A DNA stretch of 47,342 nucleotides. It comes from Acidothermus sp. GTDB taxonomy: Bacteria; Actinomycetota; Actinomycetes; Acidothermales; Acidothermaceae. Shown here piece after piece: positions 1 to 47,342 of this stretch. Location of the stretch: NCBI GenBank assembly GCA_023512015.1, contig JAIMAI010000017.1, forward strand, positions 1 through 47,342. Reading direction: 5' to 3'. The translations under genes were made by a program, and so were the position numbers. Under the pieces are notes generated by a model. The model made no database searches and had not been told where the DNA came from. It was given only the letters and a program-made list of their open reading frames with translations. Positions within the stretch are counted from its first letter, which is position 1; each line of letters begins with the position of its first letter.

Positions 1-200
1 ATCTTTTCCGCTATCAACACTGCGGTTGAGGAGTCGGAGATTGCCGGAAGCCGCCGCCGGTCTACAATCAAGCCGCGTAGCGCAAACAGGCGGCGAACGT
101 CGGAGATTGCCGGAAGCCGCCGCCGGTCTACAATCACCCGGTCCGACGACGGCTGCCATTTCAGGTCGGAGATTGCCGGAAGCCGCCGCCGGTCTACAAT
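1..200 (+). CRISPR. Type II-C CRISPR array (right-hand part; continues beyond the window)
   Basis: Three identical 36-bp repeats lie at 33-68, 99-134 and 165-200. They begin GTCGGAGATTGCCGG and end GGTCTACAAT. Spacers at 3-32, 69-98 and 135-164 are all 30 bp. Bases 1-2 (AT) match the last two bases of another repeat, so the array runs on to the left. The plus-strand orientation follows from the tracrRNA at 4763, whose anti-repeat is complementary to the plus-strand repeat. The repeat next to cas2 is not degenerate, so the sequence does not show which end acquires new spacers. Each repeat contains TTGCCG, 16 bp, then TACAAT, which resembles a sigma70-type promoter. Spacer targets cannot be identified without a database search. 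Confidence 0.97.
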
Positions 201-203
201 GTC

Positions 204-233
204 AGGGCTGGTCGTCAAGGGAGAACCAGCCCT
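204..233. other. Perfect inverted repeat just after the last CRISPR repeat
   Basis: AGGGCTGGT (204-212) and ACCAGCCCT (225-233) form a perfect 9-bp stem around a 12-nt loop, starting 4 nt after the final repeat. A short TTT follows on the plus strand, which makes it a weak terminator candidate for the pre-crRNA. It could instead be a leader or integration-complex element between the array and cas2. No gene lies between 201 and 274. Confidence 0.5.
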
Positions 234-274
234 TTGAGCTGGGCCTTTGCCGCTCGCACCTCGCTTGTGGATCT

Positions 275-604
275 CTAGAAAAGCTGTATTTGATCAGGAG
301 GACGCTCGGGATGGTGACGGATTTTTCCGTAGTACACCTCCATCTTGCCGAACTGGTGATCGGTAACGGTCAGGAAGCGAACCTGCCCGCGGGTCGGTAC
401 CGCTGAGCGGAGCTGCCCCCGAGATACGGCAGCCGCCTCCTCGCTCGGGAAGAAGCGGGCATAGACCGAGTACTGCAGCATCGAGAAGCCATGTTGGATC
501 AGCTGACGTCGAAACTCCGCATAGCGTCGACGGGCGGCCTTGTCATCCACAGGCAGGTCGAACATCGCGAACAACCACACGGCCTTGTAGGGCGACAGGC
601 TCAT
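275..604 (-). CDS. cas2: CRISPR-associated endoribonuclease Cas2
   Basis: This 109-residue protein has the normal Cas2 length and fold signature. An N-terminal beta strand ends in FDLP, with the conserved metal-binding Asp at residue 16. LQYSVYAR follows in the middle, and the C-terminal strand is of the HHPE type. Cas2 forms the central dimer of the Cas1-Cas2 integrase that inserts new spacers. The ATG (604-602) overlaps the cas1 stop by 4 nt (ATGA), so the two are translationally coupled. It is the last cas gene before the array. No csn2 or cas4 is seen, which fits subtype II-C. Confidence 0.96.
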   Translation of the reverse strand: MSLSPYKAVWLFAMFDLPVDDKAARRRYAEFRRQLIQHGFSMLQYSVYARFFPSEEAAAVSRGQLRSAVPTRGQVRFLTVTDHQFGKMEVYYGKIRHHPERPPDQIQLF

Positions 605-1506
605 TCGGGATCTAGATCGAGAAGGGGGATGTCGAGCCTATCTCTGTCCCCCATATAGACACCCGTTACTGATCGCACTGAGCGTAAGATCCAGTCAGAA
701 AGACTTCGAGTCTCCTTCCCATCCGTGAAACGCTGGTAGTTGATCTCAAGGAGAGCCTTACGCTCCCTGTGAGTGAGTTCCTTGATCTCTCCGACGTCGC
801 ACTCAGCCGTCAGCTCCAGCACCCTGCGATCAACCAGCGGTCGGAACGGCTCCATGAGATCGCTCGCTAAGCAAAAGGCATCGTAGCGACTGTGATGGTG
901 GATACCGAGCGACGGGTGTAGGCCCGCGGCCACCACCGCTCGCGCGGTGATCGCGCGCAAAATGGCGTATCCATAGTTAAGGAGAGGGTTCGGCCATGGA
1001 CCGCGGCGAGCACGATAGAAGCGCTCGGTTGGAAAGAGTGCCGCCCAATAGCGTCGAGAGGCCTGACCCTCGACGTTGGTGGGGTCGCCAGACCTGACAC
1101 TCTTGGCAAGGTCTAATAAGCCGAGATCGTCGCCAAGGACGTGCTGCAACAGGCGGGCCTGCATGGAAATTTTCGCGCGGATGATCTGTCTCCAAAGCTG
1201 CTTGTTGGTCGGCCGTGATGCCGCCGCCTGACGAGCGAAACGCTCCGCTTGAACCGCGTTTCCCTCAAGCGGCAGCAACATACCCACCGGCAGATACTTC
1301 TCATCGCAGATGACCACTGAAACGCCCTGTTGACTCGCCAACGCGAGCGCCGACAGCGTCAAGCGCAGATGAGGACTCGATGCGATAATCACGTCAACTT
1401 CACTGGGCGGGGCAGAGAAGAGAACACCATCCGGCGCGTCGATCACGAAGAGGCCGTTCTTCACACGCACGGTACCTTCCGCCTCGGCGAGATCAAGAGT
1501 AAACAT
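601..1506 (-). CDS. cas1: CRISPR-associated integrase Cas1 (type II)
   Basis: This 301-residue protein is the catalytic subunit of the spacer-acquisition complex. The metal-binding residues are visible: Glu146 in NVEGQASR, His203 in LGIHHHS and Asp216 in ASDLMEPFRP. The N-terminal half is the beta domain and the C-terminal half the helical catalytic domain, with the usual length for type II Cas1. The ATG lies 2 nt downstream of the cas9 stop, and the stop codon overlaps the cas2 start, so cas9-cas1-cas2 read as one transcript. All catalytic residues are kept, so adaptation is probably functional. Confidence 0.97.
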   Translation of the reverse strand: MFTLDLAEAEGTVRVKNGLFVIDAPDGVLFSAPPSEVDVIIASSPHLRLTLSALALASQQGVSVVICDEKYLPVGMLLPLEGNAVQAERFARQAAASRPTNKQLWRQIIRAKISMQARLLQHVLGDDLGLLDLAKSVRSGDPTNVEGQASRRYWAALFPTERFYRARRGPWPNPLLNYGYAILRAITARAVVAAGLHPSLGIHHHSRYDAFCLASDLMEPFRPLVDRRVLELTAECDVGEIKELTHRERKALLEINYQRFTDGKETRSLSDWILRSVRSVTGVYMGDRDRLDIPLLDLDPE

Positions 1507-1508
1507 CG

Positions 1509-4500
1509 CTAGTCACGACACGGATGAACCCGACCCAACGGATCGACTACTACCCGCTCCGCGCTGCGCTCCGCAAGAACGCTAAGCATGGGCTGAAGGC
1601 CTGCCCGGGAACTTTTACTCGTCGGCTGTGCGTCGCTTACGCCCGACAATTGCATCCGCACAGCTCCACGGTCAAGCCAGATTGAACGCACGACGAATAT
1701 CTGCCCCGCAAGTCGAATCAGATCGCCCGATGCGAGTGAGAAGAGAAAGGTCGCTTTCTCAGAACCAGCCCATTCTCTTTCGACAATTGGCTGACCTTGC
1801 CGGACTCTGTGATACGCCTCGAGAAGTGTTACCACGCGGCCCGTCCACCGTGGACGGCCGTTCTTTCCCTCAGGGAGTGCAAAGATCTCGGCGTGGTGAT
1901 TACTACCAGGCTCGACGTTGCGCAACCTTTCGCCCGCACCTACCTGCCTTACAGTACTCGATCGGACACGGATGCGCACCTTCTTAATCGGCACGGGTTT
2001 CCCATCGCGTGACACCAGCAGCGGGGGAGGTGCCGATCCCAGCCGGCGTGGATCAGTCTGGCCGTGCGACGCAAGCCAAGTTTCCACGGTCGTACGAACG
2101 CGGGGATCGACTATTTCTCCCACCTCGCGGGGTGTCAAACTCGTGATCTTCTTTCGAACGTAGACGACGTCGCCACGTACACCGTAGTTGGTCTCTTCGT
2201 GAAGAGCTCCTCGTACTCTGCGCCTGAGCTCATGCGACGGCACCACCTCCTTGATGGCAGCCTCCACATCAGAGCGGAAACTTGGCCACGGTGCGTCTAA
2301 GCCGACGAGCAATCTCGTACCCATATCGCCTTGCGATTCCCGCGAACGGGCCATCCGCGCAAGACGTTGCACCATCGCTTCGGTACAGAGTGCTATGACA
2401 ATTGCATCAATCGCGTGATGGCGGTGGTCGTCCCGACTCTTGCGATCCGTCGCTTCGCCACCCGCCATCGTCAAAATACCGTTCAGCCCCCACTCACGAC
2501 GCAGGATTGCCGTTATCGGGCCGGAAAGCGTCTTGACGACCCGCCGGTGGTTCTCATCGATCCGGCCACCGAAAAGCAGCCCGATGTAGTCGGCTGCAAG
2601 ACGCGCCGCGTAGCGCGTATCGTTGAGCTGCCGCTCAGCAAAGTCACTGTACCGGTTTTCGACCTCTTCTCGGGTCCATTGGAGGCGTTCGAACTTCTTC
2701 CGCCCCAGCGATCCGGTGTGCTGCTGTAGTCGTTCTGCTCTCGCGAGTATCTCATTCCAACGTTGGATGTCCCCACCGAACGCATCTCGCGGAGTACGGT
2801 TTCCCTTCTCACGATTTGCTGACGCAAGGCAAACGACCTTGTTGGCGCGCGTGTTATCGAAGCACCACGACCATGGTATAATGTGATCGACCTCAAGGGC
2901 ACCACTATTGATCAGTTCACTCATTCCGAAAGAGCGTCCCGTGTAAATGCATTGCCACTCTTGTTCATCTGCTAGCAGAACCTTCTCAATATCTTGAGCA
3001 CTCGGTTGTTGCAAGCCAAGCTCCTTCAAAAGTCTCTCGCGCGCTCGTTCTCTCTCCTTTTCCCGATCTCGCTGTTCCTTCGCAATCTCCTCACGCTGAG
3101 TTTTGCTCTTCTTGAGGTCACGTGCAAGCTCCACGTGGACAAACGCTGGCTTGCCATACTCCCTGACAATCGCGTTCACAACCACTCGGACCTGATTCAG
3201 ACTTCTCGCGACGATCGGATTAGTGATCGCGCGTAGACTCTGCGGAAGATGACGAGCTCCCTTACCCACAAGAGGTGGCAGGAGCTCGAAGGAGCGCCGC
3301 GGCTTGTCGGCGTCCGGATATGCACGTAGACGAGCCGTCGGGTACGGCACGCCTTGCTCTAGGTAGGGAAGGACGCGAGCGATAGCTTTTCGTGAGAGAG
3401 CCACGTAACCATCAGGCAGCGCGAGGCTGGCAAGTTCGCGAGCCTGCTCTTCCGTGAGTCCCCAGTGCACCATGAGACGGCGGACAAGAGTCTCTTCCTT
3501 TTTGACAGAAAGGAGTTCATCAACGAGCTCGTCGCGCTGTGTCAGGTCGAAGTCGTCCCACATACGACCTATGACGTTGCGGATTCGCGCTCCGGTAGCA
3601 TCTCCTTGCAGTTCTCGAGCGCCGCCCTCTTCTAGGTTCGTCGTCCACCGTCGGCTGTCGAGTCCAAGTAATTTGCGCATCTTCGCAAACGTAAGCTTGC
3701 CGTTTCTATCCAGTTCGTCGACGAGGAGTAGGCGCTCCTCACTGGTCAGCGGGCGTTTTTCCCCCGTCTCGATCGAAATCAACTGAAGATTGTTGATCAC
3801 CTGCAGGAAGCGCCACCTCTGAGCACTTGGAAGTGCTCGAGGAGCACGCTTTCGGCCCGGTTCGAGCTCGCATTCTCCGATATAGCGCTTGACACTCTTG
3901 AGGGGTCTCTGATGGAAGATCGCCCGCCGGACTTGAAGCTTCAGCTCGTCGGAGAGCAACGCGGGATGGTATGCCCGCTGGGCTTCCCAGATCGCGTCGA
4001 ACTCATCCAAGTACATGGCGCGACTGGTCCACACTCGGCGAATGGGTTCCGAGTGCGGATCGGTCAGCGCGAAGAGTTCACCGAGGGTCCGCGCTCCGCG
4101 TTCCTTCATCCTCCGCTCGATTTCGGCGATGCCGGAGAGAACAGGGCCGATCCGTTCCTTGGCGTCTTCCCGTCGGTTGCTGAGATAGCCTCGCCGCTGC
4201 GCGAGGTGGTACAGCGCTCGCCCGATTTCGTGCGGCTCAAGACGCTGATCAAGAGCAGCCGCACGGAGCACGTACGGAAGACGCGAGACCAATTGGTCGT
4301 AAGGAAATCCGGGCTGGTCGAGCCGTGCGTCGAAGATTGTTTTGTCCAGACGTTGTATTACCTCGTGCGGCGTGTCGCCGTCCGGCAGGAGTCCTGCCTT
4401 CTGCAACAGGTGAAAGAGCCGCAGCGCCCGGCGGCGCCGCCGCGCAAGCTGGCGGCGGGCTTGACGCGCCGCTCGCCGTTTGGCCTTGCGGGACTCATCC

Positions 4501-4670
4501 TTTCCAGAGGTGATGTCACCCTCGGTACCAGCCCTGAAAATGCGCACCCCCGTACGGAGTAGTCCGATCGGTTCGCCGTTCTGGTCAATCTTGATGCACG
4601 CCCAGCCGAGTGAGTTCGTGCCCAAGTCGATGCCAAGGATGTACGACTCTGGCTGCCGGACCGCCACCAT
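1509..4670 (-). CDS. cas9: Type II-C CRISPR effector nuclease Cas9 (compact, about 1053 aa)
   Basis: Cas9 is the RNA-guided double-strand DNA nuclease of the locus. Residue numbers below use the 4670 start. RuvC-I is GIDLGTNSLGWA with Asp15. An Arg-rich bridge helix follows at about 61-86. RuvC-II is HVELARDL with Glu514. The HNH motif is VDHIIPWS with Asp595 and His596, plus Asn619. RuvC-III is HHAIDAIVIAL with His752 and Asp755. A GALHEETNYG stretch of the kind found in II-C enzymes comes next, then the C-terminal PAM-interacting region. All nuclease residues are intact. The ATG at 4670 is chosen because GGGGAGGG lies just before it; the frame is also open from an ATG at 4703 (1064 aa). The size fits II-C. 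PAM preference cannot be read from the sequence. Confidence 0.97.
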   Translation of the reverse strand: MVAVRQPESYILGIDLGTNSLGWACIKIDQNGEPIGLLRTGVRIFRAGTEGDITSGKDESRKAKRRAARQARRQLARRRRRALRLFHLLQKAGLLPDGDTPHEVIQRLDKTIFDARLDQPGFPYDQLVSRLPYVLRAAALDQRLEPHEIGRALYHLAQRRGYLSNRREDAKERIGPVLSGIAEIERRMKERGARTLGELFALTDPHSEPIRRVWTSRAMYLDEFDAIWEAQRAYHPALLSDELKLQVRRAIFHQRPLKSVKRYIGECELEPGRKRAPRALPSAQRWRFLQVINNLQLISIETGEKRPLTSEERLLLVDELDRNGKLTFAKMRKLLGLDSRRWTTNLEEGGARELQGDATGARIRNVIGRMWDDFDLTQRDELVDELLSVKKEETLVRRLMVHWGLTEEQARELASLALPDGYVALSRKAIARVLPYLEQGVPYPTARLRAYPDADKPRRSFELLPPLVGKGARHLPQSLRAITNPIVARSLNQVRVVVNAIVREYGKPAFVHVELARDLKKSKTQREEIAKEQRDREKERERARERLLKELGLQQPSAQDIEKVLLADEQEWQCIYTGRSFGMSELINSGALEVDHIIPWSWCFDNTRANKVVCLASANREKGNRTPRDAFGGDIQRWNEILARAERLQQHTGSLGRKKFERLQWTREEVENRYSDFAERQLNDTRYAARLAADYIGLLFGGRIDENHRRVVKTLSGPITAILRREWGLNGILTMAGGEATDRKSRDDHRHHAIDAIVIALCTEAMVQRLARMARSRESQGDMGTRLLVGLDAPWPSFRSDVEAAIKEVVPSHELRRRVRGALHEETNYGVRGDVVYVRKKITSLTPREVGEIVDPRVRTTVETWLASHGQTDPRRLGSAPPPLLVSRDGKPVPIKKVRIRVRSSTVRQVGAGERLRNVEPGSNHHAEIFALPEGKNGRPRWTGRVVTLLEAYHRVRQGQPIVEREWAGSEKATFLFSLASGDLIRLAGQIFVVRSIWLDRGAVRMQLSGVSDAQPTSKSSRAGLQPMLSVLAERSAERVVVDPLGRVHPCRD

Positions 4671-4726
4671 GCCCTCCCCTTTCGGATCATGTGCGATCAC
4701 CAAGACCGCTGCTGGCTGAAATCATC

Positions 4727-4755
4727 TTGACAAAGAGGACCCCTTGTGGTCTACT
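4727..4755 (+). promoter_or_regulatory. tracrRNA promoter
   Basis: A consensus -35 TTGACA (4727-4732), a 17-bp spacer and TCTACT (4750-4755, 4 of 6 matches to TATAAT) lie on the plus strand. They put the transcript start at about G4763, exactly at the beginning of the anti-repeat. The same intergenic space must hold the divergent cas9 promoter, for which no convincing boxes are seen. Confidence 0.75.
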
Positions 4756-4762
4756 CAATTTC

Positions 4763-4872
4763 GTTGTAGACCGGCGGCGGCGTCCGGCTTTTTCCGATAA
4801 GCAGACGTCGTCTGCGCAGGGAAACCCGCATGACGGGCCCCCGGCGCCCCCCAGGGGGGCGCCATCTTTTTT
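4763..4872 (+). ncRNA. tracrRNA
   Basis: The first 36 nt (4763-4798) match the reverse complement of the CRISPR repeat at 30 positions. Three of the six differences still allow G-U pairs, and the remaining mismatches give a one-base mismatch and a small bulge. A stem GCAGAC/GTCTGC (4801-4815) follows, then a GGG-AAA-CCC hairpin extended by GC/GC (4816-4829), then a strong terminator hairpin. This matches the order anti-repeat, nexus, hairpins and terminator of type II tracrRNAs. It is divergent from cas9 and has its own promoter. It pairs with crRNA for Cas9 loading and processing. Confidence 0.9.
4843..4872 (+). terminator. Rho-independent terminator of the tracrRNA
   Basis: GGCGCCCCCC (4843-4852) and GGGGGGCGCC (4854-4863) are exact reverse complements around A4853, giving an 8-9 bp GC stem with a short loop. 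ATC and six T residues (4867-4872) follow. The T tract lies only on the plus-strand side, so the terminator acts on the tracrRNA. Confidence 0.9.
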
Positions 4873-4895
4873 AAGCCCGATGATGCTCGCGTCGC

Positions 4896-4917
4896 GTGGG
4901 TGGCTCGGGCCAACCAC
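4896..4917 (-). terminator. Possible hairpin downstream of the acetyltransferase gene
   Basis: GTGGGTGGC (4896-4904) and GCCAACCAC (4909-4917) pair at 8 of 9 positions around a 4-nt loop, between the tracrRNA terminator and the stop of the minus-strand acetyltransferase gene. There is no T run on the minus-strand side, so its role as a terminator is uncertain. Confidence 0.3.
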
Positions 4918-4943
4918 CACATTCGCGACAAGTCGGACGGGCT

Positions 4944-5786
4944 CTAGAAGAGCACCGACATGAAAGTGCCCACCTCGGCGAAACCAACCTTCTTGTAGGC
5001 GGCACGGGCCGGGAGGTTGTAGTCGTTGACGTACAGGCTCACGACGGGGGCGATGTGCCGCTGGGCGAGCAACACCACGGCCGCCATTCCGCCGTTCGAA
5101 AGGCCGCGGCCGCGCAACGACGGCTCGACCCACACCCCCTGCACCTGGCACACCTCTGCGGTCGCCGCCCCCACCTCGGCTTTGAAGACCACCCGCCCGT
5201 CCTCGATCCGGGCGAAAGCCCTCCCCTGCGAAATGAGCTCCGCTACTCGGGCCCGATACAGCGCCCCACCGTCACTTTCGACCGGGGAGACTCCCACCTC
5301 CTCCTCGAACATCGCCACGCATGCCGGAAACAGCAGCTCCAGTTCGTCCGGACGCACGCGGCGCACGAACGGATCCGGCGGGATGCGCGGCGGATCGCTG
5401 ATCGCCATCAACGGCTGGTTGGGCCGTACATCACGGGCCGGGCCCCAATCGCCTTCCAAAGCGGCCCACAGCCAGGCGACCTGCTGAGCGGGACCGACGA
5501 GAGAAGAGCACCGCCGTCCCTGACGACGGGCCTTTTCCGCAAACGCCTCGCACGCTTCGGCATCCGCGCCAACCGGAACGAGATTCGCCCCCGAATAACA
5601 CAGCGCAGTGATCCGGCCATCGCGCACGTACCCCCAAATTTCCGCCCCCAGGCGCCAAGGGTCCACCCCGCAGCTCGCGACCCGAGACGCCACGAAGACG
5701 TTCGCCACCGGATCCCGGTCGAGAATATCCCGGACGACGGCCACGTCGCGGTCGTCGAGCACCCGGACGGGCAATCCCCGAACCAC
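4944..5786 (-). CDS. GNAT-family N-acetyltransferase with DUF4081-type N-terminal domain
   Basis: The C-terminal half is a GNAT acetyltransferase. The acetyl-CoA-binding loop is seen in PSLRGRGLSNGG, followed by SLYVNDYNLPARAAYKKVGF, a typical GNAT motif B region. The N-terminal half matches the DUF4081 domain of actinobacterial GNAT proteins encoded next to ispG. The substrate is unknown. The GTG at 5786 is preferred because GGGAGG lies 4 nt before it; a GTG at 5825 is also in frame but lacks a good ribosome site. It is the last gene of the dxr-rseP-ispG run and ends convergently with the tracrRNA. Confidence 0.85.
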   Translation of the reverse strand: MVRGLPVRVLDDRDVAVVRDILDRDPVANVFVASRVASCGVDPWRLGAEIWGYVRDGRITALCYSGANLVPVGADAEACEAFAEKARRQGRRCSSLVGPAQQVAWLWAALEGDWGPARDVRPNQPLMAISDPPRIPPDPFVRRVRPDELELLFPACVAMFEEEVGVSPVESDGGALYRARVAELISQGRAFARIEDGRVVFKAEVGAATAEVCQVQGVWVEPSLRGRGLSNGGMAAVVLLAQRHIAPVVSLYVNDYNLPARAAYKKVGFAEVGTFMSVLF

Positions 5787-5862
5787 CGCACCTCCCGGGT
5801 TGCCGAGCACTCTTGGACCGCCCACACCGGCTGGGATCCGGCGCCGGCGCCGACGTGAGTAC

Positions 5863-7035
5863 TTACGCGATGGTCACGACGGACGGTGTTCCGGCGGACT
5901 CGGCGTGCTCGCCGTCGGCCTGCATCTCCTCGGCAAGTCGCATGGCTTCTTCGAGCAACGTCTCGACGATCTGCGATTCCGGTACCGTCTTGACCACCTG
6001 GCCGCGCACGAAAATCTGGCCCTTGCCGTTTCCGGAGGCCACTCCGAGGTCGGCTTCCCGCGCCTCGCCGGGCCCGTTGACCACGCATCCCATCACGGCG
6101 ACCCGCAGCGGTACCGGGAATCCTTCCAGACCGGCCTGCACTTCTTCGGCCAACTTGTAGACGTCGACCTGGGCGCGTCCGCACGACGGACACGAAACGA
6201 TCTCCAGCTTGCGTTGCCGCAGCCCGAGCGACTCCAGAATTCCGATACCCACCTTCACTTCCTCGACGGGCGGCGCCGAAAGCGACACTCGGATCGTGTC
6301 ACCGATCCCCTCCGACAGCAGAATCGCGAACGCCACCGCCGATTTGATGGTGCCCTGCAACAACGGACCGGCCTCCGTCACCCCGAGGTGCAGCGGATAA
6401 TCGGTTTCCGCCGCCAGTTGCCGGTAGGCCTGGACCATCACCATAGGGTCGTGGTGCTTCACCGAAATCTTGATGTCGTGAAAATCGTGTTCCTCGAAAA
6501 GGCTCGCTTCCCATTTCGCGGATTCCACCAGCGCTTCAGCGGTGGCCTTGCCGTATTTCTGCAGGAACCGCGGATCGAGCGAACCGGCGTTCACCCCGAT
6601 GCGAATCGGCGTCCCGTGGTCCTTTGCGGCCTGAGCGATTTCCTTGACCTTGTCGTCGAATTTCTTGATGTTGCCGGGATTCACCCGGACGCCGGCACAC
6701 CCCGCCTCGATGGCCGCGAACACGTACTTCGGCTGGAAGTGGATGTCGGCGATGACCGGAATCGGCGACTTCTTCGCGATGATCGGAAGCGCGTCGGCGT
6801 CGTCCTGACTGGGGCAGGCCACCCGCACGATGTCGCAACCGGCGGCCGCGAGCTCCGCGATCTGCTGCAGCGTGGCGTCGACGTCGGCGGTGAGCGTCGT
6901 CGTCATGGACTGCACCGAGATCGGTGCGCCCCCACCGACCAACACTCCTCCGACGTTGATCTGACGTGATTTCCGCCGAGGAGCCAACGGACTCTTCGCG
7001 GGAACCTCTGGGACGCCGAGATTGATCGTGGTCAC
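5863..7035 (-). CDS. ispG: 4-hydroxy-3-methylbut-2-en-1-yl diphosphate synthase
   Basis: IspG reductively converts MEcPP to HMBPP in the MEP isoprenoid pathway, using a [4Fe-4S] cluster. The protein has 390 residues, usual for the bacterial two-domain form: an N-terminal TIM barrel ([12 protein letters not shown] near 41-52) and a C-terminal cluster domain. The cluster ligands are Cys282 and Cys285 in SCPSCGR, Cys317 in [10 protein letters not shown], and Glu324. The GTG start at 7035 has GAGGAG 6 nt upstream. It lies 83 nt after rseP and two genes after dxr, the common actinobacterial order. Confidence 0.97.
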
Positions 7036-7118
7036 GGCCGCTCCTCACCTCGTCTTCGTCCATTCTCCCCGGGAATGCGCCGGTGTGCGCTCGCGGCGTC
7101 CTCCCTGTCCTCGGCGGT

Positions 7119-8360
7119 TCACTGGAACGGGTTCGCCACCGGGTTGACCAGGTCCGCGTACAGCAGGATGAGCGACATTCCCACGATCAAGGCTAGCGCG
7201 GTGTACGTCACCGGCATCAACTTGGTCAGGTCCACCGGGCCGCCGGCCGGACGCCCGCGCCACCGGCGTATCGCGTCGCGGGCTTTCTCGTAGGCGAGGA
7301 TCGCGACGTGTCCGCCGTCCAACGGCAACAGCGGCAGCAAATTGAACACTCCGACGAAGATGTTCACGGACGCGATGACGCTGATGAGCACCGCGACACC
7401 GGCCGACGTCCCTTCGGCGGCGAACGCTTCCCCGGCCAGGTGGGCCACACCCACCACGCTGGTGACCTGGCCTCCGCCGTTCCCGATTTCCCTCGGGGCG
7501 TTCGGATTGGCCACCAAGGTCGCGAGCTCGCGCGGCACGGTACCGAGGGCCCGGAACGAATCGACCACCCCGGTCGCAAACATCCGCCCTGCGGCCGCCG
7601 CGGCACCGAGCGGCCCCTGCCGGACCAGCTGATCCACCGGGGCGACCCCCACGTGCGGGTAGCCGTCCGGCCCGATCACCGGCGTCAGGGTGATGGTCAG
7701 GATCCGGCCGTCACGTTCCACGGTGAAGGTCACCGGGCCGCTCGTCGATCGGGTGAGCGCCACCACGCCGTCCGCTCCCCCGCGCACCTGTTTGCCGGAC
7801 GGCGGCAGCGACGGGTCGTGCAGGACGGCCGGGGTCTTCTTGACGTCGCGCCCGTCAACCGCGAGGATCACGTCACCGACCTGGAGCCGGCCGTAGGCCG
7901 GGGCGGGAGGCGCGGACGGCGGACACTGCCCGGCGCCGTTCGGGATCGCGCACCGGTACACCGTCCCCACTTGGGCGTAGCCGGTGGGTTTGGTCGGCCA
8001 CGCCATCGCGAAAGAAAAGAGCAGCACGAGCGCGATGACGAAATGCGCGGCGGAACCGGCGACCAGCACGACGAGCCGCTGCGGCCCCGGCTGGTTGATG
8101 AACGCCCGCGGACGGTCTTCCGGAGCGATCCGCTCCAGCGGGGTCATTCCGACGATTTTCACGAATCCGCCCGCCGGGATGGCTTTGACCCCGTATTCGG
8201 TTTCACCTTTCTTTCGTGACCACAACGTGGGCCCGAATCCCACGAAGAATTGCGTGGCTTTCATGCCGAAGAGCCGGGCGAACACGAAATGCCCCGCCTC
8301 GTGCAACATCACCGATATCAGCAAGGCGACGACAAAGGCGATAATCCCCAACACCATCAT
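7119..8360 (-). CDS. rseP: Membrane-embedded site-2 zinc protease (RseP/M50 family)
   Basis: M50-family intramembrane proteases cleave anti-sigma factors and other membrane proteins within the bilayer. The zinc motif HEAGH is at residues 20-24 in the first membrane segment. A central PDZ-like region follows (YGRLQVGDVILAVDGR), and LLPLDGGH in the C-terminal membrane segments supplies the third metal ligand. The length is 413 aa, normal for the family. The ATG (8360) overlaps the dxr stop as ATGA, so it is coupled to dxr. Confidence 0.93.
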   Translation of the reverse strand: MMVLGIIAFVVALLISVMLHEAGHFVFARLFGMKATQFFVGFGPTLWSRKKGETEYGVKAIPAGGFVKIVGMTPLERIAPEDRPRAFINQPGPQRLVVLVAGSAAHFVIALVLLFSFAMAWPTKPTGYAQVGTVYRCAIPNGAGQCPPSAPPAPAYGRLQVGDVILAVDGRDVKKTPAVLHDPSLPPSGKQVRGGADGVVALTRSTSGPVTFTVERDGRILTITLTPVIGPDGYPHVGVAPVDQLVRQGPLGAAAAAGRMFATGVVDSFRALGTVPRELATLVANPNAPREIGNGGGQVTSVVGVAHLAGEAFAAEGTSAGVAVLISVIASVNIFVGVFNLLPLLPLDGGHVAILAYEKARDAIRRWRGRPAGGPVDLTKLMPVTYTALALIVGMSLILLYADLVNPVANPFQ

Positions 8361-9640
8361 GGCGTGGCGCTCCCCGCCCGCCGGGCGATGACGTCCCTCG
8401 CCATGCGCCGCGCCACGGTCTCGGCTTCCAGGACGTCGTCCAGGTCCCGCACCGGGGAGACCCCCGCCGCCAGGAATTCCTCGACCACCTCGGCGACCGT
8501 GTCCACGATCCCGAGGAAATCCAGTCGACCGGCGAGGAAAGCACTCACCGCCTCTTCGTTCGCCGCGTTGAAGGCCGCCGGCGCGGTGTGGCCGACGGTT
8601 CCCACCCGGCGCGCGATGTCGATGGCGGGGAACGTTTCGCCGTCCACCGGCTCGAAAACCCACGACGTCGCCTGCCGCCAATCGCACGGCGGGATCACCT
8701 CCGCGAGGCGATGCGGCCACGCCAACGCCAGCGCGATCGGCAAACGCATGTTCGGCGGCGAACAGTGCGCCACCGTCGACCCGTCAATGAATTCCACCAT
8801 CGAGTGCACTACCGACTGGGGATGCACCACGACGTCGATCCGATCGAACGGCACGTCGAAAAGCAGATGCGCCTCGATGACTTCCAGCGCCTTGTTCACC
8901 AAGGTCGCGGAATTCACGGTGATGACCGGGCCCATCCGCCAGGTCGGATGCGCCAGAGCCTCGGCCGCACTCACTCCCACGAGATCGCGGCGTCGCCGTC
9001 CGCGGAAAGGCCCGCCGCTGGCCGTGAGCAGCAATCGGCGGATTTCCTCCCGCCGTCCCGCCCGCAGGCACTGGGCGAGCGCGGAATGCTCGGAGTCGAC
9101 CGGGACGATCTGGCCCGGCGTAGCGATCGAGGTGACGAGCGGACCGCCGACGATCAGCGATTCCTTGTTGGCGAGGGCCAGGATGCGCCCGGCCCGCAGA
9201 GCAGCGAGGGTCGGAGCAAGGCCGATCGAGCCGGTGATCCCGTTGAGCACCACGCCGTCGTCCAAGGGCCACGCCGCGACCTCGCAGGCGGAATCCGGCC
9301 CGGTGAGGACCTTCGGGGCACTGGCCTGCCCGGCCGCGGCGGCAGCCGCCGCAAGCGCGGCTTCGACCTGGTCGGCGTCGGCGCCGGTCACGCCCACCAC
9401 TTCCACGCCGAACTCGACCGCCTGCCGGGCGAGGAGATCGAGTCGACCCCCTCCGGCGGCCAACCCGACGACCCGGAAATACCCGGGGTGGGAGCGGACG
9501 ACGTCCAGCGCCTGCGTGCCGATCGAACCCGTCGAGCCGAGGATCACGAGCGGCCGGGGAGTCGAGGGCTGCCACAGCGCGGTGGGCGACTGCCCGGGAA
9601 GGAGGGGGTGCGGCTGCCTCGACTGCGGCGACTGGCTCAC
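8357..9640 (-). CDS. dxr: 1-deoxy-D-xylulose 5-phosphate reductoisomerase (class I)
   Basis: DXR converts DXP to MEP with NADPH, the first committed step of the MEP pathway. The N-terminal Rossmann motif is LGSTGSIGTQALDVV (34-48). The NKES segment (ALANKESLIVGG), the metal and substrate loop VDSEHSAL and HPQSVVHSMVE are all present. The product is 427 aa, slightly long because of a Pro/Gln-rich N-terminal tail of about 28 residues. It starts with GTG 10 nt after the MMPL stop and overlaps rseP by 4 nt. This is canonical class I DXR, unlike the DRL-type homolog at 21009. Confidence 0.97.
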   Translation of the reverse strand: MSQSPQSRQPHPLLPGQSPTALWQPSTPRPLVILGSTGSIGTQALDVVRSHPGYFRVVGLAAGGGRLDLLARQAVEFGVEVVGVTGADADQVEAALAAAAAAAGQASAPKVLTGPDSACEVAAWPLDDGVVLNGITGSIGLAPTLAALRAGRILALANKESLIVGGPLVTSIATPGQIVPVDSEHSALAQCLRAGRREEIRRLLLTASGGPFRGRRRRDLVGVSAAEALAHPTWRMGPVITVNSATLVNKALEVIEAHLLFDVPFDRIDVVVHPQSVVHSMVEFIDGSTVAHCSPPNMRLPIALALAWPHRLAEVIPPCDWRQATSWVFEPVDGETFPAIDIARRVGTVGHTAPAAFNAANEEAVSAFLAGRLDFLGIVDTVAEVVEEFLAAGVSPVRDLDDVLEAETVARRMARDVIARRAGSATP

Positions 9641-9650
9641 CCCGCCATTG

Positions 9651-11891
9651 TCACCGATGATCGGCCCGCCCGCCTGCCGCGATCGGTTCGGCCTCGGGTG
9701 CCTCGATGCGTTCCCGAAGACCGTGCGTCGCCCACCAGCGGGCCAACGGGCCGGGAGCCCACCAGTTCACCCGCCCGAGGAGGCGCATCACCGCGGGCAC
9801 CAGAAGTGCCCGCACCACGGTGGCGTCGACCGCGATGGCCAACGCCATCCCCACGCCGAGCAGCTTCAGCGTGGTGATCCGCGACGTCGCGAAGAGCCCG
9901 ATGACGACGATCAGTAAGAGGGCTGCGGAGGTGATGATGCGACCGCTGCGCTGCAGCCCGATCGCAACGGCGGCCGTGTTGCGCTCCCCAGGGTCGGTGC
10001 CCTCGGATCGGCGCGCGGCTGAAAGATCCCACTCCTCTCGAATGCGGCTGAGCAAGAAAACCTCGTAATCCATCGAGAGGCCGAAAACCACGGCGAGCAG
10101 CAGGATGGGGTCGGTGGCGTCCAGATACCCCAGCGGACTGAAATCGAGCAGCCGGGCCAGATGCCCCTCTTGGAAAATCCAGGTAATCGCCCCGAAAGAC
10201 GCCGCGATGGACAGGGTGTTCATGACGATCGCTTTGAGCGGCAGGATGACCGAACCGAACGCGAGGAACAACAGCACGGCCATGGCCACCGCGATGACGG
10301 CCAGCATCCACGGGAGGACTCTGCCGATGCTGTGCAATTGGTCGACGAGGAAAGCCGTGAGCCCCCCGACCAGCACGTGACTTCCCGGCGGCGGCGCCAC
10401 CGCGCGAACCAAGCCGAGGGTGTGGCGGGCCTCGCTGGAGATGCCGTCGCCGTGATAACCCACTTCCACCAGGGCGTCGTTTCCCCGGACGGCGACCACG
10501 TGCGGTTCCACCGTGCCCGGTACGGCAGCGATGCGCGAGACGTAGTCCTGCAGGGAAACCGGATTCGGGAAATCCTCCACCACGATTTGGATCGGAGTGG
10601 TCTCGTTGCCCGGGAAATCACGCGCCAGCGTCTCGCTCACGATCCTCCCGGGAGCGTCCGCGGGCAGAACCTTCGCGGTATAGCCGCCGAAAGTCACGTG
10701 CCGGAACGGCAGCGCCATGAAGACGAGCAGGGCGACGATCGGAAGCGCGTACAGGACGGGACGACGCATCACCGAACGCGCCAGCCGGTACCAGAATCCG
10801 CGTGCCGCGGCCGCCGGGCCGGCCTCCGCCGGGCCGGCCTCCGCCGTCCGCCGACGAGGGCCGAACCACGGCAGCCGCAGCGCATCGACCCGACGTCCCA
10901 GCATCGCCAGGATCGCGGGCAGCACGGTCAGCGCCGCAAGCGCGTCGAGAGCGACGACCGCCACCCCGCCGTACCCCATGGACCGGAGGAAATCCTCCGG
11001 GAAGAGGGTGAGCGAGGCAGTGGAGACCATCACGGTGACGCCGGAGAACGCCACCGTGCGGCCCGCGGTCGCCAGGGTGCGTCGGACGGCGGTCGCGACG
11101 TCGTCCGTACCCGTCATCTCCTCGCGGAACCGGCTGACCATGAAAAGCGCGTAATCGATGGCAAGACCCAGCCCGAGCATCGTCACCAGGTTCTGGGCGA
11201 ATATCGAGACGTTGGTGAAAATCGTGAGGAATCGCAGGATGGCGAAAGCCCCGATGATTCCGCAAATTCCGACCACCACCGGGAGCGCGGCGGAGACCAC
11301 ACTCCCGAAGATGACCAACAGCAGGACGAGGGTCGCCGGGAGCGACAACGCCTCGGCCCGCTTGAGGTCGCGACTGACCTGACCGCTGATTTCTTTGTTC
11401 AGCGGCTGAGCTCCCGCGTAGCCGACGCTGATGCCGTCCGCGGCCAAGGTCGCGAGGCGCTGTTTGACGACCTGGAGAGCAGCGCCCTTCTCGGCGTCCG
11501 TGGAACCGGCGAGTTCGAGCACGACATACGTGGCCCGCCCGTCGGTGGAGATGAGTCTGCGTTGACCGGTGTTCCAGTAACTCACGTACGACGGCACCAC
11601 CGTCTTCGGCAACGACCGAAGCGCGCTCGTGATGGCCCGGGTCGGCCCCGGAGCGGTGATCGGCTCCTTCGCGCTGAAGAGCACCGTGGCATCGGACGAC
11701 GGCAAGTGCAGGACGTCGGAAATCGCGTTCGCCGCCCGTACCGATTCGCTGTGCGGGTCGTAATACCCGCCGCTGGAGAGTCGCTTCGTGACGTCGCCGC
11801 CCCAGAGCGCGGCAAGGATCAACATCAGGAGACCGATAAGGGCGATGACCCGACGGCGGTGGAACACCACCGCACCGAGTCGTTCGAACAC
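9651..11891 (-). CDS. MMPL-family RND exporter
   Basis: This roughly 746-residue protein has two repeats of one membrane helix, a periplasmic domain and five further helices, as in MmpL lipid exporters. The MMPL hallmark LGLGLAIDYALFMVSRFREE is in the first half, and FGLSMDYEVFLLSRIREEW in the second. These Asp-Tyr pairs belong to the proton relay. A Pro/Ala-rich linker carries a short repeated EAGPAEAGP stretch. The GTG at 11891 is preferred because GGAGG lies 5 nt before it; another GTG at 11918 is in frame. The exported substrate is unknown, but MMPL proteins usually move lipids, siderophores or drugs. The upstream palindrome suggests TetR-type repression. Confidence 0.9.
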   Translation of the reverse strand: MFERLGAVVFHRRRVIALIGLLMLILAALWGGDVTKRLSSGGYYDPHSESVRAANAISDVLHLPSSDATVLFSAKEPITAPGPTRAITSALRSLPKTVVPSYVSYWNTGQRRLISTDGRATYVVLELAGSTDAEKGAALQVVKQRLATLAADGISVGYAGAQPLNKEISGQVSRDLKRAEALSLPATLVLLLVIFGSVVSAALPVVVGICGIIGAFAILRFLTIFTNVSIFAQNLVTMLGLGLAIDYALFMVSRFREEMTGTDDVATAVRRTLATAGRTVAFSGVTVMVSTASLTLFPEDFLRSMGYGGVAVVALDALAALTVLPAILAMLGRRVDALRLPWFGPRRRTAEAGPAEAGPAAAARGFWYRLARSVMRRPVLYALPIVALLVFMALPFRHVTFGGYTAKVLPADAPGRIVSETLARDFPGNETTPIQIVVEDFPNPVSLQDYVSRIAAVPGTVEPHVVAVRGNDALVEVGYHGDGISSEARHTLGLVRAVAPPPGSHVLVGGLTAFLVDQLHSIGRVLPWMLAVIAVAMAVLLFLAFGSVILPLKAIVMNTLSIAASFGAITWIFQEGHLARLLDFSPLGYLDATDPILLLAVVFGLSMDYEVFLLSRIREEWDLSAARRSEGTDPGERNTAAVAIGLQRSGRIITSAALLLIVVIGLFATSRITTLKLLGVGMALAIAVDATVVRALLVPAVMRLLGRVNWWAPGPLARWWATHGLRERIEAPEAEPIAAGGRADHR

Positions 11892-11968
11892 GGCCACCTC
11901 CGGGTGCCGCGACCTCACGGAATTCGCGACCCGTGCCCACGCCCCCGACGGCGTCCCTGGGAACCGTC

Positions 11969-11998
11969 AAGTTAGTGGTCACTCACTAGCTTGGTCAA
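11969..11998 (-). promoter_or_regulatory. Promoter and palindromic operator of the MMPL gene
   Basis: On the minus strand TTGACC (11998-11993), an 18-bp spacer and TAACTT (11974-11969) form a candidate promoter. A 22-bp imperfect palindrome, AGTTAGTG-N6-CACTAGCT (11970-11991, 7 of 8 arms matching), fills the spacer and covers the -10 box. That is the placement expected for a TetR-like repressor. No tetR gene is seen nearby. Confidence 0.5.
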
Positions 11999-12005
11999 GG
12001 CCACC

Positions 12006-12635
12006 TTAGTGGGACGCGAACCCCACAGGGCGGGCCAGGCCCACCGCCAAGGCCGTCACCCGAGCGATGCGTTCGACCTCCACGCGGTGGAAAGCTGGTG
12101 TGCTCCCCCGCCCGCACACCAGCGCCGCGTCGAACGGGTCGAGCGGAACGGCTACCAAGGGGACGCCCTCCCGTTCGAAAGCAGTGGCCCGCACGAACCG
12201 CTCCGGTGGGACGATCACGTCGTCCAATGCGGTGCCGCTCCAGTAGGCGATTTGCGGCGAACCGCCGGGATACGAGATGCGCGCGGCCCAATCCGCGTCG
12301 AAGGCGGCCACGGCCATGTCGACGAGGGTGTCCAGACCCCGCGTGCCCGTGGCGAGCACCTGAGCGAGCAGGTCGAGGTCCGGAAAAGCACCCGGGATTT
12401 GCCGAGTGCGCCGGATGCCGAGCACGCGCACCCCCCGGAGCCCCTCGAGCCGGGCGGCGAGATCGGTGAAATCCCCAGAGGACCAGGTGATGTAGATGTC
12501 GTCGACGGCCCGGTCGCCGACACGTTCGAGAACGGTGATGCTCTTGATGTCGGCTCCCGCGTCGGCGAGAGCCGCCGTGACACGCGCCAACATGCCCGGC
12601 CGGTCGGCCACGCTCACTCGCAAGTGGACGACCAT
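12006..12635 (-). CDS. ACT-domain protein, function unknown
   Basis: The first 70 residues form an ACT domain (LRVSVADRPGMLARVTAAL, then DIKSITVLE), a ligand-binding module found in amino-acid-sensing enzymes. The rest of this 209-residue protein has no motif I recognise and resembles a GAF-like or regulatory C-terminal region. The ATG at 12635 has GGAGG 7 nt upstream and is preferred over an ATG 15 nt earlier. It lies 28 nt after the Gfo/Idh gene on the same strand, so the two probably share a transcript. It may be an allosteric sensor, but nothing shows the ligand. Confidence 0.75.
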   Translation of the reverse strand: MVVHLRVSVADRPGMLARVTAALADAGADIKSITVLERVGDRAVDDIYITWSSGDFTDLAARLEGLRGVRVLGIRRTRQIPGAFPDLDLLAQVLATGTRGLDTLVDMAVAAFDADWAARISYPGGSPQIAYWSGTALDDVIVPPERFVRATAFEREGVPLVAVPLDPFDAALVCGRGSTPAFHRVEVERIARVTALAVGLARPVGFASH

Positions 12636-12663
12636 GGCAGCCCTCCTCACTCGTCTTGTGGTT

Positions 12664-13593
12664 TCACGTCACTGCCTGCACGACCTTTTCGCACATCTCG
12701 TGTGTGGCCAGCGCGTCACCGGCGTCCAACCGGTAACCGACCCGGACCGCGTCGAGGAAGAAATCGCACATCGCGGCAAACCCCCGGCGCACCGCGACCG
12801 GGGTCCATTCGTCGAGGCGGTGCACGGTGCGTCGTCCATCCCGATCCTCGACGACCTCCACCAGGTCTCTGATGGTGCGCCGCAGGCCGGGACCGTGCAC
12901 GTCCAACACCTCCTCGCTCGACCCGCCGTCCCTGTTCATCAAGCCGATTCCGCTGCGGCCGGAAGCGACGACCGTGATGGCAACGAGAGCGAGCTCCCCG
13001 GTGACCCGCACCGCGCGGATATCGGTAAGTACAGCGTCGTCCAGCAGAAAACGCAGAGTGTCGATGACGTGAATGAAATCGTCGAAGACGACGCGCCGGG
13101 GTTCGTCGGGGAATCCGATGCGGTGTTTTTGCATGATGACGTAGGAATATTCTTCTTCGGTCACCGCTCGATATGCCGGCGCGAAACGTCTGTTGAAACC
13201 GACGTACAGCGAGCAATTCTTCTCGCGGGCGAGTTCGACGAGCCGTCGCGCGTCGTCGAGGTTCTGGGCCATCGGTTTGTCGACGTAGACGGGAATTCCC
13301 GCTTCCAGGACCTGCGCGACGAGTTCGGGATGGGCCCCGGTCGCAGCGTGGACGAAGACGGCGTCCGGGGTGTCGGCCAGCAAGGCCGCCGGGTCGCTGT
13401 ACCGCCGCTCCACCCGGTACGCCTCGGCGAGTTCCTCCAAGATGTCGGCGTTTCGCGTGCACAGCGCGAGCTCGATGTCCCGACGCGTCGCCAACACCGG
13501 CAAGTACGCGCGCTGGGCAATCTCTCCCAGCCCGATCATCCCGACGCGCAGCCTGCGGTTCGATCCCCCAGCCGTCGCGGCCGTTGCGGACAT
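12664..13593 (-). CDS. Gfo/Idh/MocA-family NAD(P)-dependent oxidoreductase
   Basis: The N-terminal Rossmann fold shows VGMIGLGEIAQRAYLP (17-32). The family EKP motif appears as VDKPMAQN near 102-109. The C-terminal domain has FDDFIHVIDTLRFLL in the place of the usual catalytic HxxD-type helix, with Asp and His. The length is 309 aa, typical for sugar or inositol dehydrogenases of this family. The substrate cannot be predicted. The gene appears leaderless, with TTGCAT-N16-TAGGCT placing the transcript start at the ATG. It precedes the ACT gene. Confidence 0.85.
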   Translation of the reverse strand: MSATAATAGGSNRRLRVGMIGLGEIAQRAYLPVLATRRDIELALCTRNADILEELAEAYRVERRYSDPAALLADTPDAVFVHAATGAHPELVAQVLEAGIPVYVDKPMAQNLDDARRLVELAREKNCSLYVGFNRRFAPAYRAVTEEEYSYVIMQKHRIGFPDEPRRVVFDDFIHVIDTLRFLLDDAVLTDIRAVRVTGELALVAITVVASGRSGIGLMNRDGGSSEEVLDVHGPGLRRTIRDLVEVVEDRDGRRTVHRLDEWTPVAVRRGFAAMCDFFLDAVRVGYRLDAGDALATHEMCEKVVQAVT

Positions 13594-13599
13594 GAGCCC

Positions 13600-13627
13600 A
13601 GCCTAGGTTCTGTACCCGGGGATGCAA
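13600..13627 (-). promoter_or_regulatory. Promoter of the Gfo/Idh/MocA gene (leaderless)
   Basis: TTGCAT (13627-13622), a 16-bp spacer and TAGGCT (13605-13600) are followed by six bases and then the ATG at 13593. No Shine-Dalgarno sequence fits between, so the mRNA probably starts at the start codon. Confidence 0.55.
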
Positions 13628-13673
13628 CCGGGCCGAGAGTCCCGGCGTCCACGAGGCTGCCGGCGGAAAGGGG

Positions 13674-14747
13674 TCAGGACGACGTCACGACCGGGCGGAT
13701 CGATGCGGCGAGGACGCTCGCACCGACAATCGTCCAAGAGACCGCATCACCGGGGTGCAGGTCGACCTCGCCTGCAAGACGCGCCGTCACGGGCCCGGTT
13801 GCCGTCGTCAACAGGCACACGGTCTCTGCCCCGGCAAAGGTCACGCTCTGCACCGTCGCACGGAGCGGCAGCTCGCCGTCATCCGCGATCCGGATCCATT
13901 CCGGACGCACCACGAGTCGCACCTCGCCGGGGTCGCGGTCGAATCCGTGCAGCGAGACACCGCTCAGTTCCGCGTCGCCGATCCGGATGGTGCTCTCGTC
14001 GATGACCTGTGCAGACAAAATCGCGCACGGCCCGGTGAGTCGCGCAATCCATTCGTCGGCAGGGCGCGCATATATTTCCCGCGGTGTGGCTACCTGCACC
14101 AACCGCGCGTCTCTGATCGCAGCGATGCGATCGGCCACTGCGAACGCTTCAAGGGGGTCATGGGTGACATAGACGGCGGCTGCTCCGGTCTGCTGCTGCT
14201 GCTCGCGTATCTGCGTCTGCAAACCCGCCCGTAACCCACTGTCGAGATTCGCCGTCGGCTCGTCGAAAAGGAAAATCCTTGGCTTGCAGGCGAGCGCCCG
14301 AGCCAACCCGACCCGTTGCTGCTGACCCCCTGAGAGTAACGCGGGACGCCGTCCTTCCAAACCCGCCAACCCGACTCGCGACAACAATTCACGTGCCCGA
14401 GCCCTGGCCTCGTGCCGACTAAATCCCTGACGTCGCAACGGATACGCCACCGTATCGAGGGCGTCCAGGTGTGGCCACAGACCGTAGTTCTGGAAAACCA
14501 CGCCGACCCCCCGCCGCTCGATCGGCATACTGTGACCGGCTGCAGCGACCAGCCGGTCAGCGATCCAGATACGGCCTGCCGTGACATCGATGAAACCCGC
14601 GATGGCGCCGAGCAGGGTCGTCTTCCCGGAGCCGGACGGGCCGAGAACTGCCAGGATTTCTCCTTCTTCGACATCGAGCGTCACGTTCTCCAAGGCGACG
14701 GTTGTGCCGTAACGAACGGTCAACTCCTCGACCCGTAATGCCTTCAC
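13674..14747 (-). CDS. ABC importer ATPase, FbpC/PotA-like with TOBE domain
   Basis: This 357-residue ATPase carries Walker A GPSGSGKTT (36-44), Q-loop FQN (85-87), signature LSGGQQQRV (138-146), Walker B IFLFDEP (158-164) and switch His in VTHD. The last 110 residues form the TOBE-like regulatory barrel of the MalK/FbpC/PotA class. The GTG at 14747 overlaps the permease stop (GTGA) and has GGAGGT 5 nt before it, inside the permease 3' end. It powers uptake with the adjacent fused permease and binding protein. The substrate could be Fe(III), thiamine, an aminophosphonate or a polyamine. Confidence 0.9.
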   Translation of the reverse strand: MKALRVEELTVRYGTTVALENVTLDVEEGEILAVLGPSGSGKTTLLGAIAGFIDVTAGRIWIADRLVAAAGHSMPIERRGVGVVFQNYGLWPHLDALDTVAYPLRRQGFSRHEARARARELLSRVGLAGLEGRRPALLSGGQQQRVGLARALACKPRIFLFDEPTANLDSGLRAGLQTQIREQQQQTGAAAVYVTHDPLEAFAVADRIAAIRDARLVQVATPREIYARPADEWIARLTGPCAILSAQVIDESTIRIGDAELSGVSLHGFDRDPGEVRLVVRPEWIRIADDGELPLRATVQSVTFAGAETVCLLTTATGPVTARLAGEVDLHPGDAVSWTIVGASVLAASIRPVVTSS

Positions 14748-16441
14748 CACATACCTCCGGCTGAGAATCCGAGTGCCCCTCGCAACCGACGTGACAGGAA
14801 GAGCGGAACCGCGCATGCCAGCACGACGAGAGTCAGCACGAGTGCAATGGCCGACGTCGCAGCTAGATCGCCGGCCAGCTCGGCGTTGAGCACGACGACC
14901 CCGATCGTCTCCTTGCCGGGGACATACAGCAGCGAGGACACGGTCAATTCGTGCAGACAGGTGAGAAAGACGAGGAGCCACCCTGCAAACACCGATGGGC
15001 GAATGCTCGGCCAGATCGCCGTCCACCATGCGCGCCAAGCCGAAGCCCCGCATGCACGAGCTGCTCGCATAGGGTCGGGGCCGATGTGACTAAGGGCTGC
15101 CCCAATGGGCTGTTGAGCTAGTGCCCAGAAACGCGCTAGGTACGCGAGCTCGATGATGACCAGACCACCGTAGAACCACCTCCCGAAAGCGAGCAGGATC
15201 GCAACGGCGACGGCCGAACCTGGGACGGCGTACGGGATAGCGATGAGAGTGCTGACGATGCGACCGCCCCGTCGCAGGGCGACGGATCCCGCCAATACAC
15301 CGGCCACGCACAGTACGCTCGCTGCGGCCAGGGAGAGCAACGCGCTGCGTGCCAAGGCACCGCCGGCTGCTCCACTGACTGCTTCTCGAAGGTGGTCCAA
15401 GCCCCAGTGCGCGGGTACCGGGCTCTCTCCGTAGACGCGGGTCAATGCGACGCTCAACAACCCAAGGAAGGGAATCACATTCGCGACGAGGAGATACCCG
15501 GCCAACACGACGCTGACCACCCCGTGCCACGGACGCCCACGGACCACCAAGGGTGAGGAATGCCGACCGGTTGCCGTGATCCGATTCGTCAGGCGGCCGG
15601 CCACTGCGAACACGACGAGCGCAACGACGATAAGCAATGTGGAAAGCGCAACCGGACTCGCCAGACCCGAGCTCGAGAACGACATGGCCCGATATATCTC
15701 GGTTGTGACGGTGGGATAGCGCGCTGGAATGGCGAGCACCGCGGGTACACCGAAATCGCTTGCCGCGGCGATGAAGCACAGGGCGCTCGCAGCCAGAAGC
15801 GCAGGACGCAACAGAGGAAGTGTGATCGTGAACAAACACGTCAGAGGATTCGCCCCTGCCGCGCGAGCCGCCCGTTCGGCGTCCGCACCTCCCCGAGTGC
15901 GGATCGCCGCAGCGAGAACGAGAAAGGCGATCGGAACCTGTTGCACGCCGAGAACGAGCGTCGTCCCCGCCGGACCGAAGAGCCAATCAGCACGAATACC
16001 GAGCAAATGATCGAGGAGGCCGGCAGCGGTGTACGCCTGCGTCACCGAGAGGGCGCTCACGAACGGTGGGACCAAGACCGGTAATAGGAGGCCGGCGGTC
16101 AACCATTGCTGTCCGGCGACCCGCAACCGCCAGAACGCGATCGCAGCACCTCCACCGACCAGGAGGGCCATGGCCGTTGCTCCTAGGGAGGTGACGACGG
16201 TTCCTCGAATTGCCCGAAGAATCTCCGGATCGGCCCAGATTTGGTGGAACACGCCGGGTGTCCGTACGGCCTCGTAGAGCAGTCGTCCGATCGGCCATGC
16301 CACCAGCACTGCGATACCGGCGGCCACCACAACCCATGAGATGCCCTCGCCCGCCAGCCGACGTACGAGGCGTGGGAGAGGGGCGGGATGCGTCGGCGCC
16401 GCCACCTCGGTGGCGGCGCCGAACGCCGTTCGTGTGGTCAT
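14744..16441 (-). CDS. ABC importer permease, two fused membrane domains (FbpB-like)
   Basis: This 565-residue protein contains two BPD-type permease domains in one chain, each with an EAA-like loop that docks the ATPase: AERAARAAGANPL in the first half and MRAARACGASAW in the second. About twelve hydrophobic segments are visible. Such fused permeases are typical of FbpB and 2-aminoethylphosphonate importers. It lies 23 nt after the binding-protein gene and overlaps the ATPase start. No clear ribosome site precedes the ATG. Confidence 0.9.
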   Translation of the reverse strand: MTTRTAFGAATEVAAPTHPAPLPRLVRRLAGEGISWVVVAAGIAVLVAWPIGRLLYEAVRTPGVFHQIWADPEILRAIRGTVVTSLGATAMALLVGGGAAIAFWRLRVAGQQWLTAGLLLPVLVPPFVSALSVTQAYTAAGLLDHLLGIRADWLFGPAGTTLVLGVQQVPIAFLVLAAAIRTRGGADAERAARAAGANPLTCLFTITLPLLRPALLAASALCFIAAASDFGVPAVLAIPARYPTVTTEIYRAMSFSSSGLASPVALSTLLIVVALVVFAVAGRLTNRITATGRHSSPLVVRGRPWHGVVSVVLAGYLLVANVIPFLGLLSVALTRVYGESPVPAHWGLDHLREAVSGAAGGALARSALLSLAAASVLCVAGVLAGSVALRRGGRIVSTLIAIPYAVPGSAVAVAILLAFGRWFYGGLVIIELAYLARFWALAQQPIGAALSHIGPDPMRAARACGASAWRAWWTAIWPSIRPSVFAGWLLVFLTCLHELTVSSLLYVPGKETIGVVVLNAELAGDLAATSAIALVLTLVVLACAVPLFLSRRLRGALGFSAGGMW

Positions 16442-16464
16442 CGCGTATCAGCCCGTTGGCTCGA

Positions 16465-17502
16465 TCAGCCGAACACCTTCTTGAATGCGTCCAGGATGGC
16501 ACTGCGTTGGGAGACCAGGTCCTGGTAGCGAACGGTGACGACTTTCGCGTCCACCGGAACCGCGTTCGAGCTCCCGAGCGCGGGAGCATAGCCGAGCGAG
16601 ACCAGTTGCTGCTGGGCTTCTGATGTGAGGAGCCAGTCGAGGAAGTCCTTGACCACGGGGTTGTCTTCGTGACCCTTGACCGCTCCTGCCGGAGCCGGCA
16701 CCGGGATCGCCCCGCTCGCCGGCCAGACGATCTGAACGGGCGAGCCCTTCTTGGCGAGTGGACGGTACACGGAGTCGAGGGTGATGCCTACGGCCCTAGC
16801 GCCGCTGGCTACATCGTTGCCGACGGTGTTCGTCGATTGTACGATCTTGACGTCGTTAGCCTTCAGCTTGGTGAAGAAATCCGCACCCGCGAGCTTCGGT
16901 ACTTCCGCGGCCATGGCGAGGGTGGTCCCGGAATAAGAAGGATCACCAATTTCGATCTTGCCCTTGTAGGCGGGATTCGTGAGATCCGACCAGTCCTTGG
17001 GCACCGGCGTCGTACCGGTGTGGTAAATGATCACGTTGTAGAAGTTGAACGCGCCGAACCACCCGTCACCCTTCATCGTCTCCGGAAGCTGGCTCGCCGC
17101 CGCGGGCACGTAGCTCCCGAGAATGCCCTCCGAAGCGAGCTGGGGCATGACGGTCGGATCGGCGAGCAGGATGGCATCTGCCCGCACTCCGCCGGCTTTG
17201 GCCTCGGTCTCCATTCGCGTGACCAGTGCACCCGTCCCAGCGGTGACCATCTCGACGGTCTCGTTGGGGTGGCTGGCGTGGAAGGCGTCAGCGAGGGCCT
17301 TTCCGTTGGCAGAGGTAAGAGCCGCGTAAACCGTGATCTTGCCGCTTGCAGCCGCCGACGGGGAAGCGGCAGCGCTCGAACTAGCCGCAGCCGACGGCGT
17401 GCTCACCGCGGAGGGCGAGCCGCCGCTCGATTTCCCAGAGGAACATGCCGCCAGACCCATCGCGGCGACGAAGGCAGCCGCCGCGGCCAGCGTTCGTTTC
17501 AT
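16465..17502 (-). CDS. Lipoprotein substrate-binding protein of ABC importer (family 1 / FbpA-like)
   Basis: A signal peptide with lipobox LAAC (Cys20) and a Ser/Ala-rich linker of about 30 residues anchor the protein outside the membrane. The mature part starts ITVYAALTSANGKAL and continues as a two-lobed binding protein of the FbpA/ThiB/PhnS type. The adjacent Tyr pair that binds Fe(III) in FbpA is not evident; only one Tyr is seen in LDSVYRPL. Iron is therefore not assured as the ligand. GGAGG lies 7 nt before the ATG. It is the first gene of the importer operon, with its own promoter. Confidence 0.88.
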   Translation of the reverse strand: MKRTLAAAAAFVAAMGLAACSSGKSSGGSPSAVSTPSAAASSSAAASPSAAASGKITVYAALTSANGKALADAFHASHPNETVEMVTAGTGALVTRMETEAKAGGVRADAILLADPTVMPQLASEGILGSYVPAAASQLPETMKGDGWFGAFNFYNVIIYHTGTTPVPKDWSDLTNPAYKGKIEIGDPSYSGTTLAMAAEVPKLAGADFFTKLKANDVKIVQSTNTVGNDVASGARAVGITLDSVYRPLAKKGSPVQIVWPASGAIPVPAPAGAVKGHEDNPVVKDFLDWLLTSEAQQQLVSLGYAPALGSSNAVPVDAKVVTVRYQDLVSQRSAILDAFKKVFG

Positions 17503-17520
17503 CGAGTCCTCCTCGCATTA

Positions 17521-17548
17521 GTGCAACATTGTGAGTTTTGTCATGCAC
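17521..17548. promoter_or_regulatory. Inverted repeat in the leader of the ABC importer operon
   Basis: GTGCA (17521-17525) and TGCAC (17544-17548) are separated by 18 bp and lie just downstream of the predicted transcript start of the binding-protein gene. The position suits a repressor operator. The arms are only 5 bp, so chance occurrence is possible. Confidence 0.35.
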
Positions 17549-17556
17549 TTGTGTAG

Positions 17557-17586
17557 ATTAGACGCCAGGTCGTAAGCGTCCGTCAA
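17557..17586 (-). promoter_or_regulatory. Promoter of the ABC importer operon
   Basis: TTGACG (17586-17581), an 18-bp spacer and TCTAAT (17562-17557, 5 of 6 matches to TATAAT) lie on the minus strand, about 55 bp upstream of the binding-protein ATG. The predicted start is near 17550. Confidence 0.65.
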
Positions 17587-17656
17587 GTCCCTCCAGCTGA
17601 AGTTTCTGGAACGTATCCAGCCCGTGACCTGGCATTGCGTGATCAAAATGAGCCGC

Positions 17657-18409
17657 CTACTCGCGATCCACGAGAAGGAGAAGTTCGCGCAGCGAGTTCA
17701 CCCTCACATCCTCGACGACGGCCCGCGGGTGAAGTTCCGACCCCTTGGGTGAACCCATGAGGATGGCCTTGCCGAGCCCAGCCCGCCGTGCGCCGAGAAT
17801 GTCGCGATCGTAGGTGTCACCAACCAGCCAGCAAGCCTCGGGTGCGACTCCAACAGAAGCCGCAGCCAGCAACAGGAACTCCGGATTCGGCTTGCGGATA
17901 CCCACCTCATCGGAAAACCACTCGGCGTCTAGTAACCCGGTCAGCCCGTCCCGGCGCATCTGGCGCCGCGCTGCTTCGGCCGAGAGCGCATTACAGACCA
18001 ACGCGAGTCTGATGCCTCGAGCCCGGAGGGCCTGCAGCACCTCCGCCGCGTCGGTCTTCGCCGGTCGATGGAGAATCGTCGAGTCTACGCAGGCACACAA
18101 TTCGACAGCGTGGATCATCACCGCCCGGCGCGCCGCAGCCGGCCAGTCTGCGGCAACGAGCTCCCAGAATTCTCGATGCCGCATCTCCCGCGGCCTCATC
18201 CGACGCGACTGTGCTCGCTTCCACGCCTCGTATGCGGCGACGCCAGCACGTACATCTGCCTCGATCTCGTCGCGGGACAGAGCGTTGGCAAGCCCGTGTT
18301 CCGCCAAGCGCCGCTCGACTTCAGCCGCGATCAACAGATAGCCGCCATCGTCCCGCTGAACATCGGCGATGACCCCGCCGTAGTCCAGGAGGATCGCTGC
18401 AGGCTTCAC
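17657..18409 (-). CDS. HAD-superfamily hydrolase
   Basis: This 250-residue HAD protein has motif I LLDYGGV with the nucleophile Asp9, motif II LVCNALS, motif III IRKPNPEF with its Lys, and motif IV GDTYDRD. The second Asp of the classical DxD motif is replaced by Gly, as in the DxGGV subgroup, so activity as a general phosphatase is uncertain. A helical cap lies between motifs I and II. The GTG start overlaps the stop of the upstream beta-CASP gene as GTGA, with GAGGTGG just before, so the two proteins are coupled. The substrate is unknown. Confidence 0.85.
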   Translation of the reverse strand: MKPAAILLDYGGVIADVQRDDGGYLLIAAEVERRLAEHGLANALSRDEIEADVRAGVAAYEAWKRAQSRRMRPREMRHREFWELVAADWPAAARRAVMIHAVELCACVDSTILHRPAKTDAAEVLQALRARGIRLALVCNALSAEAARRQMRRDGLTGLLDAEWFSDEVGIRKPNPEFLLLAAASVGVAPEACWLVGDTYDRDILGARRAGLGKAILMGSPKGSELHPRAVVEDVRVNSLRELLLLVDRE

Positions 18410-19833
18410 GAACCCACCTCTGCCCCGGCCGAGACCTGCAGAGGCAACGCCTCGCCCCGGCGGACGGGGCACACCGGCACCGTGACCGGGGGAAAGCACT
18501 CCGGCGCATTGGTATGCACGGGCACCACGACCGCCGGTCGAATCTCCTCGACGAGCCAGCGAAGCGCGTCCGGAAGAGCGTGCCCGTGCGACGAGAGCCC
18601 CACGAACCGAAGTCCCAGCCGGCGTACCCACGTCATCAGGACCTCCCATCCCGGATCGGCTGGTCCGTGCGGATACCCGTTCAAGTAGACGTAGAGATCG
18701 TCATGCCCGGCACCGAGCTCGAGGAGCAGCGGCCGATCGTAGCGGCGAATTTCGCAGACAAACGCCGCAGCATCGGCAGCGACTTGACGCGATGTGACGA
18801 TCGGAGCGTCGGAAGGCACCTGATAGCGATCGGCCGCGGGATCGCCGTCGGTGGCCCACACCGCGACGTCGGGTCCCAAGGCCAAATCTTCGAAACCCTG
18901 CTCGGCTGCGGCGTGCCAGATCGCGTAGGTACGGCGGCTGAGCACGAGCACCCTGCCCGCCGCGCGAGCTGCTCGACGGATCGCTGCCTGCCGTTCCAGG
19001 TTGCGCTCGTGGAACGAACAGTAGACACCAGCTTCAGCCTCGACCACAAGGTCTGCGAACCGCTCGACGAGCTCACGTTCGGTGAGGTTGGGCAAGGCAG
19101 TCGCAGGAGCATCGGGCGCCACAGCGGTAGAGGCCTCGGTCACGAGAACGTCGACCCCGCGGCACCGCGCGGCGAAGCCGGTGACCTCCTCGGGATGGCA
19201 ACCGTGTAACCGCCAGTCGCCCGTGTACGCCAGTCGTCCGCCCCGTGTGGTGACCAGGACGCCGGCACTCCCCGGTACGTCGTGGTCGACGGGCACTACT
19301 TCGATCTGTAGACCGCCGAACCTCTCGACCGACCCGGGAGCGAGCGGGATCAACCGAGCCCTCGTCGACGGAAGCACGCCGGCCGCCACCAGAGCGGCGT
19401 GGAACCGCGCGGTTGGAGGCGAGACGAAGACCGGCAGTCCCGGTGCGAGAAAAGGAAGCAACTGCATGTGATCTTCGTGGAGATGGCTTACGAACACGGC
19501 TAACTGGTTCGGATCCACGTCATCGACGAGTGGATGATCTTCAAGCAGTCGTCCCGGTCGTCGCAGGGGAGCGGTGAGACCACTGATCGAATCGGTCAGC
19601 AGGGCCGGGTCGTAGAGCCCTTCGACGAGGGGCGCCATTCCTGCCCTGAGGTAATCCATCAGCACGAGATCGGATCTTGGGGGCAACAACGGGTTGAACA
19701 AGGCCTCTCGACGTACGATCGCCGGGTTCCCGACGACTCCCACGTCACACACGAGCCCACAGGGGCCGTCCTGGACGACGAACTGCACCCCTCCGACCGT
19801 CCGGACACCGTTGAGAAAGCGCACTCGGCGCAT
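18406..19833 (-). CDS. RNase J-like beta-CASP metallo-beta-lactamase-fold protein
   Basis: The metal motif HLHEDH is at residues 117-122. VDHDVPGS (His184) and YTGDWRLHG (Asp206) complete the lactamase-fold site. TEAST, SSHGH and PVHTN correspond to beta-CASP motifs A, B and C, as in RNase J. At 475 aa it is shorter than RNase J (about 555 aa) and seems to lack the C-terminal dimerisation domain. The ATG at 19833 is preferred; the frame extends further upstream but over promoter-like DNA. It is coupled to the HAD gene and divergent from the SorC regulator gene. It could be a nuclease or an unrelated hydrolase. Confidence 0.8.
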   Translation of the reverse strand: MRRVRFLNGVRTVGGVQFVVQDGPCGLVCDVGVVGNPAIVRREALFNPLLPPRSDLVLMDYLRAGMAPLVEGLYDPALLTDSISGLTAPLRRPGRLLEDHPLVDDVDPNQLAVFVSHLHEDHMQLLPFLAPGLPVFVSPPTARFHAALVAAGVLPSTRARLIPLAPGSVERFGGLQIEVVPVDHDVPGSAGVLVTTRGGRLAYTGDWRLHGCHPEEVTGFAARCRGVDVLVTEASTAVAPDAPATALPNLTERELVERFADLVVEAEAGVYCSFHERNLERQAAIRRAARAAGRVLVLSRRTYAIWHAAAEQGFEDLALGPDVAVWATDGDPAADRYQVPSDAPIVTSRQVAADAAAFVCEIRRYDRPLLLELGAGHDDLYVYLNGYPHGPADPGWEVLMTWVRRLGLRFVGLSSHGHALPDALRWLVEEIRPAVVVPVHTNAPECFPPVTVPVCPVRRGEALPLQVSAGAEVGS

Positions 19834-19878
19834 GACAGCCTTTTCGCACGTAGTTGCATTTACATATCTGCTGTGAGT

Positions 19879-19908
19879 ATTCTTGCCGACGACAACCACA
19901 GCTGTCAA
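19879..19908 (-). promoter_or_regulatory. Candidate promoter of the beta-CASP/HAD operon
   Basis: TTGACA (19908-19903), an 18-bp spacer and AAGAAT (19884-19879) lie on the minus strand, about 45 bp before the ATG. The -35 box is consensus and the -10 box is moderate. Confidence 0.5.
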
Positions 19909-19980
19909 TCGGCCGAGGGTCGTCTGAGTCCAGCCCATGCCATTGCGCCACGTCAACCAGCCGTGGTAGAAATGGCTCGG

Positions 19981-20007
19981 ATGTGATGTAACCGAACGGA
20001 TGTGATG
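19981..20007 (+). promoter_or_regulatory. Direct-repeat operator upstream of the SorC regulator gene
   Basis: ATGTGATG occurs at 19981-19988 and again at 20000-20007, 19 bp apart and ending 4 bp before the GTG start. The second copy is preceded by CCGAACGG. The same arrangement, with CTGAACAT before the second copy, recurs at 23523-23549 in front of the E1alpha gene. This suggests autoregulation by the SorC protein. Confidence 0.65.
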
Positions 20008-20011
20008 TTTG

Positions 20012-20968
20012 GTGCGACCGGCACGCGACCGTGAGCAGCTCATCAAGGCCGCGCGGATGTACTTCATCGACGGTCTGTCGCAGCAACAGATCGCCGAGGT
20101 CTTGGGTACCACCCGCTCGAACGTGTCCCGGATCCTCACGGCAGCTCGGGAGCAGGGCATCGTCGAGATCCGCATCAACGAGCCGACCCAGCGCTCCTAC
20201 CGGCTGGAGGCAGAGCTCACCGCGCGGTTTCCGGGGCTCGAAGCGAGGGTGCTCGCTCCTCGGGCGCATCAGGACCCCCTCGCAGACGTAGGCCATCTCG
20301 CCGCGCAATGGCTCTCAGAGCGTCTGACCCGTGGCTTGCGTATCGCCCTCGCCTGGGGCGGCACCCTCCAGGCGATGGTCCGTGCGATGCAGCCGTCTCC
20401 CACCGAGGACGTGGAAATCGTGCAACTGGTCGGTGGCTTGTCGGCGCTGACGCTGCACGTCAGCGGTCAAGAACTCGTGCGCCAGCTCGCCGACAAGCTC
20501 GAGTGCCGTTACCGCTACCTTCACGCCCCCGCCCTTTTCGAGTCCGCGCCGGCTCTTCGGGCTCTATTGCGTGAGCCTGCCATCGCCACAGCCCTCGATG
20601 CCGCTCGTCACGCCGACATCGCCTGCGTCGGGATCGGCGCCGTCGGGATCGGTTCGTCGGCCGAGATCATCGAAGCGCTCCGGCTCAGTCCCGCCGAACG
20701 CGCGGAGTTCGAGTCCGCCCGGCCGGTAGGCGATATTTGCGCGCGGTTCTTCGATCAAACCGGGAACGAGATTCGATCCGCCGTCCACGACCGCGTTCTC
20801 GCCGTTGAGCTCGACGATCTTCGCGCGATTCCCGTAGTCGCAGGAGTCGCTGTCGGCGCGGTAAAAGGACCGGCGATCCGAGCGGCCTTGCAAGGCCGCC
20901 TCATCGACGTCCTCATCTGCGACGAAGCGGCCGCTCACGCCGTCCTTGCCGACAACCGAGAACCCTGA
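20012..20968 (+). CDS. SorC/DeoR-family sugar-phosphate-responsive transcriptional regulator
   Basis: The N-terminal helix-turn-helix (GLSQQQIAEVLGTTRSNVSR) is followed by a SorC-type effector domain of about 260 residues, with typical WGGTLQAMV and CVGIGAVGIGSS segments. Family members bind phosphorylated sugars and usually repress neighbouring catabolic operons. A GTG at 20012 or a TTG at 20009 is the start; neither has a Shine-Dalgarno sequence, so the mRNA may be leaderless or poorly translated. It is the first gene of a run with the DRL-like, IspD-like and zinc-ribbon genes. The operator pair suggests that it controls itself and the E1/E2 operon. Confidence 0.9.
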   Translation: MRPARDREQLIKAARMYFIDGLSQQQIAEVLGTTRSNVSRILTAAREQGIVEIRINEPTQRSYRLEAELTARFPGLEARVLAPRAHQDPLADVGHLAAQWLSERLTRGLRIALAWGGTLQAMVRAMQPSPTEDVEIVQLVGGLSALTLHVSGQELVRQLADKLECRYRYLHAPALFESAPALRALLREPAIATALDAARHADIACVGIGAVGIGSSAEIIEALRLSPAERAEFESARPVGDICARFFDQTGNEIRSAVHDRVLAVELDDLRAIPVVAGVAVGAVKGPAIRAALQGRLIDVLICDEAAAHAVLADNREP

Positions 20969-21008
20969 ACCGAGCCGGTTCGGAGACCGGCATCCTGAGG
21001 AGCCACTG

Positions 21009-22340
21009 GTGGGATATACGCAACGCCTAGCCGCCCGTCAGGCAGAGTACGGTCGCCCGATCCGGGTCGGTCTCGTCGGCGCAGGCCAGATGGGACGTGG
21101 TTACGTCACCCAGGTGAGCCGCATCACCGGAATGGAAGTCGTGGCGATCGCCGATGTGGTGGCCGCGCGAGCGCAGTCGGTCTTCGCGGCCGTCGGAGTC
21201 GAAGACGTAGCCGGTCCAGATCTGCCATTCGAGCGCTTGTGCCGAACCGTCGACAACGGTGGGCACGTCGTGACGACGTCCGCCGAAGAATTGACCGCGC
21301 TACCGGTCGACGTCGTGGTCGAGGCGACGGGCGTCCCCGAGGTAGGTGCCAAGGTCGCCATGCAAGCCCTGCTCGGGGGACGGCATGTGGCGATGCTGAA
21401 CGTGGAAACCGACGCGACGGTCGGACTCTTGCTCGCCTCGATCGCCCGCAGTGCAGGCCTCGTCTACACCGTCTGTCGGGGCGACGAACCTGTTGAGGCC
21501 AAGCGCCTGGTCGACTATGCACGCGATCTTTCATTCGAGGTCATCTGCGCTGGAAAGGGAAAGAACAACCCTCTCGACGTCCATGCCACGCCGGACGCCC
21601 TCGCTTCCGAGGCCAAGGCAAAGAACATGAATCCGAAGATGCTTACGAGCTTCGTCGACGGGTCCAAGGCGATGATCGAGATGGTGGCCCTGGCAAACGC
21701 AACCGGGTTGTCCGTGAGTCGGCGTGGATTACACGGACCGTACAGCACCGTCGAAGATTTGCCGCGAGTTTTCAGCTTGCGCGCAGACGGCGGGGTGGTC
21801 GAACGTCCCGGAATCGTCGACTACGCAACCGGCCCGGTTGCCCCCGGAGTCTTCGTCGTCGTCCACACCGATGTGCCTACCGTGCTCGAAGAGCTCGATT
21901 ACCTCAAATGCGGCAGCGGACCGTACTACGCGTTCTACCGGCCGTTCCACCTGGCGAGCATCGAGGCACCGCTATCGGTGGCCGCCGCCGTCCTCGACCA
22001 CCAGGTAGATCTCGCTCCCACCACTTGGACGGCGGAAGTCGTCGCCGTGGCGAAACGGCCGCTCCGTGCCGGCGAATTCCTCGACCACATCGGGGGCTAC
22101 ACGGTGTACGGACTCGCAGAAGATGCCACGGTGGCGCGCCGGGAGGAACTGCTCCCTCTCGGGCTCGTCGATGGCGCACGTGTCGTACGCGATATTCCGG
22201 TGGACACCCCGTTGCGGTATTCGGACGTCGAGCTGGTCGCCGATTCCGTTGTGGTCAACATGCGCGCCCTGCAGGATGCGTTGATTCGCAATCACGAAGC
22301 GGCACTGGCCGTGAACCATGAAGCTACCGTTCCCGCTTGA
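21009..22340 (+). CDS. DRL/DXR-II-like NAD(P)-dependent oxidoreductase with SAF domain
   Basis: This 443-residue protein has an N-terminal Rossmann fold (VGLVGAGQMGRGYV, 20-33), a homoserine-dehydrogenase-like middle, and a C-terminal SAF region (VAKRPLRAGEFLDHIGGYTV). That architecture is COG4091. It includes the DXR-like reductoisomerase DRL of Brucella, which makes MEP from DXP, and related oxidoreductases of unknown substrate (DLO). Canonical dxr is also present in this window, so a different or redundant substrate is likely. The GTG at 21009 has GAGGAG 6 nt upstream. The IspD-like gene overlaps its 3' end by 23 nt. Family membership is firm; the reaction is not. Confidence 0.8.
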   Translation: MGYTQRLAARQAEYGRPIRVGLVGAGQMGRGYVTQVSRITGMEVVAIADVVAARAQSVFAAVGVEDVAGPDLPFERLCRTVDNGGHVVTTSAEELTALPVDVVVEATGVPEVGAKVAMQALLGGRHVAMLNVETDATVGLLLASIARSAGLVYTVCRGDEPVEAKRLVDYARDLSFEVICAGKGKNNPLDVHATPDALASEAKAKNMNPKMLTSFVDGSKAMIEMVALANATGLSVSRRGLHGPYSTVEDLPRVFSLRADGGVVERPGIVDYATGPVAPGVFVVVHTDVPTVLEELDYLKCGSGPYYAFYRPFHLASIEAPLSVAAAVLDHQVDLAPTTWTAEVVAVAKRPLRAGEFLDHIGGYTVYGLAEDATVARREELLPLGLVDGARVVRDIPVDTPLRYSDVELVADSVVVNMRALQDALIRNHEAALAVNHEATVPA

Positions 22341-23067
22341 AAGCAGACGTCCTGCTTCTTCTCACGCCGCCGTCGTCCTGGCCGGAGGACGCGTCGCAGG
22401 CCCACGGCTCGGCCCCGACATCGCGTTGCTCTCCCTCGCCGGACGCCGCTTACTCTCCCGAGCGGTCGCGACATTGTTGGACGACACCGGCGTCACCCAA
22501 ATCGTCATCGTGATCGACCCAGCGGACGCCGACAACGCACGAGCACTGTTGTCGCGGGAACTCGGTGACGTCCCGTGCATCTTCGCAAGTGGCGGTTTTG
22601 CGGTTCAGGCCTCGCTGGCAAATGGAGTCGAGGTTCTCGCCGATGCGATCACCCGCGGCGCGTACGACCTGATCGTCGTACACGATGCTGCTTTTGCGCT
22701 GGCTCCGCCGCATTTGGTCCGTGAGGTGATTGCGACCGCACGTCACTTCGGGGCCGCCGTTCCCTACATCGGGCTCGACGACTTCGTCTGGATCGACCGA
22801 ATGGGGACGCCGTTGCGTTTCGGGCGAGACGACCGCATTCACATCCAGACGCCGCAGGCGTTCCGCGCCGTTGAACTCCTCCACGCCTGTCGTCGGGCGG
22901 CACTCGAACACTTCGCCGTCGGCACGACTGCGGAAGCGATGGAACGGTACTGCGGGAGAAGGGTTCGCGGCGTGCCAGGCGACACCCGCAACGTCGCCAT
23001 CCGCTCTCCCCTCGATCTGTTCGCGGCGGAGGGGGTGCTCGCGACGTCCCACTACGCCTTGCACTGA
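22318..23067 (+). CDS. IspD-family protein with degenerate active site
   Basis: The fold follows IspD (MEP cytidylyltransferase) along its whole 249 residues: VVLAGG (19-24), VVHDAA (120-125), QTPQAF (178-183) and PGDTRNVAIRSPLDLF near 220-235. Ungapped comparison with the canonical copy at 26936 shows that the catalytic Arg20 is Gly28, Lys27 is Ile35 and the second-site Lys218 is Ala227. The Arg-x-x-Ser of the GGxxRxxS loop is also lost. It is therefore probably not a working cytidylyltransferase of the usual type; it may be a partner subunit or have a changed reaction. It overlaps the DRL-like gene and is followed by a zinc-ribbon gene. Confidence 0.8.
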   Translation: MKLPFPLESRRPASSHAAVVLAGGRVAGPRLGPDIALLSLAGRRLLSRAVATLLDDTGVTQIVIVIDPADADNARALLSRELGDVPCIFASGGFAVQASLANGVEVLADAITRGAYDLIVVHDAAFALAPPHLVREVIATARHFGAAVPYIGLDDFVWIDRMGTPLRFGRDDRIHIQTPQAFRAVELLHACRRAALEHFAVGTTAEAMERYCGRRVRGVPGDTRNVAIRSPLDLFAAEGVLATSHYALH

Positions 23068-23123
23068 GCCGACCACAGGAGGCGGATTGCGGCCACCAGA
23101 CGCCGGCCGAGGGAGGTGATCTC

Positions 23124-23444
23124 GTGTCCGAAGAGGCCCGCGCCGTTCTGACCTGCGCGAACTGCGCGGAACCAACCCTGCACGTCGTCCGCTACGCCGG
23201 CCGACTTATCGCTGATATCCGTTGCACCCGCTGCGGAACCATCACCGCCCGTGATTCGCGGGAGGCATGGGCGGAGTACCTCCGCGATCTCGAGCAGCGT
23301 CTCCTCAGCAAGCCGACGCGAACGGCACGCCGAGCTGTGCGCGACCCGGTGGGGTTCGTCGTTCGCCTCCCGCTCGCGCTGGCCCGACAGCCGATGAAGC
23401 TGCTGCGCGAATGGAAAGTGCTGCGTGAGATCTCCCGTCACTGA
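23124..23444 (+). CDS. Small zinc-ribbon protein, copy 1
   Basis: This 106-residue protein has two CxxC knuckles (Cys11/Cys14 and Cys34/Cys37), expected to bind one zinc. The flanking motif CAEPTLH and the RYAGR segment recur in the second copy at 27679. The C-terminal half is basic and helical (EYLRDLEQRLLSKP onward), with several Arg and Trp residues. The GTG start has GGGAGGTGAT upstream. I do not recognise a named family. It follows an IspD-like gene, as its paralog does, so it probably acts with that protein, perhaps as a scaffold or nucleic-acid or membrane-contact factor. Confidence 0.8.
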   Translation: MSEEARAVLTCANCAEPTLHVVRYAGRLIADIRCTRCGTITARDSREAWAEYLRDLEQRLLSKPTRTARRAVRDPVGFVVRLPLALARQPMKLLREWKVLREISRH

Positions 23445-23482
23445 GGGCACCGCTTTCACCCGGCTCGTGGTGACCGGCTGAC

Positions 23483-23512
23483 TTTACAGGGAAGGGCCGG
23501 CCGTGCTATCCA
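23483..23512 (+). promoter_or_regulatory. Candidate promoter of the E1alpha-E1beta-E2 operon
   Basis: TTTACA (23483-23488), an 18-bp spacer and TATCCA (23507-23512) place a transcript start near 23519, immediately upstream of the direct-repeat operator. Confidence 0.5.
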
Positions 23513-23522
23513 TGAAGGAAAG

Positions 23523-23549
23523 ATGTGACGCTACTGAACATATGTGATG
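23523..23549 (+). promoter_or_regulatory. Direct-repeat operator upstream of the 2-oxoacid dehydrogenase operon
   Basis: ATGTGACG (23523-23530) and ATGTGATG (23542-23549) lie 19 bp apart, the same period as in front of the SorC gene. The second copy is preceded by CTGAACAT, matching CCGAACGG there. It lies between the predicted transcript start and the ATG, a place suited to repression. Confidence 0.65.
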
Positions 23550-23562
23550 ATTGCGAGGGCTG

Positions 23563-24534
23563 ATGACTACGAAGCTTTGTCAGGAACCCGAGTTGGCCCG
23601 ACGAGCCCTCGCGACTATGTGGACGATCCGGCGCTTCGAGGAGGCCGTGGACGACCTCTTCGCACGGGGTTTGATCTACGGAACCATGCACTTGTCGATC
23701 GGACAAGAGGCAACCGCCACCGGTGTTTGCCTCGCCCTCGCCGACGACGATCTGATCACGTCTACCCATCGAGGCCACGGCCACTGCATCGCAAAGGGTG
23801 CGGACCTGGAGCGAATGATGGCGGAGTTGCTCGCCAAGGAGACCGGGTACTGCCGGGGGCGAGGGGGATCGATGCACATCGCCGACGTGGCCCGCGGAAA
23901 CCTGGGGGCCAACGGGATCGTCGCGGGAGGAATTCCGATCGCGGTAGGAGCCGGTCTTGCGCAGCGGCTACAAGGCACCCGCCGGGTCGTCGCCAGTTTC
24001 TTCGGCGACGGCGCCGCCAACGAAGGCGCTTTTCACGAGGCAGTCAACCTCGCAGCGATCTGGGATTTACCGGTTGTCTTCGTCTGCGAGAACAACCAGT
24101 ACGGCATGTCGATGCCGACGAGCCGCGCGTTTCGTATCCCACGCATCAGCCAACGTGCCGCCGCATATGGCATCCCGGGAGTCACCGTCGACGGCAACGA
24201 CATCCAAGCCGTGTACGACGAGACAGTGGTGGCGGTCGAACGTGCGCGCGCTGGGGAGGGCCCGACCTTCATCGAAGCCATCACCTACCGCTGGAAAGGG
24301 CATTCGAAGAGTGACAAGAACCTCTATCGAACCCGAGAAGAAATCGAGGAGTGGAAGAGCCGCGATCCGATCGGTCGTTTCGAGGCGGCCGTCGAAGCGG
24401 CGGGGACCTTCAATCGATCCGAGATCGAGACGATTCGGTCGAGTGCTCGTGACGCCGTACGCGACGCGATTGCTCGGGCCCACGCCGCGCCCGACGCGCG
24501 CCCGGACGAACTGCGTGACGCCGTTTACGCGTGA
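23563..24534 (+). CDS. TPP-dependent 2-oxoacid/acetoin dehydrogenase E1 component, alpha subunit
   Basis: This 323-residue protein carries the TPP-binding motif that starts GDGAANEG (148-155) and ends ENN (176-178). MHLSIGQEA and HRGHGH are typical of PDH, BCKDH and acetoin E1alpha chains. With the beta chain it decarboxylates a 2-oxo acid (or cleaves acetoin) and passes the acyl group to E2 lipoate. The ATG at 23563 has GAGGG just upstream. It is the first gene of the operon after the SorC-type operator. Substrate class is uncertain; the length and motifs fit the AcoA group. Confidence 0.92.
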
Positions 24535-24557
24535 GACAACGAATTCAAGAGGTCAGG

Positions 24558-25577
24558 GTGGCAAGTACGACGATCGAACGAACCGCTAGTGATACCCGCA
24601 CCTGCAGCTATGCCGAAGCCATCCGCGAAGCGTTGGCCCAGGCCATGGAAAGCGACGAGCGCGTCTTCCTGCTCGGCGAGGACATCGGCGTTTACGGAGG
24701 CGCATTCGGCGTCACTACAGGTTTGCTCGAACGATTCGGAGCGGAGCGGGTACGAGACACACCGATCTCGGAACTCGGCATCGTTGGGGCGGCGGTAGGG
24801 GCCGCCCTCGCGGGGATGCGACCCGTCGTCGAAATCCAATTCTCGGATTTCACGGCTCAAGCGATGGATCAAATCGTCAACCAAGCTGCGAAAATCCATT
24901 ACATGCTGGGGGGTGCAGCGAGCGTGCCGATGGTGCTCCGCGCGCCGGGAGGCTCGGGCACCGGGGCAGCCGCCCAGCACTCCCAGAGCCTGGAGGCGTG
25001 GTTCGCGCACGTTCCCGGCCTGAAGGTAGTGCTTCCCGCCACCCCCGCCGATGCGAAAGGACTCCTGCTCGCAGCGATCGACGACCCCAACCCCGTCATC
25101 TTCCTCGAGCACAAATTGCTCTACAAGTCGTCGGGCCCGGTGCCGACTGAGCCCGTCCGCGAGACCTTGGGTGCGGCGCGCGTGCACCGTGACGGAGACG
25201 ACCTGACCATCGTCGCGACGAGCGTGATGGTGGAGCGGTCCCTGCAAGCTGCGGATGAGCTCGCCGCCGACGGCATCCACGCAACGGTGGTCGATCCGCG
25301 CACCATCAAGCCATTGGACGCCGCCACGATCCTCGCAGCCGTGCGCCGAACCGGGCGGCTTCTTCTCGTGCAAGAGGCCCCGCTGACCGGGGGCTTCGTC
25401 TCGGAAATCGCGGCTCTAGTGGCGGGATGCGACGCTCTCTACTCGTTGGTCGCTCCGATCCGGCGACTCTGCGGTCTCGACGTCCCGATTCCTTATGCCC
25501 CCCAGCTCGAACGTGCCGCCGTCCCCCAGGTCCCGGATATCGTCAAAGCCGCCCGTGAACTGGTCATGGAGTCGTAG
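24558..25577 (+). CDS. TPP-dependent 2-oxoacid/acetoin dehydrogenase E1 component, beta subunit
   Basis: This protein of about 339 residues contains [38 protein letters not shown] and EIQFSDF, the usual transketolase-like beta-chain markers. The C-terminal transketolase domain has [10 protein letters not shown]. The GTG at 24558 has GAGGT nearby; an in-frame GTG at 24531 overlaps the E1alpha stop (GTGA) and is the alternative. It ends one base before the E2 ATG. It pairs with the alpha subunit in an alpha2beta2 E1. Confidence 0.92.
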
Positions 25578-26801
25578 ATGGCCGACCTCCCGCTGCGGAT
25601 GCCGAAAATGTCGATGACGATGGAGAGCGGCGAAATCCTGGCCTGGCACAAACGCGAAGGTGACAGCGTCCGCGCCGGCGACATCGTCTGCGAAGTGGCC
25701 ACCGACAAGGTGGACATGGACGTCGAAGCACCGGCCGACGGCGTCCTCGCCCGTATCGTCGCGGCACCCGGTCAGAAAGTCGCCGTCGGCGAGCCGATCG
25801 CCTACCTTTCCTCGGAGACCGAGGACATCCTCGCCGACATCCTTCCCCCTTCGACCCCCGACCGAGTCGAGGAATCGGCCGCTCCCCCGCAGTCGACCGC
25901 ACCCGACGAGTACGAAGCGACGCCGCCGTCGCGCAAGGGACCCCGGCCCGCGATACCGCGAGCCCGCCGGCTGGCCGCAGAGCTCGGGATCGACCTCGAG
26001 ACGGTCACCCCGACCGGGCGAGGCGGTGTGATCACACCTGCCGACGTCGAACGTGCCGCGCAGCGCCACCGGACGAGCCCTCCGAGGGCCCCCGAGAACA
26101 CACCGGACACCGCCGCCTTTGCCGACGCGTTGCGCGACCGACGAACGCGGCTGCGATCTGTGATCGCTCATCGTATGCAGCAGAGCGCAGCGATCCCCCA
26201 ATTCACCGTTTTCCGCGACATCATCGTGGACACCGTCGCGAGGTCACGACAGGGGATCGGGTGGACCACCCTCTTTGTGAAGGCTCTCGCTCTTGCGCTG
26301 CGGGAGAACGGTGATCTGACCACCCCCTGGCTCGACGACGGCCCGGGTTCGCCGACGGACGACATCGCCGTCGCCATAGCCGTCGACACGCCGGTGGGCC
26401 TGCTCGCCCCGGTCGTGCACCACGCGGACACGATCTCCCTGACGAGCCTCCAATCAGAGGTGCGTGGCCTCGTAGACCGTGCGCGCTCGGGGAAGCTCAC
26501 CGCAACCGAACTCGAGGGAGCGGTCACCACCGTGTCGAATCTCGGGACGTTCGGGGTCGACATGTTCCAGGCGTTGCTCACTCCTCCGCAGCCATCGGTT
26601 CTCGCCCTCGGAGCGGTGCGACCTACGCTGGTGGCAACGGGTGATGGCTTCAGGGTTCGCACCGTCTGCACCGTTGGGCTCACCGTCGACCATCGGGTCG
26701 CCGACGGGGCGGACGCAGCGCGACTCCTCGACCGATTAGCGCAGCTCTTCGCCACGCCCCCCGAACAGTGGGCGGGCCCGCGACCCTATACCGATCAGTG
26801 A
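25578..26801 (+). CDS. Dihydrolipoamide acyltransferase E2 component
   Basis: Domain order in 407 residues: an N-terminal lipoyl domain with the lipoylated Lys44 in EVATDKVDM; an acidic Pro-rich linker; a peripheral-subunit-binding domain (about 124-160, PRARRLAAELGID); and a catalytic acyltransferase domain with the CAT-like motif DHRVADG (His372, Asp376). The ATG follows the E1beta stop directly. E2 transfers the acyl group from lipoate to CoA. No E3 (lipoamide dehydrogenase) lies in the cluster, so a housekeeping E3 is presumably recruited through the binding domain. Confidence 0.93.
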   Translation: MADLPLRMPKMSMTMESGEILAWHKREGDSVRAGDIVCEVATDKVDMDVEAPADGVLARIVAAPGQKVAVGEPIAYLSSETEDILADILPPSTPDRVEESAAPPQSTAPDEYEATPPSRKGPRPAIPRARRLAAELGIDLETVTPTGRGGVITPADVERAAQRHRTSPPRAPENTPDTAAFADALRDRRTRLRSVIAHRMQQSAAIPQFTVFRDIIVDTVARSRQGIGWTTLFVKALALALRENGDLTTPWLDDGPGSPTDDIAVAIAVDTPVGLLAPVVHHADTISLTSLQSEVRGLVDRARSGKLTATELEGAVTTVSNLGTFGVDMFQALLTPPQPSVLALGAVRPTLVATGDGFRVRTVCTVGLTVDHRVADGADAARLLDRLAQLFATPPEQWAGPRPYTDQ

Positions 26802-26853
26802 TGGTGCTGCCCGCGATGATTGCCGCCGGAGCGAGGATTGCACCAGAGCTCAC

Positions 26854-26876
26854 CCGCCCGATCCGGGCGGTTCTTC
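26854..26876 (+). terminator. Probable terminator after the E1/E2 operon
   Basis: CCGCCCG (26854-26860), loop ATC and CGGGCGG (26864-26870) form a perfect 7-bp stem followed by TTCTTC, 52 bp after the E2 stop. The T tract is weak, so termination may be partial. Confidence 0.5.
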
Positions 26877-26919
26877 GCTGCATCCGCGTGCCGGGGCACG
26901 AATCAGCGCGCCGGACCGA

Positions 26920-26928
26920 TGCTAACCT
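26920..26928 (+). promoter_or_regulatory. Extended -10 promoter of the canonical ispD gene (leaderless)
   Basis: TGC followed by TAACCT ends 8 bp before the ATG at 26936, which would put the transcript start on the A of the start codon. There is no Shine-Dalgarno sequence and no good -35 box; the TGN extension could compensate. Confidence 0.45.
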
Positions 26929-26935
26929 CACAGAC

Positions 26936-27658
26936 ATGCTTTCCCAGAAACCATCGGCTGTCGCCGTCGTACTCGCCGGTGGGAATGGGAGTCGCTTCGG
27001 TGCAGCTCAAAACAAGGTATATCTCCCGCTCGCCGGACGGCGGGTGATTTCGTGGTCGGTCGAGTCACTTGCCCGCGTCCCGAACGTCACGGGAATCGTG
27101 GTTGCCGTACGCCGTGACGAGCGGGCTTTCGCCGCCGCCGTGCTGGAGCGAGAGGTCCCAGATGCCCCTGTTCTTCTCGTCGACGGTGGACAGTCCCGGC
27201 ACGAGTCCGAATACAACGCGTTTCGCGCTATCGAGGAGCGAGGTATCAATGCAGACGTCCTCGTCGTCCACGACGGGGCACGACCGCTGATCTCCCCCGA
27301 TTTGGTGAGTCGGCTCATCGGGGTGGCCTACGCGGTCGGTGGGGCCATCCCGGCACTCCCCGCGCCGGACGTCGTTGCCCTCGGTGAGGAAGGCCTCATC
27401 GAGCCCGTTATGGACGACGCTCCCGTCGCGCGCGTGCAGACTCCGCAGGTATTCCGGACCGGCGCGGTACTGACCGCCTATCACGCCGCCGCGCGCGAAG
27501 GATTCATCGGTACCGATACCGCTTCTTGCGTGGAGCATTTCACCGACACCGTGGTACAGACGATCCCGGGCGATGACCGAAACATCAAAGTGACGTATCC
27601 GCAGGACTTGTTCACCGCCGAACGAGTTCTCGCGGTAACCCATTACGTGATGCGGTAA
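26936..27658 (+). CDS. ispD: 2-C-methyl-D-erythritol 4-phosphate cytidylyltransferase (canonical IspD)
   Basis: This 240-residue protein keeps the full IspD active site. VLAGGNGSRFG has Arg20 and NKVYLP has Lys27, at the same numbers as in E. coli. The GGQSRHES loop, VVHDGARP (111-117), VQTPQVF, and NIKVT with Lys218 are also present. IspD joins MEP and CTP to give CDP-ME and pyrophosphate; relatives such as TarI/Bcs1 use ribitol 5-phosphate, so a related polyol phosphate cannot be excluded. Zinc-ribbon copy 2 follows 20 nt later. The start at 26936 is preferred over long upstream extensions that overlap E2. Confidence 0.88.
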   Translation: MLSQKPSAVAVVLAGGNGSRFGAAQNKVYLPLAGRRVISWSVESLARVPNVTGIVVAVRRDERAFAAAVLEREVPDAPVLLVDGGQSRHESEYNAFRAIEERGINADVLVVHDGARPLISPDLVSRLIGVAYAVGGAIPALPAPDVVALGEEGLIEPVMDDAPVARVQTPQVFRTGAVLTAYHAAAREGFIGTDTASCVEHFTDTVVQTIPGDDRNIKVTYPQDLFTAERVLAVTHYVMR

Positions 27659-27678
27659 CGGCAACAAGGAGGATCGAG

Positions 27679-28032
27679 ATGGGCTCGGAAGGCCACGCGG
27701 CACCTGAGTGGACGGCGACCGTGTACCTCGCCGAACTGAGCTGCGGCCGCTGTGCGGAACCGAGCCTGCACGAACTGCGTTACGCCGGCCGCATTCTAGT
27801 GGCCTCACGGTGCACCAATTGCGGAGCCACGTTGCGTCGTGCCGATCCTGCCTTGTGGATCGAATACCTGGAGGATCTCCTGCAGCGGGTGCGCACCAAG
27901 CCTCGGCGTATGGCCACCCGAGCGCTTCGCAACCCACGACGCTTCTTCTCCGAACTGCCGAAATCGATGCTGACCAAGCCGGTACATCTGGCTGAAGAAT
28001 TCCGCACCTTGCTGCCGATCGGCAAAGTCTGA
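27679..28032 (+). CDS. Small zinc-ribbon protein, copy 2
   Basis: This 117-residue paralog of the protein at 23124 has Cys22/Cys25 and Cys45/Cys48 as CxxC pairs. It shares CAEPSLH, RYAGR and RCTNCG, and the helical tail EYLEDLLQRVRTKP aligns without gaps to copy 1. AAGGAGG lies 6 nt before the ATG. It follows the canonical ispD as copy 1 follows the degenerate one, so the two-gene unit appears duplicated. Function unknown; four cysteines suggest a single structural zinc. Confidence 0.82.
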   Translation: MGSEGHAAPEWTATVYLAELSCGRCAEPSLHELRYAGRILVASRCTNCGATLRRADPALWIEYLEDLLQRVRTKPRRMATRALRNPRRFFSELPKSMLTKPVHLAEEFRTLLPIGKV

Positions 28033-28115
28033 AACGCGCCGCCGCGAAAAATGCGATCGATGACGGGGGCGAGGAACGTGATGACGACAAACACGATAAG
28101 GAGTCGACGACACAG

Positions 28116-29075
28116 GTGGAGGCGGGATGGCTCACGATCGCCGCACTCTTCGCGGTGGTCACCGGCGCCAACGACGGCGCGGCCATCGTCGCCTCCGGCC
28201 TGCGGGTCTCCTTCCTTCGCCCTTTGACAGCGCTGCTGGTCCTCGTGGCGGGCGTACTCATCTCCCCGCTGCTCTTCGGGACCGAGGTGGCCGCGACCCT
28301 CTCCCACCGTCTGGTCACCTTCAAAGCGGACGGCGGACGCACCGCTTTCGCCCTGGGCCTGCTCGCGGCACTGCTGGTGGTAGGAGTGCTGACCGCTATG
28401 GGCCGGCCCACCAGCCTGACGGTCGCGCTGATCGGCGGGATCGCAGGTGCGGGACTCGGCTACGGTCTTCCGGTTGCCTGGACGACGGTGGGACGGGTAC
28501 TCGTCTTCGGATTGCTCTCACCGCTTTTCGGAGGCCTGGTCGGGCTCGGCCTTGCTCGGATGCTCCGCCACGCCCCGCCCTTGCAGCACATGCCGTTGGT
28601 GATGCGCGTCGGTACGTTGCTGGGCTACGGGCTGCTGGCGCTCGCCTACGGCGCCAACGACGGGCAGAAGATGCTCGCGGTTTTCGCGGTCGCGCAAAGC
28701 GGTAATGGCCATATCAAGGCGGACGCGCTTACACTCGGGCTCACAGGCCTGTGTTTCGTCGCTGGGGCGGCGGCTAGTTTGCCTCGGCTGGCATCACGTC
28801 TCGGCGCCGAGCTGCTCAGGGTGCGTCCGCTGCATGCGATGACGGCGCAGACGGCCTCAGCAGCCGCAGCCTTCGGCAGCGCGCTCGCACACGCGCCGGT
28901 CAGCATGACCCAGTCGTTGGCCGCGTCGCTCGTCGGCTCGGGGGCGAGCGAAGGATCGAGGAGGGTGCGATGGAGAGCAGTGAGCCGGCTCGGGATGGCG
29001 TGGGTGGTGACGCTGCCCGCCAGCATCGCGGTCTCGTCGGCAGTGGCCGGGCTCGTGCACGCCGTCGCGGGTTGA
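28116..29075 (+). CDS. PiT-family inorganic phosphate transporter
   Basis: The two inverted PHO4 signatures are present: GANDGAAIVASG near the N terminus and YGANDGQKM in the second half. About nine hydrophobic segments are seen in 319 residues. PiT proteins are phosphate or metal-phosphate symporters in the cytoplasmic membrane. The start is GTG; AAGGAG lies 12 nt upstream, a rather long spacing. The stop overlaps the ATG of the DUF47 gene. PiT/DUF47 pairs are common. Its place after the ispD/zinc-ribbon unit may be chance. Confidence 0.85.
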   Translation: MEAGWLTIAALFAVVTGANDGAAIVASGLRVSFLRPLTALLVLVAGVLISPLLFGTEVAATLSHRLVTFKADGGRTAFALGLLAALLVVGVLTAMGRPTSLTVALIGGIAGAGLGYGLPVAWTTVGRVLVFGLLSPLFGGLVGLGLARMLRHAPPLQHMPLVMRVGTLLGYGLLALAYGANDGQKMLAVFAVAQSGNGHIKADALTLGLTGLCFVAGAAASLPRLASRLGAELLRVRPLHAMTAQTASAAAAFGSALAHAPVSMTQSLAASLVGSGASEGSRRVRWRAVSRLGMAWVVTLPASIAVSSAVAGLVHAVAG

Positions 29076-29719
29076 TGCGCCGTCGACGACTCCCCCGACT
29101 CCTCGGCGATCTCCTCGGTCATTTCGACGAGCAGCTCGTCTCCATCCTCGTGGGCCAGATCGACGCCGCCATCCGCGGTGCCGAATTGGCCCGACGTATG
29201 ACCCGCGGCGAGGTCTCCCCCGACGCCGCCCGTGAAGAAATGCGCGACCTCGAGCACCAGGGGGATCGCAAGCGTGCCGAGTTGGTCTCTGCGCTCGCCG
29301 CGGCATTGACCACTCCGATCGACCGCGAAGACCTCTTCCGGTTCTCGCGCCTGGTGGACGACGTCCTCGACGGGCTCCGAGATTTCGTGCGTGAAACCGA
29401 CCTCTACGGCCTGGGTGACCAAGAATCGGTCACCCCCGTGCTGGACGCCGTCCTGGAAGGGCTGGGGACTCTGCGGGAGGCGGCGAGCGAGCTTGCGGAG
29501 CGTCCCCACCAAGCCGGGCTGACGACGGTCGCGGCGAAGAAGGCGGCGAACAAAGTACGGCGTTCGTACGCGATGGAGCTTGCGGAGTTGTTCAACCAGC
29601 CGTTCAACGTGGAGACCATGAAGCGTCGAGAATTGCTGCGCCGCATCGACGTCGTGGGGATGCGGCTCAGCGAGGCGGCGGACGCGCTCGCGGACGGAAT
29701 CATCAAGCGGAGCAGCTGA
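29075..29719 (+). CDS. DUF47 / PhoU-like phosphate transport accessory protein
   Basis: This 214-residue, almost all-helical protein has DLEHQGDRKRAEL and EDLFRFSRLVDDVLDGL, as in DUF47 proteins related to PhoU, which partner PiT transporters. It starts with ATG at 29075, where TGATG joins it to the PiT stop. It probably regulates the transporter in response to phosphate or metal. The run ends head-on against rlmN, 17 nt away. Confidence 0.85.
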   Translation: MRRRRLPRLLGDLLGHFDEQLVSILVGQIDAAIRGAELARRMTRGEVSPDAAREEMRDLEHQGDRKRAELVSALAAALTTPIDREDLFRFSRLVDDVLDGLRDFVRETDLYGLGDQESVTPVLDAVLEGLGTLREAASELAERPHQAGLTTVAAKKAANKVRRSYAMELAELFNQPFNVETMKRRELLRRIDVVGMRLSEAADALADGIIKRSS

Positions 29720-29736
29720 GCGAGTTCACAGCGACT

Positions 29737-30930
29737 TCACGCCGACGCCGCAAGCTGGCCGCACGCCCCGTCGATTTCCCGGCCGCGGGTATCGCGAACG
29801 GTGACCGTCACCCCGCCCGCGGCGACGCGACGCGCAAAGGCTGTCGTGACCTGAGGGGACGAGGCTACCCACGGCGAACCGGGAGTCGGATTCAGCGGGA
29901 TCAGATTGACGTGGCCGAGCGGCCCGAGATGGTCGCGGACCAGGTCGGCGAGCATCTCCGCCCGCCACATCTGGTCGTTGATGTCGCGGATCAGCGTGTA
30001 TTCGACGGACACGCGACGGCGGGTGCGCTGCGCGTAGCGGGCGGCGGCGGCGAAAACCTGGTCGACCGGAAATCGACGATTGACCGGGACCAGCCGGTCG
30101 CGCAGCGCGTCGTCCGGAGCATGAAGCGAGACGGCGAGGGTCACCGACAACCGCTCGGCACCAATCCGATCGATCGCCGGCACCAACCCGACGGTGGAGA
30201 CGGTGATCGAACGCTGTGAGATGCCCAGCCCTTCCGGGGGAGGAGCGCTGATCCGGCGAATCGCGTTCACCACCGCGGTGAAATTGGCCAACGGCTCCCC
30301 CATGCCCATGAACACCACGTTGGTCAGCCGGCCGGGACCACCGGGGACCGCGCCGCTACGCAGCGCCCGGGCGGCGGCCACCACCTGAGCCACGATCTCA
30401 GCCGTGCTGAGGTTGCGGGTCAAACCCGCTTGGCCGGTTGCGCAGAAAGGGCAACCCATTCCGCAGCCGGCCTGGCTGGAGACACAGACCGTCGCCCGTT
30501 CCCGAACCGTCCCCTCGTCCGCCTCGGCTCCGAGAGCCGCGAGTCGGGCTCGGCGCCGCGGATACCGCATGAGCACCGATTCGACCAACGCACCGCCGTG
30601 CAGTCGCCAGAGCGTCTTACGGGTGAGCCCGCGGTCGCAGCTCACCTCCCGGACCGCTTCGGCGAGCACCGGAAGGAGGACGGCGACCAGTTCGCGCCGA
30701 GCCGATGCCGGTAAGTCGGTCATCGCCGAGGGATCGTCGACCAGGCGGGCGAAATAGTGTGCCGAGATCTGGTTGGCGCGGAAAGCGGGATGACCGAGCT
30801 CACTCACCCACGCTCGACGCTCCGCGAGGGTGAAATCCGCCAAGTGCGGGGGCGCCACACCCCGACCCTTCGCAGGGCGACCGGCGTTCGCCGGCGGCAC
30901 CAAAGCAGATTCATCCACGGGAGCGCTCAT
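29737..30930 (-). CDS. rlmN: Dual-specificity 23S rRNA A2503 / tRNA A37 C2-methyltransferase
   Basis: This radical SAM methyltransferase has 397 residues. The cluster motif CGMGCPFC supplies Cys156, Cys160 and Cys163. The two mechanistic cysteines are visible: Cys149 in ATVCVSS and Cys390 in ACGQL. An N-terminal accessory domain (residues 1-130) holds the RNA. The ATG at 30930 is chosen because the conserved core starts soon after it; no strong ribosome site is seen. It lies between the accessory block and the divergent glyA, rather than directly beside cdsA as in many relatives. Confidence 0.95.
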
Positions 30931-31126
30931 CGCAGACCAGTCTCGCAGACCTCGGCGAAGTGAGGCGCCTTGAAGGACCGGCCGGACCTCGACGGTTCGG
31001 CGACCGGAGGGGCCGTTGCCGGCGTCCGATAGCATCGTGGCACCAGCGCGCCCCCGGGAGATGCAGACGGCGCGGCGCGCCTCAGGCGACACGCGGCCGG
31101 GCCGCGGAACGCGTCGAGGAGTGATG

Positions 31127-32401
31127 ATGAATCCGCATCTGGCGACTCTTTCGTCCGTTGATCCCGACATCGCGGAGCTGGTCCGCAGCGAAGAACGACG
31201 GCAGTCCGAGAAAATCCGATTGATCCCGTCGGAGAATTACGTCTCGCGGGCGGTCCTGGAAGCGACCGGGACCGTGCTCACCAACAAGTACTCCGAGGGC
31301 TACCCGGGGCGACGGTATTACGAGGGCCAGCAGTTCATCGACCAGATCGAGACGATCGCGGTCGAGCGGGCGAAACAACTCTTCGGGGTGGACCACGCCA
31401 ACGTGCAACCGTATTCGGGGTCGCCGGCCAATCTCGCCATCTACCTTGCGTTGCTGTCCCCAGGCGACACCGTCATGGGAATGGCTCTGCCCATGGGCGG
31501 CCACCTCACCCACGGGTGGTCGGTCTCGGCGACCGGGATCTGGTTCCGCTCGGTGCAATACGGGGTGCGCAGGGACACCGGCCGCATCGATTTCGACGAA
31601 GTCCGTGACCTCGCGCGGAAGGAGCGGCCCAAGCTCATCTTCGCTGGCGGTACAGCGATCCCCCGCATCATCGATTTCGCTGCTTTCGCCGAAATCGCCC
31701 GTGAAGTGGACGCCGTCCTGGTCGCCGATATCGCTCACATCGCCGGACTCGTCGCCGGCGGTGTCCACCCGACGCCGGTCGGACATGCCGAAATCATCTC
31801 GACGACCACCCACAAGACCCTGCGCGGGCCGCGGGGCGCCATGCTCATGTGCGACGCGAAACATGCGAAGGCGTTGGACAAAGCGGTCTTCCCGGGTCTG
31901 CAAGGTGGGCCGCACAACCACACGACCGCAGCCATCGCGGTCGCCCTCCGCGAAGCCATGCAGCCGGAATTTCGTGAATACGCGCGGCAAATCGTGGCCA
32001 ATGCTGCGGCTCTCGCCGACGAATTGCTCGCCCGCGGGTTCGACCTGGTCTCCGGCGGCACGGACAACCATCTGATCCTGGTCGACCTCACCTCGAAAGG
32101 GGTGGCCGGAAAACCGGCTGCCAAAGCATTGGACCGCGCGGGGCTGGAAGTGAATTACAACACCGTTCCGTACGATCCCCGCAAACCGTTCGACCCTTCC
32201 GGCATCCGATTGGGGACTCCGGCGGTCACCACTCGGGGTATGGGACCGGCCGAGATGCGCCAGATCGCGGCGTGGATCGACGAAGTCGTGAGCGCCCTTG
32301 CCAAAGGCGATGAGGACACCTGCGCCGCGACGGAACAGCGGATCGCGGGCGAGGTGCGCGAATTGACCAGCCGCTTCCCGGCTCCCGGAATCGACGCCTG
32401 A
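31127..32401 (+). CDS. glyA: Serine hydroxymethyltransferase
   Basis: GlyA interconverts serine and glycine with tetrahydrofolate and PLP. The 424-residue product has [23 protein letters not shown] (Asp201, His204) and the PLP-binding Lys230 in [13 protein letters not shown]. The start is ATG at 31127 with GAGGAG 5 nt before; an adjacent ATG at 31124 has too short a gap. It is on the strand opposite to its neighbours rlmN and cdsA, so it is an insertion into a usually collinear cluster. The 196-nt divergent region upstream shows no riboswitch that I can recognise. Confidence 0.95.
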
Positions 32402-32443
32402 CGGCCGACCGGCGTTACTGCCCGCAGCGAGAGGACGCGCCGT

Positions 32444-33115
32444 TCAGCCGAGAACAAGCAGCACCCAAGCGACCGGCATCGCCAACAGGATGGAATCGAT
32501 GCGGTCGAGCAATCCGCCGTGGCCGGGAAGCAGACGACTCATGTCCTTGACCCCGATCCGCCGCTTGACCCAGGACTCCACCAAATCCCCCGCCGTCGCC
32601 GCCATCACGAGAAGAACGCTGCCGACGGCCGCTTCCCACCAGACCCGGTCCAGGACGAGCACACCGACGCCCACCCCTACCGCCGTCCCCGTCGCAAGGG
32701 AGCCGGCCAATCCTTCCCACGATTTCTTCGGCGAAACGCGCGGAGCCAGCGGGTGACGTCCGACGAGGACGCCGACCGCGTACCCGCCGACGTCGTTGGC
32801 GACGACCACCGCCAATACGGCGGCCACGTACGCCGGACGGCGATCCGCGAGCAGCACGGCGAAAGCGGCGCAACCGGCGATGTATCCGGCCCCGGCGAGC
32901 GCGACGGCGGGGACGTGGCCCACGTGGGCCGTCCGAAGGGCCACGGCGAACTCCGTGATCGCCGCGACTACCGCCACCGCGACCAGCGCGGAAAAAACTC
33001 GGACATCGACGAAAAGCGCAGCAAGCACCACTGCGGCGAGCAGGACGCCGACCACCGTCGCCGCACCGAGATTGCGCCCCGTCCGACGGGCTCCGGGCAC
33101 CCCGCCCGTCGACAT
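32444..33115 (-). CDS. cdsA: Phosphatidate cytidylyltransferase (short form)
   Basis: CdsA makes CDP-diacylglycerol from phosphatidate and CTP in the membrane. The C-terminal signature is clear: VSPKKSWEGLAGS, then GDLVESWVKRRIGVKDMSRL, then GHGGLLDRIDS. The product is only 223 residues, with about six membrane segments, against roughly 270-300 in most homologs. From memory of the family, the missing part is a central stretch between the second and fourth helices. The frame is open upstream without a start that adds conserved sequence. It follows frr by 40 nt. Confidence 0.88.
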   Translation of the reverse strand: MSTGGVPGARRTGRNLGAATVVGVLLAAVVLAALFVDVRVFSALVAVAVVAAITEFAVALRTAHVGHVPAVALAGAGYIAGCAAFAVLLADRRPAYVAAVLAVVVANDVGGYAVGVLVGRHPLAPRVSPKKSWEGLAGSLATGTAVGVGVGVLVLDRVWWEAAVGSVLLVMAATAGDLVESWVKRRIGVKDMSRLLPGHGGLLDRIDSILLAMPVAWVLLVLG

Positions 33116-33155
33116 GCTCCGTGCGACGTCGGTCGCCGGCGAACCGCGCCGCACC

Positions 33156-33713
33156 TCACACCTCGAGAAGCTCGGCCTCTTTGTGCTTGAGCAATTCGTC
33201 GACCTGCGCCACGTATTTGTGGGTGAGTTCGTCGAGTTCTTTTTCCGCGCGGCGGACTTCGTCTTCACCGGCGTCGCCGTCCTTCTGCGCCTTGTCGAGC
33301 GCTTCCTTGGCGTGTCGGCGAATGTTACGGATGGCCACCCGGGCTTCCTCGGCCTCGTGGCGGGCGAGTTTGATGTACTCGCGGCGGCGTTCCTCGGTGA
33401 GCGGAGGAATCGCCACCCGGATGACCGAGCCGTCGTCGGTCGGGTTGACGCCCAGATCGGAATCGCGGATCGCCTTCTCGATGGCCCGCAGCGCTCCCTT
33501 GTCGTAGGGGTGGATGACGATGAGTCGGGCATCCGCGACGGTGAAGCTGGCGAGTTGGTTGAGGGGCGTCTGCGTACCGTAGTAATCGGCGGTGATTTTC
33601 GCGAAGAGCGCGGGATGAGCCCGCCCGGTGCGAATCGCCGCGAAATTCTCCTTCGCGACGGTGACCGCTTTCTCCATCTTCTCTTCGGCTTCCAGCAGGG
33701 TGTCGTCGATCAC
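33156..33713 (-). CDS. frr: Ribosome recycling factor
   Basis: This 185-residue protein is the normal RRF length. The N-terminal helix has [20 protein letters not shown], and the C-terminal half has [16 protein letters not shown] splits post-termination ribosomes together with EF-G. The GTG start has AAGGAG 7 nt upstream. It sits in the conserved rpsB-tsf-pyrH-frr-cdsA run, 29 nt after pyrH. Confidence 0.97.
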
Positions 33714-33742
33714 GGCACGCTCCTTCGAGGTCTCGGTTGCCG

Positions 33743-34525
33743 TCAGCGAGCCGGCGACGTGATCTGCCGCCGCGCTGGTTCGCCGTCCCCGCTAGAAACG
33801 ATAGTGCCGATCTTCTCGCCGTGGACGGCGCGGGCGATGTTGCCTTCCTCCAACAAGTTGAAAACGATGATCGGCATCTTGTTGTCCCGACACAGCGAGA
33901 TCGCGGTAGCGTCGGCGAACTTGAGGTCGCGGGCGAGCACCTCGTCGTAGTCGAGGTGGTCGAACCGGACGGCATCAGCGTTGGTCTTGGGATCGGCGTC
34001 GTAGACCCCGTCCACGGCCTTGGCCATCAGCACGACCTGGGCGCCGATCTCGAGCGCCCGCTGCGCCGCCGTGGTGTCGGTGGAGAAGTAGGGAGCGCCG
34101 AGCCCCGCCCCGAAGATCACCACTCGCCCCTTCTCCATGTGCCGGATGGCCCGCCGCGGGATGTAGGGCTCGGCAACCTGACCCATGGTGATCGCGGTCT
34201 GCACGCGGGTGTCCACGCCGAGTTTCTCCAGGAAATCCTGCAGGGCAAGACAATTCATGACCGTGCCGAGCATGCCCATGTAATCGGAGCGGGCTCGGTC
34301 CATGCCGCGGACGGCGAGTTCGGCGCCCCGGAAGAAATTCCCGCCGCCGATGACCACCGCCATCTGGACACCTTCCGCGACCACTGCAGCGATCTGCCGG
34401 GCGATGGACGCGACGATGTCCGGATCCACCCCCACTTGACCACCGCCGAACATCTCTCCGCCCAGCTTCAACAACACCCGGCGGTACGCGGGGCGAGCCC
34501 CGGCTGCGTGGTCGTCGTCCGGCAC
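33743..34525 (-). CDS. pyrH: Uridylate kinase
   Basis: UMP kinase phosphorylates UMP to UDP with ATP. The 260-residue protein has [45 protein letters not shown] and [10 protein letters not shown], the markers of the bacterial amino-acid-kinase-fold UMP kinase. The GTG at 34525 follows GGAAGGAGGG and is preferred over an ATG 30 nt earlier, which overlaps tsf. Confidence 0.97.
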
Positions 34526-34551
34526 GGATCCCTCCTTCCGCGGGTCTCGGC

Positions 34552-35382
34552 TCAAGCTTGCCCGACGCGGAACCGGGCGAATCGCACGACGCGCACCCCC
34601 GCTTCGTCGAGAACCTGCTGCACGGATTTCTTCGGGTCCTTGGCGAAAGCCTGCTCGCAGAGAACCGTGTCCTTGTAGAAGGCATTCACCCGACCTTCGA
34701 CGATCTTGGGAATGGCCTGCTCCGGCTTACCTTCTTCGCGTGCCGTCGCCTCGGCGATCCTCCGCTCGCTCTCGACCACCTCGGCCGGGACGTCGTCGCG
34801 GGTGAGGTAGGCGGGGGCGAATGCGGCGATGTGCTGGGCGACGTCCTTGCCCACCTCGGGCTGGGGGGCCGACAATTCCACGAGCACCCCGATCTGTGGG
34901 GGCAAGTCGGGGCTCGTCTTGTGCAGGTAACTCACCAAGCCTGCGCCGGTGAAGCGCGCCAAACGACCCAGTTCGATTTTTTCACCGAGGGCGGCGCTGT
35001 TCTCCTCGATGAGTTCGCGCACCGTCTTGCCGTCGACGGAAGCGTCGAGCAACCGATCGGGATCCGTGGTGTCGGTCGCCAAGGCGGCCTGCACGACGCT
35101 GCTTCCCAGTTGTTGGAAGCGTTCGCCCTTGGCGACGAAGTCGGTCTCGCACCGTACCTCGACGAGCACGCCGATACCGTCTTGGATCGCCGCTCCCACC
35201 AGTCCGTTGGCGGTCGTGCGTTCGGCGCGTTTCGCGACGTCCTTCGCCCCCTTGATGCGCAGCAGCTCGACGGCTTTGTCGAAATCGCCGTCCGCTTCCT
35301 CGAGGGCCTTCTTGCAGTCCATCATCCCCGCCGCGGTGATTTCCCGCAGGCGCTTCAGATCCGCAGTGGTGTACGCAGCCAT
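34552..35382 (-). CDS. tsf: Translation elongation factor Ts
   Basis: EF-Ts exchanges GDP for GTP on EF-Tu. The 276-residue protein has the N-terminal UBA-like domain ([19 protein letters not shown]), the core motif CETDFVAK and two dimerisation subdomains, the full length found in actinobacteria. The ATG at 35382 lies 105 nt after rpsB. The order rpsB-tsf is near universal. Confidence 0.97.
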
Positions 35383-35487
35383 TTCGTCCTCTTCGTCGTG
35401 CGATTCTCGGAATTCCTTCTTCGGCGGACATCTGCTATGGGGGACGCGCGGTCGGCATGCGCGCCGGGAAGCGTTGCGCAGGGCCGG

Positions 35488-36315
35488 TCAGGCGCCTACC
35501 TCGTCGACGTCCACCCCCTGACGGGCGAGCAGCTCACGCTCCCAGTCGGCGAGCGGTTCGTCGGCGCCGAGTTCGTGTCCCGGCGTGGGTTCGGTCTCAG
35601 GAGCACGTTCACCGACCCGCGCTGCGGCGCGCGCCATCAAGCCGTCGGCGACGGCATCCGCGATGACCCTGGTGAGCAGGCTCACCGAGCGAATGGCGTC
35701 GTCGTTGCCCGGGATGGGGTAATCGACTTCGTCGGGATCGCAATTGGTGTCGAGGATGGCGACCACCGGGATGCCGAGCTTGCGCGCCTCGTCGACCGCG
35801 ATGTGCTCCTTTTTGGTATCGACAATCCAGACCGCGCTAGGGAGCCGGGTCATGTCGCGAATGCCACCGAGGGTGCGTTCCAACTTCTCCTTCTCGCGTT
35901 GCAGGGCAAGCGCTTCTTTCTTCGTTGCTTGCCCGAACAGCGAGCCGTTCTGCTCCAGGAGTTCCAGCTCCTTCAACCGCTGGAGCCTCTTGTAAACCGT
36001 GGAGAAATTGGTGAGCATGCCGCCGAGCCAACGCTGGTTGACGTACGGCATCCCGACTCGGGTGGCTTGCTCGGCGATAGCCTGCTGAGCTTGCTTTTTG
36101 GTCCCCACGAAGAGCACGCTGCCGCCGCGGGCCACCGTGTCCTTGATGAATTCGTACGCGCGTTCGATGTACGACAAGGATTGCTGAAGATCGATGATGT
36201 AGATGCCGTTGCGCTCGGTGAAGATGTAGCGCTTCATCTTGGGGTTCCACCGGCGCGTCTGGTGACCGAAATGCACCCCCGCGCCGAGGAGTTCCTTCAT
36301 CGTGACGACGGCCAT
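35488..36315 (-). CDS. rpsB: 30S ribosomal protein S2
   Basis: The 275-residue product has [20 protein letters not shown] at its start, then [21 protein letters not shown] and [19 protein letters not shown], all diagnostic for S2. An acidic tail follows. The ATG at 36315 is preferred because the conserved sequence begins there and GGGAGGGAG lies upstream; the frame runs much further up without conserved sequence. It leads the tsf-pyrH-frr-cdsA gene run. Confidence 0.97.
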
Positions 36316-36518
36316 GGCCGCTGCTCCCTCCCGGCGCCTGACCCGGCGCCTCCTCGGTTCCTCGTGACCGCCGGACGGCGGCCACCCTGACGCCCGACCT
36401 TGGCGTCCGTGGCGACGGACGCACCGAGGATGTGATGCCGACGGCATCTCGGGCGTGCGAAGTGGCCCGCGACGTGGCCGCCGACGAGCGGCGCCTCGTC
36501 GACGCGGGCCCCGGGCGC

Positions 36519-36524
36519 AGTGTA
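36519..36524 (-). promoter_or_regulatory. Candidate -10 box of the rpsB promoter
   Basis: TACACT on the minus strand lies about 205 bp before the rpsB ATG, within a GC-rich leader. The -35 region (TCGCGG at 17 bp) is poor, so the assignment is tentative. The tandem repeats at 36550-36629 lie directly upstream of it. Confidence 0.35.
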
Positions 36525-36549
36525 CGGGACGGCAGCGCATGCCGCGAGC

Positions 36550-36629
36550 CGAGGGTGATCCCTGCGCCGCGAGGGTGATTTCTTCGAGACGACCGTGACC
36601 CCTGCGCCGCGAGGGTGATCCCTTCATGT
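36550..36629. repeat. Four tandem 20-bp repeats in the rpsB / M23 peptidase intergenic region
   Basis: The gap 36316-36720 holds no gene. Within it four 20-bp units follow each other at 36550, 36570, 36590 and 36610, with the first unit reading CGAGGGTGATCCCTGCGCCG. The core AGGGTGATCCCT is itself a short palindrome (AGGG-TGAT-CCCT) and is exact in units 1 and 4. The period of two helical turns would place bound proteins on one face of the DNA. The rest of the gap shows only the rpsB leader, a GGTTG-TCCC-CAACC hairpin near 36640 and the peptidase ribosome site. Confidence 0.75.
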
Positions 36630-36720
36630 GCTCCCAGGTTGTCCCCAACCCCGCGCTCCGTGATGCACAGGGACCGGCTTCGCCAGCCCGCCGCATGCCT
36701 CTCGCCGAAAGGATGCCGAC

Positions 36721-37503
36721 ATGCCGTGCCGTGAGAGAAAACGGGCGACCACGCTCTTTGCGCTCGTCGTGCTGGCGTGCGCGACGGTGAGCGTTCTTGG
36801 GACGGCGGCATCCGCCCCCTCCGCACGCGCCGCCGAGCCAATCACGTCGCCCCTCGCGCACGTCGAAGTGATCCGCGGGTTCGCGCCGCCGACCCAGCCT
36901 TGGCTAGCCGGCCACCGAGGCGTCGATCTCGCCGCGAGGTCGGGCGAACCCGTGCTCGCGCCGGCCGACGGACGGATCGTCTTCGTCGGCCGGATCGCCG
37001 GTCGGGGTGTGGTCGTCGTCCAGGCGGGCGAGTTGCGGTTCACTTTCGAGCCGGTGAGGGCCACCGCACCCTCGGGGAAGGGAGTGAAACGCGGTGATCC
37101 CATCGCCGTGGTCGCGCAGGAAGCAGATCACTGCGGACCACCCGGTACGTGCCTGCACTGGGGGGTACTGCGGGCGGACACCTATCTCGACCCGCTTGCG
37201 CTGCTGGCCTGGGTGCGCCTGCTCCCCATATGGGGCGCCGCGCTCCCTGAAGGAGCCGCCCGAATGCCTGTTTCCAAAGAGGCGCTGCGCTCGCGCAACG
37301 AGACGCTCCGCTCGCCACCCTCTCGCGAGCCGACTACCGCGGTATTCGTCCGCCGAGCGGCGTCGGCTACAAGCCGTGCGTCACCCGGCGCAGAACCGAT
37401 CGACCATCGGGACGTCGGCCGGCACACCGTCCAAACACTGGCAGGGGTCTCCGCGGTCGGCTTGGTGATCACATTGCTGCGTTCGCGCCGCTACCGGAGC
37501 TGA
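36721..37503 (+). CDS. M23-family (LytM-like) secreted or membrane-linked peptidase
   Basis: A signal peptide (hydrophobic segment about 12-27, then [10 protein letters not shown]) precedes a LytM-type domain with HRGVDLAA (His and Asp zinc ligands) and CLHWGV in place of the usual HxH. A C-terminal hydrophobic stretch ([13 protein letters not shown]) followed by Arg residues may anchor it. The length is 260 aa. Family members cut peptidoglycan cross-bridges, or act as regulators when zinc ligands are lost. Actinobacterial M23 proteins are common between rpsB and whiG. The Cys in place of the first His makes full activity doubtful. Confidence 0.8.
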
Positions 37504-37612
37504 GCGCAAGCATGCGGCGAATTCGACCCGACGATTCCACCGGCTCTGCCGAAGGACGGGGTTCGACCCTTACGCTGCGAGAGACCGCACCTGTCGGGCC
37601 GAGGTTCTCGCG

Positions 37613-40315
37613 ATGAGCCCCCTACCGTCGACGCCGCACGGCAATCGCTTCGATCACGCGGTCGAAGCGGGATCCGACACGCCCAAGGATCCCCCAAAGG
37701 CCGAGGTAGCCGACACGGTCCCGCTCACCCCACCCGCGAGCCTTTCGACGTCGAAGGAAAGCGCTGGTGCGAGCGACACCGGCGCCTCCGAACCGCATGG
37801 CCTCAGCACGGCCGAGGTCGCGGACCGCCGGGCTCGCGGCTTGATCAACCAGGGCGTCGAGCAGACCAGCCGTAGCGTGCTGGAAATCCTGCGTGCCAAC
37901 GTGTTCACCCGATTCAACGCACTCCTCGGCGCCCTCTTCGTGATCATTCTGATCGTCGGACCGATCCAAGATGGGCTGTTCGGGATCGTCCTCGTGGTCA
38001 ACACCGCGATCGGGGTTTTCCAGGAGCTGCGGGCAAAACGCACCCTCGACCGGCTCGCCGTAGTCACCGCGCCGCGGGTCACGGTGCGCCGGGACGGCGC
38101 ATCACACTCGATCCCCGCCCGCGAAGTCGTCGCGGACGAGGTCATCGAACTCCGAACCGGCGAACAGATCGTCGTGGACGGCGAAGTGGTCACCACCGAT
38201 GGGCTGGAAGTCGACGAGTCCCTGCTCACCGGCGAATCCGATCCGGTGGCCAAGCGGCCAGGCGACCGCGTCTTGTCCGGCAGCTTCGTCGTCGCCGGGG
38301 CGGGCATCATGCGCGCGACCGAGGTCGGTGCGGCCTCCTACGGTGCCCGGCTGGCCGCTGAGGCTCGCCGCTTCACCCTGGTGCGCTCGGAACTCCGTGA
38401 CGGCACGAACCGCATCCTCCGCGTGATCACCTGGGTGCTGGTGCCGGTCGCTGTGTTGCTCGCGTGGAGCCAACTGGTCCACAACCACAACCTGCCGGAC
38501 GCCATCCGTGGTTCGGTGGCCGGAACCGTGACCATGGTGCCCGAAGGTTTGGTGCTGCTGACCAGCATCGCGTTCGCGATGGGGGTGATCCGCCTGGCGG
38601 CGCGGCGGGTCGTCGTCCGCGAATTGCCGGCGGTCGAGGGTCTCGCGCGGATCGACGTTCTGTGTATCGACAAGACCGGTACCCTCACCACCGGCAAATT
38701 GCGGCTCGAAGATCTGCGGCTCCTGGGGAACGCAGACGCCGCGGAGAGTTGGACGGCGCTGGCCGCCCTGGTCCGTAGCGACCACAGCCCCAACGCGACG
38801 ATCGAGGCCATTCGAGTCGCCGCCGAAGAGCGCCCGGAAGGGCAGAACGCGACGAGTTGGAACGCCCGCTCCGTGCTCGCTTTTTCCTCCGCCCGTAAAT
38901 TCTCCGGTGCGGATTTCGGCGAGCGGGGCGTCTGGCTGCTCGGCGCCCCCGACGTGCTGCTGCGGAACGGGGACGGTCCTGCCGCGCGCGAGGCGGGGGC
39001 CGCGGTGGAAGAGCTGGCCGAAACCGGTCGGCGAACGCTGCTGCTGGCACGAGCGCAACATCTGCCGCTGCGTTCGCCAGAATTCGCAGCAAACGCAGAC
39101 GGTGTGCTCGCCGACCACGGTCCCCTGACGCCGGTCGCCATCGTCGTCCTCCGCGATGAATTGCGGGAAGACGCGGCCGACACCCTCGCTTACCTCGCGT
39201 CCGAGGGGGTCCGCGTCAAGGTCATCTCAGGTGATCATCCTCGCACCGTGGAAGCGATCGCACGCCAACTCGCCCTGGCGGATTTGGGCGAAGCAGTGGA
39301 CGCCCGAACGCTGCCCTCCACCGACGGGGAGGAATTGCGGGCCGCGGTGGAAAAGGCCTCCATCTTCGGACGGGTCACTCCGCACCAGAAACGCGCCATG
39401 GTGAAGGCGCTGCAGGCGCAGGGTCACATCGTCGCAATGACCGGGGACGGCGTCAACGACGTCCTCGCTCTCAAGGACGCCGACCTCGGGGTCGCGATGG
39501 GGTCCGGTACGGCGGCCACCCGAGGCGTTGCCCAGCTGGTCCTCCTGGACAACGCCTTCAGCGCCCTCCCTGCGGTGATTGCGGAAGGACGCCGGGTCAT
39601 TGCGAACGTCGAACGGGTAGCCAACTTGTTCCTGACCAAGACCGTCTACGCGACGGTGCTCGCCCTCACGGTCGGCGTCGTGCAATTGCCGTTCCCTTTC
39701 CTGCCCCGACACCTGACCCTGGTCAGCGGGCTCACCATCGGGATCCCGAGTTTCTTCCTCGCACTCGCCCCGAATGCCACGCGGGCCCGCTCCGGTTTCG
39801 TCGGCAGGGTGTTGCGTTTCGCCGTCCCCGCGGGACTGGTGGCCGCCGCCGCGACGTTCGGCGCGTATTCACTCGCGCGCTCCGAGCCCACGACCACGTT
39901 GGAGGAAGCCCGTACCGTTGCCACGCTCGTCCTCGCGGGCATTGGGCTGTGGATTTTGTCGATCCTGGCCCGCCCGGCTACCCGGCCCCGCCAGTGGCTG
40001 GTCGCATCGATGATCGGTCTGTTGGTATTGGCGCTCGTCGTGCCGTGGAGCCGATCCTTCTTCGCTCTCGAACTCCCCCGTCCGGTGCTGTGGCTCGCCG
40101 GCGTAGGAGTCGCCGGTCTCGCGGGATTGGTACTCGAAGCGGGTTGGCTCGCCGCGGGCTCGATCCAGGTGGTGGTGCGCGCCCGGCCCTGGCAGACCGC
40201 GCTCTCCGAATTGCCGGCACGCCTCCACCAATGGCGGGAGCGACAACGTGCTTTCAAGAACCGACCTCCGGCCGACGAAAGGAGTCGGGGTCGACGACGT
40301 CTGATACGTCGTTGA
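37613..40315 (+). CDS. ctpE: P-type cation ATPase, CtpE-like
   Basis: This 900-residue P-type ATPase shows TGES (actuator domain), the phosphorylated Asp in DKTGTLT, GDGVNDV (P domain) and VPEGL in membrane helix 4. The match to mycobacterial CtpE (FTRFNALLG, LRNG-like ELRDGTNRIL, NLFLTKTVYA) is strong along the whole core. CtpE has been linked to calcium uptake; that role is inferred here. A Pro/Thr/Ser-rich N-terminal tail of about 60 residues is extra. It ends facing whiG, with 72 nt between the stops, and no clear terminator hairpin is seen there. Confidence 0.88.
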   Translation: MSPLPSTPHGNRFDHAVEAGSDTPKDPPKAEVADTVPLTPPASLSTSKESAGASDTGASEPHGLSTAEVADRRARGLINQGVEQTSRSVLEILRANVFTRFNALLGALFVIILIVGPIQDGLFGIVLVVNTAIGVFQELRAKRTLDRLAVVTAPRVTVRRDGASHSIPAREVVADEVIELRTGEQIVVDGEVVTTDGLEVDESLLTGESDPVAKRPGDRVLSGSFVVAGAGIMRATEVGAASYGARLAAEARRFTLVRSELRDGTNRILRVITWVLVPVAVLLAWSQLVHNHNLPDAIRGSVAGTVTMVPEGLVLLTSIAFAMGVIRLAARRVVVRELPAVEGLARIDVLCIDKTGTLTTGKLRLEDLRLLGNADAAESWTALAALVRSDHSPNATIEAIRVAAEERPEGQNATSWNARSVLAFSSARKFSGADFGERGVWLLGAPDVLLRNGDGPAAREAGAAVEELAETGRRTLLLARAQHLPLRSPEFAANADGVLADHGPLTPVAIVVLRDELREDAADTLAYLASEGVRVKVISGDHPRTVEAIARQLALADLGEAVDARTLPSTDGEELRAAVEKASIFGRVTPHQKRAMVKALQAQGHIVAMTGDGVNDVLALKDADLGVAMGSGTAATRGVAQLVLLDNAFSALPAVIAEGRRVIANVERVANLFLTKTVYATVLALTVGVVQLPFPFLPRHLTLVSGLTIGIPSFFLALAPNATRARSGFVGRVLRFAVPAGLVAAAATFGAYSLARSEPTTTLEEARTVATLVLAGIGLWILSILARPATRPRQWLVASMIGLLVLALVVPWSRSFFALELPRPVLWLAGVGVAGLAGLVLEAGWLAAGSIQVVVRARPWQTALSELPARLHQWRERQRAFKNRPPADERSRGRRRLIRR

Positions 40316-40387
40316 CGTCACCGGGCACGAACGCGTGGGAAACGGTTCGGCAGGCCTGCGCGTTGAAGTATAAAAGCTGTTGCCGCC

Positions 40388-41383
40388 TCAGTCGCCGGTC
40401 TGCTCGGCCAGTTTCGCTCGAAGCTGGAGCACCGCTTTGGTGTGCATCTGACAGATTCGGCTCTCGGTGACGCCGAGCACCTGTCCGATCTCGGCGAGGG
40501 TCAACCCTTCGTAGTAATACAGGGTGATGACGATTTTTTCCCTTTCGGGAAGGGCGTTGATGGCACGGGAGAGCAAATACTTGGTCTCTTCGGTTTCGAA
40601 CGCCTCGACCGGATCCTCGGCTCGGGTGTCTTCCAGGGTGTCCACCAAGGAGAGGCGGTCGCCGCGATCACTTCCCACATTGAGCAGCTCGTCGAGTGCG
40701 ATGACGTTGACGAAGGAGACTTGACTGAAAATGGTGTGCAGTTCGTCGAGCGAGATGCCGAGTTCCTCGGCGACCTCTGCTTCGGTCGGCGTTCGATGCA
40801 ATTTGTGTTCGAGAGCGGCGTAGGCCTTTTCGACCTCGCGGGCCTTGTACCGAACGGACCGCGGGATCCAGTCGATGGCCCGGAGTTCGTCGATGATGGC
40901 ACCCTTGATCCGATTGATGGCATAGGTCTCGAATTTGATGGATCGGTCGAGGTCGAATTTCTCGATGGCGTCGATGAGGCCGAAGATGCCGTACGAAACC
41001 AGATCCGCTTGCTCGATGTTCGGTGGCAACCCGACCCCGACTCGACCGGCTACGTACTTCACCAGCGGCGAATAGTGCAAGATCAGACGTTCGCGTAGCT
41101 CCGGGTCGCCGGTCTCCTTGAACCGCCGCCACAATTCCTGAAGCGCCTCTTCGGCATCGCGCTTCGCGGCATCCTCGGCGTCGCGCTTCGCGGCCTCCTC
41201 GGCCGCACGCAGATGCTCCAGATCCTCCGCGTCTCCCATCTCACCGCCGCTATTCGTCGTCCCCAAGTCCGCTTCGCTCGGCTGCCCGCTCCCGAAACTT
41301 TTCAGGTCGGCGCCGGTCGAACTGGGTCGCGCGCCGCCCTGGCCCGTCGCGACGCCGTCAGGCTCGGGGATGCGCGCGGTCAT
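40388..41383 (-). CDS. whiG: RNA polymerase sigma factor, WhiG/FliA family
   Basis: This sigma factor contains region 1.2-2 ([35 protein letters not shown]), region 3 ([16 protein letters not shown]) and region 4 ([31 protein letters not shown]). It closely matches Streptomyces WhiG, which directs early sporulation genes; FliA relatives direct flagellar genes. The 331-residue form has an N-terminal extension with a repeated KRDAE heptad-like stretch. If translation starts at an internal ATG (41239), the length would be nearer the usual 280. The start at 41383 lies within the xerC 3' end. Confidence 0.93.
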
Positions 41384-42338
41384 ACGTTGCCCTCAACCGA
41401 TCGATCGACACGTGCGTGTACAGCTGCGTCGTAGCGAGCCTAGCGTGACCAAGTATCTCCTGCACGCTTCGCAGATCCGCGCCGCCTTCGAGCAGGTGGG
41501 TCGCGGCGCTGTGGCGCAGACCGTGCGGTCCGATGTCGGCCGCCCCTTCCACCCCCCGCACCGCGTGGTGCACGACCCGGCGTACTTCGCGGGGATCGAT
41601 CCTGCGACCCCGAAGGCCCAGGAACAGCGCGGTGCCACTCCCCGACCCCGCCAGTAGGGGTCGGCCCTCGGCCACCCAGCGATCCACGGCTACCAGTGCC
41701 GGGACGCCGACCGGGACGGTCCGTTCCTTGTTCCCTTTGCCGAGTACCCGAACGAGTCGTCGGACACGGTCCACGTCGTCCAGATCGAGCCCGACCAGCT
41801 CCCCGACCCGTATGCCGGTGGCGTAGAGGAGTTCGAGGATGGCGACGTTGCGGAGAGCGCGCGCACGAGCCAATCGAGAGTCGGTCGTGGTCGGCTCATC
41901 GGACCCGTGGGTCTCGCTGCCCTCCGAACCAGGGATGACCGCCGCCCGATCGAGCAGGGCGCGCGCCTGTTCCTGGGTCAGGACTTGCGGAAGGGGGCGG
42001 ACGACTCTGGGAGTCGCCAGCCGCAGTCCCGGATCTTGGAGGATCCAGCCGCGTTTCACGCAGTAGGCGGTGAAAACCCGCGCCGCAGCGGTACGCCGGG
42101 CAATCGTCGTGCGGGCCTTTCCGAGGCTGTCGAGTTTGGCGAGCCAACTGCGTAACACGTTGATCGAAAGCATCGACGGCGTGGAGCAGCCGAGCCTCGA
42201 CGCGTGATCTACAAGATTTCGAAGATCTGCAAGGTAGGCGGCGACCGTCCGCGCCGACACCGCCCGTTCGTACCTCAGGTGGTGGGCGAACGCATCGATC
42301 GCCTCGGCAAAGGTCGGCTCCGCCACCTGGGTGGTCAC
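41358..42338 (-). CDS. xerC: Tyrosine recombinase XerC
   Basis: The N-terminal SAM-like domain ([19 protein letters not shown]) is followed by the catalytic domain with the Arg of [11 protein letters not shown], the [15 protein letters not shown] box (His and Arg), [14 protein letters not shown] (His) and the Tyr nucleophile. XerC/XerD resolve chromosome dimers at dif. About 326 residues. The GTG at 42338 has no ribosome site; TATCTT 8 nt before it suggests a leaderless mRNA. A 20-residue Ser/Thr-rich insert lies before the catalytic Arg. It sits in its usual actinobacterial place between dprA and whiG. Confidence 0.9.
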
Positions 42339-42394
42339 AACCGCTGAAGATACCCGGCGTGCGGGTCGTCGGCTGCCGCATCGCGCAGATTTGG

Positions 42395-43552
42395 TCAGCG
42401 GACCACCCGCCACCCGTCGTCGATCCGTTCCACGAATCCTCCGGCGGCAAGGGTGCCGAGAGCCCGCAAGACGTCGGAGACCGCAAGACCCGCAGCCACC
42501 GCAATGCTCGCCGGACCCGCGGCGCGGCGAACCGGAACCGCGTCCAGCACCCGCGTGGCAAGCGGATCGAGCTGGTCACGCGGTCGCATCGGGCCCACCT
42601 GCTCGGACTCGGCCGAGGTCCCCAATGGACCGACGAGCTCGAGAACCTCGGCGGCGCCCGTGACGCAGACGACGTCCGGTTCCCGCAAAAGGGCATTGCT
42701 CCCAGCGGAAAGAGCCGACGTCACCGGCCCGGGCACGGCCATGACGTGGCGGCCGAGCTCGCGAGCACGATTGGCGGTGTTGAGCGAACCACTGCGGGCG
42801 GCCGCCTCGACGACGACGGTGCCGCGGGTCAGGGCCGCGATCACGCGATTGCGGACGAGAAACCGGTAGCGCATAGGCGCCGACCCCGGCGGCCACTCGC
42901 TCACAATCAACCCAGATTCGCGAATCCGCGCCAGCAAGGAGACATGCCCGCGGGGATAGGGGACGTCGACGCCACCGGCGAGGACGGCCACGGTCGGCCC
43001 ACCCCCGACGAGCGCTCCGCGGTGCGCGGCACCATCGATGCCGTACGCGGCACCGCTCACGACGCACCAGCCACGCTCGGCGAGTTCCCTGGCGAGTTCC
43101 GTCGCAACGTATACGCCGTAAGGGGTGGCGTCGCGGGAACCCACGACGGCGACCCCCCGCCGAGCGAGATCGGCCAAATGGGGCTGTCCCCAGACCCAAA
43201 GGCCGAGAGGCGGCGCTGCGTACCCTCCGCCGATGTGGACGAGATCGTCGAGAACTTCCGGCCACTCGTCGTCGCCGGGGACGAGAAAACGCCCACCCAG
43301 CCGCACGATCGCAGCCAGATCGGCCTCCGGATGCGCGTGGGGAAGCCGAGCCTGCCAGTGAGTGGCCGCCTTCGTCGTCAGGCGCCCGGTGCGCAGGTCC
43401 TCGACGATCTCTGACGCCGAGTACCGCGAGAGGAGCTGCGCCAACGCGAGGTCGCCGGGCTCGGTGATCCGTGACAGAAGAGCTCGCGCCAATCGATCGG
43501 TTTCGCGATCAACGTCGGATTTTCGCGTCTGCGGCTGCGGGCCCGCGCTCAT
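42395..43552 (-). CDS. dprA: DNA-processing protein DprA
   Basis: The Rossmann-like DprA core is evident: VVGSRDATPYG, SGAAYGIDGAAHRGAL, AVLAGGVDVPYPRGH, RNRVIAALTRGTVVVEAAARSG and PGPVTS. A helical N-terminal domain and a C-terminal winged-helix domain flank it. The length is about 385 aa. DprA protects incoming single-stranded DNA and loads RecA during transformation. The ATG at 43552 overlaps the comM stop (ATGA); a GTG at 43561 is the alternative start. Confidence 0.94.
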   Translation of the reverse strand: MSAGPQPQTRKSDVDRETDRLARALLSRITEPGDLALAQLLSRYSASEIVEDLRTGRLTTKAATHWQARLPHAHPEADLAAIVRLGGRFLVPGDDEWPEVLDDLVHIGGGYAAPPLGLWVWGQPHLADLARRGVAVVGSRDATPYGVYVATELARELAERGWCVVSGAAYGIDGAAHRGALVGGGPTVAVLAGGVDVPYPRGHVSLLARIRESGLIVSEWPPGSAPMRYRFLVRNRVIAALTRGTVVVEAAARSGSLNTANRARELGRHVMAVPGPVTSALSAGSNALLREPDVVCVTGAAEVLELVGPLGTSAESEQVGPMRPRDQLDPLATRVLDAVPVRRAAGPASIAVAAGLAVSDVLRALGTLAAGGFVERIDDGWRVVR

Positions 43553-45078
43553 CCCGGACACCCCATCCTCAGGTACAGCGCTTCGTCGATCTGCTCACGG
43601 CCTGGGCGAGGGAGGTCGGCGAGATCGGCGAGGGTCCAGGCCAATCGGAAGATGCGATCCAATCCGCGGGCGCTCAGTCGGCCTGCGTCCAAGGCCCGTT
43701 CCGCCGAGGCCAAGGCGGCGCGGCCCAGCGGCCAACGTTCGCGCAGCACCGGCCCGGGCACCTCGGCGTTCGACCGCCACGGGGTGTCGGCGAGCCGTTC
43801 GGCTGCGCGTTGGCGGGCGAGGGCCACGCGTTTGGCCACCACCTCGGTGCTCTCGGCGCTCTGTCGATCGGCGAGAAGCTCCGTGCGGCTCACCGGATCC
43901 ATCCGAATTTGGATGTCCACCCGGTCGAGCAGCGGACCCGAGAGCCGGCCGAGGTACCGCCGCCGCGTCGACGGGCTGCACGTACAGGACCGAGCGGGTG
44001 CCGAGGCCGCGCAGGGGCACGGATTGGCCGCGAGGACGAGAAGGAAGCGTGCCGGATAAGTGGCGGTTCCTCCGGAGCGGGCGAGGCTGACCTGTCCGGA
44101 CTCCAGCGGCTGGCGCAGCGCGTCGAGCGCGGCGGTCGGGAATTCAGGTGCCTCGTCGAGGAACAGCACCCCACGGTGGGCGAGCGAGATCTGGCCCGGA
44201 CGGGCGACCCTGCTCCCTCCTCCGATCAACGCCGCGACGGACGCCGAGTGGTGCGGGTCGCGGAACGGGGGCCGGGTGATGAGGCTCGCAGCGGCGGGCA
44301 GCAGCCCGGCTACCGAGTGAATCGCAGTGACTTCCAACGCCTCCCGGTGTTCGAGGTCGGGAAGCAGGCCCGGCAGACGTGCCGCGAGCATGGTCTTTCC
44401 GGTCCCGGGATCCCCGAGGAGGAAGAGGTGGTGACCCCCGGCGGCGGCGACCTCTACCGCACGCCGACCGGTCGGCTGCCCGAGCACGTCGGCGAGATCG
44501 AGTCGAGCCGAGCCGTCACCGAGCGGGGCCATGGTCGGCGTCCGAGGCGCGGCGGGCCGAGGGGGCGTACCCCGGCGGAGCGCCTCGATGGTCTCGCCAA
44601 GCGAACCGACCCCCCAGACCTCGGCTCCGGGGACGAGCATCGCTTCACAGGCGTTGGCGTCGGCGACCACCACCCGGGCCTGACCTGCCTCCACGGCGGT
44701 GAGGACGGCGGGTAACACCCCGCGGATCGGTCGCACCGCGCCGTCCAAGCCGAGTTCTCCGAGGAACACGCAGGCGCGCGCGGCGTCGGCCGGAATGGCG
44801 CCGGAAGCCGCGAGAACGGCGACGGCCATCGCCAGATCGAAACCGGATCCGTGTTTGGGAAGGTCGGCCGGAGCCAATCCGAGGGTGATGCGATGCGGAG
44901 GCCAGCGCTCCCCCGAATTGAGGATCGCGGCCCGTACCCGGTCGCGCGCCTCGGAGAGCGCGGCGTCGGGAAGACCGACCAAGGTGAATCCCGGCAATCC
45001 GGGAGCCAGATCGGCTTCGACGGCAACGAGATGTCCGGTGAGCCCGGTCAGGGTCACCGACCAGGTGCGGGCCACCAT
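43549..45078 (-). CDS. comM: ComM / YifB-family Mg-chelatase-like AAA+ ATPase
   Basis: This 509-residue protein has the N-terminal Lon-like S16 fold (LPGFTLVGLPDAALSEARDR, GLAPADLPKHGSGFDLAMA) and the AAA+ module with Walker A LGDPGTGKTM and Walker B FLDEAPEF. ANPCPC marks a YifB-type zinc loop. ComM is a hexameric helicase that helps integrate transforming DNA. The ATG at 45078 shares its A with the yraN stop (TGATG). It belongs to the yraN-comM-dprA cluster. Confidence 0.95.
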   Translation of the reverse strand: MVARTWSVTLTGLTGHLVAVEADLAPGLPGFTLVGLPDAALSEARDRVRAAILNSGERWPPHRITLGLAPADLPKHGSGFDLAMAVAVLAASGAIPADAARACVFLGELGLDGAVRPIRGVLPAVLTAVEAGQARVVVADANACEAMLVPGAEVWGVGSLGETIEALRRGTPPRPAAPRTPTMAPLGDGSARLDLADVLGQPTGRRAVEVAAAGGHHLFLLGDPGTGKTMLAARLPGLLPDLEHREALEVTAIHSVAGLLPAAASLITRPPFRDPHHSASVAALIGGGSRVARPGQISLAHRGVLFLDEAPEFPTAALDALRQPLESGQVSLARSGGTATYPARFLLVLAANPCPCAASAPARSCTCSPSTRRRYLGRLSGPLLDRVDIQIRMDPVSRTELLADRQSAESTEVVAKRVALARQRAAERLADTPWRSNAEVPGPVLRERWPLGRAALASAERALDAGRLSARGLDRIFRLAWTLADLADLPRPGREQIDEALYLRMGCPG

Positions 45079-45443
45079 CAGCAGACCCCGGCCAAGTATT
45101 CGATGAACGGCGGACCTTGAGGGGGTTGGAAAACACTCACCACGTCGAAACGGATCGCGGCGAAATGCTGCTGAGGCTCTTGTTCTGCCAGCCACCGAAT
45201 CGCCAGCCGCCGGAGGCGAGCGATTTTACTCGCCGTCACGGCCTCGACCGGGGCGCCGAAAGCGGTGCTCCGCCTGGTCTTCACTTCGCAGACGACGAGG
45301 ACGTCGCCGTCTCGGGCGAAGATATCGACCTCGCCCTCGCGGCATCGCCAATTTCGTGCTAGGACCCGTATTCCGCGGCCCGTCAGGTAACGCACGGCGA
45401 GGTCCTCACCGAAAACCCCGAGCCCTCGCGGGGTGTTGTCCAC
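45078..45443 (-). CDS. yraN: UPF0102 / YraN-family putative endonuclease
   Basis: This 121-residue protein belongs to UPF0102, with a restriction-endonuclease-like core: GEDLAVRYLTGRGIRVLARNW, GEVDIFARDGDVLVVCEVKTRR (Asp and Glu-x-Lys catalytic set) and AIRFDVV. The biological role is not settled; it is usually next to comM and dprA. The GTG at 45443 has GGAGG 8 nt upstream and is preferred over an in-frame start 54 nt earlier. Confidence 0.9.
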   Translation of the reverse strand: MDNTPRGLGVFGEDLAVRYLTGRGIRVLARNWRCREGEVDIFARDGDVLVVCEVKTRRSTAFGAPVEAVTASKIARLRRLAIRWLAEQEPQQHFAAIRFDVVSVFQPPQGPPFIEYLAGVC

Positions 45444-45635
45444 GCTGACCACCTCCGCCGTCCAGCCTGGAGCCGGACGACGAAGAGGGCGACGCACGCG
45501 ACGGCGGCTGTGGACGAGCTACCGGAGCCTTGGGGAAAACGTAGCCGGGCGATCGTTAAGAAAACGCGGCGGGGCGGGCCACGGGAAAGCGCGGCAACGC
45601 GCACTGTGGAGAAAAAGCGGCCGAAACGACCGACA

Positions 45636-45689
45636 TTCAACCGGCGGAAGTCAAACGGCGGAAATTCAACCGGCGAGAATTCAGCCGGC
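45636..45689. repeat. Short tandem repeats (about 15 bp) after the DUF2469 gene
   Basis: Units beginning TTCAACCGGCGGAAG lie at 45636-45650, 45651-45664 (one base shorter), 45665-45679 and a partial copy at 45680-45689. The last overlaps the DUF2469 stop codon. The units differ at a few bases. They fill part of the 237-nt gap between yraN and DUF2469, which otherwise shows no gene. Confidence 0.7.
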
Positions 45690-45992
45690 CCCGGGAATCT
45701 GCAGGTCGCTCTTGGCCAATTCCTCGATGTTGACGTCCTTGAACGTTACGACTTTCACGTTCTTCACCAGCCGCTGAGGTCGGTACATGTCCCACACCCA
45801 GGCATCCGACATCGTGATCTCGAAGAAGACCTCGCCCCCCACGTTCCGAACGTCGAGGGTGTACTCGTTGGTCAGGTAGAAACGCCGCTCTGTTTCGATC
45901 ACGTAGCGGAAGAGCCCGACGACGTCCCGATACTCCCGGTAGAGCTGCAGCTCCATGTCGGTCTCGTAGTTCTCGAGATCCTCAGCGCTCAT
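45681..45992 (-). CDS. DUF2469 domain protein
   Basis: This 103-residue protein, [20 protein letters not shown] and onward, is the actinobacterial DUF2469 family always found beside rnhB. No enzymatic motif is visible, and its role is unknown. The ATG overlaps the rnhB stop (ATGA). It is highly conserved in length and sequence across actinobacteria, which supports an essential or structural role. Confidence 0.95.
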
Positions 45993-46849
45993 CGGATCTC
46001 CAGCGGCTGGGTGATGGCACGATGCACCCTCTCATTGTCGCGCAGCTCGACGGCCCGATCGGCCTCTCGATCCGGCATCTCGTCGATCTCCACGACGGCC
46101 CGCCCGGCGACGTTGCGCACGGTGACGAAGCACCGCCGATGGTGCGGACACGGCCCGTAGCGGGCGAGCGCCTCCCGATGAGCTGCCGTCACGTAGCCCT
46201 TGTGCCCGGCGAAGTCGTACATCGGGAAGCTGTCGTGCAGCTCCACCATGATCCGATCCCGGGTCACTTTCGCGATCACCGACGCGGCCGCGATGCAGGC
46301 CACCACCTCGTCTCCCTTGGGTACCGCGAGTCCGGGCGCGGCGAGCCCGCCCACAGGGAAGCCATCGGTGAGGACGTAGGCCGGGGGAACCGCCAGGTCG
46401 GCGACCGCGCGGCGCATCGCCTCGACGTTCGCGACGTGCAAACCCAGGCGATCGAGTTCGGCTGCTGGGACGACGACCACCGACCACGCCAAGGCGGTAC
46501 GGACGATGGCGTCGTACATCCGCTCCCGCGCCGCCGGGGTGAGTTGTTTGGAATCCGCCAGCCCCCGCAGCGCCGCAGGACGCCGCGGCGGCAGGATCAC
46601 CGCACCGACGACGAGGGGGCCGGCGCAGGCGCCGCGACCTGCTTCGTCCACACCCGCGACCGGCGTCAAGCCGGCCCGAGCCAGGGCGCGCTCGTAGGCG
46701 AAGAGATCGGGTCGTGCGCTGTGGCGGTCACCACCCGGGCGGGAGCCCACGCGACCATGGCCCGGCTGCGAGTGCGGGCGGGCGCGAGCCACCCCCGCGT
46801 CGACTCCGGGTCGGCGGCCAGCGGGGCTGGTTGCCGTCGTCCGCCGCAT
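45989..46849 (-). CDS. rnhB: Ribonuclease HII
   Basis: RNase HII removes ribonucleotides from DNA. The core motifs are [19 protein letters not shown] (catalytic Asp68 and Glu69), [20 protein letters not shown] and [14 protein letters not shown]. The 286-residue product has about 45 extra N-terminal residues rich in Arg and Gly. The ATG at 46849 lacks a ribosome site; TAGAGT 8 nt before it suggests a leaderless mRNA, although a longer frame is open upstream. It follows lepB by 11 nt. Confidence 0.95.
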
Positions 46850-46860
46850 GGTTCGCCACT

Positions 46861-47342
46861 CTAAGACCGGGTCGGGGTGCGTTCGTCGAGCACGCTCCTC
46901 CAGCGCCGGCGGCGAAAACGCCACACGGCAAGGGGCAGGACGGCCCCTCCGCCGACGAGCAGCGGTAGCGGCGAGGACGCCGGAGCCACCGGCTGATCCG
47001 CCACGGCATTGGACGGCGGTGGCAGCGCGTGGTAGGAGCGCGGAATGGAGAGCAGCCGCCAGTGGGACACCGGCCAGACCACGACAAAAGCCCGCCCTAT
47101 GATCTTGTCTTCGGGGATGGTGCCCCCGCCGGGGTCGCCGAGATGCGCCCGGGAATCCGCCGAGTCATCCCGATGATCACCTTCGACCCAGACCCTGCCC
47201 GGCGGAACAACGATGTCGAACCGGCTCCCCGGCCCGACCAGGTTCACCGCGGTGGTCGCGGGCTCGGCAGGGCGGCCGGAGGCGAGATAGTCCTCGTCCA
47301 ACGGGACCCCGTTGACCAGGATGCGCCCCGCCGAATCGCAAC
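46861..47342 (-). CDS. lepB: Signal peptidase I, C-terminal part (cut by window edge)
   Basis: The frame reads in from the window edge as [20 protein letters not shown] and continues to box E-like [15 protein letters not shown], then [14 protein letters not shown]. These are S26 signal peptidase motifs; the catalytic Ser and Lys lie outside the window. The C-terminal end has a hydrophobic segment ([14 protein letters not shown]) followed by Arg residues, a second membrane anchor seen in many actinobacterial SPases. About 159 residues are visible. Confidence 0.93.

Follow-up and report, generated by a model that had tools for sequence, protein, structure and literature searches.

The window, that is, the whole analysed stretch of 47,342 nucleotides of Acidothermus sp. 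contig JAIMAI010000017.1, encodes the ordinary DXR (DXR-I; 8357..9640, − strand; PF02670, PF08436 and PF13288) and the ordinary IspG (5863..7035, − strand; GcpE, 479.6 bits) of a normal MEP pathway, in agreement with an earlier note on this DNA, and also a run of nine genes with a reductoisomerase, two IspD paralogues and a 2-oxoacid dehydrogenase complex. Judging from sequence, we consider it probable that these nine genes belong to a conserved operon which breaks down 2-C-methyl-D-erythritol-type polyols by the first two steps of the MEP pathway run in reverse.

Gene layout and conservation

All nine open reading frames of the run are present in the window's ORF list, co-directional on the + strand and tightly packed: sorC overlaps the DRL gene, and the latter the IspD1 gene, by 23 bp each, the E1alpha and E1beta genes overlap by 4 bp, the gap between E1beta and E2 is 0, and the widest gap, between Zn1 and E1alpha, is 106 bp. 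The gene order and close spacing given in the earlier note are hence borne out, with the identities of all but the two small proteins from Pfam. The leading gene encodes a SorC-family sugar-binding regulator (20009..20968, + strand, starting at TTG 20009 or GTG 20012; Pfam Sugar-bind, 217 bits). Two predicted operators, one with two ATGTGATG units just ahead of and into sorC (19980..20011, + strand) and one ahead of E1alpha (23522..23553, + strand), are identical at 24 of 32 bases, while none of 60 dinucleotide shuffles exceeded 20 (mean 17.6), so that the shared operator motifs noted earlier stand. The zero expected count of a pattern search built from both sites is not independent, since the pattern derives from these very sites. 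SorC would respond to one of the route's sugar phosphates and thereby control both predicted operators.

Two of the nine genes encode zinc-ribbon proteins, Zn1 (23124..23444, + strand), with C11, C14, C34 and C37 invariant in 32 relatives, and its paralogue Zn2 (27679..28032, + strand), which is 42% identical to Zn1 and keeps the four Cys. Neither matches a Pfam or NCBIfam family. A structure model of Zn1 (pLDDT 80.5) has beta strands followed by two long helices and no match in the PDB at E 0.001 or better. A search with the single Zn1 sequence found only itself, an alignment of four relatives as query found 161, and a scan of viral contigs gave no zinc-ribbon match. Zn1-type proteins keep company with the catabolic genes of the cluster. 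Among 20 zinc-ribbon loci, DRL is present at 18, EII-GUT at 17, E1alpha or E2 at 15, IspD at 19 and a SorC homologue at 16 (tblastn), with a further partial one in L051; the five loci without E1alpha and E2 (L036, L040, L041, L050 and L052) sit either on short contigs or at the edge of a contig.

The earlier note saw here a possible new pathway of MEP-like enzymes, a view that a lack of conservation of the neighbourhood in related genomes would contradict. The search for the gene set that it called for found the neighbourhood conserved, recurring in Actinobacteria, Rhizobiales and Priestia. The usual actinobacterial order is E1alpha-E1beta-E2-SorC-GutM-glucitol-type PTS-DRL-IspD-zinc ribbon, the identity of the PTS in relatives being supported by Pfam, and the DRL-E1-E2 core is also found in Rhizobiales-type Alphaproteobacteria and in Priestia; E3 genes are present in some loci. 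Forty DRL loci were read in genomes of the class with their neighbours within 10 kb, leaving out the loci of G188, G345 and G381. Each of the 12 loci whose DRL shares 50-62% local identity with that of the window has E1alpha (6), EII-GUT (7) or IspD (10) in this range, five of them IspD alone; at 28-41% identity, none of 28 loci has any of the three within 10 kb. Plasmid records with an E1alpha identity of at least 60% hold DRL in the same cluster in 33 of 34 cases, and among plasmid DRL records the best 40 of 111 were considered and 10 neighbourhoods read. DRL without E1 nearby occurs in Listeria (L055), in Phyllobacterium (L056) and at five loci of the family described below.

The reductoisomerase and the IspD pair

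The second gene (20946..22340, + strand; DRL_cat, 212 bits; E 5.6e-101 to 3upl) encodes a DRL-type reductoisomerase with a SAF domain that is predicted to convert MEP to DXP. It resembles the DXR-II/DRL of Brucella (3upl) and DLO1/DLO2 in that DRL_cat and SAF are both found, and in the alignment with 3upl it retains the equivalents of Lys191, Lys193 and Arg320. Lys191 and Lys193 are described as the fosmidomycin anchors of DXR-II, and Thr229 as absolutely conserved (PMC3847144). Both anchor lysines are present in 37/37 cluster-type DRLs versus 0/28 other DRLs, a comparison separate from a 42-row DRL table that was chosen by the GKGKNN motif and holds its Lys counts by construction. In that table, position 229 is Thr in 21 rows, 3upl included, and Ala in the other 21, among them the window DRL, which thereby departs from DXR-II; all eight DRLs read from the freshwater family below have Thr. 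Where 3upl has Ala-Arg-Arg in the cofactor site, Asp or Glu ends beta-2 in all 40 cluster-type DRLs that are readable there. Such an acidic residue is a feature of NAD-type sites, and the Asp is present also in DRLs that must serve synthesis. The cluster DRL further differs from DXR-II/DRL and DLO1/DLO2 in its operon context of import and E1/E2 genes. In the DRL tree, which omits L088, L036 and nine rows of distant outgroups, the actinobacterial cluster type, the 3upl group and the DLO-like rows leave one fork in no clear order; 3upl itself groups with alphaproteobacterial DRLs of 71-75% identity, five of six of which adjoin E1alpha. For the DLO family, PMC3847144 reports four relatives that did not complement a dxr mutant.

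In one actinobacterial family, probably the freshwater Nanopelagicaceae, 25 of 151 genomes carry a cluster-type DRL, 113 DXR-I, none both and 13 neither (20 and 62, respectively, in the high-quality subset of 84), a count that ignores kinship, genera g28 and g96 containing both states; the class and family samples are draws from larger groups. Since the subfamily replaces DXR-I in family members and none of these genomes has both, it very probably catalyses the conversion of DXP and MEP into each other.

The IspD proteins, whose residues are numbered as in the E. coli enzyme, differ from each other. IspD1 (22318..23067, + strand; IspD, 99.8 bits) is a degenerate paralogue without equivalents of Lys27, Arg109, Thr140, Thr189 and Lys213; a search with it gave hits in 58 of 60 relatives, and those hits whose residues were inspected are mostly ordinary IspD. 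IspD2 (26768..27658, + strand; IspD, 166.6 bits), the start of which is uncertain (either ATG 26801, which overlaps the stop of E2, or 26936), is of the cluster type and retains R20, K27, D106, R109, T165, T189 and K213, with T140 and R157 missing. The equivalents of these two residues occur in 0/33 and 1/33 cluster-type IspDs, respectively, in a table that omits four spurious frames, two duplicates, IspD1 and the PDB row and keeps near-identical rows of one genus. Since the cluster type is the sole full-length IspD match, probable GlmU frames (~480 aa) aside, in all eight DRL-bearing family genomes checked, and adjoins DRL in genomes without DXR-I, the intact IspD is assigned by its sequence and distribution to isoprenoid synthesis, and IspD2 probably draws MEP into it.

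Uptake, cleavage and the direction of the predicted route

The E1/E2 genes comprise E1alpha (23551..24534, + strand; E1_dh, 308.6 bits), the predicted subunit of a TPP enzyme that cleaves DXP, E1beta (24531..25577, + strand; Transket_pyr, 161.6 bits; Transketolase_C, 131.7 bits) and a lipoyl acyltransferase, E2 (25578..26801, + strand; Biotin_lipoyl, E3_binding and 2-oxoacid_dh), predicted to yield acetyl-CoA. Their presence together recalls acetoin dehydrogenase (AcoABC and E3), in that they would cleave an alpha-hydroxyketone, the acetyl group of which would end up in acetyl-CoA. In contrast to acetoin dehydrogenase, however, the window E1alpha has a KGHSKSDK loop instead of GHFEGD, the cluster has SorC instead of a sigma-54 activator, and the predicted substrate is phosphorylated. 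The motif [KR]GHS[KR]SD is found in 27/27 cluster E1alpha but in 0/25 other E1alpha rows, extra basic residues marking the clade. In a tree that omits 10 duplicate or fragment rows, 26 of the 27 cluster rows, the window's among them, form one clade (support 97/91); the 27 include L172, which has a close E1alpha and no DRL within 8 kb, and L029, with its DRL elsewhere in the genome. The Priestia E1alpha falls outside, grouped with that of C. difficile, in which no DRL was found in the stretch read.

Uptake genes vary between copies of the cluster, being a glucitol-type PTS, a galactitol-type PTS or a transporter with a sugar kinase; the nine window genes include neither transporter nor kinase, and the stretch read of the Aminobacter cluster has neither PTS nor kinase. 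Genes for GutM, EII-GUT, EIIBC-GUT and IIA-GUT give many relatives the look of a sorbitol (srl/gut) operon, from which they differ in carrying DRL and mostly E1/E2; in the window genome, which is 87% complete, EII-GUT was not found. None of five PTS-bearing plasmid loci read has an annotated sorbitol-6-phosphate dehydrogenase. A sorbitol PTS carries methylerythritol (ME) into Salmonella, according to work cited in PMC3994034.

Together, the glucitol-type PTS, an E2 acyltransferase and, in some loci, E3 genes speak for import and breakdown; the direction of the route is thus probably catabolic, and its substrate most likely 2-C-methyl-D-erythritol. In relatives, the PTS would import ME as MEP, a task that in some copies without a glucitol-type PTS may fall to a transporter and a sugar kinase. 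DRL would oxidise MEP to DXP, probably with NAD+, and E1alpha/beta with TPP would cleave DXP and release glyceraldehyde-3-phosphate, the reverse of DXS chemistry, a cleavage that we infer by analogy with acetoin dehydrogenase. The acetyl group would pass via the E2 lipoate to acetyl-CoA, E3 reoxidising the lipoate.

The earlier note had preferred synthesis, a sugar-phosphate-induced route with DRL as the source of a polyol phosphate, IspD turning this into a new CDP-polyol and E1 feeding or draining the carbon. The presence of two IspD paralogues in one operon with a SorC regulator would suit such a route, yet the Rhizobiales-type and Priestia clusters that were read contain no annotated IspD, IspD1 is without catalytic residues, the IspD2 type is, probable GlmU frames aside, the sole full-length IspD match of the eight DRL-bearing family genomes checked, and no CDP-polyol transferase is found by Pfam among the nine genes. 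With PTS, E2 and E3 indicating breakdown, we regard a new CDP-polyol product as quite improbable. The same note had entertained an alternative upper MEP branch that works in synthesis and in which E1 takes the place of DXS, a role for which aceE (PDH E1) mutants that enable E. coli to make DXP provide a precedent (PMC3424233). DXS, however, was found in 18 of 18 genomes checked, and in five family genomes DRL and IspD are retained with no E1alpha within 10 kb, two of these genomes (G076 and G293) having none at all, which leaves a replacement of DXS scarcely credible.

Breakdown, in turn, could concern another compound, DRL being a plain dehydrogenase of some other deoxy-polyol phosphate and E1/E2 cleaving a 1-deoxyketose phosphate to acetyl-CoA. 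The Ala at position 229 in half of the table's rows, the varied uptake genes and the DLO families, which PMC3847144 does not count among known DXRs, speak for a substrate other than methylerythritol; we consider it unlikely, as the same subfamily replaces DXR-I, both anchor lysines are present in all 37 cluster-type DRLs compared, and a reductoisomerase is needed for the branched MEP but not for a simple polyol. Finally, the E1/E2 proteins resemble PDH, and the closest E1alpha matches beyond the cluster set include Enterococcus operons of acetoin-like look, two of which we take, from their gene order, to be acetoin operons. An ordinary acetoin or pyruvate dehydrogenase operon with a sugar regulator and genes of MEP type as chance neighbours is nevertheless very improbable: the cluster E1alpha branches as a clade of its own and does not have the GHFEGD loop seen in the Enterococcus rows, and the association of DRL with E1 holds across Actinobacteria, Rhizobiales and Priestia.

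Methylerythritol as a probable carbon source

The breakdown of methylerythritol, a five-carbon sugar alcohol, is likely what the cluster affords to soil, plant-associated and freshwater bacteria. If so, it would constitute a new catabolic route for this compound and a new TPP/lipoate reaction, from DXP to acetyl-CoA and glyceraldehyde-3-phosphate. Isoprene aerosol contains 2-methylerythritol and 2-methylthreitol (PMC5765163), and bacteria with the cluster could thus bring carbon from isoprene back into the food web. Derivation of DXR-II from ME catabolism would explain its presence in bacteria with a normal DXR, a question raised in PMC3847144. As judged by titles and abstract openings, we found among the papers listed no earlier report of ME catabolism or 2-methyltetrol biodegradation, nor of DXR-II with a sorbitol PTS, a heterodimeric IspD or isoprenoids of Nanopelagicales, one list each for ME catabolism and heterodimeric IspD covering part of the hits.

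For the whole taken jointly, our confidence is evenly balanced: three bacterial phyla would own an ME-eating pathway with DXR and DXS chemistry reversed and the new E1/E2 as a DXP dehydrogenase; the Brucella-type DXR-II would derive from that pathway; the actinobacterial IspD would be split into an obligate pair of a nucleotide-site and a substrate-arm subunit; and the natural substrates would be 2-methyltetrols rained out from isoprene aerosol together with plant methylerythritol.

In some actinobacteria both the DXR and the IspD of isoprenoid synthesis have apparently been replaced, a point that bears on the choice of MEP-pathway inhibitors. As regards the cytidylyltransferase, IspD2 resembles the MEP enzyme in its family match and catalytic residues and differs from it in T140 and R157, missing from IspD2 and retained in a separate degenerate partner; IspD here looks, from its residues, split into two complementary half-enzymes.

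The operon and its relatives

In the window, nine genes run in one direction (20009-28032) in the order SorC regulator, DRL_cat/SAF oxidoreductase (DRL), degenerate IspD paralogue (IspD1), zinc ribbon 1, E1alpha, E1beta, E2, IspD2 and zinc ribbon 2, with intergenic gaps of at most 106 bp and at least four overlapping or touching junctions. A candidate 32-bp site stands before sorC (19980-20011) and again before E1alpha (23522-23553), the two copies being identical at 24 of 32 bases versus at most 20 in 60 shuffles. The pairs IspD1-zinc ribbon 1 (22318-23444) and IspD2-zinc ribbon 2 (26768-28032) look like one gene pair duplicated, IspD1 being without catalytic residues. Directly after the operon lie genes for a PHO4-family phosphate transporter and a PhoU-like (DUF47) protein (28116-29719). 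The window also contains ordinary dxr and ispG; in this 2.12-Mb assembly (completeness 87%), DXS is on a separate contig, as is ispF, which adjoins a degenerate IspD.

The search for this gene set in other genomes proposed in the earlier note found the neighbourhood conserved. A zinc-ribbon profile search of the species-level genome collection yielded 20 loci, hosted by Nocardioides, Marmoricola, Klenkia, Modestobacter, Kineosporia, Mycolicibacterium canariasense and unclassified actinobacterial MAGs, with the usual order E1alpha-E1beta-E2-SorC-GutM-EIIC-EIIBC-IIA-DRL-IspD-zinc ribbon. DRL is present in 18 of these loci, EII-GUT in 17, E1alpha or E2 in 15, SorC in 16 (plus one partial) and IspD in 19; the five loci lacking E1alpha and E2 come from short contigs or stand at the edge of a contig. 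At one locus (L042), Pfam confirmed GutM, EII-GUT, EIIBC-GUT and PTSIIA_gutA, and in genome G030 the set is divided between two loci, E1alpha-E1beta-E2-EIIC-GAT-IIA-SorC-IspD-zinc ribbon and DRL-PTS-SorC. DRL_cat matches occur in 42 of 393 class genomes, and 40 loci were read. All 12 loci with window-like DRLs (50-62% local identity) have E1alpha (6), EII-GUT (7) or IspD (10) within 10 kb, and six have the zinc ribbon; none of these three genes was found within 10 kb at the 28 loci whose DRL is 28-41% identical to that of the window.

Beyond Actinobacteria, the window DRL matched 111 plasmid records, ten of whose neighbourhoods were read. Rhizobium sophoriradicis and Sinorhizobium meliloti combine an ABC importer, sugar kinase and SorC with DRL, E1alpha, E1beta, E2 and E3, and in the S. 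meliloti cluster a lipoyl synthase gene follows E3 (L169, 12826-13794). Rhizobium B230/85, Nitratireductor, Terrarubrum and Pseudoroseomonas have a glucitol PTS with its own ptsP beside DRL, E1alpha, E1beta and E2; Aminobacter has the latter four, with no PTS or kinase in the stretch read. Priestia carries E1-E2-E3, SorC, MFS, SorC, DRL and an FGGY kinase, Listeria innocua SorC, DRL, GutM and a glucitol PTS without E1, and Phyllobacterium an ABC importer and DRL only. In Rhizobium B230/85, thiC, thiS and thiazole synthase genes follow the DRL-E1 cluster (L167, 13392-16843); thiazole is made from DXP, and E1 uses TPP as its cofactor. The window E1alpha matched 34 plasmid records at 60% identity or more, 33 of them with DRL close by (adjoining in 32, about 8.5 kb off in Priestia); the other, L172, has no DRL within 8 kb.

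DRL and the probable replacement of DXR

In an 18-genome set, ordinary DXR (DXR-I) is missing from all eight members of actinobacterial family f26 with a cluster-type DRL, i.e. one resembling that of the window, and present in the two members without DRL. Among 151 f26 genomes, 25 have DRL, 113 DXR-I, none both and 13 neither (20 with DRL and 62 with DXR-I in the high-quality subset of 84). The chance of zero overlap is 2e-19, uncorrected for genome kinship, and both states occur inside genera g28 and g96. Given this mutual exclusion, the DRL subfamily very probably takes over the function of DXR. The f26 genomes with DRL in which ordinary DXR was not found are G076, G113, G209, G235, G261, G293, G317, G392 and 17 more; in the eight checked for IspD, the cluster-type protein is the only full-length match, probable GlmU frames aside. 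Since two of the closest database proteins to the f26 DRL (68-71% identity) bear the name Candidatus Nanopelagicaceae, f26 is probably this freshwater family. At two f26 loci (L090, 10741-13434; L092, 10683-13283), a large gene adjoining DRL resembles, by eye, a LuxR/MalT-type regulator.

The solved Brucella DRL (3upl, a DXR-II) is nested among alphaproteobacterial DRLs in our tree and shares 71-75% identity with six of them, five of which stand beside E1alpha. Published work on the family records 11 functional sequences in its DXR-II clade and four relatives from DLO families that failed (PMC3847144). The window DRL keeps the equivalents of Lys191, Lys193, His250 and Arg320 and has Ala at the position of Thr229, which is Thr in the eight f26 DRLs read. 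Because of this Ala, and because the tree does not settle the order of the deeper branches, we hold that it would work like DXR-II and do not class it as a DXR-II member. The cofactor site holds Asp or Glu in all 40 readable cluster-type DRLs versus Ala-Arg-Arg in 3upl, which we take to mark NAD and NADP types, respectively.

An apparently split IspD and the zinc ribbon

We compared 15 canonical IspDs, 33 cluster-type IspDs (such as IspD2) and 16 degenerate partners at nine named residues, whose roles we assume from E. coli IspD. Canonical enzymes keep all nine, with one exception (Ser for T189). Cluster-type proteins all have R20, K27, D106, R109, T165 and K213, and 27 have T189; T140 occurs in none and R157 in one. 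The partners retain D106 and R157 (16/16) and T140 (14/16), with R20 in 2, R109 in 8, T165 in 7, and K27 and K213 in none. T140 and R157 presumably lie on an arm reaching into the other subunit. IspD thus appears, from these residues, to be split: the cluster-type protein has lost T140 and R157, and the partner keeps both and has lost nucleotide-site residues. The two are predicted to form an obligate heterodimer carrying a single active site. In the 18 genomes searched, a partner-like second match accompanies cluster-type IspD in 13 of 13 (residues checked in 10), and none was recognised in the five with canonical-type IspD. The partner model (pLDDT 79.1, from an alignment that included two ordinary IspD-type rows) matches IspD structures (best E 6.5e-20).

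The loci at which this apparent split was noted are IspD2 of the window (26768-27658), L003 (1444-2319), L029 (9877-10668), L178, L091, L092, L095, L096 and L098, as well as L176, L027 and L028, where the pair occurs with neither E1alpha nor DRL in view. The zinc ribbon tracks the catabolic gene set, as it is present at 3/3 f26 loci with E1/PTS and 0/5 without, and at L093 in the absence of IspD.

Breakdown or synthesis

The system is conserved and very probably catabolic, centred on DXP and MEP. MEP would be converted to DXP, and DXP to glyceraldehyde-3-phosphate and acetyl-CoA, a route that would require no additional enzyme; the DXR reaction is reversible. We consider this pathway likely and are less sure of the exact sugar. 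Every reason for preferring breakdown over synthesis is inferential: relatives carry phosphorylating uptake genes; E2 and, in several loci, E3 make acyl-CoA; DXS is present in 18 of 18 genomes checked and DXR-I in that of the window; and the cofactor site differs from that of 3upl, with the f26 DRLs that must serve synthesis also carrying Asp there. Moreover, five f26 genomes keep DRL and IspD with no E1alpha within 10 kb (none genome-wide in the two searched) and no EII-GUT genome-wide. Methylerythritol is reportedly carried by the sorbitol PTS in Salmonella, to go by a paper's title. E1 chemistry on DXP is supported by a study in which E. coli aceE mutants produce DXP and purified PDH yields 1-deoxyxylulose (PMC3424233).

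In the E1alpha tree, 26 of the 27 cluster sequences form one clade (97/91), that of Priestia falling just outside, next to a Clostridioides difficile sequence. DRL is at the same locus for 25 of the 27 and elsewhere in the genome for L029; none was found for L172. The loop [KR]GHS[KR]SD occurs in 27/27 cluster sequences versus 0/25 others, the Enterococcus rows reading GHFEGD, and its basic residues may meet the substrate phosphate. The C. difficile plasmid (L165, 4138-11876) carries MFS, SorC, E1alpha, E1beta, E2 and E3, with no DRL in the stretch read; its loop, GHSKSD, lacks the basic residue in front, and the set is perhaps a variant for another substrate.
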